A stretch of 64,000 nucleotides of DNA from Candidatus Zymogenus saltonus (lineage in GTDB: Bacteria > Desulfobacterota > Zymogenia > Zymogenales > Zymogenaceae), in assembly GCA_016929395.1 (NCBI GenBank), contig JAFGIX010000027.1, positions 62,001-126,000 on the forward strand, given 5' to 3'. The notes under the pieces were generated by a model, which was not told the DNA's origin, searched no databases, and saw only the letters and a program-made list of their open reading frames with translations. Shown piece by piece: positions 1 through 64,000 of the stretch (position 1 is the stretch's first letter; each line of letters begins with the position of its first letter). A program made the translations under genes and the position numbers.

Positions 1-73
1 AGAGAAGGATAACCAACGTAAAGACAACGATCCGATAAGTCTTTTTTGCAGAATTTGGTTTATTTGCTACCAT
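1..73 (-). CDS. Partial N-terminus of an exported or membrane protein, cut by the left window edge
   Basis: An ATG at 73 on the minus strand opens a frame that stays open to the window edge (24 codons visible). The peptide begins MVANKPNSAKKTYRIVVF and enters a hydrophobic run ending TLVILL, which is the layout of a signal peptide or an N-terminal membrane anchor. An AGGAAAAAG ribosome binding site lies about 9 bases upstream, and a near-consensus promoter sits 110 bases further up. The fragment is too short to recognise a family. Its position beside the XRE/ImmA switch makes it a candidate member of the same element, but that is inference. Confidence 0.55.
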   Translation of the reverse strand, partial: MVANKPNSAKKTYRIVVFTLVILL

Positions 74-189
74 ATATTTTTTTCTTTTTCCTATTCTTAC
101 CCTTACTTACCCTTTTTGACCAATTCTCCTCTTTCAAAATCGATGAAGAGAGGTTGGCCTTAATTGGTGTACGAAATAAAAACCCTATT

Positions 190-218
190 ATTATATTATC
201 TCTGTGAATAAAAGTCAA
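190..218 (-). promoter_or_regulatory. Sigma70-type promoter for the left-edge gene
   Basis: Read on the minus strand, TTGACT (213-218) is followed by a 17-base spacer and a perfect TATAAT (190-195). Transcription would start near 183 and leave a leader of about 110 bases before the ATG at 73. Confidence 0.6.
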
Positions 219-234
219 TCAAAATAGAAGACTT

Positions 235-495
235 TTAAACACCGACACGCCCTGCCCTTGAATCAGCCTGCCTCCTGTTTCCCATGATCTTCCCCTTGAA
301 GTAGTCATCTATCTTCTTTTTCCTGTGGCTTACGGCGGACTGAGTAACCCCCATCCTTTCGGCAATCCACTCTTGACTCTTCCCTGCCCTGTGCATCAAC
401 CATATCCAGAGATCTTCATCGCGAAGCTCCATCAATGCCTCCTCGTACACCAAGAAATAATCCTCTGTAGGTAAGTAGTAGTCGGGGTTGAACAT
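235..495 (-). CDS. Small helix-turn-helix DNA-binding protein (86 aa)
   Basis: The 86-residue protein has an acidic N-terminus and a helix-turn-helix at about residues 38-61 (GKSQEWIAERMGVTQSAVSH), resembling sigma-70 region 4 and phage-type HTH proteins. A strong AGGAGAAG ribosome binding site precedes the ATG at 495. The gene is transcribed away from the XRE repressor gene at 817, and its -35 box lies inside one of two operator-like palindromes. Known ImmR/ImmA and phage switches place a divergent small DNA-binding gene (excisionase or activator) in this position, so it may be the repressed output of the switch. No exact family is recognised. Confidence 0.7.
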   Translation of the reverse strand: MFNPDYYLPTEDYFLVYEEALMELRDEDLWIWLMHRAGKSQEWIAERMGVTQSAVSHRKKKIDDYFKGKIMGNRRQADSRAGRVGV

Positions 496-549
496 CTTCT
501 TCTCCTATGAAAAAACCTCCCTGTTCATCGCCTTTTTTAAGCAGATTAC

Positions 550-578
550 ACGATAGTGTAATGTTGACTAAATGTCAA
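550..578 (-). promoter_or_regulatory. Promoter of the small HTH gene, overlapped by an operator
   Basis: On the minus strand TTGACA (573-578), a 17-base spacer and TATCGT (550-555) form a plausible sigma70 promoter with a start near 543. The -35 box is part of the inverted repeat at 563-579, so a protein bound there would block this promoter. Confidence 0.5.
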
Positions 579-611
579 CTTCGGAATCAGGCAATGTTGA
601 CTAATTGTCAA
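563..611. promoter_or_regulatory. Two matching operator-like inverted repeats
   Basis: GTTGAC-TAAAT-GTCAAC (563-579) and TTGAC-TAATT-GTCAA (597-611) are near-identical palindromes with 5-base centres. The centres lie 33 bases apart, about three helical turns, which would suit cooperative binding on one DNA face. They sit between the divergent HTH and XRE genes and are probably bound by the XRE protein, though the sequence alone cannot prove this. Another GTCAAC half site occurs near 638. Confidence 0.65.
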
Positions 612-689
612 TAATATTCCCTAAATATTCCCATTTACGTCAACTTAACTCATTTATTCCCTTAATTATTCTTTTTTTCAAAAAAGTTG

Positions 690-718
690 TTGACATGATG
701 GAAACTTATATGTAAAAT
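690..718 (+). promoter_or_regulatory. Promoter of the XRE regulator gene
   Basis: TTGACA (690-695), a 17-base spacer and TAAAAT (713-718) match the sigma70 consensus closely. The predicted start lies about 90 bases before the ATG at 817. The operators at 563-611 are upstream of it, so their effect on this promoter could be weak or activating. Confidence 0.65.
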
Positions 719-816
719 GATCAATAAATATGGAGAAAACAGAAATCTGAAAACAGTGGGAGTGATTTGGATATAGAGTAACCAAAATTCTTTAACTACT
801 CTTTACGGGTAACGTT

Positions 817-1320
817 ATGAATGAAGGTGAAAATTTGAAGTTGTTCAGGAAGAAGAAAAACCTGACACAACAGGAATTGGGGGAGATGCTGGGGGTAAAG
901 AAATCTACGGTGAGCAGGTGGGAGAGCGGCGAGCGTGCGATGACCGTCGAAAACATCAAAAAGGTATCTCACGTACTCAACGTTCCGGTCAACGCTTTCC
1001 TGAGCGACAACGACTCCTACGAAAGCACAAGGAGATGGGACAAGGAAAATCCGCCGGATGACGGGCAAGACAACTCGGTAATCCCTAAGGAGGAAATTCC
1101 CGCCGATCAGAGCTTCGAGATCGTTCGGGAGGACAAGGGTGAATTCGTGTCGGATGAAGCGCGTCTTTCCCTTCCCAAGATCGACGACCCGGAGATCATT
1201 CAGGCCTTCGAGGGATTTAAGGAGTACGACAAGCTGACCCCTGAAGACAAGGATGATATCAAGGATATTCTCAAGCTCGCGCTGAAGATTATAGAAAAGC
1301 GCACTGTTTCCGATAAATAG
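817..1320 (+). CDS. XRE-family transcriptional regulator (ImmR/CI-like)
   Basis: The 167-residue protein has a canonical XRE helix-turn-helix at about residues 6-60 (LTQQELGEMLGVKKSTVSRW). An acidic linker follows, then a helical C-terminal segment at about 120-160. This is the architecture of phage CI-like and ICE ImmR-like repressors. An ImmA/IrrE-type protease gene follows on the same strand at 1758; in ICEBs1 the equivalent protease cleaves the XRE repressor to release the element. The likely binding sites are the paired palindromes at 563-611. There is no strong ribosome binding site; the ATG at 817 is chosen because it leaves a complete HTH. Confidence 0.85.
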   Translation: MNEGENLKLFRKKKNLTQQELGEMLGVKKSTVSRWESGERAMTVENIKKVSHVLNVPVNAFLSDNDSYESTRRWDKENPPDDGQDNSVIPKEEIPADQSFEIVREDKGEFVSDEARLSLPKIDDPEIIQAFEGFKEYDKLTPEDKDDIKDILKLALKIIEKRTVSDK

Positions 1321-1757
1321 AGTTACTATCCAATCGGTTTTTGAACGGCCCATAGAAAGACACGAAAAACGATTCTTTCAAGCGGCAAAGATTCTGCGGC
1401 GAAGCTTTTGTCGATGAATTAACGAAATAATACAATAAAGGAAAATATAGGGAACTAATTAGAGTCTGAATACCTAAAACGAATCGATCGCTAAATACTG
1501 GATATGATTATTGGTTTTAGATCTCAACGGCAGAAATACGCCGAAAAGACCCGATTATCCCAAAAAGATCTGCCATGAATCTTGATGGTTTGATCATCCT
1601 CCCTCGTTTTTCCCCGTCAAAGTCGACATGGAGAGGAGGTAAAACGATCGATTTTTCGCTTTGATATTGGCTTTGATACTGGCTTTGATACTAGCTCTGA
1701 TATTCAATTTTACCGTAGTTCAAAACTCGACAATGAACCGTTTCATTTGAGATCGCC
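1321..1757. other. 437-base gap between the XRE and ImmA-like genes
   Basis: No convincing reading frame is present. The only clear structure is the 12-base tandem repeat at 1657-1704. No obvious promoter or terminator was recognised. The gap is longer than usual for an ImmR-ImmA pair, which normally overlap or nearly touch. Confidence 0.5.
1657..1704. repeat. Four tandem copies of a 12-base repeat
   Basis: The units are CGCTTTGATATT, GGCTTTGATACT, GGCTTTGATACT and AGCTCTGATATT. The two central copies are identical and the outer ones differ by two or three bases. The array ends 53 bases before the ATG of the ImmA-like gene, so copy number could influence its expression. Confidence 0.75.
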
Positions 1758-2234
1758 ATGCCGTTGATTTCCGAAATTATTGAACAGTTAAGCTCAGAAA
1801 TACCCGGCTACAACGAGAGGTCCCTGACATACAGAGACTTCGAGGATCTCTGCCAGAGAGAAGGAATTGTCACCTTCGAGCACAGGATGCCGGCCAGGGG
1901 CTGGTATTTCACGATGTGCGGCCATCCATTCATAGTAATCAACAGGAAATTGCTCTCCGGCCACAAGACATTCGTAGGCTTTCACGAATATTTCCACCAC
2001 AGATTCCACCCGGGCGGATACCACTACTATTACACCATAGGAGTCAACGACAAGATAGAGAGACAGGCGTCGGCGATGGCCGCCGTTGCCGTAATCCCCA
2101 CCGATCACATCAAGGCAGATATCGAAAGCGGGGAGGATATATCCGAAAAATACGAGATCCCGAAATACCTCGCCGACTTCAGGCTGAAGGTATACGATTC
2201 CTACCGCCAGCTCAAGATGTTCGAGGATGATTAG
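1758..2234 (+). CDS. ImmA/IrrE-family metallo-endopeptidase
   Basis: The 158-residue protein carries a zinc-protease HExxH motif (H76-E77-Y-F-H80) and a downstream ERQASAMAAVAVIP helix, whose E101 fits the third zinc ligand of the ImmA/IrrE (DUF955) family. Family members act in the cytoplasm and cleave a partner XRE or HTH repressor in response to stress or cell-cell signals. The partner here is most likely the XRE protein at 817. The length is normal for a stand-alone ImmA. The ATG has only a weak purine-rich ribosome binding site. The same frame holds the full conserved domain, so no truncation is apparent. Confidence 0.85.
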   Translation: MPLISEIIEQLSSEIPGYNERSLTYRDFEDLCQREGIVTFEHRMPARGWYFTMCGHPFIVINRKLLSGHKTFVGFHEYFHHRFHPGGYHYYYTIGVNDKIERQASAMAAVAVIPTDHIKADIESGEDISEKYEIPKYLADFRLKVYDSYRQLKMFEDD

Positions 2235-2456
2235 AGGCAGGGGTAAAGGTTTCTCTTTCGCCCCCCATAACTATTCGTCATCATTATTCAATATACCGTC
2301 TTAGAGATGGATCGTGCAGTCACACGACGAGGCCGCGAAGCATAAAAAACTTATCCTCCCGTTCATATTCTTTATATCGGCCGCTCCCTTACCGTAGAAT
2401 CAGCACAACAATAAATCCCTGTCAGATTTATTCATTAAAACGCAAGTGGGGAAATC

Positions 2457-2783
2457 ATGGGACTAAAGCTCTTTAGATTCTCGATTATTTTACTTGTCAT
2501 CTACATGCCGATCCACATCGCCGTCTTCTTCGCCGCACCGGGGCCGATTTTGATCGGGGATGCCGTCGACGAAATGACGGCGGAGAGTATCCTCTACCAA
2601 AGGCAGCTTGTGGTTACAAACATCGCCCTCGAGTATTTAGACCTTACCATCAAGGCCCTGGAGATAGAGGCCGAACTGGGCAACATGAGAGAGCTGAACG
2701 AATTAGTCAAGGGTGAGCGAAAATGGAGGAATTCCCTCGTGGTGAGGATAAACAGGATAGAGTCTGATCTGAAGTCGAAATGA
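2457..2783 (+). CDS. Hypothetical small membrane-anchored protein
   Basis: The 108-residue protein has one hydrophobic N-terminal segment (about residues 9-30), either a signal anchor or an uncleaved signal peptide. A mostly alpha-helical, charged remainder follows, rich in Glu and Leu. A GGGG-type purine run lies just before the ATG. No family is recognised. It is flanked by the ImmA-like gene upstream and a convergent PP2C gene downstream, and neither gives a functional clue. Confidence 0.55.
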   Translation: MGLKLFRFSIILLVIYMPIHIAVFFAAPGPILIGDAVDEMTAESILYQRQLVVTNIALEYLDLTIKALEIEAELGNMRELNELVKGERKWRNSLVVRINRIESDLKSK

Positions 2784-2877
2784 TGGTTCTTAAAGGCTCC
2801 TCAATTCTAATCCATCATTGAAAAAAATTATTGACTGTGGTCGGGACACCGGCGGGTGGAAGGCGGGTCTTCCCCAA

Positions 2878-4080
2878 TCAGATCTGGCCCTCGGGAAGGT
2901 TCGTGATAGGCTGCTTTTTCTCCTCTTCCGTCTCTTTGCCCTTTTCCATCTCGATTTTCTGCTTTTTCTTCTCCTTCAGATCGTCCTTATCCATCCCTTC
3001 TCGATCTCGCCCTTTTTCGGGGACCACCATCTCCACCCCGTTTTTGGGCCCGGGAATATCCCCGGCCTTCCCCTTGATCAGGCCGATTACCGCCCCGACC
3101 GCATACCAAAATCCCACGAACATCAGGATTGTCAGGGCCAGTCCGAACGTCGTAAGGGCTACGATTACGGGGGTATTTAAAACTATCTTTCCCGCACCAT
3201 AGCCCGCCTGAATGCGGTCTCCAGGCGCCGCCTCGCCCAAGGGGGGCGCTTCTCCTATACCGATCAGCGCCCCGCCGAACCTGCGATCCCTCCTCATGCG
3301 CCCGAATTCGAGCGCCGCAACGGTGATGTTGTCGAGGCCGCCTCTCCCGTTGGCGAGGTCGACGAGCCGCTTGAGTCCCCCGTTGAGCTGCGCCTCATGG
3401 TGGATCGCCCCCAGTATCTCCTCGTCGGAGACGAGGTCCCAGAGGCCGTCGGAGCAGAGGAAGAGGACGTCCCCGTCAATCAGGTCGACCCTGACCGGCA
3501 TATCGATCTTGATTTTGCTTCCCGCGCCGAGGGCCCTCGTGATGACGTTTTTCCCCTTGAAGTTTCCGGCGTCCTTGGGATCGATCTTCCCGCTCCTGAT
3601 AAGCTCCCCCAGGAGGGAGTGGTCTTCGGTAACCGCCTTGATGGTCTTATCTCGAATGACGTAGGCCCTGCTGTCGCCTATGTGTCCTATGTAGACGCTG
3701 TTTCCGATAACGAAAGCGGCGGTCAGGGTGGTACCCGGCGGTTTCTCCCCCCCCTTGGCCAAGGACCTGATGCGCCTGTCCGCCTCGCCTATGAGGTTTA
3801 CAGTTGCGTCAACGATGTTGTCGCCGAACCTCGAGAGGCCCCAACCGTCTTCCGTGACGAAGGAGCCGCCTATGAGCCTCACGGCGGTGCCGCTGGCAAC
3901 CTCCCCGCCGACGTGCCCCCCCATGCCGTCAGCCACGACCGCCACGGCCCTCACCCCGGGGGGACGGACATCCTCTGGCCCGATCGTCATGATGAAGTAG
4001 TTGTCCTCGTTCTTTTCCCGGACCCTGCCGACGTCGGTCAGCGCCGCCGCCCTTATCCTGATCTCCTTATCTGCCGCCAT
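2878..4080 (-). CDS. PP2C-family Ser/Thr protein phosphatase with C-terminal membrane segment
   Basis: Residues 12-260 form a complete PP2C domain. The metal-binding and catalytic signatures are visible: REKNEDN (E25-D26), VADGMGG (D51-G52), GDSRAY (135-140), CSDGLWD (D211) and GGLDNITV (D250). It should remove phosphate from Ser/Thr residues in the cytoplasm using Mn2+/Mg2+. A long hydrophobic stretch at about 304-335 is followed by a highly charged Lys/Glu tail, so the enzyme is probably membrane-anchored from its C-terminal side. The membrane Ser/Thr kinase at 5606-7186 lies on the same strand two genes upstream and is the obvious partner. A GGGTGG ribosome binding site supports the ATG at 4080. 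Confidence 0.92.
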   Translation of the reverse strand: MAADKEIRIRAAALTDVGRVREKNEDNYFIMTIGPEDVRPPGVRAVAVVADGMGGHVGGEVASGTAVRLIGGSFVTEDGWGLSRFGDNIVDATVNLIGEADRRIRSLAKGGEKPPGTTLTAAFVIGNSVYIGHIGDSRAYVIRDKTIKAVTEDHSLLGELIRSGKIDPKDAGNFKGKNVITRALGAGSKIKIDMPVRVDLIDGDVLFLCSDGLWDLVSDEEILGAIHHEAQLNGGLKRLVDLANGRGGLDNITVAALEFGRMRRDRRFGGALIGIGEAPPLGEAAPGDRIQAGYGAGKIVLNTPVIVALTTFGLALTILMFVGFWYAVGAVIGLIKGKAGDIPGPKNGVEMVVPEKGRDREGMDKDDLKEKKKQKIEMEKGKETEEEKKQPITNLPEGQI

Positions 4081-4317
4081 ATTCCACCCTTTTCAAGATT
4101 CCCCCACCCTTTTCCCGCCCCTTTTTTTGTTAAATATTCCCATATGTATATTACAATAAGACTGCTTAAAGGGCCTTGGTGTCAAACGGTTGATGTGACA
4201 GTCTAATCTCCCCTATTTGAATTGCACCATAAATGAACACCACCACTATTGTCGGATCTCAAAAAAACAATTCCTTTCTCCCTCTCCTAAAAAACGACCG
4301 CCAAGCCGACCCCGTCC

Positions 4318-5589
4318 TCAATGGACGATCTTGACCCTTGTCCCCACCTTCACCGCATTCCTGAGCTTCACGACGTTCTTGCTGTTCAGCCTAATGCACC
4401 CGTGGGAGACGGGCGCGCCAAGGAGATACGGCTCGTTAGTCCCGTGGATTCCGATTCCGGTCCAGCCGGGCGTGTTCAGCCTTATGAAGTAGGGGCCGTA
4501 GGCGAGTTCTATATTCTTGAAGCGCCAGTCGGAGCTGCCGTGGATGTTGGATACGGTGAAATCCCCCTCCGGGGTGCGGGAGTCCCCGACCATCTTCTTG
4601 TCGGCGAGGTCGGGATTCGATCCTACCGAGACCGGAAATTCACAGACGACGTTTCCTTTGGAATCCAAGACATCCATGATATATTTGGTCTTTCTGATAA
4701 CAACGCTGTAGGTCTCGCCCGGATTCGGCTCCCAATCGGGAACGGCCTTGAACTCCTCCTCGGAGTAATCGGGGCCCAGAACGATGAAGGTATCCTCCCC
4801 GTTCAGCCTGACACCCCTTCCCACCCCGAGGACCTCGATCAATCTCCGTGCGGTCTCCTCCGATCCCCCGGGATAATAGACAACGGTGGTCTCGGCCGCC
4901 CCCCCCATACCCTTTGCCGTACCGAAGGTCTTGACGGCGCCGATCTCCGGAGCCGATGTCGTAAGGTCCTCCAAAAAGGACGCCGTGGCGTCCTCCCTTC
5001 CGGTACCGTTCAACAGATATATGGACGACCCCTCTCTCCCACCGGAGAGCAGCCTCGATACGGCGTCTATGCCGAGGATTACCTTTATATATCCCTTGAT
5101 GAGGGTGTTGTCGCTCACCCCCTCGCCCACCCCCAAGGCCTTTACGACGGCGTTTAAGGCCGCCTCGTCGCCGGGGTAGTAGTGGATATATGTTTTAAAA
5201 CGCCATATGGGAACTGACATGGGCCTGACCGTGTCGTCGTCTCTGACCCTTATCCCCGCCGCCCCCAATCTCTCCTTTGCGGCCCCCAGCAAATCGACTC
5301 CCCTATCCGCCGTGTAGGCGCCGCAGGCGCTTATCAAGGCGACCTCCGCCGAGACCGGAGACATAAATGCGGGGGATACCCCCGTGTCGTCCGCCTGTCC
5401 CACGAATGAAGACGGCACGACCTTCATTCCCTGTCTTTTCCCGGCCTCCCCGTACGCATTGAGGCCCGCAAAGAGAAAAAGGAGAAAAATGGAGATAACG
5501 AAAATCCCCGTGCGCGAAAAAGCCTTACTCCCCCTTTTCGCGCCCAGTTCACATCTGCCATCTATTTTCAAAGTCATATTATCCACCAT
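4318..5589 (-). CDS. Exported L,D-transpeptidase (YkuD family) with LytR_C-like repeats
   Basis: The C-terminal 130 residues form a YkuD L,D-transpeptidase domain with the hallmark IHGTN and SHGCIRL motifs; the latter holds the catalytic Cys. Such enzymes make 3-3 peptidoglycan cross-links or attach proteins to peptidoglycan in the periplasm. A hydrophobic N-terminal anchor precedes a region of LytR_C-like units with the pattern xVYYPGG or IYLLNGTG. The gene directly follows the Ser/Thr kinase gene. The longest frame begins at 5622 inside the kinase gene; the ATGs at 5589 and 5577 are better placed, and 5577 has GGTGG upstream. Co-transcription with the kinase suggests wall cross-linking is part of the same response. 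Confidence 0.88.
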   Translation of the reverse strand: MVDNMTLKIDGRCELGAKRGSKAFSRTGIFVISIFLLFLFAGLNAYGEAGKRQGMKVVPSSFVGQADDTGVSPAFMSPVSAEVALISACGAYTADRGVDLLGAAKERLGAAGIRVRDDDTVRPMSVPIWRFKTYIHYYPGDEAALNAVVKALGVGEGVSDNTLIKGYIKVILGIDAVSRLLSGGREGSSIYLLNGTGREDATASFLEDLTTSAPEIGAVKTFGTAKGMGGAAETTVVYYPGGSEETARRLIEVLGVGRGVRLNGEDTFIVLGPDYSEEEFKAVPDWEPNPGETYSVVIRKTKYIMDVLDSKGNVVCEFPVSVGSNPDLADKKMVGDSRTPEGDFTVSNIHGSSDWRFKNIELAYGPYFIRLNTPGWTGIGIHGTNEPYLLGAPVSHGCIRLNSKNVVKLRNAVKVGTRVKIVH

Positions 5590-5605
5590 TTTTAAGTTTC
5601 TTCTA

Positions 5606-7186
5606 TTACCAATCCGTAACATTTACGTAGTCGTCGATCACCCACCCGGTGGTTCCCCCCGAAGTTTCTATCTTGTACCAGTAATCGTAGGTAAAGAGCT
5701 TGACGTTCCCCTTGTTTACGTAACCGTAGTAGGTCTCGTTCCTTTCGGTAATCCTAAATCTCACGTAATACTCGGAACTGGTCTCTCTCAAGACCGTAAC
5801 GGCGTGCCCCTTGTTCAGCGTCTTTCCTCCGCCGCCGTCGAGCCTTACGGTCGTATTGTACCAGAGCTTTCCCTCGTTTTCACTCCCGGACAGTTTCTTT
5901 TCGAGGATGTTCACGCCGTCACCCCTGTTGAGTTTTGTAACCACGCTGTTGCTTACGCCGGGTCCCGATCTGATATTGACCCTGTCGCCGGTAATATATC
6001 CGTACCTCGGGGACGGCTCCGGGGCGGGAGCCGGCTCCTCTACGGGCACCGGGGTCTCCACCGGCGGCAACGTACTTGGTGTGGATATGGCCGGGCCCTC
6101 CGCCTTCCCCTTGAAATAGAACTTTACGACCAGACCTAAAACCACGCCCACAATAATGAGGAATATGAGGGCGCCGATACCGATTGCTGTTATCACCACG
6201 CTCTCTCCCTTTGCCTCCGGTTTTATCCTATCTCCGGGTGGTTCGGCCGCTAAAGTTTCGCCGCCCTTCGATGACACAATCGTCTTTTCATCCCTGACGG
6301 AGACCGGCTCCTCCTTCGATTCCACAACCGCAGCCACCGCCTTGGGTGGTGCGTACATCTCCTTCGGCAGCTCGCCCGCAAGTCCCACCCTCAAGGCCTC
6401 AGCAAACTCGTTTGCGGTTTTAAATCGCTTGTTACGACTCTGCTCCATCGCCTTTGCGATGACGCCGTCTACCCAGGGGGGGAGGGAGGGATTTACCTTC
6501 GTGGGCTCGGGGTAATCCCCCTTGATCTTTTTGTACATGATCTCCTGGGTGGTATCCCCAGGATAGGGAGAGGCCCCCGTGATCATGCGGTAGAAGGTCG
6601 CCCCCAGCGAGTAGACATCGGTCCTCTGATCGAGGTTGGAGCTCCCCTCGAACTGCTCGTGACTCATATATTCTATCGTTCCGATCGACTGGCCGGTGAC
6701 CGTGAGCTTCTCCTCCCAGGCGGCCCGGGCGATCCCGAAGTCGGTTATGACCGCCCTTCCTTTTTTGTCCACGATGATATTCGCCGGCTTGATGTCCCTG
6801 TGGATCACGCCGATCTGATGGGCGTGGGAGAGGCCGTCCGCTATCTGGCAAGTCAGATCCACCGCATCCTTCAAGGGGAGGAGGCCCTTTAACAAGATAT
6901 CGGCCAGGTCTTCGCCCTCGACGAACTTCATAGAGAAGAAATAGGAATCATCGTCGGTCCCCACCTCGAAGATGGTCACTATGTTCGGGTGATCAAGCTT
7001 GGCGGCGTTTCTCGCCTCCCGCATGAAGCGCTCCACAAAACCTTTCTTCCTGGAGAGATTGGGCAGCAGAACCTTGAGGGCCACGATCCTGTCAAGCCCC
7101 TCCTGCTTCGCCTTGTAGACGATCCCCATTCCCCCCTCGCCTATCTCCTCTATTATTTCGTAATTGCCTATTCGCTTCCGTGCCAT
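5606..7186 (-). CDS. Transmembrane Ser/Thr protein kinase (PknB-like) with periplasmic SH3-like sensor
   Basis: Residues 1-270 are a complete eukaryotic-type kinase: glycine loop GEGGMGIVYK (17-25), catalytic K38, HRDIKPAN (D131), DFG (149-151) and a TDVYSLG helix. One membrane segment at about 330-357 leads to a Pro-rich linker (368-393). Two SH3-like modules follow: one from about 396 (VNIRSGPG pattern, bacterial SH3b) and a second ending GWVIDDYVNVTDW. SH3b domains commonly bind peptidoglycan peptides, so this replaces the PASTA sensor of classic PknB (inference). The L,D-transpeptidase gene overlaps or abuts its end, and a PP2C phosphatase lies next on the same strand. Confidence 0.93.
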   Translation of the reverse strand: MARKRIGNYEIIEEIGEGGMGIVYKAKQEGLDRIVALKVLLPNLSRKKGFVERFMREARNAAKLDHPNIVTIFEVGTDDDSYFFSMKFVEGEDLADILLKGLLPLKDAVDLTCQIADGLSHAHQIGVIHRDIKPANIIVDKKGRAVITDFGIARAAWEEKLTVTGQSIGTIEYMSHEQFEGSSNLDQRTDVYSLGATFYRMITGASPYPGDTTQEIMYKKIKGDYPEPTKVNPSLPPWVDGVIAKAMEQSRNKRFKTANEFAEALRVGLAGELPKEMYAPPKAVAAVVESKEEPVSVRDEKTIVSSKGGETLAAEPPGDRIKPEAKGESVVITAIGIGALIFLIIVGVVLGLVVKFYFKGKAEGPAISTPSTLPPVETPVPVEEPAPAPEPSPRYGYITGDRVNIRSGPGVSNSVVTKLNRGDGVNILEKKLSGSENEGKLWYNTTVRLDGGGGKTLNKGHAVTVLRETSSEYYVRFRITERNETYYGYVNKGNVKLFTYDYWYKIETSGGTTGWVIDDYVNVTDW

Positions 7187-7376
7187 GATCCCCCCCCGTC
7201 ATTAAAATGACATTCCTAATTATCCGCTATAGCCCTAAATTTTAGCTCCAATTTCAGATATAATAGCAAAAAAGCGTATTTTTTTGCCAAAAAAGTTTAT
7301 ATAAAAATAGCATACATATATAAGACGACCGGTTTTTTAGAAAGCCGTCATTCAAACCATCGAGCCGTCAATCGTG

Positions 7377-8681
7377 CTACCTGACCGCGTAGAGGAAGCC
7401 GTCGCCCCCGCCGAAATATATTGTGGAGTTGGAATCCACTCTCGCCACCGCGGGAGACGCCTTCACGGCGCCTCCGACCTTAAGCTTGGAAAGGAGGCTC
7501 CCGGTCTTCGAGTCAAGGGTGTAGAGGTGGCCGTCGTCGCTCCCGAAGATGACCGCCCCATCCAAGACGACCGGCGATGAGACCACCGCCCCCCCGGTCG
7601 TAAACCACCAGGCCTCCTCTCCCGTGGCCGCATTCAGGGCGTAGAGGTTTCCGTCTAAGCTCCCGAAATAGACCATCGCACCCGATCCGTCGCCCCCCTC
7701 CCCTTTTTTTGCCTTTTTTAATATTCCCCCCGATATTGTGGGGGAAGAGGTGACCCCGCCCCCGGTCCGAAAACGCCAGAGAAGCCCTCCCTTAAAGGCA
7801 TCCACGGCATAGAGGAATCCGTCGAAGCTCCCGAAGTAGACGACCCCGTTGAATATCCCAGGAGACGAGACCACGTCACCACCAGTCTCGAAGCGCCAGA
7901 GTAGCTCCCCGGACTTGGCCGAGAGGGCGTAGAGGCTGTCGTCGTTGCTTCCCACGTAAACCATGCCCAACCCCACCGCCGGCGACGAGAGGATCCAACC
8001 GCCGGTTTTGAAGCTCCACCGCTTCTCCGCCTTTTTTTCGTTTACGGCGTAAAGGTTGCCGTCCCAGCTCCCAAAAAAGAGCGAGCCTCCGTAAAGCGCC
8101 GGGGAAGACGTTATGCAGTCCTTGGTCTCGAACCGAAAGGATTCATCTCCTTTCTTGATCGATATAGCATAGAGGATACTGTCGCTTGATCCTATATATA
8201 TCATCCTCCTGCCGTACGCAGGCGACGAGAATATCTTCCCCCCCGTTTGAAACCGCCAAAGCTCGTCGCCGGTCCTTCCGTCAACGGCGTATATATTGCC
8301 GTCCGCACTCCCGAAGTACACCAGCCCCTCCCTGACCAGGGGAGATGAATAGAGGGGACCTCCTATCTTCCTCTTCCAAAAAACCTCCGATGGCGGGGCG
8401 ATCGTCGGACCTTCGTAGAAACCGGTGTGGAGGAAGTTTCCCCGAAACATCGGCACATACGGAATGGGAGCGCCGACCTCATCCCCACCAAAAACCATCC
8501 CACCGCTATCGGAATTATCGCCCCCCTCGACGGGACCGCTAAGAAAACCGGGAATGCGAATATATCTTTTCTCCGGCAGCAAGGTCAGCACATTTATCGC
8601 CAGGGCCGCCACAATCGCCGCAGAGGTCATGACCATAACGAAAGAGCGGCCGCCCTCCCTTGACCGTATCCCGTCAGACAT
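7377..8681 (-). CDS. Membrane-anchored PQQ-type beta-propeller protein (BamB-like)
   Basis: After an N-terminal membrane segment (about 14-35), the 434-residue protein consists of about eight repeats of the pattern VYFGSxDGxLYAVDxxTGxxLWRF. This is the tryptophan-docked PQQ_2/BamB propeller family. The blades are unusually regular, which may reflect recent internal duplication. No catalytic PQQ-dehydrogenase ligands are evident, so a scaffold or binding role outside the cytoplasmic membrane is likelier than an enzyme. It lies 190 bases upstream of the Ser/Thr kinase on the same strand. A related lipoprotein at 42499-43626 also neighbours a PP2C gene. Confidence 0.85.
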   Translation of the reverse strand: MSDGIRSREGGRSFVMVMTSAAIVAALAINVLTLLPEKRYIRIPGFLSGPVEGGDNSDSGGMVFGGDEVGAPIPYVPMFRGNFLHTGFYEGPTIAPPSEVFWKRKIGGPLYSSPLVREGLVYFGSADGNIYAVDGRTGDELWRFQTGGKIFSSPAYGRRMIYIGSSDSILYAISIKKGDESFRFETKDCITSSPALYGGSLFFGSWDGNLYAVNEKKAEKRWSFKTGGWILSSPAVGLGMVYVGSNDDSLYALSAKSGELLWRFETGGDVVSSPGIFNGVVYFGSFDGFLYAVDAFKGGLLWRFRTGGGVTSSPTISGGILKKAKKGEGGDGSGAMVYFGSLDGNLYALNAATGEEAWWFTTGGAVVSSPVVLDGAVIFGSDDGHLYTLDSKTGSLLSKLKVGGAVKASPAVARVDSNSTIYFGGGDGFLYAVR

Positions 8682-9096
8682 CAGAACCGGCCCCCTGAGT
8701 TTCCGATTTTAGACTTGTCATAGATAAAAGACGGGGCCTACCCGACCCCTTATAATTGTTTCAAAAAAACTTGGTTGAAACACAATCTGTCCTCTCACAT
8801 CGAAGCGCCGCGTATTGACCTGCCTGGGAAAATTATGTTCATCTCCATACATTAATACAATATCAAACTAAAACTCAAACTCAAACTATAAATTTGCCCC
8901 TTTTGCAGCTGAGTAATCTTCACGATCCACCGTATCTATTCAATAAGGAGTTCGAGACGCCTTTCAGCTCCATCCGATTATTTACATGCCCCCTCCGAAG
9001 AAACGCCCTTTTTAAAAATCAGCCTATACGTCCTCAATTGCCTATTCAAATCATCAACCTGTAATTGTCGGCACAGAACCACCGATATTTTGGCCG
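8682..9096. other. 415-base intergenic stretch
   Basis: This stretch lies downstream of the REC-PAS regulator gene and upstream of the propeller gene, both on the minus strand. It is AT-rich, with a short AAACTC triple repeat near 8870. No gene, clear terminator or convincing promoter was recognised. Confidence 0.4.
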
Positions 9097-10059
9097 CTAT
9101 TCATAAGATGAATAGTATGTGGCCTTACAGTCCGGACAGATGCCGTGAGAAAAGTCGGCCTCGGAGTTGTCCCTGATAAAAACCTCGAGTTGAATCCATT
9201 TCCCCTCTTTGTTTCTGATCTTCTTGCAGACGGCGCAGATGGGGATTATCCCGCTGAGCCTCTTCGCCTTTTCTATAGATCTCTTCAGCTCCACCAGTAT
9301 CTTCTTCTCCCAGTCGGCAAGTTCCCGCTTCGTAATGTCCCTCAATATCGCTATAATCACAACCTCGTCCTCGAGGCTCGCCGCACACGCGCTGACCTCG
9401 ACCGGGACAACTTCCCTATTATCGCCCATTACAAAAAAGTTTTCCAAAACCGGCTTTTTGCTTTTTAGAAGTTTTTTGATAAGCTTATTGAAGTTTTTGA
9501 TCTCATCTTCGGGGAAGAGCCTCGAGACGTCCATCTCAGAAAATCTATCGTTTGATATACCGAAGAACTCCTGAGCCCTTCTGTTCGTTTCGATTACCCC
9601 AAGGTTTAAAGCTTCAAAGATCAGCATCGGATCGTTTGCGCTCTCGAGAATCGTACGGTATTTCCGCTCGGATCGACGAAGTTGAACGCCGACGTGTTTG
9701 TTGTAGAGCGCCACCTCTATTGCCGCCTTCAGCGCTCTCTCCTGAAACGGCTTGACTATATATCCGAAGGGCTCGGTCTCTTTCGCCTTCATGATGTTTT
9801 CGTCGTCGGCAAAGGCGGTAAGAAATATAACCGGTATATCGAGGTCCTCCTTGACAATTCTGGACGCATCGATCCCGTCCATTTCCCCGGGCATGACGAT
9901 GTCCATGAGAATAAGATCCGGACTCAGTTTTTTCGCCTTATCCACCGCCTCTTTCCCCGAGGACGCCCTGCCCACAACATCGTATCCCATGGATGACAAC
10001 CTCTCCTCAAGCTGCATCGAGATTACAACTTCATCATCAACTACCAGTATCCTGGACAT
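9097..10059 (-). CDS. Response regulator: REC-PAS with C-terminal Cys-rich motif
   Basis: The receiver domain (first about 120 residues) shows VVDDE, phosphoacceptor LILMDIVMP and VKPF motifs. A PAS domain follows, and then the conserved tail with ICAVCKKIRNKEGKW and HGICPDC, known from many deltaproteobacterial PAS proteins. Its four Cys residues may bind metal. There is no DNA-binding or catalytic output. The start is set at 10059 by a strong AAGGAGGAGG site. The gene overlaps the end of the upstream hybrid kinase by 23 bases, so the two are translationally coupled, and that kinase is the likely phosphodonor. Confidence 0.9.
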   Translation of the reverse strand: MSRILVVDDEVVISMQLEERLSSMGYDVVGRASSGKEAVDKAKKLSPDLILMDIVMPGEMDGIDASRIVKEDLDIPVIFLTAFADDENIMKAKETEPFGYIVKPFQERALKAAIEVALYNKHVGVQLRRSERKYRTILESANDPMLIFEALNLGVIETNRRAQEFFGISNDRFSEMDVSRLFPEDEIKNFNKLIKKLLKSKKPVLENFFVMGDNREVVPVEVSACAASLEDEVVIIAILRDITKRELADWEKKILVELKRSIEKAKRLSGIIPICAVCKKIRNKEGKWIQLEVFIRDNSEADFSHGICPDCKATYYSSYE

Positions 10060-12568
10060 ATTTGCCCTCCTCCTTGAGCGCACTAAACTTAATCACAAAT
10101 TGAGTTCCACTGTCGCCTGATTCTACAAATATATCTCCCATCAGCTGTTCCCTGACGAGGTTCCTGACAAGCCTGAGACCCAAGCCATCGACCTCGTTAA
10201 TATCAAATCCCTCTGGCAATCCCACACCGTTATCCTTAACCACGACCGTAATAACGCCCTCGTCGGATTCCCTGATCGTGCACTCAAGGGTCCCCCTTTC
10301 CCCCTCTCCGAACGCGTGTTTGTAGGCGTTCGTAAACAGCTCATTCAGTATCAGGCTTAGAGGAATGGCCTGGGTCACGGGAATTGTAACGTCAAAGTCC
10401 TCGATAACTGGAATTATATTCGCGTTTCTCTTTGCGTGGACCACGGAAATGTAGTTTATCAGGTCTTGGGTGTGTTTAACAAGGTTTATTTTATCGAATC
10501 TCTCGCTCTGGTAGAGCTGGGAATGAATAAGGGCCATCGTGTGAATCCGCGAGCGGGCGTCATTGAACAGCTCGAAACTGTCCCTGCCGCCCATCCTCAT
10601 CATGTCCATATCGAGAAGTCCCGATATGATCTGCAGGTTGTTTTTGACCCTGTGATGAACCTCCTTCAAGAGAATCTCCTTTTCATCAAGAGACTGTTTT
10701 ATCTTCTGCTCGGCCAACTTCCTTTCCGTTATATCCTTAGTAAAATTCACCGTGGCAATGACATCTTTACCGTTGTCAAAAATGGGCGATATGGTCGCCT
10801 CTGTATATACCCCCGTCTCTTGATCAAACCCCTGTATTACAACGGGCTTTTTTGTCCTGATAACCTTTGTATGAGGGCAGTCGGGCAAGGGCGCCTTCAA
10901 TCCGTGCTCGAGCTCGTAACAGAGTTTTCCAACAATGTCCCTTGGATGCCTGTTCAGGGATTTGGCGAAGGCCATGTTCACCTTTATGTAACAATGATTT
11001 CTATCTATTATCGATATCTTGTCGGAGAAGGAATCGAAGGTAGTCTGCCATTCCTGGGCTGCCCCTATGATCTTCTCCACCCATTTCTTGCGAAAGGTTA
11101 CTTCGCTTACGACAACGACATACGACGCTGTTTTGCCGCTGCTATCAAACAGGGGGGTTATCTTAAACTCGGAATCAAAGGCGGTGCCGTCCTTTCTCAA
11201 GTTTTTCTTCTCCCCCGCCCATGTTTTACCGGAAGAAACCTTGCCGTACATCTTTTTCCGGTCCCGCTCCGAAACCTGCTCCGCATCCAGCGAATCGATG
11301 CCTTTGCCCAAAAGCTCCTCCTCCGAATAGCCGTACATCTTCCTTGCTGTGCCGTTGGCATATACGATTTTCAGATCGGCGTCGGTTACGATTATGGCAT
11401 CGGATACCTGTTCTGTGACGGCGCCTTGAAACTTCAAGGCCTTGTCAAGCTTCTTCCGATCCGTGATGTCGCGCAAGAGGATCAAGACCTCGTCTTCTCC
11501 GCTCACAGCCGTCCTGGCCTCAAAGTCCTTAGACCCCTTCACGAGCATCGGCATCCGGCACTCCATTACCTGAACATCCCCGCTTTCGAGACAGCTTTTG
11601 ACAGAGCCCATAAGCCTTTCACTCATATATTCGGACAGTATCTCTTCAATCCTCCTTCCTATAATCTTCTCCGGCCTTGCGGAAAGGCTTTCCAAACCGG
11701 TGCTGTGAAAATCCAGGAATTTGCCGTCCCTTGAGATACGAAAGACAATGTCCGGAAGCGTCTTTAAAAGGGCCTTGTTTCTCCCTTCGCTCTCCTTCAG
11801 CGACGCCTCGGTACCAACCCGCCCGGTGACATCCTCGGTATGGAGCAAAACGAGGTCCGGGGGAACGTATGTATAGCTTAAAGCGAGGTGTCTTCCCTTC
11901 CCGAGAATATCGCATCCCCCGGTCATCTCCCGCTTCACCGTTGACTTCCTTCTGTAGCAGTTGTACAGGTCCCTCAATATCTCCTTGTCTTTATCGAATA
12001 TCTCGCTTGCCGCCATTCCCAGATAATTGGAGATCTTTCCATCGGTGGCCGTTAAGGCGGCGTCGTTGTAGTTAATAAGGATAAAACCCTCCTTCCTCTT
12101 TTGCCATGTATATGTGGGGATCGGAATCCCCATATATTGGGCCCTAATCTTCAGCTTCGACTCACTCAGCTTCGCCTCGGTCTCCACCCTCAAGACCGCA
12201 TATGAGAGCGCCCTGACGAGGAGTCCCGGTGTAATCTCCCTCTTGAAAAGGTAGTCCTGTGCACCCCTCGTAACCGCCTCCGTGGCGGTCACCTCATCTT
12301 CGACCGACGTAAGAACCACGATCGGCGTGTTCCCGGCCCTGTCCCTAATGGTGAGAAACGTCGAGAGACCCCCGCTGTCGGACAACAGCAGATCCAACAG
12401 CACCACGTCGATTCCCCCCTCCGCCAAGCGTTTTATCCCCTTGTCAAGACTTGGTCTATGCTCCACGGTAAAGGACTTCCCCTTGGCGTCTTTTATCATA
12501 TTCTCGATCAGCCGGGCATAGCCGAGGTCGTCCTCTATCAACAACACATTAATATGCTTCTTTCTCAT
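10037..12568 (-). CDS. Hybrid sensor kinase: REC-multiple PAS-HisKA_2/HATPase
   Basis: The protein (about 843 residues) starts with a receiver domain (LLIEDD, VLLDLLLSD). Four or so PAS domains follow, and then a HisKA_2-type dimerisation box (EVHHRVKNNLQIISGLLDMD) with the phosphorylated His. The HATPase domain has NELFTNAYKHAF, DNGVGLP and DGLGLRLV. HisKA_2 kinases typically phosphorylate stand-alone receivers, here probably the coupled regulator at 9097. No membrane segment is visible, so it should sense cytoplasmic or redox cues through PAS. The ATG at 12568 with GGAGAG upstream is preferred to the longer frame starting at 12604. The N-terminal REC-PAS half resembles the proteins at 13493, 58570 and 60520. 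Confidence 0.92.
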   Translation of the reverse strand: MRKKHINVLLIEDDLGYARLIENMIKDAKGKSFTVEHRPSLDKGIKRLAEGGIDVVLLDLLLSDSGGLSTFLTIRDRAGNTPIVVLTSVEDEVTATEAVTRGAQDYLFKREITPGLLVRALSYAVLRVETEAKLSESKLKIRAQYMGIPIPTYTWQKRKEGFILINYNDAALTATDGKISNYLGMAASEIFDKDKEILRDLYNCYRRKSTVKREMTGGCDILGKGRHLALSYTYVPPDLVLLHTEDVTGRVGTEASLKESEGRNKALLKTLPDIVFRISRDGKFLDFHSTGLESLSARPEKIIGRRIEEILSEYMSERLMGSVKSCLESGDVQVMECRMPMLVKGSKDFEARTAVSGEDEVLILLRDITDRKKLDKALKFQGAVTEQVSDAIIVTDADLKIVYANGTARKMYGYSEEELLGKGIDSLDAEQVSERDRKKMYGKVSSGKTWAGEKKNLRKDGTAFDSEFKITPLFDSSGKTASYVVVVSEVTFRKKWVEKIIGAAQEWQTTFDSFSDKISIIDRNHCYIKVNMAFAKSLNRHPRDIVGKLCYELEHGLKAPLPDCPHTKVIRTKKPVVIQGFDQETGVYTEATISPIFDNGKDVIATVNFTKDITERKLAEQKIKQSLDEKEILLKEVHHRVKNNLQIISGLLDMDMMRMGGRDSFELFNDARSRIHTMALIHSQLYQSERFDKINLVKHTQDLINYISVVHAKRNANIIPVIEDFDVTIPVTQAIPLSLILNELFTNAYKHAFGEGERGTLECTIRESDEGVITVVVKDNGVGLPEGFDINEVDGLGLRLVRNLVREQLMGDIFVESGDSGTQFVIKFSALKEEGKYVQDTGS

Positions 12569-12604
12569 CCGACTCTCCATCCATACATATCTATGGGCGG
12601 TCAA

Positions 12605-13492
12605 TCCCCAAAAGACCTCCCTGCCGACACCTCCCCCTTAAGCACCCCAAAACTCCATCGCCCGTTAAATAAAATTTCCCCTTTATCGTAACGTTATGGG
12701 CGGATAATTCCATAAAGTAAAAAACCGCCTTGCGGCGGTCCAAAAAGAACATCGATAAAAATAGATACCGAATCATTCAATTACTGCTTTAAAAAATGAA
12801 CCCCGCAAAAACGAACAACAATATCATGCCATCCATATGAACTCTCCAATCCCACCGAAGACCTTTAAATCCCTACTTTCTAAAAAGACCGTTATATCTA
12901 TCGGCCTATTGGCCCATCCACCCATCCGCCCATCGACCCACCGGACCGCCAAAACCGGATTATAAGACCGCCGTCGGAAACAGGGAAACAAGGCATCATC
13001 AGACAGCTTTTTCAAGCCTCATCAGAAATAATCGATAAAATTACCGCGAATCAGCGAGGTGAATATCTATGGTCTCTCCTTACTCTTCACAGATCTACCA
13101 TAGAAAAATTTGATATAGGAGTAAATTGGTTCACGGGAGCGTTACGGTTGACTCAAGTCAAATATTACTAAAAATCTGGAAACGTTGTCAAATCCTTTTT
13201 TTTCTCCCCCGAAATTGCATGACCACCTTTAAAAACTTCGTGGAAACAACCGCTTAAAAAGAATACATACATAACCGATCCTCCCTTCCCCCAAATCCCA
13301 TCCTCCCCAATTCGCCCCCTACCCCAGTCGAATTTTCCCTCATTCCCAATCCCCCCGACTCCCTTTTTTTATATCGTTTCCCCTGATGTTGAAAACGAGG
13401 GCAATGCCCCCGCCCAACCTATTCCCCCCACCTATTCAATCACTCAAAACCACCCCATCCGCCCCATCCCGCCGATCCCTTCCATCCCGATC
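12605..13492. other. 888-base non-coding stretch with hairpins and pyrimidine-rich DNA
   Basis: No credible gene is seen; short minus-strand frames lack family features. It holds a minus-strand terminator (12717-12740), short CCATCCAC-like repeats near 12910-12950, and an 8-base inverted repeat TCTATGGT/ACCATAGA (13066-13104). It also holds a TTGACT-CA-AGTCAA palindrome (13148-13161) and a C/T-rich tract from about 13280 to 13490. Its length could hide a small RNA. Confidence 0.5.
12717..12740 (-). terminator. Orphan rho-independent terminator
   Basis: On the minus strand ACCGCC-GCAA-GGCGGT is followed directly by TTTTTT, a textbook intrinsic terminator. The nearest upstream minus-strand gene ends at 13493, about 750 bases away, so it may end a short transcript from the gap or a long 3' untranslated region. 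Confidence 0.7.
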
Positions 13493-15601
13493 TCAAACCT
13501 TCTTTTTATCGTTGGTCTTATATCCCTTCTCCCTGTACATGGCAACGTCCGCGGCCCTGATAAATTCCTCGATGGCAATATCTTCCGTAAGGATTTCGAT
13601 CCCGAAGCTTATTCCTATATCTTTAAATGTCTTGGATACCTCCCTCTCGATACGCTTTGCCACCTCCAAGGCGTCCTCCTTTTTTGCGTTCGGGAGGATC
13701 ACGGCAAATTCGTCTCCGCCGTACCTGAACGCCGCGTCGCTCTCCCTCCTCACGGATTTCTTTGTGATCTCCCCGATCTCCCTCAAGACATCGTCGCCCT
13801 TCTGATGCCCGTATCTATCGTTATATTGTTTAAAGTTATCAAGGTCGAATATCATCAGACATATGGGGTAGGACATCCTCCTGGCCTTTGCCGCCTCCTC
13901 CTCGATCTTTCTGTAGAAATAGCGCTGGTTATAGAGTCCCGTAAGGCTGTCGGTGATGGAGAGCGTCCATAGCTCCTCCTCCAGCTTCTTTCGGTTGGTA
14001 ATATCGACCAGGGAGCCCATTATGGAGATCGGCTTTTCCTCCTCGTCGATAACGAGGCTCGCCGAGAGCTGGACGTTGAACAGGGAGCCGTCCTTCTTCC
14101 TTGCGAGCACCTCCCCGACCCAGCTCTCCATCCCATCCTGGGAATCTATACTTTCCCTGATCCTCCCCTCGTCGTACCAGATCTCCTCCCAGGACAACCC
14201 AATGACCTCGGAGATGTCGTCGTACCCCCACATATTCAGGAACGAGGGATTGACATAGGTGACGATCCCGTTTAGATCAAAGAGCACTATGGCGCTGATG
14301 GAGGACTTCATCGCCCAGTCGCTGATCCTCATCGTCCTCTCTGTTTCCTTTTGTTCCGTAATGTCCCTGGAGATCAGGATGATACTGTTAATCTCTCCTT
14401 CGGAGTCCCTGACCGGATAGAAATATCCCTCCACCCAGCGTTTAACGATCTTGGGGGATTCGGTCGTAACATACTCCACCGGAGGAATGACCGTCTCTTC
14501 CCCTGAAAACGCCCTTTCGACATAAGACATAACCCCGAGTCTCTCGAGCTGCTCGTCCTCGAGAATGTTGTAGTCTTTTAGATCGTCCAGAGAACCTTCC
14601 CAAAGCTTCTCCCAGGAACGATTGACATTTACGATCTTGCCTTCGGTATTCATAACCTGGATGCTGAAAGGCGACTGCTCTATCATCCTCTTGAACTGCT
14701 CTTCGCTCTTGCGCAGGGCCTCCTCCACTTTCTTCCGCTCCTCTATCTCCAATTCCAGTTTTTCGTTTATCTCCGAAAGCTCCTTCATCCGTTTCTTGAT
14801 ATCGACCTCGAGGTTATCCCTCGACTTCTTGAGCTCTTCCTCGGCCTTTTTCCTGTCGGTAATATCCTCCGTGAATACGAAGACGGATTCGGGGGAGGCC
14901 GGCATCATAGTGACCGTCAGGAATCTCGTTTTCTTCAAACTCCTGTAGCTGTACTCGTAATCCTTTTTTATTACGATATTCTTTTTCAGGCAGCGGGCGA
15001 TCTCCCGGACGATCTCCGGCTTGTCGGAATGGAGCTCCTCCGCTCTTATATTCAACATCTCATCGATCTTTCCCCCGGTAATCTCCCGCGCGGCCCTGTT
15101 GTAGTCCACCAGTATGAAATCCCCATCGGAGAGACGCCATGTATATGAAGGAAGGGGAAACCCCATAAAGAGCGTGCGAAGCTTCTCCTCGGAATTCCTG
15201 ATCTCCTCTCCGGCCTTCCTCCTCTCCATGACATACCTGAGCGAGCGAATGAGATTGTCCGGCCTTACATCGATCTTGAACAGGTACTCGTCCGCACCCT
15301 TATTGAGCGCCTCCAGCGCCAATTTTTCATCGTCCAGGGACGTTATTATCACGATCGGGATTTCCGCGGCCTCACCCTTGATCTTCAAGAATGTGTCGAG
15401 GCCGCTGGAATCGGGGAGCATCAGGTCAAGGAGTATGATTCCGACGTCTTTCTTGGCCAGGTATTTAATCGCCTTTTCGATCGATTCGGCGTGAAGGAGA
15501 TCGAACGAAGCCGTCACCGTGTCCTCGAATATCTCTCTAATCAGATTCGCGTATACCTGATCATCCTCGACGAGGAGGACTAATGTCGGTCCATCTTTCA
15601 T
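13493..15601 (-). CDS. Diguanylate cyclase: REC-three PAS-GGDEF
   Basis: The 702-residue protein has a receiver domain (residues about 5-120, with ILLDLMLPDSSG), a PAS domain and a coiled coil (about 250-300). Two further PAS domains and a GGDEF domain follow, with intact GGDEF at 628-632. A product-inhibition I-site (RESD) sits five residues before it, so it should synthesise cyclic di-GMP with feedback control. No membrane segment is present. The REC-PAS half is paralogous to the hybrid kinase at 10037 and the cyclases at 58570 and 60520. The cognate kinase is unknown. The phosphoacceptor Asp lies in the LLDLMLPD segment. Confidence 0.94.
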   Translation of the reverse strand: MKDGPTLVLLVEDDQVYANLIREIFEDTVTASFDLLHAESIEKAIKYLAKKDVGIILLDLMLPDSSGLDTFLKIKGEAAEIPIVIITSLDDEKLALEALNKGADEYLFKIDVRPDNLIRSLRYVMERRKAGEEIRNSEEKLRTLFMGFPLPSYTWRLSDGDFILVDYNRAAREITGGKIDEMLNIRAEELHSDKPEIVREIARCLKKNIVIKKDYEYSYRSLKKTRFLTVTMMPASPESVFVFTEDITDRKKAEEELKKSRDNLEVDIKKRMKELSEINEKLELEIEERKKVEEALRKSEEQFKRMIEQSPFSIQVMNTEGKIVNVNRSWEKLWEGSLDDLKDYNILEDEQLERLGVMSYVERAFSGEETVIPPVEYVTTESPKIVKRWVEGYFYPVRDSEGEINSIILISRDITEQKETERTMRISDWAMKSSISAIVLFDLNGIVTYVNPSFLNMWGYDDISEVIGLSWEEIWYDEGRIRESIDSQDGMESWVGEVLARKKDGSLFNVQLSASLVIDEEEKPISIMGSLVDITNRKKLEEELWTLSITDSLTGLYNQRYFYRKIEEEAAKARRMSYPICLMIFDLDNFKQYNDRYGHQKGDDVLREIGEITKKSVRRESDAAFRYGGDEFAVILPNAKKEDALEVAKRIEREVSKTFKDIGISFGIEILTEDIAIEEFIRAADVAMYREKGYKTNDKKKV

Positions 15602-16076
15602 TATAAATACATCTTATCCAGAATTCCGGCTTGGTTAAAAAGCGCCAATCCCAAAAGCCTTAACAATTACTATTATACAACAAAAACCGTCCTTTTGTAT
15701 TGGAACCTCAAGGTCGCTAAAACTACAAGGCCCTCCCAGACTCACGAAAAAATACAGCCGGCATATCGTTATTAAAAAAGCGGCGGCAAAACGACAATCC
15801 CCCAAGCATTCTTTCCCTCTATAGACAAAACGAAATGGAAGTTGTTTCCCTAAACAGGTGGCCGCTTTTCACTTTATCATAACTTTCCCTACATACTAAA
15901 TATAATCAAAAATGTACAACAAAACAGTACTCGAATAATCGGATCTGATGCGGAAACACGGTTTCGGATTGACTTGGTTTTTTTAATATGAACAGCGTGA
16001 GATGGAAGTGACAACAATCACAAAACTCAGCTTATTAAGTTGGAATGACTCTGATCGCAATTTGAAAAGGATGCTG
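15602..16076. other. 475-base gap between the diguanylate cyclase start and the pyrE end
   Basis: This must hold the minus-strand promoter of the cyclase and any pyrE terminator, but no strong consensus of either was recognised. It is AT-rich without a supported reading frame. Confidence 0.4.
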
Positions 16077-16745
16077 TTATTCTTTCGGATAATCCACAAA
16101 CCTCTTCAGCTCAACGAGAACCTCCGCCGAAATTCCCAAGCCGTCTGCGCCCGCGGCTTCGATATGCTCGATAATATCGATTACGGATATCAAGGAGCTG
16201 ACCTTAACGTTGCATTTATCCTCAATGACCTTCGAGAACACCCTTCCGTCCCCGCCCCTCTCCATCCTGTCCACGACCACCAAAATCCCAACCACCTCTG
16301 CCTTCGTCTCCCCCTCCAGCCGATCTATCGCATCTATCTTCGTCTTGCCGTCCGTTATGACGTCATCAACGAGAAGGACTCGCTTCCCCTCAAGATCGGT
16401 CCCGATGAAATCGCCCCCCTCCCCGTGCGTCTTGCTCTCCTTCCTGTCGTAGGCGAATCCCTTGACGACATCGTATCTCTCGTAGAGAGACGAGGTCAGT
16501 GCCGATGCCAAAACGATTCCCTTGTAGGCGGGGCCGAAGACCACGTCGAAGCCTTCAAGGCCGGTATCCGCCTTAATCTTGTCGGCCATCAAGCCCGCAA
16601 GCTCCGAGATCGCCCTGCCGTCGGCCAAATCGCCGAGGTTGACGAAGTAGGGCGACATCCTTCCGCTCTTGAGCCTGAACTCTCCGAAGCGGACCGCCCC
16701 GCTCGTCAGAAGCAACCCGATTGTTCTCCTCTTCAGTTCTTCCAT
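16077..16745 (-). CDS. pyrE: Orotate phosphoribosyltransferase
   Basis: The 222-residue protein has the type I phosphoribosyltransferase signature VLLVDDVITDGKT at 123-135, and FKLSSGR-like and FGPAYKG segments typical of PyrE. It converts orotate and PRPP to orotidine monophosphate in de novo pyrimidine synthesis. The length and motif order are normal. No strong ribosome binding site precedes the ATG. It stands alone, without other pyr genes in the window. The inserted segment SKTHGEGGDFIG before the PRPP loop matches the flexible catalytic loop region. Confidence 0.95.
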   Translation of the reverse strand: MEELKRRTIGLLLTSGAVRFGEFRLKSGRMSPYFVNLGDLADGRAISELAGLMADKIKADTGLEGFDVVFGPAYKGIVLASALTSSLYERYDVVKGFAYDRKESKTHGEGGDFIGTDLEGKRVLLVDDVITDGKTKIDAIDRLEGETKAEVVGILVVVDRMERGGDGRVFSKVIEDKCNVKVSSLISVIDIIEHIEAAGADGLGISAEVLVELKRFVDYPKE

Positions 16746-17082
16746 GGTAATTAGAAAAAGTTCAATAATTGAATTTGTTTACAATCAGCGCGGCTAAAAA
16801 AACTTCCTCTCATAAAGAGCAATTTTTAATCACATCCCAAAAATAATCACATTCCAAAGTGTCCCTATCGAATTACCGCCGCGGCACCCATATTTACGGC
16901 CGAAAACTCCTCCGTCCCGAAAGCGGAGAGCGCGGCCCGCCCTATACTTGCTATCGATTATACCTCCTCCTCATCGGCCGCTGATCAAGAAATTAGATTT
17001 TCTTTAAAGATTATCAGATAACGGTTACTATTTCAAGTTGTTTTAAATCGAACTTTAAAAGTTGGAAAGCCTTATATTTTTC

Positions 17083-17111
17083 TTGACATATTTTACGGTC
17101 GGTGCTAAAAA
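17083..17111 (+). promoter_or_regulatory. Promoter of the acyl-CoA dehydrogenase gene
   Basis: TTGACA (17083-17088), a 17-base spacer and TAAAAA (17106-17111) give a good sigma70 match. The predicted start falls at about 17118, right at the operator 17119-17136. Confidence 0.55.
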
Positions 17112-17118
17112 TGTGTGG

Positions 17119-17136
17119 TGAATGACTATTCATTCA
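17119..17136. promoter_or_regulatory. FadR-type (TetR family) operator
   Basis: TGAATGACTATTCATTCA is a perfect 7-base inverted repeat with a 4-base centre. It fits the known Bacillus FadR box TGAATGAMTANTCATTCA at every position. It lies immediately after the promoter -10 box and before an acyl-CoA dehydrogenase gene. Family knowledge says FadR releases such boxes when long-chain acyl-CoA accumulates. Confidence 0.8.
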
Positions 17137-17228
17137 TAAAGGGGGCCGGCGAATTGTAAATGAATTTAGATGGTTATGCTTACACTTTGTTGGTTTAATA
17201 TATTTTAACAATATTTTAGGAGACGATC

Positions 17229-19085
17229 ATGGCAAATCCAATCGTTGATATGAGAGACGCACGCTTCGTCCTCTACGAGCAGCTAGATATAGAAAAGCTC
17301 ACCGAGAGGGATAAATTCAAGGATCACTCAAAAGACATCTTTGATATGGTCCTGGACGAAGCAGAAAAACTCACGGTAAACGAAATTTTTCCTACAAGCG
17401 AGGAGAGTGACAGGGTTGGTTCGCAATACGATCCAAAGACCCACGAGGTCACCACGCCTTCAAGTTTCAAGAAGGCCCTTCAGGCCTATAATGAGGGTGG
17501 ATGGATCGCCATGGCGGAAAAAACCGAAGTCGGGGGACAGCAACTGCCCTATTCCCTATACATGGCTTGCACCGAACTTTTCACAGGGGCGAACTTCGCT
17601 TTTATCGCCTTTCCGGGACTCGCCCACGGCGCCGCCCGCATGATCGAGAACTTCGGCACGGAGGAGCAGAAAAACACCTACATGACAAAAATGTATGGGG
17701 GCGAGTGGCTGGGGACGATGTGCCTTACAGAGCCCGGTGCCGGCTCCGAGGTGGGGGCGACAAAGTGTAAGGCAACTCCGAATCCCGATGGCTCCTACTC
17801 CATCGTTGGCACCAAGTCGTTCATCACGTCGGGTGAGCACGACCTGTCGGAAAACATCATCCACACCGTCCTCGCCAGGATCGAAGGCGACCCACCCGGG
17901 ACGAAGGGGATATCGATTTTCATCGTGCCGAAATTTATACCCAAAGAGGACGGCTCGATAGGCGAGAGGAACGACCTCTACTGCAGCGGCATCGAGGAGA
18001 AGATGGGGATCCACGGCTCGCCGACGACCACCCTCAACTTCGGCGACAACGGAAAGTGCGTCGGCTACATGCTCGGAGATCGGATGAAGGGCATGAAAGT
18101 CATGTTCACCATGATGAACGAGGAGAGGATATTCGTGGGACTTCAGGGTCTGGCCACCAGCTCGGCGGCGTACCTCCACGCGGTGCAGTACGCAAAGGAG
18201 CGCGTCCAGGGACCACACTACACCAAGATGACGGAAAAGGATTCGCCATCGGTCCCGATCATCCAGCCCCCCGATGTGAGGAGGATGCTCACCCGCATGA
18301 AGGCCTATGTCGAGGGGATGAGGGGTCTCCAATACTACCTGGGATACCTGACTGACAACGTCGAGACCACAGAGGGTGAAGAAAAGGCCCGCTGGCAGGG
18401 ACTCCTCGACCTCCTCATCCCGGTCTGCAAGGGATACCAGACCGACATGGTGTGGGACATCACGGGCCAGGCCATTCAGGTCTACGGCGGATACGGCTTC
18501 ATCAAGGAGTACCCTGTAGAGCAGTTCGCCAGGGATTCCAAGATCGCGTCCCTCTACGAGGGAACCAACGGCATTCAGGCTATGGACTTCACCTTCAGAA
18601 AGACCCTCCTAAACGGCATGGTGATGTTCGGTTACTTCAAAGAAGAGGTGGCAAAGGTCGTCGCCGAGGCGAAGGGCATCCAGGCGCTGGCGGCCTACGC
18701 AAAAGAGGTCGAGGCCACCCTCAAGGGGCTTGAAGAGGCCTTCGCCTTCCAGCAGGAGCTTATGGGGAAGGGGAAGATGGGCCTGATCTTCGGAAACGCC
18801 TGCCCGCTGATGGAGGTCATGGGCGACCTCGTTATGGGGTGGCAGCTCCTCTGGCAGTCGACAATTACCTACCCGAAGCTCCAGGAGCTGACCGGAGGCG
18901 CCACTGGGGACGCCCTGAAGGCGAAGATCAAGGACAGCTCCGAGGCGGCCTTCTACGCCGGGAAGCTCAACGCCGCGGGCTACTACCTCGGAAACCTCCT
19001 TGCCAGGACAGCCGGCAAGATCAAGGCCATTAAGACCGAGGAGGACGGCTACCTCGAAATCGCAGACGAGAGCTTCAGCTCATAG
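17229..19085 (+). CDS. Acyl-CoA dehydrogenase (about 600-aa class)
   Basis: This FAD enzyme oxidises acyl-CoA to the 2-enoyl-CoA. The 618-residue length places it in the long class that includes DmdC-like enzymes, with an extra C-terminal domain, rather than the 380-residue short-chain class. Visible signatures are MCLTEPGAGSEVGA, EKMGIHGSPT, QVYGGYGFIKEYPVEQFARD and YEGTNGIQ. E444 in the last motif fits the catalytic base position of the superfamily. An AGGAGA ribosome binding site sits 7 bases before the ATG. The FadR-type operator in its promoter suggests induction by fatty acids. It is monocistronic, ending at two terminators. The substrate cannot be deduced from sequence. Confidence 0.93.
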   Translation: MANPIVDMRDARFVLYEQLDIEKLTERDKFKDHSKDIFDMVLDEAEKLTVNEIFPTSEESDRVGSQYDPKTHEVTTPSSFKKALQAYNEGGWIAMAEKTEVGGQQLPYSLYMACTELFTGANFAFIAFPGLAHGAARMIENFGTEEQKNTYMTKMYGGEWLGTMCLTEPGAGSEVGATKCKATPNPDGSYSIVGTKSFITSGEHDLSENIIHTVLARIEGDPPGTKGISIFIVPKFIPKEDGSIGERNDLYCSGIEEKMGIHGSPTTTLNFGDNGKCVGYMLGDRMKGMKVMFTMMNEERIFVGLQGLATSSAAYLHAVQYAKERVQGPHYTKMTEKDSPSVPIIQPPDVRRMLTRMKAYVEGMRGLQYYLGYLTDNVETTEGEEKARWQGLLDLLIPVCKGYQTDMVWDITGQAIQVYGGYGFIKEYPVEQFARDSKIASLYEGTNGIQAMDFTFRKTLLNGMVMFGYFKEEVAKVVAEAKGIQALAAYAKEVEATLKGLEEAFAFQQELMGKGKMGLIFGNACPLMEVMGDLVMGWQLLWQSTITYPKLQELTGGATGDALKAKIKDSSEAAFYAGKLNAAGYYLGNLLARTAGKIKAIKTEEDGYLEIADESFSS

Positions 19086-19153
19086 CGCCGGCGGGGACGG
19101 GAATGGGAAACGGGGGAAACGTGAAATGCCCGTCACTGATTGTTATGTAAGCG

Positions 19154-19187
19154 AAAAGGGGCCCCGGAATTGTCGGGGCCCTTTTTT
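19154..19187 (+). terminator. Terminator after the acyl-CoA dehydrogenase gene
   Basis: A G/C-rich stem (AAAAGGGGCCCCG paired with CGGGGCCCTTTTTT, one bulged base) with a GAATTGT loop ends in a run of T. Confidence 0.85.
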
Positions 19188-19250
19188 ATACTCATAGTTT
19201 GCGGCCAAAACTTTATTACATATTACAATTACAGATCGGCATCAGAAACC

Positions 19251-19284
19251 AAAAAAGGCTCCGGGATACCCTGGGCCTTTTTTA
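19251..19284. terminator. Second, possibly bidirectional terminator
   Basis: AAAAAAGGCTCCGGG-ATA-CCCTGGGCCTTTTTT forms a stem with one mismatch. It is flanked by A on the left and T on the right, so it could serve the converging universal stress protein gene as well. Confidence 0.7.
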
Positions 19285-19430
19285 TTATTGATTGAAATCG
19301 GTGGGGAAAACCACTCACCCTCTTTCATGAACAACCCACGTTATGTATACACCTTTACACCTCACCCGAACCTGAAAACCGACCGACAAAACATTAAAGC
19401 GGGAAGAATCGACGGGCCGAGCTCTCCCGG

Positions 19431-19880
19431 CTAATCCGCGGCGTGAACCGTCAAGACCGGGCACTTTGCGAGCCTGACCACCTTCTCCGTCACCGAGCCC
19501 AGGACAAAATGCCTGAACCCCGTCTCCCCGTGCGTCCCGATGACTATCAGATTTGCGCCCTTCTCAACAGCCGTCTCGACTATGGTCTCGGCCGCCTTTC
19601 CCCTCCCGATGATCAGCTCCGGAGAGGCCTTTTCCCCAATCTTGTCCTTGACCACCGTCTCGAGGGTTATCATCGCCATCTCCTCCAGCTTTTCCTGATA
19701 GAGGGGGACGTCGATGGCGGGATTTGTAGGCAGGGCCGGGAGGACGGGGATCTCCTCCACCACGTGCAGAATCATGAGGGACGCCTTGAACTTCTCGGCC
19801 ATCTCCCGTGCCGCGATCAGCGCCTTGAAGGATGGATCGCTGAAATCGGTGGTACATAAAATCTTCTTTATAGGAAACAT
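19431..19880 (-). CDS. Universal stress protein (UspA family)
   Basis: The 149-residue protein starts MFPIKKILCTTDFSDPS and has the ATP-binding signature GTHGETGFRHFVLGSVTEKV (G2xG9xGS/T), so it is an ATP-binding class USP acting in the cytoplasm. The open frame extends to 20102, but the ATG at 19880 has a good GGAGG site and matches the family N-terminus. It diverges from the rhomboid gene at 20075. The signal that induces it is not visible. Confidence 0.92.
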   Translation of the reverse strand: MFPIKKILCTTDFSDPSFKALIAAREMAEKFKASLMILHVVEEIPVLPALPTNPAIDVPLYQEKLEEMAMITLETVVKDKIGEKASPELIIGRGKAAETIVETAVEKGANLIVIGTHGETGFRHFVLGSVTEKVVRLAKCPVLTVHAAD

Positions 19881-20074
19881 GGATAACCTCCGTATTTGTT
19901 GGGGAACCGAGAAAAATCCGCCGACCCCCATAAAATCTTTTATATACGAAATCTCCTGCCTTGTCAAATGACGATTCATCGAGGATCGAAATTTAGCAAA
20001 AATAGCTTTACATACGACCCCCCATAATATATCCTCACAGTAAACAGGCCTTCTACAAAAAAGAGCTAAATGCC

Positions 20075-20812
20075 ATGATACCCCTGAAAGACAACGTCCC
20101 ATCGCAGAGGATACCGTTCGTAAACTACATCCTCATCGGCCTCAACGTCCTGGTCTTCTTCGTTGAGCTGGCCCAGGGGCAGCAGATCAACGAGTTTATA
20201 TACCGCTTCGGCCTCGTCCCCTCCTGGGTGACGGCCGGGATCTACGGGCCGAGATACGAGATCCTCCCATTCTTCACGTCTATGTTTCTCCACGGCGGCT
20301 GGATGCACATCATCGGGAATATGCTCTTTCTGTGGATCTTCGGCGACAACGTGGAGGACAGGATGGGGCACTTCTTCTACGTGCTCTTCTACCTCGGCTC
20401 CGGGATCGGGGCGAGCCTCCTCCACATAGCCACGGCGCCCGGCTCCACGATCCCCACCGTGGGGGCGAGCGGCGCCATCGCCGGGGTGATGGGCGCCTAC
20501 CTCGTCCTCTACCCCAGGGCCAGGGTCCTCACCGCCGTGATAATCATATACATCATCCGCACGATGGAGATACCGGCGATCGTCTTTTTAGGGCTGTGGT
20601 TCCTGATGCAGTTCATCATGGGTATAGCCACCGCCGCCTCCACCGGCGCCACCGGCGGGATAGCCTTCTGGGCGCACGTGGGGGGGTTCGTTGTGGGGAT
20701 CGCCGGCGGCGGGATCGCAAAGCTATTCACCCGGGGCGGCCGCCCGAGGAGGCTCTCCGGGCGCCCCGACGTCGAGGTGATCACCAAGGAGGGGAAGAGA
20801 TATTGGCATTGA
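20075..20812 (+). CDS. Rhomboid-family intramembrane serine protease
   Basis: The 245-residue polytopic protein has the catalytic serine motif GASGAIAG (S132) and the catalytic His in AHVGGFVVG (H201). The family's N-terminal HGGWMHIIGNM (H73, H78, N82) is also present. It should cut transmembrane helices of substrates within the inner membrane. About six hydrophobic segments are visible, followed by a short cytoplasmic tail. The stop codon overlaps the -35 box of the promoter of the downstream restriction gene, which marks the junction with the AT-rich island. Confidence 0.93.
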   Translation: MIPLKDNVPSQRIPFVNYILIGLNVLVFFVELAQGQQINEFIYRFGLVPSWVTAGIYGPRYEILPFFTSMFLHGGWMHIIGNMLFLWIFGDNVEDRMGHFFYVLFYLGSGIGASLLHIATAPGSTIPTVGASGAIAGVMGAYLVLYPRARVLTAVIIIYIIRTMEIPAIVFLGLWFLMQFIMGIATAASTGATGGIAFWAHVGGFVVGIAGGGIAKLFTRGGRPRRLSGRPDVEVITKEGKRYWH

Positions 20813-20837
20813 ATTGACTGTATATATTTTGTATAAT
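20809..20837 (+). promoter_or_regulatory. Promoter of the restriction-modification genes
   Basis: TTGAAT (20809-20814), a 17-base spacer and a perfect TATAAT (20832-20837) lie directly at the end of the rhomboid gene. The start would be near 20844, about 107 bases before the restriction gene. Confidence 0.55.
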
Positions 20838-20950
20838 GCAAAGACAGAAAGTATAAAAATCCCATAAAATGTGAATAGAAAGCAATGAAATTTAAACTCT
20901 TAATAAGTTAAATCTGATATTTTTTAAATAAGAAACCAAGGAGAATATTC

Positions 20951-21562
20951 TTGAGAATTGTTGCGGTTTATTCCCATCTAAACGGTCTTGAGCATATAAA
21001 AGTTCATAAAGAATATATCTGGACTGAAATACAGGACGTGATAGCACAAACTAATGCAGAACTTTGTAAAACTAAAGTGTCAAAAGAAAAAACGATGAAA
21101 GGTAAGCTGCTGTATTCCCCTGATGACATGAATAAATCAATCAGATCGGCATTTGAAAAGCGAGAATGGAAGCAGCAACGAACATCATATTGGGTAACTG
21201 AAGATGCCAAATTAATAAGAAAAACAATGAAAATGCCCCCAGAAGAGCAAAAGGCGGAAATATTAGCCTCCGGACACAAAGCGATTTATTCCTACAACCA
21301 AACAGATTTTGTTAAAGAACGTGTAGCTGTAGAAGTTCAATTTGGGAAATATTCTTTTGTCGCATACGATCTTTTTGTGAAACATATGGCATTCTACGTG
21401 GGTGATTTAATCGATGTTGGTGTTGAAATACTGCCAATGAAGGAATTACAGGCCGAGATGTCTTCAGGGCCAGGCTATTATGAAAGTGAGCTTTATAACC
21501 TTATTAGAGAGGGAAGAGGAGTCCCCGCAGTTCCGTTGATTTTGGTAGGTGTAGCACAATAG
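20951..21562 (+). CDS. Type II restriction endonuclease, BstYI/BglII family
   Basis: The protein has 203 residues, the same length I recall for BstYI, and closely resembles it from the first residues (MRIVxVYSHLNGLEHI) to the end. The PD-(D/E)XK-type active site of this family, D-x9-E-x-Q, is present as D119, E128 and Q130, within YNQTDFVKERVAVEVQFGK. The known family cuts RGATCY (BstYI) or AGATCT (BglII), so RGATCY is the predicted target. The start is TTG, set by a strong AAGGAGA site at 20938-20944. The gene is AT-rich compared with its neighbours, indicating transfer. The methyltransferase follows. Confidence 0.93.
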   Translation: MRIVAVYSHLNGLEHIKVHKEYIWTEIQDVIAQTNAELCKTKVSKEKTMKGKLLYSPDDMNKSIRSAFEKREWKQQRTSYWVTEDAKLIRKTMKMPPEEQKAEILASGHKAIYSYNQTDFVKERVAVEVQFGKYSFVAYDLFVKHMAFYVGDLIDVGVEILPMKELQAEMSSGPGYYESELYNLIREGRGVPAVPLILVGVAQ

Positions 21563-21618
21563 ATAAATACCTAAATAATTTTAGATATATTTTTTCAATT
21601 TACACAGTTGAGTCTTTG

Positions 21619-22569
21619 ATGAAGAATATTGGTTTTACATCAAATTTCGACTTAAATGCAAATGTCGTCCTTTTTGAAGGAGATTGTCTCGATTTGCTTT
21701 CTCAAATACCAAACGGGTTGATTAAGCTGGTCGTCACCTCACCACCCTACAATCTTGGGAAACCTTATGAAAAACGCCTTGATTTGGAAGAATATTTAAA
21801 TCAACAACGAAAGGTTATTAAAGAATGTTACAGAGTTTTAAATGATCACGGCAGCATATGCTGGCAGATCGGCAATTTTGTAGATAATGGCGAAATAATA
21901 CCTCTTGACATTGTCTTATATCCTATTTTTAGCGAATTGGGTTTAAAGCTGAGAAATCGGATAGTGTGGCATTTTGGTCATGGTTTACACGCTTCAAAGA
22001 GGTTTTCAGGCAGATACGAGGTAATATTGTGGTTCACCAAAGGAAATGACTATACTTTTAACCTTGATCCTATTCGTGTCCCTCAAAAGTACCCCGAAAA
22101 AAAGCACTTTAAAGGCCCGAAAAGAGGACAACTATCAGGGAATCCCCTAGGGAAAAATCCCACCGATATATGGGAGATACCAAATGTCAAGGCAAATCAT
22201 ATCGAAAAGACAATGCATCCTTGCCAATTCCCAGTCGAATTGATTGAAAGACTTGTCCTTGCAATGACAGATGAAGGAGACTGGGTATTCGATCCCTTTA
22301 TTGGCGTTGGCACTACTGCAATTGCCTCGATTATCCACAACAGGAGAGCAATCGGCGCGGAAGTAATGCCGGAATACATAGAGATAGCTAAAGAACGCTT
22401 AAATCTTGCGGAGAAGGGCGAATTAAAAGTAAGACCGATTGACAGATCTGTTTATGATCCCAAAACTCCCAAGAAAAATATACCGCCAAAAATTATAAAG
22501 CTCTGGCCTGAACCATCACAGGAAGATCTGTTTGAAAAAGAAATTGAACGCGGAAGAGAAAAAAAGTAG
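21619..22569 (+). CDS. DNA methyltransferase, predicted N4-cytosine, partner of the BstYI-like enzyme
   Basis: This is a beta-class methyltransferase: catalytic motif IV TSPPYNLGK (about 41-49) comes first and the SAM-binding FxGxG motif (DPFIGVGTTAIAS, from about 226) lies near the C-terminus. SPPY is typical of N4-cytosine enzymes, and M.BglII of the same system class makes m4C, so protection at the C of RGATCY is likely. It has 316 residues, starting at the ATG at 21619; a TTG directly precedes it. It lies 56 bases after the restriction gene on the same strand, so restriction is encoded before modification. The same AT-rich composition supports joint acquisition. Confidence 0.92.
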   Translation: MKNIGFTSNFDLNANVVLFEGDCLDLLSQIPNGLIKLVVTSPPYNLGKPYEKRLDLEEYLNQQRKVIKECYRVLNDHGSICWQIGNFVDNGEIIPLDIVLYPIFSELGLKLRNRIVWHFGHGLHASKRFSGRYEVILWFTKGNDYTFNLDPIRVPQKYPEKKHFKGPKRGQLSGNPLGKNPTDIWEIPNVKANHIEKTMHPCQFPVELIERLVLAMTDEGDWVFDPFIGVGTTAIASIIHNRRAIGAEVMPEYIEIAKERLNLAEKGELKVRPIDRSVYDPKTPKKNIPPKIIKLWPEPSQEDLFEKEIERGREKK

Positions 22570-22599
22570 TCTTAGCTATACTTTTTTCCCCACTTATAA

Positions 22600-22723
22600 C
22601 AGCGTCCCCACATCCGTCGAAGCCCACGACTACTACGACATTGCGATGACGAGGGAGCTTGAGATAAGGAAGAACCTCAACCTCAACGACGACGAGACGG
22701 GGATATTCGAGACAGCGGTTTAG
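22600..22723 (+). pseudogene. Tail fragment of an unrecognised host-composition gene
   Basis: Directly after the AT-rich methyltransferase the DNA switches to host-like codon use. An open tail begins at about SVPTSVEAHDYYDIAMTREL and continues to a TAG at 22723. It is in frame with an ORF opening at 22532 inside the methyltransferase gene, but the fragment has no start of its own. The natural reading is the 3' end of a gene whose 5' part was replaced when the restriction-modification island arrived. The family is not recognised. Confidence 0.5.
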
Positions 22724-22811
22724 CCCGCCCGACCTTGTTTACCCCCCCCTCCCCCATCAATCCCATCAAACCGTCCCCCAAAAACTTTTTTCAGCAACCC
22801 CCATTTTTCCC

Positions 22812-22839
22812 TTGACACGAAACCTCAGGAACGTATACT
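22812..22839 (+). promoter_or_regulatory. Promoter of the TetR regulator gene
   Basis: TTGACA (22812-22817), a 16-base spacer and TATACT (22834-22839) form a strong sigma70 match. The palindromic operator begins 10 bases after the -10 box, at the expected transcription start. Confidence 0.7.
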
Positions 22840-22849
22840 GAACAAGAAA

Positions 22850-22867
22850 ATTAGTCAATTGACTAAT
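22850..22867. promoter_or_regulatory. Perfect 18-base palindromic operator
   Basis: ATTAGTCAATTGACTAAT is fully self-complementary and sits at the start site of the TetR gene promoter, so autorepression is likely. An imperfect related site, GTCAGTCAACTAAC, follows at about 22873-22886. Confidence 0.75.
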
Positions 22868-22916
22868 ATATGGGTCAGTCAACTAACAAAGGTAATCAAT
22901 AGCATTGAGAGCGACA

Positions 22917-23519
22917 ATGAAGCCGAAAAAAATATCGGACATAAGAAAGCAGGAGATAGTGGAGAGCTTCTACCAGGTGATGAAAAAGGAGGGGTTCAAG
23001 GGCTCCTCCATCGCCAAGATAGCCAAGCACATGGAGGTTCACCCCAGCCTCATCACCCATTACTACAAGAAGAAAGACGACCTTGTCCTCGATCTCGTGG
23101 ATAACCTCCTTTCCCGATACGAGGAGATGTACGCCGTCAGGTTTGAGAACGTAACCGACCCTAAAATGCGATTTCGCCTGCTGCTCGATCTCGTATTCGG
23201 GCCGGAGTGGGGGCCCCTGATCGACAACCGGGTCTTCTTCGAGTGCTACTCATTGAGCCTTAGGGACGGGCGTCTGAAAGACCGCCTCAAAAAGATGTAC
23301 CTGCGTTTTAAAAAAATATTAATAGTGGAGATTAACTCCTATATGGAGCACGGCGTTATAAGGGGGATCGACCCGAACAAGGCCGCGAACTTCATCATAG
23401 CCTTGGTCGAGGGGATCGATTATTACAGAAACATCCTGGATGATGAAAACAGGGTTCAGCTGGATGAGCTCAGGCAATACCTGAAGGAGATAGTCGTAAA
23501 CACGCTTGAAAAGCAATAA
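22917..23519 (+). CDS. TetR/AcrR-family transcriptional regulator
   Basis: The protein of about 200 residues has an N-terminal TetR helix-turn-helix (GSSIAKIAKHMEVHPSLITH, then YYKKKDDLVLDLVDNL) and a helical ligand-binding C-terminal domain. The ATG at 22917 is preferred to the TTG at 22905 because it is the normal codon four residues in. It probably represses its own promoter through the palindrome at 22850 and, by position, the SDR-ThDP-SDR genes that follow 46 bases later on the same strand. The inducer is unknown, but the enzymes suggest a ketone, hydroxy-acid or acyl compound. Confidence 0.88.
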   Translation: MKPKKISDIRKQEIVESFYQVMKKEGFKGSSIAKIAKHMEVHPSLITHYYKKKDDLVLDLVDNLLSRYEEMYAVRFENVTDPKMRFRLLLDLVFGPEWGPLIDNRVFFECYSLSLRDGRLKDRLKKMYLRFKKILIVEINSYMEHGVIRGIDPNKAANFIIALVEGIDYYRNILDDENRVQLDELRQYLKEIVVNTLEKQ

Positions 23520-23565
23520 GGAGGACCAATGATAACTTATTATTCTTTTTTAGGAGGTAATTATT

Positions 23566-24366
23566 ATGTTTTCGTTGAAAGACAAGGTTTCCGTGATAAC
23601 GGGGGGAGCCTCCGGCCTCGGCAAGGCGACGGCCGAGAGATTCGCAAAGGCTGGGGCGAAGGTGGTCGTCGCGGACATCCAGGACGGTGAGAGCGTGGCC
23701 AAAAGCGCCGGCGGCATGTACGTCAAGACCGACGTCTCCAAAGAGAAGGAGGTCAAGGCGTTAATGGAAAAGGCCGCCGGGAAGTTCGGGAAGATCGACA
23801 TCGTCATAAACAACGCCGGGATTGAAGGGACAACCGGGATGGTCACCGACATCAAGGAGGAGGACCTCGACAGCGGCATCAACGTCAACCTCAAGGGTGT
23901 GCTATGGGGGATAAAGCACGCCGTCCCCCACATGACCGTCGGAGGCTCCATCGTCAACACCGCTTCCTACGCCGGGGCCTTCGGCACGCCCACCTACGGG
24001 ATCTACGTGATAACGAAGGCCTCGATCATCGCTTTAACCAAGACCGCGGCGCTGGAGCTGGCGCCCATGGGTATCCGTGTAAACGCCATCTGCCCCAGCA
24101 CAATGGACACCCCGATGGCCTACGTGGAGGGTGCGGAGATAGAGCTCAAGGTCTCCACGATGCTTCAGGCGATCGAGCGTTTGGGGACGCCGGAGGAGGC
24201 GGCGGCCCTCTTTCACTTCTTGGCGGCGGAGGAGAGCGCCTTCATCACCGGCCAGGCGATAATGCTGGACGGGGGACTGAGCGCCGGCCCGGCCCTGGGG
24301 ATGGTGGGAGTCCTCTACGAGAAGGCCATGGGAGAGCCGCTGGACCTGGAATCGATGAAAAAGTGA
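23566..24366 (+). CDS. Short-chain dehydrogenase/reductase (SDR)
   Basis: The 266-residue protein shows a classical SDR pattern: cofactor loop TGGASGLGKA (12-21), acidic D37 after the second strand favouring NAD(H), NNAG (82-85), catalytic S134 and YVITK (Y147, K151). It should interconvert an alcohol and a ketone. A strong AGGAGG site precedes the ATG. It is followed after 66 bases by a ThDP-dependent enzyme and then by a second SDR, all on one strand under a TetR regulator. This points to a dedicated catabolic module, substrate unknown. Confidence 0.9.
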   Translation: MFSLKDKVSVITGGASGLGKATAERFAKAGAKVVVADIQDGESVAKSAGGMYVKTDVSKEKEVKALMEKAAGKFGKIDIVINNAGIEGTTGMVTDIKEEDLDSGINVNLKGVLWGIKHAVPHMTVGGSIVNTASYAGAFGTPTYGIYVITKASIIALTKTAALELAPMGIRVNAICPSTMDTPMAYVEGAEIELKVSTMLQAIERLGTPEEAAALFHFLAAEESAFITGQAIMLDGGLSAGPALGMVGVLYEKAMGEPLDLESMKK

Positions 24367-24432
24367 GTGTGGACCGTGTTTTATTGATAGCATTATTAAC
24401 AACACAAATTTCTTATTTAAAGGAGGATTATC

Positions 24433-26151
24433 ATGGCAACAATAACCGGAGGAGAGCTTATAGTAAAGTGTCTCAAGAAGGAGGGCGTGAAGAGGATTTT
24501 TGCAATCATCGATGCGTTTTACAATCCGGTCATCGCAAACGTGGGGAAGTACGACATCCGCTGGATAGGCCCCAGGCACGAGGCGGCCGCCGTCCACATG
24601 GCGGAGGGGGTGTTCAAGACGACAGGGGAGATCCCGGTAGTCATGGCGGGCGCCGGGCCCGGAACGGCCAATCTCCTGTCAGGGATGATATGCGCCAGGG
24701 AGGAGGGGGTGCCGGTAGTCGCCATCTCGTCCCAGTGCCGCCAGGAGGTCATATATCCATGCAAGCCGGGTGTCTTTCAGGGAACGGAGCAGTACGACTT
24801 TTTCAAGCCGGTGACGAAGTGGAACGCCGTTGTCCACTCCTGGGAGCGGATCCCGGAAATCATCCAGCGGGCGTTCAGGGAGGCGGTGTCGGGAAGGCCC
24901 GGCCCCGTCCATGTCGATGTCCCCTATACCGTGTCTTACGCCGAGGGTGAAGAGTCGAAGGTAAGGATCCTGGAACCCCACCAGTACAGGGCGACCGCCC
25001 CGGAGCCCTCGGAGAAGCAGATCGAGGAGGTGGCAAAGCTCATCAAGGGCGCCAAAAATCCCCTCCTCATGGCGGGTACGGGCGTTCTCAACTCCGGCGG
25101 GTGGGAAGATTTTATGGGTCTCGTTGAGCTCCTCAACTGCCCCGCCACCACCACCATGGCCGCCAGGTCGGCAATACCGAACGATCACTCCAACTACATC
25201 TTCGGGTACGGGAAAGGGGCGCTGACCGCCAGGACGGAGGCGGACGTCGTCCTCGCCGTAGGGACAAGGCTCGGCGACATGGACCTCCCGTTCAAGAAGT
25301 ACTGGGGCGATCCGGACAAGCAGAAAATAATCCAGGTGGACATCGATCCGAGAAACATCGGCGCAAACTGGCCCATTCACATGGGGGTCGTGGGCGACGC
25401 AAAGGCGATGGTAAAGGCGCTCGGCGGCAAGCTCAAGGAGATGGGGGTAAAGCCCTCGGACGGCAAGATGGTAAAACAGTATAAGGACATGGATGACGAG
25501 TGGTGGCAGGAGCAGACGGGACACATCAAGGACTACGCCGGGGAGAAGATCCACCCCGCCCACTCGGTGCAGACGGCCAGAAAGGTTTTCCCTCCCGACG
25601 CCATCAACATAGGGGACGGAGGAAACACCAGCCTCTTCAACGCCTTTTTCACCCCTTACACCAAGCCGAGGACATCACTGGGGTTATTCGAGTTCGGCCA
25701 TCTGGGGATCGGCATCCCCTACGCCATTGGGGCCAAGGTGGCAAATCCGGACAAGGACGTATACGTCATCGTGGGGGACGGGGCGGCGGGCTTCAACTTC
25801 ATGGAGATGGTAACCGCCGTCAGGGAAAAGATAAAGATAACGGTAATGGTTCACGCCGAGGAGTCCTGGTGCATGGAGGAGATAGGCCAGCTCATGGAGT
25901 TCGGCGACCCGTCGAAGCTGGTGGGATGCAAGCAGTACCCGATAAGGTGGGACAAGGTGGCGGAGGGTCTTGGGTGTTACAGCGAGTACGTGGATAAGAT
26001 CGAGAACCTCGAGGACGCCATCAGGCGCGCCAAGGACTCGGAGCTTCCCGCGGTGCTCTGTGTCAAGACGGACAAGCAGTCCAACCTCATACCACCAGGA
26101 GCGGAGCAGTTCGAGCAGGTCTACACGGGCGTTCCCGAAGAGCAGGGATAA
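24433..26151 (+). CDS. Thiamine diphosphate-dependent enzyme (acetolactate synthase-like fold) with atypical cofactor motif
   Basis: The 572-residue protein has the three-domain order of the POX/ALS family: PYR domain with the cofactor-activating Glu (GPRHEAAAV, E50), a central domain (about 195-330), and a PP domain with VGDGAAGFN (GDG at 448-450). In the standard GDG-x(24-27)-NN motif, Asn from the final NN and Asp from GDG hold Mg2+. Here the expected NN position reads VMVHAEESW, so both Asn appear replaced (A475-E476). This makes the assignment to true acetolactate synthase doubtful. A decarboxylase, C-C lyase or carboligase role with its SDR neighbours is possible. A strong AAAGGAGG site supports the ATG. 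Confidence 0.85.
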   Translation: MATITGGELIVKCLKKEGVKRIFAIIDAFYNPVIANVGKYDIRWIGPRHEAAAVHMAEGVFKTTGEIPVVMAGAGPGTANLLSGMICAREEGVPVVAISSQCRQEVIYPCKPGVFQGTEQYDFFKPVTKWNAVVHSWERIPEIIQRAFREAVSGRPGPVHVDVPYTVSYAEGEESKVRILEPHQYRATAPEPSEKQIEEVAKLIKGAKNPLLMAGTGVLNSGGWEDFMGLVELLNCPATTTMAARSAIPNDHSNYIFGYGKGALTARTEADVVLAVGTRLGDMDLPFKKYWGDPDKQKIIQVDIDPRNIGANWPIHMGVVGDAKAMVKALGGKLKEMGVKPSDGKMVKQYKDMDDEWWQEQTGHIKDYAGEKIHPAHSVQTARKVFPPDAINIGDGGNTSLFNAFFTPYTKPRTSLGLFEFGHLGIGIPYAIGAKVANPDKDVYVIVGDGAAGFNFMEMVTAVREKIKITVMVHAEESWCMEEIGQLMEFGDPSKLVGCKQYPIRWDKVAEGLGCYSEYVDKIENLEDAIRRAKDSELPAVLCVKTDKQSNLIPPGAEQFEQVYTGVPEEQG

Positions 26152-26165
26152 AATAGGGTATCCAT

Positions 26166-26205
26166 GCGGGAAAGGGCCTTTAAGCCCTTTCCCGCACCTC
26201 TTTTT
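26166..26205 (+). terminator. Terminator between the ThDP enzyme and second SDR genes
   Basis: GCGGGAAAGGGC-CTTTAA-GCCCTTTCCCGC is a perfect 12-base-pair stem, followed by a T-rich run. It would end or attenuate the SDR-ThDP transcript before the next SDR gene. Confidence 0.85.
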
Positions 26206-26235
26206 GCAACCATAAAAACAAGAGGAGAGAATATT

Positions 26236-27072
26236 GTGGGAACACTCGATGGAAAGGTGGCGATCGTCACCGGAGTTGGGAGACCTGACGGAATCGGCGA
26301 GGCGACGGCCCTCAAGATGGCGGAGGAGGGGGCAAACGTCGTAATATCCGATATATGCCGCACATACGAGGGAGACATGTCATGGTATCCCCTGGGGGGA
26401 TGGGAATATCTGGAATCGGTCGCAAAAAAAATAGAGGATATGGGAAGAAAGGCCAAGGCCTTCAAGGTGGACATTACCAAGAAGGACGAGATAGAGGAGA
26501 TGGTTAAGGAGACCGTAAAAGTATTCAATAGGATTGACATCCTCGTCAACAACGCCGGATCGGGGGTGGGGGTGGGCCCCTTCTTGGACATCCCGGAGGC
26601 GGCCTGGGACAAGACCATGGAGGTGAACGTGAAGGGCACCTTTTATTGCATGAGGGCGGTTATCCCCGAAATGTTAAAGGTCGGGGGCGGAAGGATCATC
26701 AATCTCTCCTCCACCGCGGGCCTTATGGGCCCTGCGGAATACGGCGCCTATTCGCCCAGCAAGTTCGCAATAATCGGGATGACCCAGACCGTCGCCCTGG
26801 AGTATGCCCCAAAAAACATCCTGATAAACGCCGTCTGTCCCCACTTCGTTGAGACGAGCATGGGACGTGACGAATACCAGTACATAGCCATGCTCAACGG
26901 GATCACGCCCGAGGAGGCAAGGGAGAAATCGATCAAGACGATCCCCATCGGAAGGCCGGCGACGGGACGCGACATCGCCGACGTCATCTACTTCCTCGCC
27001 TCCCCCCTCGGAAGCTACATGGTGGGTCAGGCGGTCCCCATAACCGGGGGCGGAGAGATTTGGTCGCCATAG
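26236..27072 (+). CDS. Second short-chain dehydrogenase/reductase
   Basis: This 278-residue SDR starts at a GTG (26236) with AGGAGAG upstream; the longer frame from 26164 runs through the terminator and is rejected. It has TGVGRPDGIGEA (12-23), an unusual extended cofactor loop seen in some SDRs, NNAG (105-108), catalytic Ser in NLSST and YSPSK (Y172, K176). An insertion at about 44-58 (EGDMSWYPLGGWEYL) distinguishes it from the first SDR at 23566. It lies behind the terminator of the ThDP gene and just ahead of the remnant of another ThDP gene. The substrate is unknown. Confidence 0.9.
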   Translation: MGTLDGKVAIVTGVGRPDGIGEATALKMAEEGANVVISDICRTYEGDMSWYPLGGWEYLESVAKKIEDMGRKAKAFKVDITKKDEIEEMVKETVKVFNRIDILVNNAGSGVGVGPFLDIPEAAWDKTMEVNVKGTFYCMRAVIPEMLKVGGGRIINLSSTAGLMGPAEYGAYSPSKFAIIGMTQTVALEYAPKNILINAVCPHFVETSMGRDEYQYIAMLNGITPEEAREKSIKTIPIGRPATGRDIADVIYFLASPLGSYMVGQAVPITGGGEIWSP

Positions 27073-27104
27073 AAATAGTGCAATAGGGGTGCAATAGGGG
27101 ATGG

Positions 27105-27170
27105 CCTGTGGATTCGGAGCCTCCTGCCGTGGTCTGCGCCAAGACGGACAAGCGGTCAAACCTGATTCCC
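27105..27170 (+). pseudogene. Decayed 3' end of a second ThDP-enzyme gene
   Basis: Read in frame, this stretch gives DSEPPAVVCAKTDKRSNLIP. The intact ThDP enzyme at 24433-26151 ends with the nearly identical DSELPAVLCVKTDKQSNLIP, and the nucleotide sequences also match closely. The resemblance stops a few codons later. It lies about 30 bases after the second SDR, so the ancestral order was probably SDR-ThDP-SDR-ThDP, with most of the last gene deleted. Confidence 0.85.
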
Positions 27171-27229
27171 CGGACCGGGCAGTCCGTGAAGCAAACGCCG
27201 GAGTTTAAGAAGAACGATGGCCAACCTAC

Positions 27230-27264
27230 GGTGGGAGGGGGCTTTTACCCCTCCCACCCCTTTT
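27230..27264. terminator. Terminator between converging genes
   Basis: GGTGGGAGGGG and CCCCTCCCACC pair perfectly over 11 bases around a GCTTTTA loop, followed by CCCTTTT. It lies between the SDR/remnant region (plus) and the flavin reductase gene (minus). Confidence 0.7.
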
Positions 27265-27340
27265 CCCCCACCAATAACTACTTGACCCCATGACTGCCTT
27301 ACCCCTTTTAATCTCCACGCCCGACCGGTTCAATTACGAA

Positions 27341-27910
27341 TCACTTCTTGAAGCCCTTTCCCTCCTGCCACGCCCGGCCGACGCAATCGCCGAGCACCCA
27401 GAAGCGGTTGTCCGGCATCGACAGGACAAAGGGCTTGACCTTTTCGACGTCCGGAATCCCGTCGGTCAAGACCGACTCCTCGGCGTGAACGCCCACAACT
27501 TCCCCCACAAATAGGTAGTTTGTTGGCAGCTCGACCATTTCGACCACACGGCACTCCACATTGACCGGACACCCCTTTATCAGGGGGGCGGCCTTGAGAC
27601 CGCCGTAAAAAAGGGCGAAGAGTTCCGATTTGTCGACCTTTTTCGCGGAGACCAGCCCGGTGTAGTCTGTAATGGCCACCATATCCGTAGACGGCACATT
27701 TATGCTGAACTCTCCGTTCTGAAGTACCCCGTCCGCCGATTGATGACCTTTATTGACGGATATTGCGATCATCGGCGGCTTGTGATTGCATCGCGTCAGC
27801 CAGCCGAGCGCCATGAAGTTTGCCCTGCCGCCGACATGGGTGCCGAGGATCGTCTGCGTCGTTATCGGAACAAAGGCAAAGGTCTCATCGGAAATATCGA
27901 TTTTGGCCAT
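27341..27910 (-). CDS. Flavin reductase-like FMN-binding protein (flavoredoxin type)
   Basis: The 189-residue protein matches the flavin reductase-like domain: MALGWLTRCNHKPPMIAISV and the NGEFSINVPS strand form the FMN site. Members bind FMN and act as NAD(P)H:flavin reductases or electron carriers; flavoredoxin is common in Desulfovibrio-like anaerobes. An AAGGAGA site precedes the ATG at 27910. It faces the SDR-ThDP module across a terminator and is transcribed separately. No partner oxidoreductase is adjacent. Confidence 0.88.
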   Translation of the reverse strand: MAKIDISDETFAFVPITTQTILGTHVGGRANFMALGWLTRCNHKPPMIAISVNKGHQSADGVLQNGEFSINVPSTDMVAITDYTGLVSAKKVDKSELFALFYGGLKAAPLIKGCPVNVECRVVEMVELPTNYLFVGEVVGVHAEESVLTDGIPDVEKVKPFVLSMPDNRFWVLGDCVGRAWQEGKGFKK

Positions 27911-28120
27911 TTAGCATTCTCCTTTATATCATTTATCATTTGAGCCGAATTCTACATCCACCGTTTTTAAACCGCAATTCAAATTTTCATCTATTATGAA
28001 CCTGTTTGCCGCAATTTTTTACTCATCCACCTTTTGCCTTTTCAAAACAATTCTGGTATAATTCAAACCTAAACGCCCACAGCAGATGTTAAAAACCCGA
28101 CCTTTTAAGAGGCAAAAACC

Positions 28121-29377
28121 GTGGAACGAGAAAACCCGAACGGCTATAACTATAGCGACCCCGGCGGAACAACCGGCGGCGGAGATCACGACAAGTACCT
28201 GAAGGGGCCTGCGCCCATCATCACCGTGGAGGACAGCCGCGTAAGGAACAGGATAGCCATAGTCCTCATCATCGTCATAACCGCGCTGGCCGCTTTCTTA
28301 CTCTTTACGGACAAGGTGCCCATCTACATCAAGATGCTTAAGATCGACATCCCCGAGGTAAAGGCCTTCGCCGCGGCGGAGCTGGGAAAATCGAAAGACA
28401 AAAGGGCAGTATGGCCTCTGGTGAACACCCTCACCGGCTCCATGGAGCAGGCCGTCTGGGAGGCCTCGGTTTCGGCGTTGTTGAAGATAGGCTCGGTCTG
28501 CCCGGACGGCTCCCCCAGGGGAGAGGGTTGCCCGGCGGGAGATGGCGGCAAGGGCAATGTCTCCAACGCAAAGCTGATAGGAGAATCGCTCAAGATATTT
28601 TCGGGCGAGACGTACGACGACCGATACAGGGATCGGCTCTCCGCCTTCATCGCCTTGGGCCTCAAGGATAAAAACGTCGACGTCAGGATTTTTGCGGCCC
28701 AGCTCCTCTCGAATTTCGGGAGGGAGAACGCCGTAAAGTCCCTGACCGACGCCCTGAACGACGATGACCCAAGGGTTAGAGCCATAGCGAAGCTCTCCCT
28801 CGACTCGATCAAAGATCGTATCGCGAAGCCGATGCCCGATACTCCCTATAACGAAGATGTCGCAAAGGTGCCCTCTCATTTGGAGACGACCCCGGAGGTC
28901 CCGGAACCCGGCTCCCCCCCGGCCCTGTCGCCGTCGAAGAGTTTCACCGATCTCGAAAGCGAGTTCAAGGAGCTGGGCAAAACCCTGACCCCCCCGTTCG
29001 AGTTCGAGGCGATGGTCAAGGACTTGAAGAGCGGTGACCCGAAGGTCAGGGCAAAGGCCGCGATGACCCTCGCCTACCTGAAGCAGAGGCGGGGGACAGT
29101 CTATATACTGCCCCTACTAAAAAACCCAGAGGAATCGGTGAGGATAAGGGCCGAGTTTTCCTTAGGCGAGCTCAACAACTTCGCGTCCGTAAGGCCGCTT
29201 ATCGAGACCTACAAGACGGCCGGAGAGGAGGAGAAGCTCGTCATCTTTCATTCCCTCCTCAAGATGGACGACACGGCGGTCAAGAGGGCGCTATCGGAGG
29301 TGAGCGCCGGCGAAGACAAAGAGGGCGCAAAGATCGCGGCGATCGTGCTCCACTTCGGCAAGAAAGAGGTTGAATGA
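28121..29377 (+). CDS. Membrane-anchored HEAT-repeat protein
   Basis: The 418-residue protein starts at GTG (AAGAGG upstream). It has a glycine-rich cytoplasmic head, one membrane segment (about 44-62) and then HEAT/PBS-lyase-like helical repeats. These show at about 75-110 (VKAFAAAELGKSKDKRAVWPLV), 185-245 and 320-415, separated by a Pro-rich linker near 255-285. It is probably a scaffold outside the cytoplasmic membrane. It is followed on the same strand by twin TPR proteins, also exported, so the three may form one envelope assembly. No enzyme signature is visible. Confidence 0.82.
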   Translation: MERENPNGYNYSDPGGTTGGGDHDKYLKGPAPIITVEDSRVRNRIAIVLIIVITALAAFLLFTDKVPIYIKMLKIDIPEVKAFAAAELGKSKDKRAVWPLVNTLTGSMEQAVWEASVSALLKIGSVCPDGSPRGEGCPAGDGGKGNVSNAKLIGESLKIFSGETYDDRYRDRLSAFIALGLKDKNVDVRIFAAQLLSNFGRENAVKSLTDALNDDDPRVRAIAKLSLDSIKDRIAKPMPDTPYNEDVAKVPSHLETTPEVPEPGSPPALSPSKSFTDLESEFKELGKTLTPPFEFEAMVKDLKSGDPKVRAKAAMTLAYLKQRRGTVYILPLLKNPEESVRIRAEFSLGELNNFASVRPLIETYKTAGEEEKLVIFHSLLKMDDTAVKRALSEVSAGEDKEGAKIAAIVLHFGKKEVE

Positions 29378-29521
29378 CCGACCATTCCCTCTCCCGACGC
29401 CCAGCCTAACATATTTACACACTTTTATCGAAATGCGTCCTTGACAAGGCCGCACAAGATGTATTAAGCTATACACCGACATATCAATATTGCAATATTG
29501 GGCAATGAGGAGAGCTGTTTG

Positions 29522-30307
29522 ATGAAAATAGAGGCAATCAAAATAAGGGCTAAGATCGCGGCGAGATCGTCTCTCGCGTATATTTTACTCGCCCTGTTTT
29601 TAATAACGACCGTCCTTTTTATCCCGGGTGTTTCTTCGGCCTCGGAAAACCTCTACATATCGGACATCCTCGATGGCGCCGAGCCGAACCCGGCGTTCAA
29701 AAACGACCACTACAAGACGAGGAGGGACGTCCTGTCCGGCGTAGTGGGCCCGGAGACCTGGGTAGAGCACTACGTCCGCGGAGATGAAACGATAGAGACC
29801 CTCTCCTACAACAACTACATCTACGGGATTATAGTTAAAAAGGATAGCGGCAAGATCGACCATTACAACCTGAACGATGACAAGAAGACGTACTCCTTAT
29901 CGGGGGAGAAGCCGCCAGAGGGCTGGCTTTCCAAGGGACCCGATTACAACGAAGTGGTCAGAAAGGCCAACGGTTATATCTCCGACCGACATTACAAGGA
30001 CGCGATTGAGCTAATCGAGGGCTCCATCGACGAGAGGGAGGACAAGACCGGGAACCTCTACTTCCTTTTGGCGTTGGCCTACGACGGCATGAACGAGGTC
30101 GAGTACGCCGCCCAAAACTATAAGAAGGCCGTCGATCTAAACCTCGAGAAAAATGAGCTGACCGTGGCGCTGAGAAACCTCGGGATAATCTTGAGGGGCT
30201 TGGGCAGGCACAATGAAGCCGCCGTATACCTCGAAAGGTATCTGGATCTCGTCCCGAACGACCCGGACGCCGAAAATATAAAAAAATATGTCAGTGACTA
30301 CAAGTAG
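29522..30307 (+). CDS. Exported TPR protein (first of a tandem pair)
   Basis: The start is set at the ATG at 29522 by GAGGAGA upstream; an open TTG frame begins at 29498. A signal or anchor segment (ILLALFLITTVLFIPG) is followed by a middle domain without known match and by two to three TPR units near the C-terminus (YFLLALAYDGMNEVEYAAQN, LRNLGIILRGLGRHNEAAVY). The C-terminal 85 residues are clearly paralogous to the next gene. The protein probably mediates protein contacts in the periplasm. Confidence 0.8.
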   Translation: MKIEAIKIRAKIAARSSLAYILLALFLITTVLFIPGVSSASENLYISDILDGAEPNPAFKNDHYKTRRDVLSGVVGPETWVEHYVRGDETIETLSYNNYIYGIIVKKDSGKIDHYNLNDDKKTYSLSGEKPPEGWLSKGPDYNEVVRKANGYISDRHYKDAIELIEGSIDEREDKTGNLYFLLALAYDGMNEVEYAAQNYKKAVDLNLEKNELTVALRNLGIILRGLGRHNEAAVYLERYLDLVPNDPDAENIKKYVSDYK

Positions 30308-30492
30308 ATGACAAAAAGCGGCGGTACGGGGGGGATGGGAAGATTTACCTCCATTGCGGCGTTGGGTCAAATCAGGACAAAGCGAGACCATGAGATGTTT
30401 CAAACCGCGGCGGATTTGTTCAAGTTGTGGACAAAGGCGGCATCGGTTTTGAATTTAACTGACTTCAAAGACTATTGTTGGATCTAAAAGAG

Positions 30493-31038
30493 ATGAGATT
30501 ATTTTTTAGCAGGAAATTATTGAATATTGCAGGAAAGGCGCGATCGGGCCTTCTGTTGTTATTTATTATCGCGGCGGTCGCCCTCCCCTTTTCGGTTTGC
30601 CCCGATTTTCAATCCTTCATCGGGCCGACCGTGGAAACGGCGTCGGCCTGGTCGGCCGAGACAATCTCTTACGAAGATTACTTGGAGAGGACCGAAAAGC
30701 TTATATTTGCAGACCGCTTCAAGGACGCCGTGGAGCTTATAGAGGAGGCGATAAACAAGGGGGGACACAAGACGGCAAAGCTCTATTTCTATCTCGCCCT
30801 CTCATACGACAACCTCGATGAGCTCGAATCTGCCGTTACCAACTACAAGAAGGCGATCTCCATGAATATCGACAAAGAAGAGCTTTTGGTCTCCCTTAAA
30901 AACCTCGGCATAATATTGAGGAGTCAGGATAACCATAAAGAGGCCGCAAACTATTTCGGCAGGTATCTGAAGCTCGTCCCGGACGACCCTGATGTGGACA
31001 ACATCAGAAGCTACGTCGAATATTACAAGAAGCAATGA
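30493..31038 (+). CDS. Exported TPR protein (second of a tandem pair)
   Basis: This shorter paralogue of the preceding protein has a signal/anchor (LLLLFIIAAVALPF) and TPR units (YFYLALSYDNLDELESAVTN, LKNLGIILRSQDNHKEAANY). It lacks the middle domain of the first copy. The ATG at 30493 is preferred; TTG codons at 30475 and 30478 extend the frame but lack a better binding site. Its stop overlaps the aroE start (ATGA), so the two are translationally coupled, although a functional link is unlikely. Confidence 0.78.
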   Translation: MRLFFSRKLLNIAGKARSGLLLLFIIAAVALPFSVCPDFQSFIGPTVETASAWSAETISYEDYLERTEKLIFADRFKDAVELIEEAINKGGHKTAKLYFYLALSYDNLDELESAVTNYKKAISMNIDKEELLVSLKNLGIILRSQDNHKEAANYFGRYLKLVPDDPDVDNIRSYVEYYKKQ

Positions 31039-31928
31039 AGATGAAACGGGAGATTTCCCCCGCCACCAAGCTCTTCTGCCTTATAGGCGATCCCGTATCC
31101 CACTCAAAATCCCCGGCGATGATGAACGCCGCCTTTGAGACATTGGGAATCGATGCGGTCTACCTCGCCTTCCACGTTCAGGGCAGAGACGTCGGGACGG
31201 TATTGAACGCATTGAGGATAATGGACGTCGGCGGCGTAAACGTAACCGCACCCCACAAGGGGCGGGTGATCGGATACCTCGACGAGCTCTTCCCGGAGGC
31301 CCAGCTCACCGGCTCGGTAAACACCATATTCCCGTCCATGGATAAGCTCATCGGCGACAACACGGACGGCTACGGCATGGTGTCCGCGATCAACTACGAG
31401 CTTAACGTCGCCGTTTCAGGCGCCCGGATCCTAATAATAGGGGCCGGGGGCGCTGCCCGGGGCGTCCTCTTTTCGATTCTTCAAGAATCGCCAGCCTCCC
31501 TCACCATAGCAAACAGGTCGATAGACAAGGCCGAGGAGCTGAGATCCAACCTTATGGATGTACTGAAAAGGAATATAGAAATCGAGGTCGTGCCCTTAAA
31601 TCCCGGAGTGATTAACCCGGAAATAGACCGATTCGATATAATTATCAACGCCACCTCGGTCAAGAAATCGACACCGGAGGCGACCTCCCCCGAAAACGAT
31701 CCCCTTGGACTCGATCTCCTCAAGATGAAAAAAGGGGCCCTCTTCTTTGACATGAACTACGGAGTAGAAAAGGGCGATGTAGAAGCCGCCCTAAAAGAGA
31801 GGGGGGTGCTCTACTCCGACGGCCTCGCAATGCTCCTCCATCAGGGCGCCCGCGCCTTGGCACTCTGGACAGGGGAGGAGGCTCCCCTCGATATCATGAG
31901 GGCGGCCCTGGGGATGAAACAGGTCTGA
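31035..31928 (+). CDS. aroE: Shikimate dehydrogenase (NADP+)
   Basis: The 297-residue enzyme reduces 3-dehydroshikimate in the common aromatic amino-acid pathway. It has the substrate-binding SHSKSPAMMNAAF (about 22-34), catalytic K75 in NVTAPHKG and D111 in GDNTDGYG. The NADP loop GAGGAARG (136-143) and the C-terminal YSDGLAMLLHQGARALALW segment are also present. All the usual elements and the normal length are there. The start overlaps the upstream TPR gene by four bases. No other aro gene is in the window. Confidence 0.95.
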   Translation: MKMKREISPATKLFCLIGDPVSHSKSPAMMNAAFETLGIDAVYLAFHVQGRDVGTVLNALRIMDVGGVNVTAPHKGRVIGYLDELFPEAQLTGSVNTIFPSMDKLIGDNTDGYGMVSAINYELNVAVSGARILIIGAGGAARGVLFSILQESPASLTIANRSIDKAEELRSNLMDVLKRNIEIEVVPLNPGVINPEIDRFDIIINATSVKKSTPEATSPENDPLGLDLLKMKKGALFFDMNYGVEKGDVEAALKERGVLYSDGLAMLLHQGARALALWTGEEAPLDIMRAALGMKQV

Positions 31929-31951
31929 ATCCCTCTTCGTTTCGAGGGATT
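31928..31951 (+). terminator. Hairpin at the aroE stop codon
   Basis: AATCCCTC and GAGGGATT form a perfect 8-base stem around a TTCGTTTC loop. There is no T run after it, so it may be a weak terminator or an RNA-stabilising element. Confidence 0.35.
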
Positions 31952-32332
31952 ATGACCCTTATTATGCCTCAATGGAAATGCCCTCCCCTTCGCTTCCAGA
32001 TTTTAAGGCAGCACACATAGAAGGACCGGACTCCACGCAATTGTCCTTTAAGCGGCACCGAGCAGTTCCCATCCCGCTCCATAAAAATATGAATATAAAG
32101 AGGCGGCTCAGTTAATCTTTCGTTTTGAGCTTATCCATTCTATTTGTCCTTGACCCGACGATCTTGATCCTGTCCTCTACTTTTACTATTACCAACTTCT
32201 CATTGTCGTCAAATATGTCTTGACAAAAGAGTACAATTGAATATATGATATAAAGGTGATTTTACCAAACTCTCCGCTACAGAATTGGCGCTACAGAATT
32301 AGCAAAATTTCTCTTTCAAGGGGCAATCAAAA
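31952..32332. other. Intergenic region ahead of pilB
   Basis: No gene is seen in about 380 bases. It carries the predicted pilB promoter at 32220-32249 and a small repeat (TACAGAATTGGCGC/TACAGAATTAGC) near 32278-32300. Confidence 0.45.
32220..32249 (+). promoter_or_regulatory. Promoter of pilB
   Basis: TTGACA (32220-32225), an 18-base spacer and TATGAT (32244-32249) lie about 80 bases before the pilB ATG, in an AT-rich setting. Confidence 0.5.
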
Positions 32333-34126
32333 ATGAGTGAAAGGTTGGGACAGCTGCTTGTCAGAAATAATCTGATTACTTCCGAAGAGCTGCAGAAGGC
32401 GATGGCGCAGCAGAAGAGTTCCGGCGGGAGACTCGGACAGGAGTTGACGAAGCTCGGCTTCCTGTCTGAAACGGAGATAACCGAATTCATCAGCTCCCAG
32501 TATAACGTTCCATCGATCAACCTTAAGGATTACGAGATCGACAAATCGGTATTGAAATACGTCAATTCCAACATCGCCAAGAAAAATATGCTCATACCGA
32601 TATCCCGCTCCGGCTCAAATCTGGTTATCGCCATGGCGGACCCCTCCAACATGCAGGTGGTCGAGGACGTAAGGTTCGTTACCGGTTTCAACGTCGATGT
32701 GGTCGTGGCGGCTGAGGCCGACATCATCGACGCCATAAAGAGGAACTACGGAACCAGGGGATTGGAGGGCCAGGGGTCTGTGTCCTTGGACGCCAAGGAT
32801 TACGATTTCGACGATGAAGATGGCTCCGGCGCATTCGGCGATATGGACGACGACGGAGTTGTCGAGGTGGAGGACTTCGACGCCCTTGTCCACGGCGCCG
32901 TGGACACCGTCGAGGTTATCGACTCGTCCAGCGATGAAGACTCCACAGAGAACGTCGAAGCCCCCATCATAAAACTCGTAAACGGAATCCTAATCAAGGC
33001 AATCAAGCTCGGCGTATCGGACATACATTTCGAGCCGTACGAGAAATCCTACAGGATAAGATACAGGCTCGACGGCGTGTTGAGAAAGGCGATGGGGCTT
33101 CCCCTCAAGATCAAAAACGCCATCACGTCGAGGGTCAAGATCATGGCGAGGCTCGACATCGCCGAGAAACGCCTCCCCCAGGACGGTCGCATCAAGCTAA
33201 AGCTCGGCAAGAACAGGGAGATGGACTTCAGGGTCTCCGTCCTTCCGGTCCTGTATGGCGAAAAGGTCGTTTTGAGGCTCCTCGACAAGTCGAACCTTCA
33301 GCTTGACATGACAAGGCTGGGCTTCGAGGTGGAGGCGCTGGAAAAATTTAAGGACGCAATCCACCAGCCCTACGGTATGGTTCTTGTTACGGGCCCCACC
33401 GGCTCCGGGAAAACAACCACGCTCTATTCAGCCCTCTCAGAGCTCAACAAGGAATCCGACAACATTATGACCGCGGAAGACCCGGTGGAGTTCAACCTTG
33501 GAGGAATTAATCAGGTACAGATGCACGACGAGATCGGCCTCAATTTTGCGGCCGCATTGAGATCGTTCCTCCGTCAGGACCCGGACATAGTCATGGTGGG
33601 GGAGATCAGGGACTTCGAGACCGCCGAGATCGCCATCAAGGCCGCCCTCACCGGCCACCTCGTCTTGTCCACGCTCCACACAAACGACGCCCCATCCACT
33701 GTCAACCGGCTCCTGAACATGGGGGTCGAGCCCTTCCTTGTCACCTCATCCCTCAACGCAATAGTGGCCCAGAGGCTCGCCAGGAGGATATGCGAGCACT
33801 GCAAGGAAAAAATCGACGTCCCGGCCCAGGCCCTTATCGACATCGGCGTCTCCCCGGACGAAGCGGGAGAGATCGATGTCTACAAGGGAAGGGGCTGTTC
33901 CACATGCGCCAATACGGGATATAAGGGGAGGGTCGCCCTCTACGAAGTGATGAGAATGAACGACGAGCTCAAGGAATTGATCTTAAACGGTGCCTCAACA
34001 ATCGAACTCAAGCGTGAAGCAATGCGCCACGGAATGAGAACATTAAGACAGGCCGGCATCCTGAAAATCAAGGAGAAGGTCACCACCATCGAGGAAGTAT
34101 TGAGGGCGTCCGCGGCGGATTCATAA
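32333..34126 (+). CDS. pilB: Type IV pilus assembly ATPase PilB
   Basis: The 597-residue extension ATPase powers pilus polymerisation at the inner membrane. The N-terminal 150 residues form an MshEN domain with the RLG-x-LL...LGQEL pattern that binds cyclic di-GMP in MshE. An acidic linker (about 155-200) follows. The ATPase core has GPTGSGKTTT (Walker A, about 353-362), RQDPDIVMVGEIRD (Walker B) and TLHTND (His box). Four Cys (CEHC near 487, CSTC near 522) form the zinc knuckle. It starts a same-strand run pilB-pilT-pilC-pilS, and the diguanylate cyclases in the window suggest second-messenger control. Confidence 0.96.
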   Translation: MSERLGQLLVRNNLITSEELQKAMAQQKSSGGRLGQELTKLGFLSETEITEFISSQYNVPSINLKDYEIDKSVLKYVNSNIAKKNMLIPISRSGSNLVIAMADPSNMQVVEDVRFVTGFNVDVVVAAEADIIDAIKRNYGTRGLEGQGSVSLDAKDYDFDDEDGSGAFGDMDDDGVVEVEDFDALVHGAVDTVEVIDSSSDEDSTENVEAPIIKLVNGILIKAIKLGVSDIHFEPYEKSYRIRYRLDGVLRKAMGLPLKIKNAITSRVKIMARLDIAEKRLPQDGRIKLKLGKNREMDFRVSVLPVLYGEKVVLRLLDKSNLQLDMTRLGFEVEALEKFKDAIHQPYGMVLVTGPTGSGKTTTLYSALSELNKESDNIMTAEDPVEFNLGGINQVQMHDEIGLNFAAALRSFLRQDPDIVMVGEIRDFETAEIAIKAALTGHLVLSTLHTNDAPSTVNRLLNMGVEPFLVTSSLNAIVAQRLARRICEHCKEKIDVPAQALIDIGVSPDEAGEIDVYKGRGCSTCANTGYKGRVALYEVMRMNDELKELILNGASTIELKREAMRHGMRTLRQAGILKIKEKVTTIEEVLRASAADS

Positions 34127-34162
34127 ATCTTAAAAACATAAAAAAATGAAGAGGATCTCTTT

Positions 34163-35305
34163 ATGGCAAGTCTTCACCAACTCTTGAAAATAATGGTAGA
34201 AAAAGGGGCCACAGACCTGCATATCACAACGGGAACGCCGCCGCAGATCAGGATCGACGGGAGACTCGTCCCCCTATCCATGGACCCCCTAACAGGGACC
34301 GATACAAAAAACCTCTGCTACAGCATCCTGACCGACGCCCAAAAACACAAGTTCGAGGAGAACAACGAGCTCGACCTCTCCTTCGGCGTGAAGGGACTCT
34401 CAAGATTTAGGGCGAACGTCTTCATCCAGAGGGGAGCCATGGCCGCCGCCTTCAGGATAATCCCGTATAAGTTCATGTCCTTTCAGGAGTTGGGACTCCC
34501 GCCGGTGGTCGAGGAGCTCGCAAGAAAACCGAGAGGCCTGATCCTGGTAACAGGCCCCACCGGATCGGGCAAGTCGACAACGTTGGCATCTATGATCAAT
34601 AAGATCAACGAGGAGAGACACGAGCATATCATCACCATCGAAGACCCCATCGAGTATCTCCACCCCCACAAGGGATGTATCGTCAACCAGCGGGAAGTGG
34701 GGGCCGATACGGAAGGATTCAAGACGGCCCTGAAATATATCCTGAGGCAGGACCCCGACATAGTCCTCATCGGTGAGATGAGAGACCTGGAAACCATAGA
34801 GGCGGCCCTCACCACCGCAGAAACGGGCCACCTCGTCTTTGCAACACTCCATACAAATTCGGCCGTCCAAACGATAAACAGGATAATAGACGTCTTTCCG
34901 CCCTACCAGCAATCACAGGTCAGGGCTCAAATATCCTTCGTGCTGGAAGGGGTTCTTTCTCAGCAGCTTATCCCAAGGGCGGGGGGCAAGGGAAGGGTGC
35001 TGGGGATCGAGGTCATGGTGCCCAACGCCGCCATCAGAAACCTCGTCAGGGAGGATAAAATCCATCAGATATACTCCATCATGCAGGTGGGCCAGGCAAA
35101 ATTCGGAATGCAGACCATGAACCAGTCCCTATATACCCTCTATACAAAGGGAATGCTGACATTGGACGTGGCAATGGGGAGGAGCTCCGATCCCGAGGAG
35201 CTAAGGAATATGCTCTCAAGGGGGACGACCGCCACCACAAAAACCGGTCAACCCCAGGCCCAGGCTCAGGCCCAGACCCAAAGGGGCGGGGGGATGCCGC
35301 AATAA
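34163..35305 (+). CDS. pilT: Twitching motility retraction ATPase PilT
   Basis: The 380-residue hexameric ATPase depolymerises the pilus. It has GPTGSGKSTTLAS (Walker A near 131), RQDPDIVLIGEMRDLETI (Walker B) and the PilT-specific AIRNLVREDKIHQIYSIMQ segment. It has no MshEN domain. The C-terminus ends in a Gln/Ala-rich tail (QAQAQAQTQ) that is longer than usual. It starts 36 bases after pilB with an AGAGGA site. Confidence 0.96.
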   Translation: MASLHQLLKIMVEKGATDLHITTGTPPQIRIDGRLVPLSMDPLTGTDTKNLCYSILTDAQKHKFEENNELDLSFGVKGLSRFRANVFIQRGAMAAAFRIIPYKFMSFQELGLPPVVEELARKPRGLILVTGPTGSGKSTTLASMINKINEERHEHIITIEDPIEYLHPHKGCIVNQREVGADTEGFKTALKYILRQDPDIVLIGEMRDLETIEAALTTAETGHLVFATLHTNSAVQTINRIIDVFPPYQQSQVRAQISFVLEGVLSQQLIPRAGGKGRVLGIEVMVPNAAIRNLVREDKIHQIYSIMQVGQAKFGMQTMNQSLYTLYTKGMLTLDVAMGRSSDPEELRNMLSRGTTATTKTGQPQAQAQAQTQRGGGMPQ

Positions 35306-35754
35306 ACCATCACCCCGCACTATTTCGACGGGACTCTATGGAACGGGTGATCGGGCGATAATGAGAAACGCCTTAACAACGGGGGGAGTAACATAGATAA
35401 AGGGGGGTCGGGATGAAGGGGGGCTGGGAATCGGGGGAAAATAGCAAGAGGGGGGAGAGGGAAAGCGGGGAAACGGGGGAAACGCAAGCGAAGGTTATTT
35501 GCAGACTTCATCCCATGTAGGGACTTGGAAAAACGATAAAGGCTGTTTTTCTTAAAAATTCAAGAACTTTTAAAGAGCACATTCTTTCATCGGGATAGAC
35601 GGAGCAATTTTTTACGGGGGGCGGCACGGCGTTTTGTCAATTTTGTAAACAGAATAAAGCACCGCCCATTAATGACGCCGTTTTTATCATAATTTGTTTA
35701 ATCTTAACCGTGAAGACATAAACGCTTTTCATCGATATATAAAAGGGGAGTAAA
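35306..35754. other. 449-base gap between pilT and pilC with a purine-rich tract
   Basis: From about 35375 to 35490 the plus strand is a G/A-rich tract with repeated GGGG runs. The remainder is AT-rich and should carry a pilC promoter, although no clear consensus was seen. No gene is supported. Confidence 0.5.
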
Positions 35755-36978
35755 ATGCCTGTTTTTAAATGGTCGGGGAGGGACAATACCGGGGCGATGC
35801 AAAACGGCGAGGTAGAGGCCGCAAACCAGGCGGCGGCAACGGCGCTTTTAAAACAAAGAAATATAACTCCCAGCGCCCTTTCGGAGAAAAAGGGCTTCAG
35901 CATGGACAAGGATATGACGATTCCGGGCCTCGAGCCCAAGCCCACCAAAAAGGATCTTGTAATCTTTACACGTCAGTTCGCCACCATGATAGACGCGGGT
36001 CTTCCCCTTGTTCAGTGTCTGGATATCCTCGGAAGCCAGCAGGAAAAGAAGACCTTCAAGAACATCATCTTCAACGTCAAGGAAGATGTTGAAGGCGGGG
36101 CAACCTTTGCCGATGCCCTGAGTAAGCACCCCAAGATATTCGACGCCCTCTACGTGAACCTCGTGGCGGCCGGCGAGGTCGGCGGTATCCTCGATACGAT
36201 CTTAAACCGTCTCGCGGCCTACATCGAGAAGGCCGAGTCACTAAAATCTAAAGTCAAGGGCGCCCTTGTCTATCCCGCAACCATCGTGGGAGTGGCCGTG
36301 GTCGTCACGGGAATTCTTATGGTTTTTGTCGTTCCGATGTTCCAGGAGATGTTTGCCGGCGCCGGCGTTGCATTGCCGGTTCCAACCCAAATCCTTGTAA
36401 ACTTAAGCAACTTCGTCAAAACAAAACTCTACATCGCCATAATCGCCGGTATTGTATTCGTTATCTCCTTTACATACTTTTACCGAACCGACTTAGGCAA
36501 TAGAATAATAGACGATCTCATATTAAAGGTGCCGGTCTTCGGCTCACTGTTGAAAAAAGTCGCGGTCGCCCGCTTCACGAGAACCTTGGGCACCATGATA
36601 TCCAGCGGCGTTCCCATCATGGACGCCCTTGAAATCACCGCAAAGACCGCCGGAAACAAGACCGTGGAAATCGAGGTTATGGCCACAAGGACCGGCATCA
36701 GCGAGGGAAAAACGATCGCCGAGCCGATGAGCCAAAGCAGGGTGTTCCCGCCCATGGTGGTCCAAATGGTGGCCGTGGGAGAGGCCACCGGTAACATGGA
36801 CGCCATGCTCAACAAGATAGCGGATTTCTACGACGATGAGGTCGATAACGCCGTTGCGGCGCTTACCTCCCTCTTGGAGCCTATGCTCATGGTCTTCCTC
36901 GGGGTGGTAGTCGGCGGAATGGTCATCGCCCTATACCTCCCCATATTCAACATGGCCGCCGCAATGGGGGGAGGATAA
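35755..36978 (+). CDS. pilC: Type IV pilus inner-membrane platform protein PilC
   Basis: The 407-residue protein has two T2SSF domains (about 70-195 and 273-395), each beginning with an FTRQFATMIDAGLPL or FTRTLGTMISSGVPI helix. Three hydrophobic segments are spread along it, as in GspF/PilC. It forms the platform that connects the PilB and PilT motors to the pilus base. GGGGAG precedes the ATG. The long gap after pilT suggests separate or weaker expression. Confidence 0.96.
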   Translation: MPVFKWSGRDNTGAMQNGEVEAANQAAATALLKQRNITPSALSEKKGFSMDKDMTIPGLEPKPTKKDLVIFTRQFATMIDAGLPLVQCLDILGSQQEKKTFKNIIFNVKEDVEGGATFADALSKHPKIFDALYVNLVAAGEVGGILDTILNRLAAYIEKAESLKSKVKGALVYPATIVGVAVVVTGILMVFVVPMFQEMFAGAGVALPVPTQILVNLSNFVKTKLYIAIIAGIVFVISFTYFYRTDLGNRIIDDLILKVPVFGSLLKKVAVARFTRTLGTMISSGVPIMDALEITAKTAGNKTVEIEVMATRTGISEGKTIAEPMSQSRVFPPMVVQMVAVGEATGNMDAMLNKIADFYDDEVDNAVAALTSLLEPMLMVFLGVVVGGMVIALYLPIFNMAAAMGGG

Positions 36979-37075
36979 TCTTAAATCCAATAACAGCCGC
37001 CCATACATTCAAAAAGCGTTATACCGGGTTTAAGATTATCGGCGACCATACCTTCCATCTTTCTTCTTAAGAATC

Positions 37076-38752
37076 ATGGCGTCTAAAAAAAGAAAAAAAC
37101 AAGTCGGGGATTTACGGAAAAACATCGAGATATTGATGTTTTTCCGTGTAGTCATTATCTCCGTCCTTCTCTGGACCTCGGTAATCCTGCAAATCACCGA
37201 AAAGGGATCCCAGCTCGTCCCGGACGTCAAGCTGATTTACTTCCTAATCGCATTTACCTACTTTCTGACGGCGATATATATCCTCCTTTTCAGGATACTC
37301 AAAAATCTCAAGATCTTCGCATATATCCAATTTTTTCTCGACGTTTTCATCGTCACCGCCCTGATATTCATCACCGGGGGCATCGAGAGCATATTCGCTT
37401 TTCTCTATATCGTCATTGTCATAAGCGCAAGCATCGTCCTATATCGATCGGGGGGGTTTCTCACGGCGTCCCTCTCCGGAATACTCTACGGCGTCCTCGT
37501 CGACCTTGACTACTACGGAATAATATCCCCCTACATCAGCGGCGCAAAGCTCAGCTACAAGGAAAGCGATATTTTCTACAATATCTTCATCAACATCGTC
37601 GCCTTCTATCTCGTGGCGTTCCTCTCCGGGTACCTCGCCGAACAGCTCAAGAGGGCCGGGGAAGAGCTCATAGAAAAGGAGATAGACTACGAAGAGCTGA
37701 AGATATTGAACAACGACATAATCCAGAACATCCAGACCGGAGTAATCACGATAAACACGAACAACGAGATCATCTCAATAAACCGCCAGGCGGAAAAGAT
37801 CACTGAAACGACTCTCGAAGATGTCTACCTAAAGCCTATAGGAGATCTGCTGTCGGGCATCGCGTCCAAAATCAAGAGAATCGAGAATACAAGATACAAA
37901 GACAGCCTGAACCGCTGGACGATGGAATATGAGACCAAACACAAGAAGAGATACGTGCTCGGCTTCTCCGTCTCCCCGTTAAAAAACGCCCGCAGAAAAA
38001 CAGTGGGGAAGATCATCCTTTTTCAGGACATCACCCGCCTCATGGAGATGGAAGAGGAGGTAAAAAAATCCGACAGGCTTGCGACCCTCGGCAAGCTCGC
38101 CGCCAACCTTGCCCATGAGATCAGAAATCCCCTGGCCGCCATGAGCGGATCAATCCAGATTCTAAAAAACGAGCTGTCTCTGGAGGGGAAAAACGTAAAC
38201 CTCATGGAGATAATACTCCAGGAGATCGACCGGCTGAATCACCTCATAACGAATTTCCTTATGTACGCGAAACCGATAGAGGTAAAAAAGGAGATGCTGG
38301 ACATAACAAGCGTTATCAACGAAACCATCGCGGTCTTCAAAAACACTCCCAAGGGGGAGAGCAGGATCGGGATCGAAACCACGTTTTCCGACGACGCGAA
38401 CATGGAAGGCGACTTCCAGCAATTAAAACAGGTCTTCTGGAACATCTTTCTCAACTCATCCGATGCCATATCCGACGGCGGAACGATAAAGGTGAGCGTA
38501 GGGGAAAACAACGAGGATTACAGGGGATTTTTGGTGATTAAGATCACAGACAACGGAGCCGGAATAGAGGAGGATATTCAATCGTCGATCTTCGATCCCT
38601 TTTTCTCCACAAAGGACGGGGGAACGGGACTCGGCCTTTCGACGGTCAAGCAGATCGTCGAGGCCCACGGCGGAGTGATCGAGGTCGACAGCAAGGTGGG
38701 AGTCGGAACCGACATCCTGATCGCGTTTCCGAGAGGTCAATCCCCATTGTAA
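37076..38752 (+). CDS. pilS: PilS-like membrane sensor histidine kinase
   Basis: The 558-residue kinase has about six N-terminal membrane segments within residues 20-190 and a PAS domain (about 215-330). The H-box LAHEIRNPLAAM (H347) is followed by an HATPase domain with an N-box, DNGAGI and GTGLGLS motifs. The architecture matches PilS, which senses pilin in the membrane and phosphorylates PilR. The usual pilR (sigma54 activator) and pilin genes do not follow; the next genes are unrelated. No strong ribosome binding site precedes the ATG. Confidence 0.9.
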   Translation: MASKKRKKQVGDLRKNIEILMFFRVVIISVLLWTSVILQITEKGSQLVPDVKLIYFLIAFTYFLTAIYILLFRILKNLKIFAYIQFFLDVFIVTALIFITGGIESIFAFLYIVIVISASIVLYRSGGFLTASLSGILYGVLVDLDYYGIISPYISGAKLSYKESDIFYNIFINIVAFYLVAFLSGYLAEQLKRAGEELIEKEIDYEELKILNNDIIQNIQTGVITINTNNEIISINRQAEKITETTLEDVYLKPIGDLLSGIASKIKRIENTRYKDSLNRWTMEYETKHKKRYVLGFSVSPLKNARRKTVGKIILFQDITRLMEMEEEVKKSDRLATLGKLAANLAHEIRNPLAAMSGSIQILKNELSLEGKNVNLMEIILQEIDRLNHLITNFLMYAKPIEVKKEMLDITSVINETIAVFKNTPKGESRIGIETTFSDDANMEGDFQQLKQVFWNIFLNSSDAISDGGTIKVSVGENNEDYRGFLVIKITDNGAGIEEDIQSSIFDPFFSTKDGGTGLGLSTVKQIVEAHGGVIEVDSKVGVGTDILIAFPRGQSPL

Positions 38753-38857
38753 TGGGAACTCCCCGAGAACGGCAGAAGAGAGCTGATCCCGGCAAAAAAC
38801 TTTTTGCGCATGCCCCGAAGCCCTTTAAAAAACAGATATTTTGAATAAAATAACAAG

Positions 38858-39610
38858 ATGAAACCTCTAAAGCCCATCAATCCCGCGATTGCGATCCTGA
38901 TACTCACGCTCACCCTGATTCCATTAAAGGTATACTCCGAACATACCCTTGAGCCCATCGATGCGCTCAGGAAGTGCATCGGCACAATGAAGGGCGTCAA
39001 CGACTACATTCTTGTCGTTCACCAGGTACAGAGGGTCGGGGGCAAGCTTCTGCCGGAGGAGGTGATATTATACAAATTCAAGAGGCCGAACTCGGTCTAT
39101 CTCCGCTCCATAGGGGAAGCAAACAATGGACAGGAAATTATCTATCGGGAGGGGTGGAACGACGGCAAGATGATGGGACATTTAGGTGGAGCCCTCAATG
39201 GGATCATCTTAAATCTAAAACCGGGCGCGGACATGGCCAACAAAAGGTCCCGGCATACGATAGACAAATCCTCCCTTGTATATATGATGAACACCCTCGA
39301 AAGAAGCATGGACTACGCCAAGGCCCATCCGGAGGACAACATGATAGTCGAGGACATTGGGACGAAAAATATCTTCGGAAAACCGGTAAGGCTCATAAGG
39401 ATAAAACTCCCCCACGGCAAGGATTATCCCTACTACGCCCCGGTCTCCATCTTCGGGATAGACATGGAGCGATACCTCCCCTTATACTACAGGTCGTACG
39501 GCCCCGACGGGGAAATGTGGGAGGACTACAGATACAGGGACCTCAGAACCAACGTCGGGCTGACTGATCTCGACTTCGATCCTAAAAACCCCGAATACAA
39601 CTTTCAATAA
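38858..39610 (+). CDS. DUF1571/LolA-like exported protein
   Basis: The 250-residue protein has a signal peptide (about 1-27) and a body resembling the DUF1571 family, a LolA/LolB-like half-barrel. Recognisable parts are the LYKFKRPNSVYLR strand and the C-terminal YRDLRTNVGLTDLDFDP. Such folds carry lipids or lipoproteins across the periplasm. A signal-bearing lipoprotein and an M23 peptidase follow on the same strand, so an envelope role is likely. The exact function is unknown. Confidence 0.8.
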   Translation: MKPLKPINPAIAILILTLTLIPLKVYSEHTLEPIDALRKCIGTMKGVNDYILVVHQVQRVGGKLLPEEVILYKFKRPNSVYLRSIGEANNGQEIIYREGWNDGKMMGHLGGALNGIILNLKPGADMANKRSRHTIDKSSLVYMMNTLERSMDYAKAHPEDNMIVEDIGTKNIFGKPVRLIRIKLPHGKDYPYYAPVSIFGIDMERYLPLYYRSYGPDGEMWEDYRYRDLRTNVGLTDLDFDPKNPEYNFQ

Positions 39611-39797
39611 CCTGAAACTAATCCGCCGCTTCCGAGAGCCTCACAGCGTTTAGGGACCCAAAATAGGAAGGGGTGAAAAGAGAAAAAACTAAAATTCACC
39701 TTCCCGTCATTCCTGCTTGACAAGAACCCCCCTCAGATACTATTATTGTCCGACAATCACGGGGGCTTCCAATTTTAATCGGAAAGATATTCCTATC

Positions 39798-40553
39798 ATG
39801 AAGCAAAAAATAGCGATAGCAATTTTGCTTTTCTCCATTATCGCCGTCTCGGGATGCATCGATGTATTGTATGAGATCACCATCGACAAGGACGACTCCG
39901 AGCTCGTTACCCTGAGGATCGACGCCCCGGCCCTCGTCGCGCCCTACCTCAAGGATCTCATAACCGACATGAGAAACAACGGATTCAGCGTCGAGACCGT
40001 GTACGAGGTGGACAGGGTGACGGTAACCGGACAGAAGAGGCTGATGAAGGGACACTGGGAGATACCTACAGTCCCGGGATATATCAGGGTTACCAAGGTC
40101 AACGCCTTCGACTTTTCAGTTACCGACTACGTTCTCTTCAAGAGGTATGTCCTGAACGTCAACTACACCTATGTAAGGGAGCGGACAAAGAGCACGAGCG
40201 GGAAGGATATAGACTTCTTTCAAAACATCCCCCTCACGTTTGTCGTCAACTACAGGGGGAGAATCATAAAAACCAATGCCACAAATTGGAACAAGAAAAG
40301 CGCCACGTGGGCGCTGAACATGAAGAGGGTCGGAAACCTCGACATCCAGCTCGTTACCTACAAGGTCAACTATCTTCTTGTCACCGCCATAATCATGATT
40401 TTCTTCGGCATCTTGGCCCTCGGGATATACTTTTTAATGAAACTGATAAGACCGGTTGCCCCTCCGGCGAAGGCCCCGCCCAAGGAGATCACCGGACCCG
40501 ATCCCCCACTGGCTATCCCACCGCCTAAGGGGGGAGGCAAAAAGAAGGATTGA
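39798..40553 (+). CDS. Lipoprotein with C-terminal membrane segment
   Basis: The start is placed at the ATG at 39798; the longer frame from 39717 has no signal sequence. A lipobox (IIAVSGC, Cys at about residue 20) marks it for lipid attachment. The middle is beta-rich and resembles no family I recognise, and a second hydrophobic segment (about 190-215) precedes a Pro/Lys-rich tail. A lipid anchor plus a C-terminal helix is unusual and suggests it is held to the membrane at both ends. Confidence 0.75.
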   Translation: MKQKIAIAILLFSIIAVSGCIDVLYEITIDKDDSELVTLRIDAPALVAPYLKDLITDMRNNGFSVETVYEVDRVTVTGQKRLMKGHWEIPTVPGYIRVTKVNAFDFSVTDYVLFKRYVLNVNYTYVRERTKSTSGKDIDFFQNIPLTFVVNYRGRIIKTNATNWNKKSATWALNMKRVGNLDIQLVTYKVNYLLVTAIIMIFFGILALGIYFLMKLIRPVAPPAKAPPKEITGPDPPLAIPPPKGGGKKKD

Positions 40554-40674
40554 TCGACGGAGGTCTTTCCGATCCGATTTCGAAAACAGTGGGGCCGGCC
40601 CGTAAAAGGGGGGTGTCGGTGGCCGGGACCTTTCAAGAAGACCCCTCGTTGCTATAAAGTCTATCGGACCGCCT

Positions 40675-41544
40675 ATGAACAGGTTAAAATCCCTGATACA
40701 CGTACTTCTTGGGACAACCGTCGTCCTCGTCGCCTCCGGCTTGCTCTCGCCTGGGCCGGGGCATGATCCCTACTCAAAGGCCGTAAACCCGACCGGTTTA
40801 GACGTCCTGTTTTACGTATCTGAGTCGTGCGCGGAGGAAGCCGCCGGGGAATCCCCCGCTTCTTCCGACTGCGCGAAATGGGGGTCGATAAACGGGATCG
40901 ATCTGACGGCCCCCTTCGCCTCCATCACAACGGATGAGCTCCTCGCCATCTCGCTGGGGTCCATGCACGAAGACCTGGTCAGGGACGGCCTGCCCTGGTT
41001 CGGCGCCGTAAGGGACGACTTCAAACGGGCGCCCCGGAAACACCAGGGGCTCGACTTTTACGGAGACGACCTCATGATAAGGGCTATGGCAGACGGGACG
41101 GTTACGGTGAGAGAGAACAGAAAAAATGCGGGCTACTACGTGATAATCAGCCACGGAAGGGGGGTGGAGACCCTCTATATGCACCTGAAAGAGGCCTACG
41201 GGGGGCCGAATCGGGTAAGGCGGGGCGACGTACTCGGGTTGACCGGCATATCCGGAAACGCCGTATCCCCCCAGCTTCACCTCGGCATCAGGGTGGATGG
41301 AGCCTACATAGACCCGGTTACGCCGCTCAAGGAAACCGAAGATAGCGGTATAACAAAACTCATCGCCTATTACGAGTCCCTCTTTGAGACAAAGACGGCC
41401 GCAAGGAAGCATCTCGTTTCCGCATATCTATCGAGGGACACGGAGATTAAACGGATCGAGACGGGAAGGGCTATCGAGCTCTTGAGGTCAATCTCGTACG
41501 ATGAACAAGTCTCGGCTTGGCTGAAGAGATTCACGGGAGAGTAA
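40675..41544 (+). CDS. M23-family peptidase (LytM-like peptidoglycan hydrolase)
   Basis: After a signal sequence (about 8-25) the protein carries a C-terminal M23 domain. The zinc and catalytic residues visible are H123 and D127 (KHQGLDFYGDD), H170 (LYMHL) and H202 (QLHLGI). All canonical positions are filled, so it should be an active endopeptidase, not a degenerate activator. A helical extension of about 70 residues follows the domain. It belongs to the plus-strand envelope run that begins at 38858. Confidence 0.88.
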   Translation: MNRLKSLIHVLLGTTVVLVASGLLSPGPGHDPYSKAVNPTGLDVLFYVSESCAEEAAGESPASSDCAKWGSINGIDLTAPFASITTDELLAISLGSMHEDLVRDGLPWFGAVRDDFKRAPRKHQGLDFYGDDLMIRAMADGTVTVRENRKNAGYYVIISHGRGVETLYMHLKEAYGGPNRVRRGDVLGLTGISGNAVSPQLHLGIRVDGAYIDPVTPLKETEDSGITKLIAYYESLFETKTAARKHLVSAYLSRDTEIKRIETGRAIELLRSISYDEQVSAWLKRFTGE

Positions 41545-41898
41545 AATCCACGGCCCCCTCATTCCCCCGGCTCCAATTCCCCCATTACCCCGAGCCTCCC
41601 CAATCAAACAATCAGATCGGCTCCTCCCAGCTCCCTCATTCCCCCAGTTTTCTCCCAGTCTCTCAAGCCCCCCAACCCCTCTATTGTTATAGTATAGCCA
41701 TTTCCCCATTCCCCCTCCCCAATCCTCCCAATTCCCCCTGCCTTCCCCAATCCAAACAATCTAATCGGCTCCTTACCGCCCCCCCATTTCTCAATCCTTC
41801 TCAACCTCTCCTTTTCCCAATTCCCCCGTTCCCGAAACCGGTTCATTCCCCCGATCTCTCCGTTTTTTAGTCTTGCCATCGCCGGCCGGCCGAGACGG
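41545..41898. other. 354-base pyrimidine-rich gap between converging genes
   Basis: The plus strand is dominated by runs such as CCCCC and TTCCCC, for example near 41560-41660 and 41700-41860; the minus strand is correspondingly G/A-rich. No gene is supported. It resembles the tracts at 13280-13490 and 35375-35490. Confidence 0.6.
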
Positions 41899-42495
41899 TC
41901 ATTGCGCAAAGGTATATATCGGGATCAGCTCCGAGATCGCGGTGTCCTCGTATTCCCTTCCTGGGAAGACATCCATGATCTCGATCTTTATCACATCATC
42001 GATATTGACGAGATGGCTCCCGAGGCTCACCGTCTGCTCCCTCATGGTATCCTCGAGGTGCCCGTTGTATATTTCCGTCCCATTAAAATATATTTTTATC
42101 TTCCTTACCCTTCCGTTTTTTAACCAGGTCTCCCTGTCCTTGCAGTAGCCGTTGTTCAGCTCAAATCCCTTCAGGTAAATGTAGTTTTCCACATTGCCGG
42201 CAATATTCATCAGTCTCAACGTGATGAATTCGCCGACACCGCCCCCGCTTACCCCCTCCACCCACGCGGTTCCCATCTGACCGTCAAAGAGCCTGTAGAC
42301 ATCGTAGTAATTCTGCCCTTGGGGGGCCAGGTGGGAAGAGGAGCGCAGCTCCCACTCGACCTCCTGGCTTAAAGAGATTGAGGGGAGTAAAAAAAGAGCC
42401 AGGATAAAAAGGATCGTAACCTTACAAATCAAAAACCCCCCGAAGCCTCCCGAGCCGCTTCTGTTTGATCGCAATAGTTTCATGGCCTTCTCCAT
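41899..42495 (-). CDS. Exported discoidin-like (NADase-type glycan-binding) domain protein
   Basis: A signal sequence (ILFILALFLLPSISLSQ) is followed by a compact beta-rich domain with LFDGQMGTAWVEGV and GVGEFITLRL, the pattern of NADase-type glycan-binding or F5/8 discoidin-like domains. Such domains bind carbohydrates. The ATG at 42495 or the in-frame ATG at 42483 (GGAG upstream) is the start. It lies directly after the PQQ-type lipoprotein gene and is almost certainly co-transcribed with it. Confidence 0.72.
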   Translation of the reverse strand: MEKAMKLLRSNRSGSGGFGGFLICKVTILFILALFLLPSISLSQEVEWELRSSSHLAPQGQNYYDVYRLFDGQMGTAWVEGVSGGGVGEFITLRLMNIAGNVENYIYLKGFELNNGYCKDRETWLKNGRVRKIKIYFNGTEIYNGHLEDTMREQTVSLGSHLVNIDDVIKIEIMDVFPGREYEDTAISELIPIYTFAQ

Positions 42496-42498
42496 TAT

Positions 42499-43626
42499 TT
42501 AATCCAATGCGTAAAGGTGATCGTCGTAGCAGCCGAAGTATAAAACGCCGCCGATGACGACAGGGGACGACAGAATCCCGCCCCCAATCTCTTGACGCCA
42601 AATCTGTTTTCCCTCGGCGGCGTCAACGGCGTAGAAATCGCCCTTCATGCTGCCGAAGTAGACCCTGCCCCCCGATACGGCCGGGGAGGAGTGAATATCG
42701 CTTCCGGCGTTGAAGCGCCACTTTTCCGTGCCCGTGGCCGCATTTAGCGCATAGAGGAATCCGCCCTTGCTGCCGACGTAGACCACGCCGTCATCCACGG
42801 CCGGGGACGACATAACGTATCCCGCGGCCTTGAACTTCCACTTCTCTTTGCCTGAGGCTGTATCCAGTGCGTAGACGTTGGAATCGGCGGAGCCGACAAA
42901 AACGAGGCCGCCGGATACCGCGGGGGTCGAGACCACGTCCCCTCCCGTAATGTAGCGCCACTTTTCCGTGCCCGTCTTCGCGTCTACGGCATAAAGATTC
43001 TTGTCCTTGCTGCCGAAGAAGACGGCCCCCTCAAAAACCGCCGGTGACGAGTTCACGTCTCCCTCGGTCTTAAAGCGCCACTTCTCGACGCCAGTCCCGG
43101 CGTCAACGGCGTAGAGGTTGTTGTCCACGCTGCCGAAGTAGACAACCCCCTCGGACACCGCGGGAGAAGAGGTTATATCCCCCGCCGCCTTGAAGCGCCA
43201 CTTTTCAGTCCCTTTCTTTGCGTCCACGGCGTAGAGGTTTTCGTCCCAGCAGCCGACGTAGACAACCCCCCCCGAGACCGCCGGGGAAGACGAAACCCAG
43301 TGACCCGTCGAAAAGCGCCACTTTTCAGTCCCTTTCTTTGCGTCCACGGCGTAAAGGCTCCTGTCGTGACTCCCGAAGTAGACAACGCCCTTCGAGACCG
43401 CGGGGGAAGAATATATATCCTTCTGGGCCTCGAACTTCCACAGGACGGACCCGGAAGGCGGCTTGCCGGTCGTGGAGTAGGAGTTGGTCCTCGAGGGGCC
43501 GCCCTTGAACATCGGGACGTAGTTCTCTCTTCCCATCTTGCCGCAGGAAAATAGAATAAGCGCGGATACGATCATGACCAAAATCAAAGGGTAATAAATT
43601 TTTATCTTTAAAATCCCTTTACTCAT
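42499..43626 (-). CDS. PQQ-type beta-propeller lipoprotein (BamB-like)
   Basis: A lipobox (ALILFSC, Cys at about 28) is followed by about eight repeats of VYFGSxDxNLYAVDAxxGxEKWRF. The repeats are extremely regular, indicating recent internal duplication. The protein is a lipid-anchored relative of the membrane propeller at 7377-8681. No PQQ-binding catalytic residues are evident. It heads the pair with the discoidin-like gene and follows a PP2C gene on the same strand. The earlier propeller is also near a PP2C and a kinase. Confidence 0.88.
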   Translation of the reverse strand: MSKGILKIKIYYPLILVMIVSALILFSCGKMGRENYVPMFKGGPSRTNSYSTTGKPPSGSVLWKFEAQKDIYSSPAVSKGVVYFGSHDRSLYAVDAKKGTEKWRFSTGHWVSSSPAVSGGVVYVGCWDENLYAVDAKKGTEKWRFKAAGDITSSPAVSEGVVYFGSVDNNLYAVDAGTGVEKWRFKTEGDVNSSPAVFEGAVFFGSKDKNLYAVDAKTGTEKWRYITGGDVVSTPAVSGGLVFVGSADSNVYALDTASGKEKWKFKAAGYVMSSPAVDDGVVYVGSKGGFLYALNAATGTEKWRFNAGSDIHSSPAVSGGRVYFGSMKGDFYAVDAAEGKQIWRQEIGGGILSSPVVIGGVLYFGCYDDHLYALD

Positions 43627-43684
43627 CGCTATCTACCCCCTAATAAACATTTTAAGCTTACTTACTTTTAAAAACGCGGTTCTA

Positions 43685-44653
43685 TCAACCCACCGCATCT
43701 TCAAGGATAATCCCGGGAACCGCCTTGTTCAGATGGCGACAAATCGCGGCCCCCGGCACGAGACAGACCAGACCTATATCATCGAGACGGATCTTGGCGC
43801 CCCCGGCGAGCGAGCCTATCCGCCTTGTAATCCCTCTCGGATTGAGACCCACAATCTCCTGGGCTAGAAAATCCTCAGTGGTGATCCCATGGCTCCTGGC
43901 GAGGTCGTTGAGGCCGTCGGTGGAGAGGAGCACGGTGTCCCCCCCCTCGATCACCTCGTCGATCTCAGACAAAAACTCGGCCTGAAACAGCCTCGGCGCC
44001 CTCCCGATCAGAAAGTGATTGGTCTTCGTCAGCCTCGAAACCTCTCCCGTCCCGGCGGAGATCTTAAAGATCATGCTGTCTCCGGTATGAAGGATGGCGG
44101 AGTAAAGCCCGCACCTCCCCCTCCCGGCCGAGCCTCCTTCCCCCTCATCCCTCAAACCGGTAAAGAGGGCCGAGAACGTCGTGGCGTTGTGGTAGTCCGT
44201 CCCCTTGGATATAACGTTCGCCGTCTCGACAAGCTCCTCAAACGCCCCCTTAAAGAGACTCTCGGAAAAGATCCTGGGGGGTGAGCCGAAGTTGGGCGAA
44301 CCATGGATGGCCGCCCTCAGCTTCTTGATAAAGACCGACGAGGCCGAGGGATTTCTCTCCGGGCCGTCGGCCACGGCCACAATGCCGAGGTTGAGATCGA
44401 TGTATACCGAATCCCCGATCTTTCCCGCATTGAAGTCCCCTCCCCTGCCGTTTATGGGCCTGCTCCTGCCCGGTATCAAGGACGCCGAGCAGACATCGGG
44501 GATATCGAACGTCAATATCCTCCCCCCCCTTACCCCCCTTCCCTCCTCTCCCCCTTCCGACCTCCCCTCCGACTTCCCGCCCCCCTTGTCCTCCCCCTTA
44601 CCCTTAATATTATCTCTGATCAAACCCCTTCCCTCTTTCAATGGAATTATCAA
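43685..44653 (-). CDS. Second, divergent PP2C-family protein phosphatase
   Basis: PP2C motifs are present in order: GIVAVADG (metal Asp), LHTGDSM (in place of GDSRA), LLSTDGLND and LDDIGLV. The first Gly-Gly loop after ADG is missing (PERN instead), so it is divergent but probably still active. Only the core from about residue 46 looks genuine. The region before it is a Gly/Arg/Lys/Glu-rich stretch coded by a purine tract like those in intergenic DNA. The given start at 44653 is TTG; a later TTG at 44515, behind GGGGGGAGG, may be the real one. It lacks the membrane segment of the first PP2C. Confidence 0.78.
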   Translation of the reverse strand: MIIPLKEGRGLIRDNIKGKGEDKGGGKSEGRSEGGEEGRGVRGGRILTFDIPDVCSASLIPGRSRPINGRGGDFNAGKIGDSVYIDLNLGIVAVADGPERNPSASSVFIKKLRAAIHGSPNFGSPPRIFSESLFKGAFEELVETANVISKGTDYHNATTFSALFTGLRDEGEGGSAGRGRCGLYSAILHTGDSMIFKISAGTGEVSRLTKTNHFLIGRAPRLFQAEFLSEIDEVIEGGDTVLLSTDGLNDLARSHGITTEDFLAQEIVGLNPRGITRRIGSLAGGAKIRLDDIGLVCLVPGAAICRHLNKAVPGIILEDAVG

Positions 44654-44930
44654 ATTAATACAGGATGAATTTCAGCGCCAAACCATCGCCCGCTCGATAT
44701 CCGCCCCCACACACACTGATTATTTATCATAAGGCGTATGTCTTTGGCAACCTTTTTATTTTAGGGCCGAGAAACAGATTTGCGTCCCTGTCCCCGCTTC
44801 GACGGCAAAACAGAGAATAAAATCCATCATTTTATTGACAACGAGGAGAAGTCCCGGTATTATTAACGGCAACAGATATTATTTCAACTTCTCACTCCTT
44901 TACACACAAACCAATTGGAGTCGCCGTTAT

Positions 44931-45638
44931 ATGTCAAATATCACAAAAAAGAAGATAGGAATCCTCGGCGGACTATCGCCCGAATCCACCACTGTCTACT
45001 ATAACACCATAACGCGTGGATATTTGAAGGAGACCGGGGACGAGTATTATCCCGACATTTTGATTTACAGCGTCGACTTTCAGAAATATTCGGAGTGGTT
45101 CGCCAACGGAAAGTGGGAGGAGGCGGGCCGTGATATGGCCGACGTCTTCGAGAGGTTGAGGTCGGCCGGAGCGGACTTCGGCCTCATCGCCTCAAACACC
45201 CCCCACCGCTCCCTCGAATATATCCTGCCGAACACATCGCTTCCAATACTCTCCATCATCGACGTCACCGCAGACGCGGTAATAGCCTCCGGGGTGGGCC
45301 GCGTGGGACTCTTGGGAACGCGCTTTACCATGCAGGAGGAGTTTTACAAGGAAGGTCTTAAAAAGAAGGGGCTTGACGTGATCGTCCCGGAAGAGGACGA
45401 GATAAACGAGATCAACCGGATCATCTACAATGAGCTTGTAAAGAGCATCTTAAACGTCAGGAGCAAACAAAAGCTCATCAATATCATCGGGGAGCTCTCC
45501 AAGATGGGAGCCGAGGGGGTAATCTTGGGCTGCACGGAGATTCCCCTCATAATCGGAGTCGATGATGCCGCTGTTCAGCTCTTCGATACGACGAAGATTC
45601 ACGCCGAGGCCGCGCTGAAGCATTCTCTCAAGGGATGA
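44931..45638 (+). CDS. Aspartate/glutamate racemase family protein
   Basis: The ATG at 44931 matches the family N-terminus (MSNITKKKIGILGGLSPEST). Members use two Cys or Cys/Thr as a catalytic pair in cofactor-independent racemisation. The second is present (ILGCTEIPLI, C201), but the first position reads ASNTPH, with Ser where a Cys is usual. YgeA-type racemases also depart from Cys at that place (Thr). The substrate therefore cannot be named. It is 91 bases ahead of an M20 peptidase gene on the same strand. Confidence 0.85.
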   Translation: MSNITKKKIGILGGLSPESTTVYYNTITRGYLKETGDEYYPDILIYSVDFQKYSEWFANGKWEEAGRDMADVFERLRSAGADFGLIASNTPHRSLEYILPNTSLPILSIIDVTADAVIASGVGRVGLLGTRFTMQEEFYKEGLKKKGLDVIVPEEDEINEINRIIYNELVKSILNVRSKQKLINIIGELSKMGAEGVILGCTEIPLIIGVDDAAVQLFDTTKIHAEAALKHSLKG

Positions 45639-45729
45639 GGTAGCGTGTAACAGTCGAGTCAGTAAATGCTTTATATTTAATATGGTAACATGAATGGAGT
45701 TGCATGAACCTGAATGTAAGGAGATGGAT

Positions 45730-47034
45730 ATGAAAGACGAAGCTGTTAAGCTCATGTGTGAGTATCTGAAGATCGATACTACAAATCCCCCCGGCAACGA
45801 GGAGAAGGCTGTGGCCTTTTTCAAGAAGATATTCGAGGGAGAGGGGATTGAATACAAAACGTACGAACCGAAGAAGGGGCGGGTCTCGATCCGCGCCCAG
45901 CTTTCCGGAAGCGGGGAGAGGGGGCCGGTCTTGATGATCAGCCACACGGACGTCGTCCCCGCAAATCGAGACGAGTGGAGCTTCGACCCCTTCTCCGGCG
46001 AGATCGTGGAAGGCATGATACGGGGGCGCGGCGCCCTGGACATGAAGGGGATCGGGATTATGGAGCTTACGGCCCTTCTGACCTTAAAGCGGGAGGGGGC
46101 GAAGCTAAACCGCGACCTCGTCTTTCTTGCGGCGGCGGACGAGGAGATGGGCGGAGCGGAGGGTGCCGGCTACCTCGTCGAAAACCACTTCGACGACTTC
46201 AGGGCGGACGTAGTCCTGAACGAGGGGGGATTCGGGGTGAGCGACATCATCCCCGGAAGGCCGGTGATGATGATTTCGTCGGGCGAAAAGGGGATATGCT
46301 GGCTCAAACTCATCCGGGAGGGCCTCCCGGGCCACGGCAGCGCCCCCCACGGCCAGAACGCCCTGGAAAACCTGAACAAGGCGCTGGTCAGGCTCCTCTC
46401 TGAAGAGACGCCGATCACCATAACGCCCATCATCTCCGAATACTTCAAAAACCTCGCCTCCGGCTGGGAGTTCCTCAAGCCCTTCGTGGAAGACGGCAGG
46501 GAAGAGACGCTGGTCAAGGTCCTCAAGGAGAGCGGTCTCCTCGCCCTTCCCCAGATAGCCGCCATGGTGAAAAACACGATAAGCCTAAACGTAATGAAGG
46601 CCGGCGACAAGACAAACATAATCCCCAGCCACGCCGAGGCGGTATTGGACTGCAGGGTCCTGCCGGGCCAGGACATAGACGAGTTCATAGGCCAGATTAA
46701 AAGCAAGCTCAAAGATGACGAGATAAAGATCGAGCCGATCGAGAGGAGCGACTCGACCGAGTCCCCCACAGACACTGAACACTACCGGATTATAGAAGAG
46801 ACGGTAGCGGATCACTTTCCCAATGCCGTGATCGCCCCGTCCTTACTTATGGGGACGTCCGACTCCCGCTTCCTCAGGAAGAAGGGGATACCCTCCTACG
46901 GCATCTGCCCCGCCTTCGTGCCGATGGAGCACATAAAGATGGTCCACGGGATCGACGAGCAAATCTCGGTGGAGAACATGATAAAGGGAAGCGAGGTCTT
47001 TACCGACATCGTAAGAAGGATGGTCACGGGTTAG
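45730..47034 (+). CDS. M20-family metallopeptidase (ArgE/DapE type)
   Basis: The protein of about 434 residues shows the dinuclear zinc signature: ISHTDVVPA, GRGALDMKG (bridging Asp), AAADEEMGG (catalytic and metal Glu) and the closing MEHIKMVHG. The GHGSAPHG lid segment of the dimerisation domain is also present. It hydrolyses an N-acyl amino acid or a peptide; which one cannot be read from sequence. The ATG at 45730 is chosen because AAGGAG lies six bases before it; the frame is open from 45694. The racemase upstream on the same strand suggests joint handling of amino acids or cell-wall peptides. Confidence 0.9.
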   Translation: MKDEAVKLMCEYLKIDTTNPPGNEEKAVAFFKKIFEGEGIEYKTYEPKKGRVSIRAQLSGSGERGPVLMISHTDVVPANRDEWSFDPFSGEIVEGMIRGRGALDMKGIGIMELTALLTLKREGAKLNRDLVFLAAADEEMGGAEGAGYLVENHFDDFRADVVLNEGGFGVSDIIPGRPVMMISSGEKGICWLKLIREGLPGHGSAPHGQNALENLNKALVRLLSEETPITITPIISEYFKNLASGWEFLKPFVEDGREETLVKVLKESGLLALPQIAAMVKNTISLNVMKAGDKTNIIPSHAEAVLDCRVLPGQDIDEFIGQIKSKLKDDEIKIEPIERSDSTESPTDTEHYRIIEETVADHFPNAVIAPSLLMGTSDSRFLRKKGIPSYGICPAFVPMEHIKMVHGIDEQISVENMIKGSEVFTDIVRRMVTG

Positions 47035-47063
47035 GATTCAAATGCAATTCTAAATGATCTATT

Positions 47064-47094
47064 TAAAGGGGGGTGGTTGCTCCCCTTTATTTTG
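47064..47094 (+). terminator. Terminator after the M20 peptidase gene
   Basis: AAAGGGG and CCCCTTT pair around a GGTGGTTGCT loop and are followed by ATTTT. Confidence 0.7.
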
Positions 47095-47195
47095 AACAGC
47101 GCTGATGATCAAGACGTACGGCGCTGACATAACCGTAATTGGGAAAAGCGCCGTTTGAAACATATTAGATGTAAAAAATAATAGCAAGATCGGAA

Positions 47196-48491
47196 TCAGA
47201 CCGCCTTTAGGATATGCACGCCCAGGGCCGCCTCCTCGACCCCGATGACGCCGCCCCCGTTTATGTGCATCCCGACCCTGGCGCCCCTGACCTGGCGCTT
47301 TTTTGCCCTTCCCCGAATCTGGGTCACTAACTCGTAGACCTGGGCGAGCCCCGTGCACCCCACTGGGTGCCCTCGGGAGACGAGCCCCCCGCTGGTGTTC
47401 GTGGGTATCTCCCCTCCCATATCTGTGGCTCCCGTGGAGCAGAACTCCCCTGCGTCCTCCATACTGCAGAAGCCGGCCTGGGCCGCCTGGTATATCTCGC
47501 CGAAGGTGGTGGCGTCGTGAAGCTCAAGAACTTCGATATCTTTCGGGGTGACGGAGGCTTCTTTGTATGCAATCTCAGCCGCCCGCCCCGAGATGTCGGC
47601 GTCGAAATCCCCCCTGTCCCTCCCGGACACAAGAACCGATGCCAGAACGAGGACCGGATCATTGATCCCCCTCCCCTCCTTGAGATACCGCTCCGAGCAG
47701 ACGACCGCCGCCGCACACCCCTCCCCCGTGGGGGCGCACATCGCCCTCGTCAGCGGATACGTTATCGGCTTGTCGTTCAGGACATCCTCCGCCGTGAAGT
47801 CCCTCGTGTACTGGGCCTTCGGATTCATCGTGCTCATGTGATGGGTCTTTGCGCACACACAGGCGAGCTGCCTCTGGGTCCAGCCGTAGCGCTCCATCAT
47901 CTTGAGGGTCTTTACGGCGTAGTAGTCCATGAAGGGGCTCCTTCCTACCCCCACGTCGGTCTCCTCGAAGGGGGTTTCGGTGAGCCTCGATTTTTCACGG
48001 CGCCACTTCTCGATATATTCACCCTTCCTGTCCTGCTCGCAGCCGTTCCAGAAGGCCGAAAGACCCATGTACGGAAGGGCCGCCTCGATCTCCGGGTGGT
48101 TCGGAAGGTCGTCGAAATCGGGCGTCATCTTCTCGATCCCGACGGCGAGCGCCAGATCCGAGACCCCGGCGACAACGTGGTTCACCGCCTGGTTGAGGGC
48201 CGTTGTGGCGGAAGCGCAGGCGTTTTCCACGTTCACCATCGGGGCCCCCTCGAAGCCGAGCCTCCTCAAAACCACCTGGCCCCGGATGGAATGCTGGCTC
48301 GTCAACATCCCCTGGGCGCAGTTTGCGTACCATATCCCCCCGATTCTCCTCCTGTCGCCCATGTCCTCCATCGAAAGGCCCGCATCGGACATCGCCTCGC
48401 CGACGGCGAATCCGGCCATCTCTTCGTAACTCCCCCCCTGCTTGGATATTTTTGTCATCCCAACGCCGATGATATATACCCTCTCTTTCAT
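47196..48491 (-). CDS. Thiolase-family acetyl-CoA acetyltransferase (SCP2-type)
   Basis: The 431-residue protein has the nucleophile Cys in ENACASATTAL (C92) and the C-terminal SRGHPVGCTG (H375, C379), plus NTSGG, so all three thiolase catalytic positions are intact. The NVENACAS form is typical of the SCP-x/lipid-transfer-type thiolases used in beta-oxidation of branched or sterol side chains and in some ketone pathways. No OB-fold partner (DUF35) gene is adjacent, which is unusual for this subfamily. It diverges from the V4R gene at 48695, and a palindrome at 48582 lies between them. Confidence 0.9.
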   Translation of the reverse strand: MKERVYIIGVGMTKISKQGGSYEEMAGFAVGEAMSDAGLSMEDMGDRRRIGGIWYANCAQGMLTSQHSIRGQVVLRRLGFEGAPMVNVENACASATTALNQAVNHVVAGVSDLALAVGIEKMTPDFDDLPNHPEIEAALPYMGLSAFWNGCEQDRKGEYIEKWRREKSRLTETPFEETDVGVGRSPFMDYYAVKTLKMMERYGWTQRQLACVCAKTHHMSTMNPKAQYTRDFTAEDVLNDKPITYPLTRAMCAPTGEGCAAAVVCSERYLKEGRGINDPVLVLASVLVSGRDRGDFDADISGRAAEIAYKEASVTPKDIEVLELHDATTFGEIYQAAQAGFCSMEDAGEFCSTGATDMGGEIPTNTSGGLVSRGHPVGCTGLAQVYELVTQIRGRAKKRQVRGARVGMHINGGGVIGVEEAALGVHILKAV

Positions 48492-48581
48492 TCCGTGTCC
48501 CCCGTAATTGCACTGTCAGCCTATGCCGGATATCATATCATATCATTCAAAAAACATATCGCTATTTCGCCCTGTTTGAGA

Positions 48582-48594
48582 TTGTACAGTACAA
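48582..48594. promoter_or_regulatory. Palindromic site between the thiolase and V4R genes
   Basis: TTGTAC-A-GTACAA is a 6-1-6 palindrome in the divergent promoter region. ACAATATTGT (48651-48660) is a second small palindrome, next to a perfect TATAAT at 48660-48665 pointing to the V4R gene. Either could be an operator. Confidence 0.4.
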
Positions 48595-48694
48595 AATATG
48601 TCAAGATTTTTGTAAGAAATTTCTTTGCATAAACTCTTTATATTTGTTCAACAATATTGTATAATTGTCCCGGACTATCATCCGGGGGGGTAAG

Positions 48695-49282
48695 ATGAGC
48701 GGTGAAGAAAAGATGGCGACAAATCTTGGAATCCGGGGCGGCCTGGACGCGATTCGCGAGATCCTCGGCGACAACGGCGCAAAGATACTGTTCAGGAACA
48801 TCGGCCTGATCCATATTTATGAAAATCCCCCGGCATACACCTGGGAGCCTTGCCTCACCATCCCGGAGCAGGCGAGCATATACACAGAGGTGGAAAACCT
48901 TGTCGGCCTGAACGGGGCAATGGGCATCTGGCGAAGGATCGGGTACACAACAATAAGATACATCGACGAATTCGGCCACGTCTTCGACTCGATTAACGAC
49001 CTTCCATCGGAGGAGCGTTTCAACAGAGCGATGGAGATGTACGTCGCCGGCTCCGGAAAGGGGAGGATCGCGGTAAACGAGAGGGGTCTCTACGATCTGG
49101 ACGTGTACGACTGCATCCACTGCGCCGGACACAGGACCAAAAGGCCTATGTGCAACCACTACGTCGGGCATATTCAATATATCGCCGATTACGCATTCGG
49201 CAAAAACGCATTAACGGTCAAAGAGGTGAAGTGCAAGGCCCTCGGAGACGAAACCTGCTACTTCACCGCGATGAGGAAGTAG
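48695..49282 (+). CDS. V4R-domain protein (hydrocarbon- or ligand-binding)
   Basis: The protein has about 195 residues from the ATG at 48695; a longer TTG frame starts at 48665. The C-terminal half matches the V4R domain, with the Cys pattern YDCIHCAGH, MCNH and VKCKALGDETCYF, which may bind zinc. V4R domains bind small molecules in sensors such as XylR-type activators and in bacteriochlorophyll reductase-related proteins. Here the domain stands alone, without AAA+ or DNA-binding parts, so it may be a ligand carrier or a partner of the divergently encoded thiolase. Confidence 0.75.
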   Translation: MSGEEKMATNLGIRGGLDAIREILGDNGAKILFRNIGLIHIYENPPAYTWEPCLTIPEQASIYTEVENLVGLNGAMGIWRRIGYTTIRYIDEFGHVFDSINDLPSEERFNRAMEMYVAGSGKGRIAVNERGLYDLDVYDCIHCAGHRTKRPMCNHYVGHIQYIADYAFGKNALTVKEVKCKALGDETCYFTAMRK

Positions 49283-49354
49283 TCGAGACATGCAAATTTT
49301 GTTGGGTGAGGGGTTATATATTTCAGCCGATTTCACTTCCCCGTCATATAGCAG

Positions 49355-50308
49355 ATGGTAACGATTAAGGACGTGAGGGAGGCCGCCGGGAGGATAGATC
49401 CCCATATAAACCGAACACCGGTTGTGACCTCCAGGACGGTAAACGAGAAATTGGGCGCCTCCCTCTATTTCAAGTGCGAGAGCTTTCAGCGGGCCGGGTC
49501 TTTTAAAATACGGGGCGCCTTCAGCGCAATAAGCCTCCTTAACGAAGAGGAGAAGACAAGGGGTGTCGTGGCCCACTCCAGCGGGAACCACGCCCAGGCG
49601 GTGGCGCTGGCGACTCGGCTTTTGGGAGTGAAATCCACGGTGGTCATGCCGAAGGGCTCCCCCGATGTCAAGGTCGCCGCAACCCGCGGCTATGGCGCCG
49701 AGATCGTCTTCTCAGAAAACTCGGAAGGAGCGAGAATCGCAGAAACCGAGCGGCTGATCGAAGAGCACGGATATACGCTGGTCCACCCTTACGACAACGA
49801 CAATGTCATAGCCGGGGCGGGAACGGCGGCCCTGGAGCTTTTGGAAGAGGTCAAGGGGATAGAGGTATTAATCGCCCCGGTCGGCGGGGGAGGACTCCTC
49901 TCCGGCACGTCGATCTCGGCCAAGGGGATCGACGAAAATATAGAGGTCTACGCCGCTGAGCCTGCGAGGGCGGACGACGCCTTCAGATCGATAGTTGCGG
50001 GGCATATCGTAAAGAACGAGCGCCCCCCCGACACCATAGCCGACGGCTTGAGGACGAGCCTCTGCGAGCGGACATTCGAGATCATCCGTGAAAACGTTTC
50101 AGGGATCGTAACGGTCTCGGAAATGGAGATAGTCGAGGCGATGCGCTTTCTCTGGGAGAGGATGAAGCTTGTGGTGGAGCCGTCGGGGGCGGTTTCGGCG
50201 GCAGCCCTCCTCTCGGGGAAGATCGACGTCATGGATAGAATGGTCGGGGTAATCATCAGCGGCGGAAACGTCGATCTCGAGAGATTCTTTTCCGCCCTGA
50301 AGGTTTAG
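49355..50308 (+). CDS. Threonine dehydratase/serine racemase-like PLP enzyme
   Basis: The 317-residue fold-type II enzyme has the PLP-binding Lys in AGSFKIRGAF (K51), an SSGNHAQA substrate loop and the phosphate-binding PVGGGGLLSG. The length fits a catabolic threonine/serine dehydratase or serine racemase without the regulatory ACT domain of IlvA. It should deaminate L-Thr or L-Ser to the 2-oxo acid and ammonia, or racemise Ser. It is next to the V4R gene on the same strand, with no evident operon partner. Confidence 0.9.
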   Translation: MVTIKDVREAAGRIDPHINRTPVVTSRTVNEKLGASLYFKCESFQRAGSFKIRGAFSAISLLNEEEKTRGVVAHSSGNHAQAVALATRLLGVKSTVVMPKGSPDVKVAATRGYGAEIVFSENSEGARIAETERLIEEHGYTLVHPYDNDNVIAGAGTAALELLEEVKGIEVLIAPVGGGGLLSGTSISAKGIDENIEVYAAEPARADDAFRSIVAGHIVKNERPPDTIADGLRTSLCERTFEIIRENVSGIVTVSEMEIVEAMRFLWERMKLVVEPSGAVSAAALLSGKIDVMDRMVGVIISGGNVDLERFFSALKV

Positions 50309-50747
50309 CCGTAAGAAGGGTGCGGGATAAAAAGAAACTGTTGAGCCGACCTCGTTGAGATATGAGATATAGAATCGCTGGCGAAGAATTGAAGCGCGAA
50401 AGAGGCAAGGCTTCGACTACCTCGAAAAATTATGAAAGTGGTTTCCGACAGTAATGTTATATTGAAAATGAACTCTGTTCAGCTTAAAATATAGGAATTG
50501 AGCGGGCAGACTTATAGTCTCGCCTTAATTGGAAAACGCTTTTGACAATTTTGAATATTTCGCCCAGACCCGGGCGGACAGGGAGGTTTGTATTTCATTT
50601 TGATGAGAGGTTTTTTGTTGCAATGCATGCGGGGTGAAAAAGATCGTACGGCGCGCATCGGCGGAAACGGGAGATTTGCGACGCGGACTCGGCGAGCGTC
50701 ACTTCAGGCCCAGCTTTACGCTATCTTGACAAAAAGGAGACCCGAAA
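50309..50747. other. 439-base gap before the MshEN pair
   Basis: No reading frame is supported. A TTGACA occurs at 50542 but without a good -10 box at the right distance. No tRNA or recognised riboswitch fold was identified. Confidence 0.4.
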
Positions 50748-51521
50748 ATGGCTGAAGCAAAGATGCGTCTCGGCGATTTCCTCGTGAGCAGAAAGATAAT
50801 CACGGAGAGTCAACTAAGCAGGGCCCTTCAACACCAAAAACAGTGGGGGGGGAGGCTCGGGGAGGCGCTGACATACTTGAGGATCGTCTCGGAAGACAAG
50901 CTGCTTGCCGCCCTGAAATATCACCTTGAGATCCCGATTATGGACCTCCAGGAAATCAATATCCCATCCGATGTGATCAAGCTCATTCCGAAGGAGATGG
51001 CGGGAAAATTCAAGGCCGTCCCGGTAAGGATTGCCGTGAGCTTCGGTAAAAAGACCCTCCTTGTGGCCATGTCCGACCCCCTGGATATAAAGGCCATCGA
51101 GGAGATTCAGTTCGCCTCCGGCTACAGGATTCAGCCGGTCCTGTCAAAAGAGCACTCCATAATGAACGCCCTCAGCCACTATTACAATTTCGACACGGGT
51201 TACATAGACCCGAGGGACTCGCGTCGACTTAGCAGTGGAGACGGCAAGGATGAAAATTACAGCGATGATGTGATGACGATAATAAGGGGCGGAGACGAGC
51301 TCAAGATCACCTCCACGGGCGAGGTAATCTACGACGACGGCGAGGAGATAAAGCCGGCCAAGGTCGGCGGCGACGGCAAAGATGAGCCCCCAAATGACAC
51401 ATCCCCCAAAGAGGCAAAGAGATCTAAGGGGGATAACAAGCTCCTGAGGGCGCTGATAAAGATATTGATCGAGAAGGAGTATATCACCATAGATGATCTC
51501 AGGGAAAAGCTCGAGGAGTGA
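50748..51521 (+). CDS. Stand-alone MshEN-domain protein, possible cyclic di-GMP receptor
   Basis: The 257-residue protein resembles only the N-terminal domain of PilB/GspE ATPases (no Walker motifs). Two consecutive RLG-x-L...L..QL..L...Q motifs (RLGDFLVSRKIITES, RLGEALTYLRIVSED) match the cyclic di-GMP-binding MshEN consensus. A charged linker follows, and then a short C-terminal helix-rich segment (LLRALIKILIEKEYITIDDL). It is followed by a paralogue. Diguanylate cyclases elsewhere in the window make a receptor role plausible, but the target is unknown. Confidence 0.82.
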   Translation: MAEAKMRLGDFLVSRKIITESQLSRALQHQKQWGGRLGEALTYLRIVSEDKLLAALKYHLEIPIMDLQEINIPSDVIKLIPKEMAGKFKAVPVRIAVSFGKKTLLVAMSDPLDIKAIEEIQFASGYRIQPVLSKEHSIMNALSHYYNFDTGYIDPRDSRRLSSGDGKDENYSDDVMTIIRGGDELKITSTGEVIYDDGEEIKPAKVGGDGKDEPPNDTSPKEAKRSKGDNKLLRALIKILIEKEYITIDDLREKLEE

Positions 51522-51710
51522 AAGGGGCCGATGAAGGTAATCGATCTTAAACTTTTTAAATGCGATGTCAATCGAGGTATACTTATAAGGTAGCATACTG
51601 ATAATATATATTTGAACGTTTTATTTAATAATTGACTTCATGTCTCCCCTCCATTCATCGGGACAAAGACCCGTGTAATTATCGGGGGGAAACGCGATAG
51701 TGAGATTATT

Positions 51711-52433
51711 ATGCAAAAAAAGGTGCGTCTGGGCGATTTATTGGTTGAGAAAAAGATCGTCACCGAAAACGACATCAAAAGGGCCCTCGGTTATCTGAAG
51801 GAGCACGGCGGCAAGTTGGGGCAGGCACTGGTCGCCTTGAATATCATCTCGGAGGAGAAGCTCCTGACGGCGTTGAGATACCACTTCAATATCCCCTCCG
51901 TTAGCCTGAAAGATAAGTCGATCCCCGAAGAAATCGCCAATATGCTGCCGGCCGATATCGCGAAAAAGTACGCGGCCATTCCCGTAAAGAAGGATGAGTC
52001 CGGTGGGAAGAAGACGCTTTTTGTGGCCATGTTGAATCCCCTCGATCTCAGCGCCATAGAGGATATGCAGTTTGTAACCGGATTTAAGATCAAGCCCGTC
52101 CTCTGCAAGGAGAGCGAGCTTTTGCCAATTGTCGAGCGTTACTACGGCAAGTTGGAACGGGGGGAGATTTCCGATGATGGTCCCGCCTGGTCGGGAGATA
52201 AGGCTTCAGACGTCAGCGGGGAAGAGGAAGAATGGATCAAGAAGATGGACAACGAAGTCTCCATGGAAAAATCCAAGAAAAAGAAGGAGCTTGACGAATC
52301 CCACTACTCAACCCTTAAACAGGAACGGATAATAATTCGCGCTCTGGTAAATCTCCTTATCCGCTACGACATATTCTCCGTAGAGGAGATCGAGGAGGAG
52401 ATCAAGAGGGTGGAGAGGAAATTCACCGTATGA
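51711..52433 (+). CDS. Second stand-alone MshEN-domain protein
   Basis: This 240-residue paralogue of the previous protein shares the motif VRLGDLLVEKKIVTENDIKR, the LGQALVALNIISEEKL second unit and the C-terminal helical segment (IIRALVNLLIRYDIFSVEEI). It likewise lacks an ATPase domain. The TGA stop overlaps the ATG of the following permease gene, so the two are translationally coupled. Its position after the first copy indicates tandem duplication. Confidence 0.82.
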   Translation: MQKKVRLGDLLVEKKIVTENDIKRALGYLKEHGGKLGQALVALNIISEEKLLTALRYHFNIPSVSLKDKSIPEEIANMLPADIAKKYAAIPVKKDESGGKKTLFVAMLNPLDLSAIEDMQFVTGFKIKPVLCKESELLPIVERYYGKLERGEISDDGPAWSGDKASDVSGEEEEWIKKMDNEVSMEKSKKKKELDESHYSTLKQERIIIRALVNLLIRYDIFSVEEIEEEIKRVERKFTV

Positions 52434-53275
52434 GATCCGATTTTCTAAAACGCTTTTTAAAGAATAGACTCGCCGTTTCGGGATTCGTAATCGTCCTACT
52501 CTTCTTCGTGGTCTCTTTTCTCGCGCCGGTAATCTCGACCCACGATCCTGCGGAGATCGACCGCGAAAACGTCCTGTCGCCGCCGAGCACAGATTATATA
52601 TTCGGCACCGACAAGACCGGCAGGGACGTTTTTTCCCGGATGGTCTACGGCTCGAGGATCTCGCTGAAGGTTGGATTCGTGGCGGTGGGGATATCCCTCG
52701 TAATCGGGGTGTTCATCGGCGCCCTGGCGGGCTACTATGGCGGATTTACGGACGCCGTCATCATGCGCTTTGTGGATATAATGCTCTGTTTTCCAACATT
52801 CTTTCTGATATTGGCGGTCATAGCCATTCTGGAGCCGAGCATCTGGAACATAATGATCGTAATCGGTATAACGGGGTGGATGGGCGTGGCGAGGCTTGTG
52901 CGGGCGGAGTTTCTCTCGCTTAAACAGCGCGACTTCGTCCTCGCCGCCAAGGCCCAGGGGGCGGGGGGGATGAGAATCATCTTCGGGCATATCCTGCCCA
53001 ACGCCATGGGGCCGATCCTCGTTGCGGCGACCCTGGGCGTGGCCGGCGCCATCCTGACCGAGAGCGCTCTCTCGTTTCTGGGAATCGGGATACAACCGCC
53101 CACCCCGAGCTGGGGCAACATCCTGACCGAGGGCAAGGACACCATTGAGATAGCGCCGTGGCTCTCCCTCTACCCGGGGCTTGCCATCCTCGTCACCGTC
53201 CTCGGCTACAACCTCCTCGGAGAGGGGATAAGGGACGCCCTTGACCCCAGGCTCAAGGAGGGGGTCTCCGAGTAA
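52430..53275 (+). CDS. Oligopeptide/dipeptide-type ABC transporter permease (OppC/DppC-like)
   Basis: The 281-residue protein has an N-terminal OppC_N segment, about six membrane helices and the EAA-loop motif AAKAQGAGGMRIIFGHILPN that contacts the ATPase. The usual partners (OppA, OppB, OppD, OppF) are not in the window, so it is an orphan. It overlaps the MshEN gene by four bases (ATGA). The intact length and loop argue against a pseudogene; it may partner with subunits encoded elsewhere. Confidence 0.9.
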   Translation: MRSDFLKRFLKNRLAVSGFVIVLLFFVVSFLAPVISTHDPAEIDRENVLSPPSTDYIFGTDKTGRDVFSRMVYGSRISLKVGFVAVGISLVIGVFIGALAGYYGGFTDAVIMRFVDIMLCFPTFFLILAVIAILEPSIWNIMIVIGITGWMGVARLVRAEFLSLKQRDFVLAAKAQGAGGMRIIFGHILPNAMGPILVAATLGVAGAILTESALSFLGIGIQPPTPSWGNILTEGKDTIEIAPWLSLYPGLAILVTVLGYNLLGEGIRDALDPRLKEGVSE

Positions 53276-53327
53276 CCTTAAATCCGTTGAAGTCGGCTCG
53301 ACGATAGAGCGAAAGGGGGTCGTTCTC

Positions 53328-53939
53328 ATGGTATTCAGGCGTATCGCTTGGGGCATATTTTTATTTTTCATCGGCGTTTTCCTTTTTTACCTAACCTTCA
53401 GGGGACAATTCACCCTCTCCCAATTTCTCGGCGGCTTCAGGCTCCCCTTGCTGCCTCTCGGTCTGTTTTTCTCCGTATTGGGCCTCGTCTTCTACATAGA
53501 CGGGCGAACCATTCAGAAACAGAGGCGCATGAGGGACAGGGATGCCCACCCGCGACATACGGAGCACGATCGTGGACACCATGATCTGACGGCCGATGAG
53601 ATTCCCCACGAAAGCGACCTCGAAGTGCCGAAGGAAAAGACGTGTCCGAACTGCAAGAAGAGAATATATAAAGACGCCAAGGTATGCCGCTTCTGCGGGC
53701 ACGAGTTTGCCGTCACCTATATCCTAAAGGTCTACGGCCCGAAGGACAGAAAGAAGTTCAAGCTCCTGGTCAAAAGGCTCTCCGAAAGGCTTGGGAAGCC
53801 CCCGGATGACATCGAGCACCTCCTGGAGCTGGGGATGAGGTTCAGATCGCCGACTGAGGCAAAGCTCGAGGAGAACAGGGCAAGGTTCGAGAGGTTCGGC
53901 TGCAGGGTCGAGTCCTACAAGAAGGTCGCGAGGGAGTAG
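53328..53939 (+). CDS. Membrane protein with C-terminal zinc ribbon
   Basis: The ATG at 53328 gives a 203-residue protein; the longer frame from 53241 overlaps the permease gene and is rejected. Two membrane segments (about 6-25 and 40-58) are followed by a His-rich linker. A zinc ribbon comes next (CPNCKKRIYKDAKVCRFCGHEF), and then a helical tail. The ribbon is of the UPF0547 kind. The function is unknown; it is likely to sit in the inner membrane with the ribbon inside the cell. Confidence 0.75.
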   Translation: MVFRRIAWGIFLFFIGVFLFYLTFRGQFTLSQFLGGFRLPLLPLGLFFSVLGLVFYIDGRTIQKQRRMRDRDAHPRHTEHDRGHHDLTADEIPHESDLEVPKEKTCPNCKKRIYKDAKVCRFCGHEFAVTYILKVYGPKDRKKFKLLVKRLSERLGKPPDDIEHLLELGMRFRSPTEAKLEENRARFERFGCRVESYKKVARE

Positions 53940-54073
53940 CCGGGTTTGGACGGGGCCGCGATGTTGAGTGAAGGAGGAAGAGGGGAAGGTCAACCTGCCC
54001 GATTGTTCGGCGGGGAAATGGTGAATCAGGGGGGGGTCGGTTTTTCTACAATTCTAAACAAATCCAAACAAAA

Positions 54074-54697
54074 TTATTTCACCTCCTTCAGTACCTCGTA
54101 TCTTCTAACCGGATATGGGACATCGCCAATATCGAATACGCCCCCATCGACAACTATAAACCCTGCTCCCATATATATCTCCCTGATCTTGTCGTAGGTC
54201 TCTCTCGTATCGCACGTCCCCTCCCTGTTGTCACCCCACTCGATAAGGATAAGCCCCGGCCTCCCGTACCTGCTCTCGACAAGGCGCGAGTGAATCTCGA
54301 AGACGTCGTATCTGGGGGAGGAGACGCCGATGTGGATTACGAGGTCGTAGCGCCTATCTATTACGAAACGGTTGCTGATGGAGCATGTCCATATCCGGTC
54401 CGGGAACCTCGATTTACACTTATCTATCGCCCTCTCGTTCATGTCAAACCCGGTGTATTGGGCGTCCGAAAACTCCCCCAGGATGTGAGCCGACAGGGGG
54501 CTCGTCCCGCACGTCACGTCCAATATCGACAAGGGCGCAGAGCCGTTCTGCCCCCCGGTCTCATCACTCACCCCTTCGCAAAGGGACCGGATGTGGGGCC
54601 TCACCGCATCGAACAGGATTTTAGCCCTCTCGCTCTTTTCACCGGCGAGGTAGTCGCACGGGATGGGCCTGTCCTTTTTTTTCCCTCCCTTCCCCAA
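54074..54697 (-). CDS. Class I SAM-dependent methyltransferase-like protein
   Basis: The 207-residue protein has motif I SILDVTCGTSPLS, the acidic strand-2 end GFDMNERAID and the motif IV-like RYDLVIHIGV, so it is a Rossmann-fold methyltransferase. A TTG at 54697 with a purine run upstream is the apparent start. The substrate is not predictable. It diverges from the MBL hydrolase gene at 54910. Confidence 0.75.
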   Translation of the reverse strand: MGKGGKKKDRPIPCDYLAGEKSERAKILFDAVRPHIRSLCEGVSDETGGQNGSAPLSILDVTCGTSPLSAHILGEFSDAQYTGFDMNERAIDKCKSRFPDRIWTCSISNRFVIDRRYDLVIHIGVSSPRYDVFEIHSRLVESRYGRPGLILIEWGDNREGTCDTRETYDKIREIYMGAGFIVVDGGVFDIGDVPYPVRRYEVLKEVK

Positions 54698-54909
54698 TGA
54701 TCTGTCCCCCCTGACCTTTATAATATTAACGGTATGATACTTCAGATCAAGACGATTTTAAAGGGTAGATTTATAATACGGATAAAAACTTCGGATCAAA
54801 AAGCAAGGATTCTTTTCCAATAAACACGAGATATAAATCCTTGATTTTGAACCTGAAAAAGTGTATAAAATATTTCAACCCAAAACTTGGAAGGGAGACT
54901 TAAAAACCT

Positions 54910-55806
54910 ATGTGGATAAAGGAGCCGGGCCCGATAACAGACAGGATCACCCTTTTGGGAAAGGAGGAGTCGTGCGTCTACCTCGTGGGGAAAGACGAAT
55001 ATTCCATTTTGGGCGGCGGGATGACCTACGTCGTGCCGGACATTGTTAAGCAGCTCGATCGTCTTAAGATCGACAGGTCGAAGATAGGGAGGCTTCTGAT
55101 CCTTCACTCCCACTTCGACCACGTGGGGGCGGCCCCGGGACTCAAGAAGCTGATCCCTGGTCTTACGATCATCTCCTCCCCGAGAGGGATGGAGCTTCTT
55201 AAAAATCCGAAGGTGGCCGACTCGATAAGGGAGCTCAATATGGGCCTCCTCTCGGCAAACGGACTGGCTGACAAGGCGGGCGAGTTTGGCCTTGACTACG
55301 AATCCTTCCCCGTTGACGACACCGTGAGCGGCGGGGACGTCGTAAACTGGGGGGGCGTTGAGCTTCAGATTATAGACGCCCCCGGCCACTCCTCCTGCTC
55401 CATAGGGGTCTACATGCCCGAGGACAAGGCGCTCTTTGCCTCGGACGCCGGCGGCATCCCCTTCGGAGATACCATCTTCGCCTCCGGAAACTCGAACTTC
55501 ACCAAGTATCAGGAGTCCCTCGAGCGCTTCGCGACATACGACGTCGAGATCCACCTGGCGGAGCACTACGGCGCCTTCACGGGAGAGGAGGGAAGGTCTT
55601 TCATGAAGAGGTCGATCGAGTCGGCAAAGAGGACGAGGAAATATCTGGAGGAGTCCTACGCGAGGACGGGGGACATCAGGGAGTCGACGGCGGAGCTTAC
55701 CGACCTCATCATGGAGGAGGCGGAAGGCTACTTCCTCCCCAAACCTGTCATGGAGATGGTCGTGGAGCAGATGGTAAGACACATCGCCAAGGTGATGGAT
55801 GGATAA
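54910..55806 (+). CDS. Metallo-beta-lactamase-fold hydrolase
   Basis: The 298-residue protein has the dinuclear metal motif HSHFDH (H66, H68, D70, H71), later ligands in DAPGHSS and FASDAGG, and the C-terminal helical extension typical of glyoxalase II or lactonase relatives. It hydrolyses an ester, lactone or thioester; the substrate is unknown. A gap of only 21 bases separates it from the solute-binding lipoprotein gene on the same strand, so the two are probably one operon. Confidence 0.88.
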   Translation: MWIKEPGPITDRITLLGKEESCVYLVGKDEYSILGGGMTYVVPDIVKQLDRLKIDRSKIGRLLILHSHFDHVGAAPGLKKLIPGLTIISSPRGMELLKNPKVADSIRELNMGLLSANGLADKAGEFGLDYESFPVDDTVSGGDVVNWGGVELQIIDAPGHSSCSIGVYMPEDKALFASDAGGIPFGDTIFASGNSNFTKYQESLERFATYDVEIHLAEHYGAFTGEEGRSFMKRSIESAKRTRKYLEESYARTGDIRESTAELTDLIMEEAEGYFLPKPVMEMVVEQMVRHIAKVMDG

Positions 55807-55827
55807 ACCTTTTGGAGGACTTGGAAC

Positions 55828-57039
55828 ATGAAGACTAAAAGATATTTTAAACTGGTCGCCTTTATTTTGATCTCATTGTTTTCCGCTGCGCTCATCTTTT
55901 CGTGCGCCGAAAAGCCGGCGGAGGAGACGGCCGAGGGAGCAGTCGCTCCGGGGGCGACGATCCTGATCGGGACGAGCGGCCCCCAGACCGGCCCCGTCAG
56001 CACCCTGGGGATCATTCAGCGCTCCATGAAGGCCTACTTCGACGCTGTCAACGCCGACGGCGGGATCAACGGGAGGAAGATCGAGCTTATTATCCTCGAC
56101 GACGCCTACGACCCGGCGAAGACTCGGGCAAACGTTATCAAATTGATCGAGGGGGAGAAGGTCTTCGCCATCGTAGGGATCCTCGGGGCGGCGAACATCG
56201 GGGCCGTGATCGACTACATAGACAAGAGCGACGTACCCTGGGTGGGTCTCATCGCCGGAAACCGCGCCCCCGCAACACCCCCCAGGGACAACGTCTTTGT
56301 GGGATCGCCGGAGCACTACTTCGAGGCGAAAATCCTGACCAACTACGCGGCAAACGAGCTCGGGGTCAAGAAGATCGGTATCTTGTATCAGAACGACGAC
56401 TTCGGAAAGGAGGGCCTTACCGGGGCCAAGGAGGCCGCGGAAAGGCTTGGGATAGAGATAGCCGCGGAAGTCCCCTATGAAGTGATGGACACCGATTTCT
56501 CCGCCCACGCCCTTGCCATGATGAACTCCAAGGCGGAGGCGGTGATCCTCTACGGGCACACCCCCAAGGTGTCGCTGTTCGTCAAGGCCGCAAACGGACT
56601 CGACTACAGGCCGATCTACATCGGCTCCACCACGGTCAACGACACCAAGATGTTCGACCTGGCCGGTGAGGCTTGGGACGGGGCGCTTGTCGGCTCCTAC
56701 ACCCCCGATCCCTTCGACGACAGCGAGGCGTCGAAGTGGTACAGGGAGGCCCTACATGAATACGCCAACGAGGCGGATAAGGTCGTCGGGTCGATGAGCC
56801 TCAAGGGATTCTACTACGGAGACTTTCTGGTGGAGGGATTGAAGAGGACGAAGGAGCCGTTGACCAGGGAGAACTTCATAAAGACGATGGACTCGTTTGA
56901 CAACGTCGACGGTCTGTTCATCCACGGGGTAACCTACAATCCCGAAAGCCATGGCGGCCCGAACTCCTTCTGCATAATGAAGGGGGTCTACAAGACGAGG
57001 TCGTACATAAAGATCACCGACTGGCTCTCCCCGAATTAA
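55828..57039 (+). CDS. Branched-chain amino-acid-type ABC substrate-binding lipoprotein (LivJ family)
   Basis: The 403-residue protein has a lipobox (ALIFSC, Cys26) and a type I periplasmic-binding fold (Peripla_BP_6) starting ATILIGTSGPQTGPVST. It should capture a small amphiphilic or amino-acid-like ligand outside the inner membrane. The Liv permease and ATPase genes (HMGF) are absent here. GGAGG precedes the ATG. The MBL hydrolase just upstream may act on the same ligand class. No truncation is seen. Confidence 0.9.
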   Translation: MKTKRYFKLVAFILISLFSAALIFSCAEKPAEETAEGAVAPGATILIGTSGPQTGPVSTLGIIQRSMKAYFDAVNADGGINGRKIELIILDDAYDPAKTRANVIKLIEGEKVFAIVGILGAANIGAVIDYIDKSDVPWVGLIAGNRAPATPPRDNVFVGSPEHYFEAKILTNYAANELGVKKIGILYQNDDFGKEGLTGAKEAAERLGIEIAAEVPYEVMDTDFSAHALAMMNSKAEAVILYGHTPKVSLFVKAANGLDYRPIYIGSTTVNDTKMFDLAGEAWDGALVGSYTPDPFDDSEASKWYREALHEYANEADKVVGSMSLKGFYYGDFLVEGLKRTKEPLTRENFIKTMDSFDNVDGLFIHGVTYNPESHGGPNSFCIMKGVYKTRSYIKITDWLSPN

Positions 57040-57186
57040 GGGCCGGGCCTTCCTATCGTTCGCGTTTTTTTGAGGGCGGGGCTTTGGTTGAATTTTTATA
57101 AGATCAGGGGGCGTTTTTAATATTTTCTAAAATTGAATTGCGACCCGTTTCCTTTATTCAGGATTGCCCGTTAATTTAGGATAGAC

Positions 57187-58056
57187 ATGAAAACCCTTGA
57201 CGAAAAGACAAGGAAGCTGATCCTCTCGTTTCAGAGAAACGAGATAACCGAGCATATCATCTACAAGATCCTCTCTGAGAGGACAAAAGACCGCAACAAC
57301 AGCGAGGTCCTGAAAAATATATCCGCAGAGGAGCTTGAGCATTACAACTTCTGGAGGAAATACACCGGCGAGGATGTGGGGCCGGACAGAAAGAAGATAT
57401 GGTTCTACATATTCGTGTCGAGGGTCTTCGGGCTTACCTTCGGGATAAAGCTGATGGAGAAGGGCGAGACAAGCGCGGAAACAGCCTACGGAGAGATCGC
57501 AAGGGAGATTCCTGAGGCCAGAGATATCGCGGATCAGGAGGACGCACACGAGAGGGAGCTGATGTCGATGATCGACGAGGAACGTCTCCGCTACGTGGGA
57601 TCGGTGGTCTTGGGGCTGAACGACGCCCTTGTCGAGCTTACCGGCGCCCTCTCCGGATTCACGCTGGCCCTGCAGGACACAAAGCTAATAGCGGTCGTGG
57701 GGCTGGTCACCGGAATATCCGCCTCGCTTTCCATGGCGGCCTCCGAGTACCTGGCGACAAAGACCGAAGAGGACGAGAAGCACCCGTTAAAGGCCTCCCT
57801 CTACACCGGCGCCGCATACATAGCGACAGTGTTCATCCTGATCCTCCCCTTCTTCTTCTTCGGCAATCCCTTCGTCTCCTTAGCAGTTACGATAACGAGC
57901 GCCGTTATCATCATCATGTTCTTCAACTACTACATCTCGGTGGCGAAAGACCTCCCCTTCAGGAGGCGGTTTTTGGAGATGGCCGCCATAAGCCTCGGCG
58001 TCTCGGCGATCTCCTTCTTTATCGGGCACCTCGTCAGGATAATCTTCAAGCTGTAA
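57187..58056 (+). CDS. Ferritin-like domain fused to VIT1/CCC1 iron/manganese transporter
   Basis: Residues 1-135 form a rubrerythrin-type helical bundle with di-iron residues: E19, ExxH at 49-52 (EELEHYNFW) and a second ExxH in DQEDAHEREL. The rest is a VIT1/CCC1 transporter with GLNDALVELTGALSG and SMAASEYLATK, ending in two or three membrane helices. Such ferritin-VIT fusions export or sequester Fe2+ and Mn2+ with oxidation by the bundle. The fusion class is known in bacteria. It is monocistronic here. Confidence 0.92.
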   Translation: MKTLDEKTRKLILSFQRNEITEHIIYKILSERTKDRNNSEVLKNISAEELEHYNFWRKYTGEDVGPDRKKIWFYIFVSRVFGLTFGIKLMEKGETSAETAYGEIAREIPEARDIADQEDAHERELMSMIDEERLRYVGSVVLGLNDALVELTGALSGFTLALQDTKLIAVVGLVTGISASLSMAASEYLATKTEEDEKHPLKASLYTGAAYIATVFILILPFFFFGNPFVSLAVTITSAVIIIMFFNYYISVAKDLPFRRRFLEMAAISLGVSAISFFIGHLVRIIFKL

Positions 58057-58088
58057 GAAGAAGGTCTGCAGGATTAATAGCCCCCATC

Positions 58089-58193
58089 CTAAAACCGTCC
58101 CTTATAAAGGTTTAAAAAGGCATGTTTCCCCTCTTCCGGCAGCTCGACAGCCCCGCCGCAGTTGGGACACCTGGCCGGAATGAACTTCGCCAT
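58089..58193 (-). CDS. Tiny zinc-finger-like protein (34 aa)
   Basis: From the ATG at 58193 a 34-residue frame begins MAKFIPARCPNCGGAVELP and ends LNLYKGRF. The CPNCGG knuckle matches the start of a zinc ribbon, but the second Cys pair is missing. A GGGGTGG-type binding site precedes it. It could be a true microprotein, a partner that completes a metal site on another protein, or the N-terminal stub of a truncated gene. Confidence 0.45.
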   Translation of the reverse strand: MAKFIPARCPNCGGAVELPEEGKHAFLNLYKGRF

Positions 58194-58374
58194 CTTACCA
58201 CCCCTGTATAATGAACAGACGGAATGAATATAAGTATTTGTGCCGTGTAATATTAACAAATTTAAAGAGGCCGGCCTTAAACCTCGATTATCCAATGATA
58301 GAATATCGAGGGGCCTGCAATGACTGGTTTTTTTTGGGGGGAAGCATCGTTTTCTAACGGCACCCCACGGTGAG

Positions 58375-58612
58375 GGACGGGCGATTCAACTCAGATCTAT
58401 CTTTTTCTCACAAATCCTCTTGTGGAGGATACATTTTTTGGACGGCAGCCTTCCTTATTGACGACAACCAATAGGAAAGGACGGGCGATCCAACTCCTGC
58501 TATCTCTTTTTCGCAAATCCTTTTTGGTGAAAACAATGCTTATGGGCGACAAAACAAGAGACGAGCAATTCAGCTCTGCTTCATCTTTTTTTTACGGGCC
58601 CTCTTTTGGGAG
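58375..58612. repeat. Three decayed copies of the diguanylate cyclase 3' end
   Basis: Related stretches start at 58375 (GGACGGGCGATTCAACTC), 58479 (GGACGGGCGATCCAACTC) and 58559 (AGACGAGCAATTCAGCTC). Each continues into a TATCTTTTT-like and a TCCTCTTTTGG-like segment. The last copy is the end of the coding sequence of the cyclase at 58570-59934, and similarity extends a little beyond its stop codon. Spacing is 104 and 80 bases. The two outer copies are non-coding. Confidence 0.65.
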
Positions 58613-59934
58613 TACATATCCCTGTCCGCGGTATTTATGAAGTCCTCGACCGTCTCCAGATTGTCGAGGGACGCGATCCCGACGCTTATTCCGATGTCCT
58701 CGATACTGTTGACAACCTCTTCGCTGATCCTGTTTGCCATATTCATCGCGTCCCCCTCCTTCGTGTGGGGAAGTATGACGGCGAATTCATCCCCGCCGAA
58801 CCGGTAAGCGGTATCGACGCCGTTCCTTATAGATCTTCTCATTATCGAGCCAACACTCTTCAAGACACTGTCTCCGGCGAGGTGCCCGTAGGTATCGTTG
58901 TACTCCTTGAAGTCGTCGAGGTCGAAGAGCAATACCACGAGGGGATATAACATCCTCTTTGCACGAGTAATCTCGATCTCGAGGTTTTTATGAAAGTGAC
59001 GTTGATTATAAAGGTTCGTCAGGCTGTCGGTTATGGAGAGCCTTCTCAAGGCATCCTCGGCTTTTTTTCGCTCGCTTATCTCCTTTTTGAGCTCGACGTT
59101 AACCTTCACAAGCTGTATGGTCCTCTCCTTGACACGGAGCTCAAGTTCGATCCGGGACTTTTTCAGCCTCTCCTCGGCGATCTTCCTGTCCGTAATGTCC
59201 TCGGCGTGGACGATAACGAGGTCCGGCGGGACATAGGAGTAGGTTGCGGACAGATATTTGGTCAGACCTATTGTCCTGAACTTGTAAAGGTACTCCCTCT
59301 TCACGGAGGCCTTGTTTTTAAAACATTTCCCTATATCCCTTAATATCTCGGGCTCGTCTTGAAGGAGCCTGCCGGCCCTTTTTCCCAAAAGCCCCGTGAT
59401 CTCTTCCCCCGCGATCTTGGGGGCCGCGTCGTTGAAATCTATCAGGACGAAGTCGCCGTCTTCGCTTTTAAGGGTGAACGTGGGAATGGGGATATTCTTG
59501 TATTGCGCCCTCACTCTTTCCTCGGATTCGCGAAGCTTTTCCTGAAAGTGTTTTCTCTCAACGGCATATCGCAATGTCCGCGCCAGGATGGCGGGGACCA
59601 TCTCCGTCTTGAAAATATAATCCTGGGCGCCCTCTGAAACCGCGCGATAAGCTAGGTCTTCGTCCTCGATCGAAGATATAATTACGATAGGGATGTCTGG
59701 GAAAAGGTCTTTGAGGTTCGTGAAGGTATCAAGGCCGCTTGAGTCGGGCAGGTTTAAATCGAGGAGGATCACATCGATCCTCTCTTTCGAGAGGCGATCG
59801 AAACCCTCCTTGAAGTCCCCCGCCAGAAAAAGCTTCAGAGAAAACAGTTTTACATCGGATATAACTTCCTCGACGAACTTGGCATATCCGGCATCATCTT
59901 CGATTAACAGGACGACAAGGGGACTTCCCACCAT
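58570..59934 (-). CDS. Diguanylate cyclase: REC-PAS-GGDEF
   Basis: The 454-residue protein has a receiver domain (VILLDLNLPDSSG), one PAS domain with PTFTLKSEDGDFVLIDFNDA, a coiled coil (about 260-295) and a GGDEF domain with intact GGDEF at 380-384. The I-site before it reads NGVD instead of RxxD, so feedback inhibition is probably lost. It is a compact paralogue of the cyclase at 13493, lacking two PAS domains. The two decayed repeats downstream derive from its 3' end. No cognate kinase is adjacent. Confidence 0.93.
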   Translation of the reverse strand: MVGSPLVVLLIEDDAGYAKFVEEVISDVKLFSLKLFLAGDFKEGFDRLSKERIDVILLDLNLPDSSGLDTFTNLKDLFPDIPIVIISSIEDEDLAYRAVSEGAQDYIFKTEMVPAILARTLRYAVERKHFQEKLRESEERVRAQYKNIPIPTFTLKSEDGDFVLIDFNDAAPKIAGEEITGLLGKRAGRLLQDEPEILRDIGKCFKNKASVKREYLYKFRTIGLTKYLSATYSYVPPDLVIVHAEDITDRKIAEERLKKSRIELELRVKERTIQLVKVNVELKKEISERKKAEDALRRLSITDSLTNLYNQRHFHKNLEIEITRAKRMLYPLVVLLFDLDDFKEYNDTYGHLAGDSVLKSVGSIMRRSIRNGVDTAYRFGGDEFAVILPHTKEGDAMNMANRISEEVVNSIEDIGISVGIASLDNLETVEDFINTADRDMYSQKRARKKKMKQS

Positions 59935-60519
59935 TTTGAATACTCCAGTTGTATTGAAGTTTATTCAAAGGGGATTACATGATCAAAAATCACAAGATCA
60001 TCTCATTTATTCCGACGCAGGCAGGAATAAACAATCGATATAAAGGGCCTCCCTCCACCTTGGTTAAAGAAGACGGGGCTTCCTCCGATTTCATAATAAT
60101 GAACTTGCGCTTATGAACTCAACAATGCTTTGGGCAATATCACTGTCTTTAGAGGAGAGTAAATCGTAAACAGCAGTCTGGAGTTGACGATCAAACCTTT
60201 AGAGGAGTACAGAAACAATATAAATGGAATAAAAAATGAGTTTAAAACGTCGACAACCCTTCTCGTTGACGGCCCAACTCAGTTGACGGCCCAATCCAGT
60301 TGACGGCCCAATCCAGTTGACGGCCCAACCCTTAAAAAGAGCGATGATCTTATAGCAATTATAGAAATTTACATAAAACTGTAAATAATGTCAAATGTTT
60401 TTTTATTAAAACAGAGTTTTTTCTTCAAATTTTATTTATATTATTAATAAAGATTTCAATAATTTATTTTATAGGAAAAGGGGGTATCGTGGCAGGCTCA
60501 TCCTTATCTTTTTTTACGT
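59935..60519. other. 585-base AT-rich gap between two cyclase genes
   Basis: No gene is supported. It contains the 17-base tandem array at 60263-60330. The stretch from 60360 to 60480 is strongly AT-rich and may contain the end of the upstream transcript and minus-strand promoters for the gene at 58570. Confidence 0.5.
60263..60330. repeat. Four tandem copies of a 17-base repeat
   Basis: The consensus is CAGTTGACGGCCCAATC; the second and third units (60280-60313) are identical and the first and fourth differ by one to three bases. There is no spacer, so it is not a CRISPR array. Each unit contains TTGAC, a promoter-like or operator-like core. Confidence 0.85.
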
Positions 60520-62247
60520 TCAACTCGAATTCCTGTTTGCGATCAAGTCTTTCTCCGCGGCATTGATGATGTCCTCCGTAGACCTGTGACCCTCGATGGA
60601 GGCGGTGCCAAAGGCGACCCTGATATTCTTTATCCTCTTGGCTATTTTCACAATGACCCTCTCGGCAACCATCAATCCCTGTTCCTCGGTCGTACAGGGG
60701 AGGATAGTGGAAAACTCGCTCTGCCTGAGACGGTATGAGCTGTCCACGTCTTCCCTAACCGAGTGTTTTACTATGCTCCCGATCTCCCTGACAATCGTGT
60801 CCCCTTTAAGGGGGCCGTTCTTTTCAACGTACCGATCATAGTCATCGAACGAAAAAATAATAAGGGAGAGGGGATACGACATCCTCTTGGCCCTTTTTAC
60901 CTCGTGCTTGAGATTCTTATGGAACTGCGTTTGATTCAACAGACCGGTCAGGCTGTCGACCATCGCGAGAGAGTCAAACTCATCCTTCATCTCCTTCCTG
61001 TAGCTTATGTCTCTGGCAACACCGTGGTTTCCGATTATCTCGTTGTCTTTGAAAATTGGTGACGAATTGATCTCGATTGTAGCGACAGACCCGTCCTTCT
61101 TCAATACTTCGAATTCGTATCCCTCGACGTCCTTTCCCTTCCAAACTCTGCTCAATATCTTCTGGGCCCTTTTCGCCTCCGATTCGGTCATCAACCTCTT
61201 AAAGGATTGACCGATTATCTCGCTCAGCTCGAATCCCGTTATCCTCTTGGCCGCCGGCGAAACGTAGGTGATCGTTCCATCCAAATCCATCTCGAATATG
61301 ACATCAAAGCTCCTCTCGGCAATATTTTTAAAGCGTTTTTCGCTTGACCTGATCTTCTCCTCGGCTGTTTTCGATTCGGTAATGTCCCTGAAGCTCCAGA
61401 CCCGGCCGCTGAACCTGCCGTTCCTTATGAGGGGGCAGGTATAGCGCTCGAAGATGCGGCCGTCCTTGAACTTGAGTATATCCCTCGATTCCTCCTTCGC
61501 ACCGTACAATCCCTTCACCTTGGAGAGAAAGACCTTCGGCTCAACAAGCTGATCTAAAAAGTATTTCAGAAGCTCCTCGTCGTCCTTGGTTCTCAAGATT
61601 TTTTCGGGTATGTTCCAAAGCTCCGCGAAACGGGCGTTTGTGTGTGTCACTTCGCCGTTTTCATTTATAACGAATATTCCGTCGGCCGTGGATTCTATGG
61701 TGGCCTTTAACAACTCCTCATTATCCCGCAGTGCATCCTCCGCCCTCTCCTTTTCCTGTATTTCGCTCTGCAGCTGGATGTTCGCCATTGAAAGCTCTTC
61801 CGTGCGTTCCTGAACCATGATGTCAAGGCTGTCGTAGGCGTGTTTCAGATCCTCCAGCATCCGCTTCCTCTCCACGGCGTATCGTAATGCCCTGATTAAA
61901 AGAGACGGTTTTATCTCTCCCTTGTAAAGGTAATCCTGAGCGCTTTCCCGAACGGCGCTCAAGGCCACTTTCTCATTCTCCAGAGACGTGAGGACGACAA
62001 TAGGAACGTCCGGCACCGAATCCTTCACCTCCAATAGCGTATTCAGCCCCTCGCTGTCGGGAAGGGTCATGTCCAGGAGGATCACGTCAAAGCTCTCTTT
62101 GGAGAGGACATCGAGTCCCTTCGTCAGGGTATCCGAGTGCTTCAGGGTAAAATCGCCGCCACCGGCTTCATCGATCATCTCCTTGATTATCTTGACGTAT
62201 CCGAAATCGTCTTCGATGATAAGGATGGAAATTATCTCTTTGGCCAT
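60520..62247 (-). CDS. REC-PAS-PAS protein with degenerate GGDEF domain
   Basis: The 575-residue protein has a receiver domain (VILLDMTLPDSEG), a coiled coil (about 125-175), two PAS domains and a GGDEF-fold C-terminus. The active-site motif is replaced by RQSEF (508-512) and the I-site by EDVD, so cyclase activity is very unlikely. Degenerate GGDEF domains often act as GTP or cyclic di-GMP sensors or bind partners. It is on the same strand as the active cyclase at 58570, with both reading away from 62.3 kb. Length and frame are intact, so it is not a pseudogene. Confidence 0.9.
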   Translation of the reverse strand: MAKEIISILIIEDDFGYVKIIKEMIDEAGGGDFTLKHSDTLTKGLDVLSKESFDVILLDMTLPDSEGLNTLLEVKDSVPDVPIVVLTSLENEKVALSAVRESAQDYLYKGEIKPSLLIRALRYAVERKRMLEDLKHAYDSLDIMVQERTEELSMANIQLQSEIQEKERAEDALRDNEELLKATIESTADGIFVINENGEVTHTNARFAELWNIPEKILRTKDDEELLKYFLDQLVEPKVFLSKVKGLYGAKEESRDILKFKDGRIFERYTCPLIRNGRFSGRVWSFRDITESKTAEEKIRSSEKRFKNIAERSFDVIFEMDLDGTITYVSPAAKRITGFELSEIIGQSFKRLMTESEAKRAQKILSRVWKGKDVEGYEFEVLKKDGSVATIEINSSPIFKDNEIIGNHGVARDISYRKEMKDEFDSLAMVDSLTGLLNQTQFHKNLKHEVKRAKRMSYPLSLIIFSFDDYDRYVEKNGPLKGDTIVREIGSIVKHSVREDVDSSYRLRQSEFSTILPCTTEEQGLMVAERVIVKIAKRIKNIRVAFGTASIEGHRSTEDIINAAEKDLIANRNSS

Positions 62248-62394
62248 GATTCTATTCCCGCTATAAACAAGATCTACTATTTTATATATAAAAAAGTTTC
62301 GAATAACAAAACAAGATTATTGAATTGGGTAAGACCTGGATCTATCATTATCTAAATTGTAAATTCAAAATATTCAACCACCCTCTAGGAAACT

Positions 62395-63243
62395 TCAAAC
62401 TATTGCATCTTTATAATCGGAGATATCCGCAACGGCGTTTATTCTCTCGAGTATCCTCTCCACCAGAATATCTGTTTCATCCATCTTTAACGTCAGCGCA
62501 CCTTCCGGACATATTTCGACACAGCGGCCGCACCCCTTACACCCATCGCCCGGTACTGCCACCTCGTCTATGATTTTTATCTGATTTACAAAACAGGACT
62601 CCACACACTCACCGCACGCAGTACAAAGATCCGGATCGGAGACTACCGTGATTCCCGGAAGCTTTTTATATGCCCTGTCGAGATTTGGACCCCTCTTGGT
62701 CATATGGGTCCTGTAAAGGCAGCAGCAGTCATCACAAAAACATATAAACATAAGGCGGTTAAAGGGTAGTGCGTGAAACGCAACAGGGTCTATCCAAACG
62801 TGGGCTATGTTCGCAATTAGCCCGGCTTCGGCTGCCCTTTTGACATGTTTGATGCCCTCATCTATTTTTACAAATCTGCCGTGGCTGGGGTGTATCCTCC
62901 TTGCGGCAGGTCCCAGCGCTATACACCCTATATCCGCGGGATAATTTTCACACGAGCATTCTATCCGACAAATACACTCGTCGAGTATAAAAATATCGGA
63001 GGATTCGCGCAAGACAGCCTCGACGATCCGGGTTGGTAAAATCACGGTTTCCGGAAGCTTGGCCTCGACATTTATTGGGATCGAAGTGACTTCGTTATAT
63101 GGATATGCGAAGAAGGGATTGATAATCCACTTAAATATCGGAAAGGAACTAAGCCTCTTTGCGGCAATTATCAGCGGCCAGGATAGTCTTACGGCAAACC
63201 TCACGAATCTCTTATTAGGCCCGTAATGAAAAATGTTGAGCAT
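62395..63243 (-). CDS. Cys-rich polyferredoxin-like protein (first of a tandem pair)
   Basis: The 282-residue protein ends with two 4Fe-4S motifs, CTACGECVESC and CKGCGRCVEIC. An upstream domain holds further Cys clusters: CICRIECSC near residues 90-98 and FCFCDDCCCLY near 170. The latter resembles no standard cluster motif I know and may bind another metal centre. It would transfer electrons in the cytoplasm or at the membrane. The short hydrophobic N-terminus (residues 10-35) suggests membrane association. It is followed by a close paralogue on the same strand. Confidence 0.8.
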   Translation of the reverse strand: MLNIFHYGPNKRFVRFAVRLSWPLIIAAKRLSSFPIFKWIINPFFAYPYNEVTSIPINVEAKLPETVILPTRIVEAVLRESSDIFILDECICRIECSCENYPADIGCIALGPAARRIHPSHGRFVKIDEGIKHVKRAAEAGLIANIAHVWIDPVAFHALPFNRLMFICFCDDCCCLYRTHMTKRGPNLDRAYKKLPGITVVSDPDLCTACGECVESCFVNQIKIIDEVAVPGDGCKGCGRCVEICPEGALTLKMDETDILVERILERINAVADISDYKDAIV

Positions 63244-63316
63244 ATTTTATCCTTCTCCTTCGTTCTATGTTCCCTAAGAAGTATGAGGATGGAACTTAGA
63301 TGCAGAAATTAATCAT

Positions 63317-64000
63317 CTATTCAGAACCGACAAATCCCCTTACCCTGCCGATTATCTCCTTAACCACGTATTCAACATCCTCGACCTTTGCCTCGATTGC
63401 GCCCTCGGGGCAGACCGCAATGCAAAGCCCGCAGGCCTTGCAGCGGTCGGGATCGCGAATTAGCTCACCCTCAACAATCGAGAGAGCCCCCATGAAGCAC
63501 TCATCGGCACAGACGCCGCAGAGGACACAATTCTCCCGGTCCGTGATTATCTTCATCCCCTCAAGGGGAACGAGGGACTCGTGTATCTCTCTGGGGAGGT
63601 ATCTCCCCGATTTCAAGATCGTGCAGCAACACCTGCAACAGAAACAGACCGTCAGAAACCTCCCCTTGAAGCTGATGCCGTAGAGGAGGTGGTCGATGGG
63701 CGCCCTCCCCACAAGGGGTATCAGTCGATTCTTCAGCGCCCTGTCGAGATGCGAGAGCGCCTCGCCGACGGAGACCTTTTTTGCGATGTTCGGATCTATA
63801 TCCAGGACGCCTTCGCCCAAGAGAATGCAGCCCAAATCGACCGGGTGCTCCTTGCAGGCACGGTCGAGCCTGCAGGTGCAGTGATGAATTATCGCCCGAC
63901 TCTTTGACCTCCTGATCAGCTCCGCGACGATCTCTCTGGGGAGGTATGTACTCTCCGCCCCGGAGACTCCCTCGTTGATCGGAATATAAGTCAGATTCTG
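63317..64000 (-). CDS. Cys-rich polyferredoxin-like protein, 5' end beyond the window
   Basis: The frame is open from 64000 to its stop at 63317, so the N-terminus lies outside the window; an internal TTG at 63835 is not the start. The visible part runs from IPINEGVSGAESTYLPREIV through CTCRLDRAC, then VCFCCRCCC. It ends with two 4Fe-4S motifs (CVLCGVCADEC, CKACGLCIAVC). It is colinear with the protein at 62395, with similar spacing of all Cys clusters. Tandem duplication is the likely origin. Confidence 0.82.
   Translation of the reverse strand, partial: QNLTYIPINEGVSGAESTYLPREIVAELIRRSKSRAIIHHCTCRLDRACKEHPVDLGCILLGEGVLDIDPNIAKKVSVGEALSHLDRALKNRLIPLVGRAPIDHLLYGISFKGRFLTVCFCCRCCCTILKSGRYLPREIHESLVPLEGMKIITDRENCVLCGVCADECFMGALSIVEGELIRDPDRCKACGLCIAVCPEGAIEAKVEDVEYVVKEIIGRVRGFVGSE

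Follow-up and report, generated by a model that had tools for sequence, protein, structure and literature searches.

A Ser/Thr kinase with predicted periplasmic SH3b modules encoded beside an L,D-transpeptidase and a PP2C phosphatase in Candidatus Zymogenus saltonus

The window, a 64,000-nucleotide stretch of DNA from Candidatus Zymogenus saltonus, carries on its minus strand, from 8681 to 2878, genes for a beta-propeller, a Hanks-type Ser/Thr kinase, an L,D-transpeptidase (LDT), and a PP2C phosphatase, in this order (Table 1). Within the small group to which this bacterium belongs, the kinase–LDT–PP2C order is an old one. The cluster is a local version of a familiar wall-signalling layout, with parts that are individually ordinary, a combination that is uncommon, and a restricted distribution. 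We favour, with about an even chance of being correct, the reading that the kinase and the phosphatase are a wall-sensing pair and that the LDT is co-expressed and indirectly controlled. Except in a few species, little is understood of how cells choose between ordinary 4-3 and 3-3 wall cross-links, and a co-inherited kinase, phosphatase, and LDT would provide a compact system for asking whether a wall-sensing kinase bears on this choice.

Table 1. Features of the cluster (window coordinates; residue numbers refer to the encoded protein)
Feature	Coordinates	Strand	Remarks
PQQ/BamB-like beta-propeller	7377..8681	-	PQQ_2 2.4e-45; N-terminal hydrophobic segment; predicted periplasmic
Hanks-type Ser/Thr kinase	5606..7186	-	kinase domain 9-256, membrane segment 335-353, Pro-rich linker, bacterial SH3 ~396-523
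L,D-transpeptidase	4318..5622	-	signal peptide or anchor 38-56, two LytR_C stretches, YkuD 305-432, HGT...SHGCIRL
Stp1-like PP2C phosphatase	2878..4080	-	PP2C 15-257, membrane segment 305-323, charged C-terminal tail
Overlap of kinase 3' end and LDT frame	5606..5622	-	first-ATG model
Hairpin then T6, possible terminator before PP2C (weak)	4295..4311	-	just 3' of LDT

The four genes lie where a preliminary description of this DNA had placed them, and their domains were confirmed by Pfam and NCBIfam searches. If the LDT frame starts at its first ATG, it shares 17 bp with the kinase frame, and later ATGs would abolish the overlap. The propeller and kinase genes are separated by 190 bp, and the LDT and PP2C genes by 237 bp. 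Terminator-like sites in the stretch numbered 8, compared with 6.7 expected in shuffles, which is not above chance. Because of the two gaps and the possible terminator, a single four-gene operon is not established, and the firm pair is kinase–LDT. Each protein has one hydrophobic segment (residues 14-32 in the propeller; Table 1 for the others). Based on these segments and family knowledge, the kinase and PP2C domains are predicted to be cytoplasmic, and the SH3b region, the LDT, and the propeller are predicted to be periplasmic. The catalytic motifs of the kinase, the LDT, and PP2C were all intact. Upstream on the same strand, window positions 9097-15601 contain three PAS/response-regulator signalling genes, including those for a HisKA_2 kinase and a GGDEF protein.

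For comparison, the window's genome is designated G000; G001 belongs to the same genus, G002 and G003 represent other genera of the same family, and the remaining genomes sampled share only the phylum. The kinase matched Pkinase with an E-value of 4.4e-49 and contains the Hanks-type motifs GEGGMG, VALK, HRD, and DFG at residues 16, 35, 129, and 149, respectively. Its APE-like motif is SHE at residue 175, and that of the G003 orthologue is SPE. Pfam SH3_3 was detected in three stretches (8.2e-12) located beyond the hydrophobic segment, which is the arrangement of an SH3b receptor kinase and was also found in the G003 orthologue. The score for the PASTA Ser/Thr kinase family (NF033483) was 331 bits, below its cut-off of 450, with the match confined to residues 8-363, and no PASTA domain was detected in the kinase by the Pfam scan. 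The proposal that SH3-like modules occupy the place where PASTA domains would stand was thus borne out. The SH3 region alone is about 55% identical in G003 (L055) and is conserved as much as the remaining protein. In the kinase tree, the window kinase grouped with both kinases of the G003 cluster with support of 100/99. The AlphaFold model of the SH3b region, predicted from a single sequence, had a mean pLDDT of 36.0 and was too poor to use.

The gene next to the kinase had been described as encoding a peptidoglycan-crosslinking L,D-transpeptidase. This assignment holds, with a YkuD match of 1.3e-20 and an intact HGX...SHGC motif (HGT...SHGCIRL at residue 393), but the description had overlooked the LytR_C domains, which were detected in two stretches with an E-value of 1.2e-9 and a score of 39.3 bits against the Pfam cut-off of 22.2. 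In Desulfobacterota, enzymes that join LytR_C to YkuD are uncommon: LytR_C is present in 22 of 198 genomes, and among the loci checked its combination with YkuD was found in this group only, for which the nearest named relative is Ca. Zymogenus. The idea that LytR_C marks L,D-transpeptidases across the phylum was rejected, since no YkuD match was obtained at any of the 16 LytR_C loci outside the group; by eye, many of these loci resemble TPR proteins. Mycobacterial proteins with LytR_C only are known to affect envelope integrity.

Orthologues of the LDT occur in G001-G003. All four group genomes have two LytR_C-type LDT paralogues, which formed two well-supported clades. The second paralogues are located at L039:7728-8879, L040:7494-8603, L041:7130-8299, and L042:1021-2229, and their active-site motif is S(R/E)GCIR compared with SHGCIR in the first; the two paralogues therefore differ at that position. 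Each group genome also contains three or four classical transpeptidase genes, indicating that the LDT is not the sole cross-linker. The AlphaFold model of the LDT, based on a two-sequence alignment of the window protein and one relative, had a mean pLDDT of 37.7 and was likewise too poor to use.

PP2C matched the Pfam family with an E-value of 1.4e-10 and a score of 41.7 bits (cut-off, 20.3), and contains the motifs DGMGG, GDSR, CSDGL, and DNIT; with its membrane segment, it agrees with the membrane-anchored phosphatase originally described. Stp1/IreP (NF033484) was the top family (3.8e-62), yet the score of 209.8 bits was below the cut-off of 230. Relatives of this PP2C were found in G001 (L036), G003 (L038), and G002 (L048), and the PP2C tree gave the G003 and G002 copies no resolved placement. 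The propeller scored 202.4 bits against BamB (TIGR03300), below the cut-off of 285.2. In G002 (L048) and G003 (L038), propellers with 40% and 34% identity to that of the window, respectively, are fused to Ser/Thr kinases, which suggests that the separate window propeller may be a detached sensor or partner module.

A scan of GTDB contigs with the LDT, which reaches close relatives only, gave a single match, a Candidatus Zymogenus contig with 62% identity. In G003 (L038), a single strand encodes in turn a kinase fused to a propeller, a VWA protein, the SH3b kinase, the LDT, another kinase whose C-terminal region is different, and PP2C. The identities between the window and G003 were 50% for the kinase, 46% for the LDT, and 47% for PP2C, and the kinase frame of G003 touches that of the LDT by 1 base. 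The G003 VWA protein (L038:10327-11493), whose gene separates the SH3b kinase from the propeller kinase, has hydrophobic segments at both ends. In G001, the order is LDT, PP2C, a gene for a 108-aa protein, and M78, on a contig that breaks off upstream of the LDT; no kinase end was found in the approximately 100 bp before the LDT, and no such kinase was found in this 88%-complete genome. In G002, the LDT gene adjoins genes for a WG-repeat protein and an M78 protein, with no kinase or PP2C there, and a kinase–propeller fusion followed by PP2C is located on another contig. From these layouts, the recurrent unit is the kinase–PP2C pair, and for two genera the linkage of kinase and LDT is certain.

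The window also contains an M78 peptidase gene (IrrE-like; 1758-2234), and M78 genes lie near the LDT in G001 (L036) and G002 (L037) as well. The 108-aa protein encoded at window positions 2457-2783 had no Pfam match, and the same gene is found near the LDT in G001 (L036). Immediately beyond the edge of the window, G000 and G003 share a collinear block of about 20 kb, which ends at an XRE gene (window 817-1320); thus, the shared order is partly regional inheritance. The G003 cluster sits about 27 kb beyond the collinear block and has retained its internal order despite this separation. Two other kinase–PP2C neighbourhoods were observed in the window's genome. One (L044:7034-11747) encodes a PQQ-like protein, a PP2C with 45% identity to that of the window, and a kinase that has WG repeats and an N-terminal zinc ribbon. 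In the other (G000:C65:40900-55800; L045 and beyond), PP2C adjoins a Ser/Thr kinase with two flanking FHA domains, and a penicillin-binding transpeptidase gene lies about 10 kb away.

Conservation of synteny had been suggested as a check, and its outcome was divided: the kinase–LDT–PP2C order recurs in G003, but no conservation was seen across the sampled loci of Desulfobacterota. The survey used short flanks and best matches only, so that rarer cases may be missed. Neither a kinase nor PP2C was found within about 1.5 kb of YkuD at any of 26 YkuD loci elsewhere in the phylum, and YkuD was not found within about 1.5 kb of the kinase at any of 26 kinase loci outside the group, about a dozen of which have PP2C near the kinase. 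Among the matches listed from 297 genomes of the phylum, full-length SH3b-kinase matches were obtained only in G000 and G003. Based on these three results, conservation of the cluster across Desulfobacterota was rejected.

In the favoured reading, the predicted periplasmic SH3b modules of the transmembrane kinase would read peptidoglycan or its fragments, the kinase would signal by phosphorylating cytoplasmic targets, and the membrane-tethered PP2C would remove phosphate from these targets. Expression of the LDT with the kinase would cause sensing and 3-3 cross-linking capacity to rise together, and LDT activity would most likely be tuned indirectly, through expression, export before translocation, or substrate supply, rather than by phosphorylation of the exported LDT. 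We infer the SH3b ligand and the direction of the signal from family knowledge. This reading is favoured because each step has precedents and the LDT is not the sole cross-linker. The domains, the motifs, the tight kinase–LDT adjacency in two genera, and the recurrent kinase–PP2C pairing support it, as do the LDT–PP2C order kept in the congener, the conservation of the SH3 region, and the precedents in Enterococcus faecium, Clostridioides difficile, and mycobacteria. On the other hand, the LDT stands apart in G002, no kinase was found in the congener, whose contig ends there, the linkage was not found at the loci sampled outside the group, the LDT–PP2C gap has a terminator-like site, and part of the conserved order is regional synteny. 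The earlier suggestion that the kinase adjusts 3-3 cross-links was unsupported; because the kinase domain is predicted to be cytoplasmic and the LDT to be exported, such control needs an intermediate step. We consider it unlikely that the cluster is a dedicated circuit of a diderm-type lineage, in which the SH3b kinase would read cross-linking and, with PP2C, set the output of the adjacent LytR_C-bearing LDT.

An appreciable, although less than even, probability is given to the explanation that the kinase and phosphatase form a general module for envelope signalling whose sensors can be exchanged and that the LDT is a co-inherited, perhaps co-expressed passenger outside the circuit. G002, in which kinase–PP2C and the LDT occur separately, fits this explanation, as do the freely varying sensors of the group kinases (SH3b, propeller, WG repeats, FHA, and other C-terminal regions) and the general synteny of the neighbouring region; however, a passenger accounts less well for kinase and LDT frames that adjoin or overlap each other in two genera and for a G003 cluster that keeps its order away from the syntenic block. 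The LDT could also be the input, with its cross-linked product or the LDT itself read by the kinase SH3b, so that the kinase would monitor cross-linking and change cytoplasmic physiology. The LDT and SH3b are predicted to be on the same membrane side, whereas the kinase domain and the LDT are not, and the recognition of 3-4 cross-linked peptidoglycan by autolysin SH3_3 domains, as cited in PMC8262956, is in line with such an input; the AlphaFold models of both partners, however, were too poor to use, and we regard this explanation as improbable. A chance neighbourhood with no functional link would agree with the absence of the cluster from the sampled loci elsewhere in the phylum, but it is extremely improbable given that two genera whose proteins are 45-50% identical share this order.

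The PASTA systems PknB–PstP, PrkC–PrpC, and Stk1–Stp1 share with the window a one-pass Hanks kinase, an adjacent Stp1-like phosphatase, a wall enzyme nearby, and proposed wall sensing. In contrast, the window kinase has SH3b modules instead of PASTA domains, a YkuD transpeptidase adjoins the kinase, and the host lineage is diderm-type. In the actinobacterial PASTA-kinase locus, a penicillin-binding protein gene lies beside the kinase, and Stk of E. faecium is a PASTA-type kinase. PASTA kinases sense muropeptides and adjoin their phosphatases (reviews PMC12729407/PMC6213207). The Kinase-TM-SH3b architecture is common to the window kinase and an SH3b kinase of Synechocystis (gi|1006577) reported in 2005 (PMC1262709). 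PQQ-repeat kinases of Deinococcus and Streptomyces, described in the same year (PMC1262709), combine a kinase with a PQQ propeller like the G002 and G003 relatives, whereas the propeller in the window is encoded by its own gene. In C. difficile, phosphorylation by PrkC blocks the export of the wall hydrolase CwlA, and SH3_3 domains are taken as peptidoglycan-binding (PMC8262956). This system resembles the arrangement proposed for the window in that a Ser/Thr kinase controls a secreted peptidoglycan enzyme and SH3_3 domains are involved, but the SH3_3 domains are on the hydrolase rather than the kinase, the enzyme is an endopeptidase, and control is exerted by an export block. The preliminary description knew of no described system with this layout and thereby overlooked a functional precedent: in E. 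faecium, reduced activity of the phosphatase StpA together with the carboxypeptidase DdcY allows the L,D-transpeptidase pathway to operate (Sacco et al. 2014, as summarised in PMC12729407 and PMC6213207). StpA/Stk resembles the arrangement proposed for the window in that L,D-transpeptidase cross-linking is influenced by the state of Ser/Thr phosphorylation; the control in E. faecium is thought to be metabolic and indirect.
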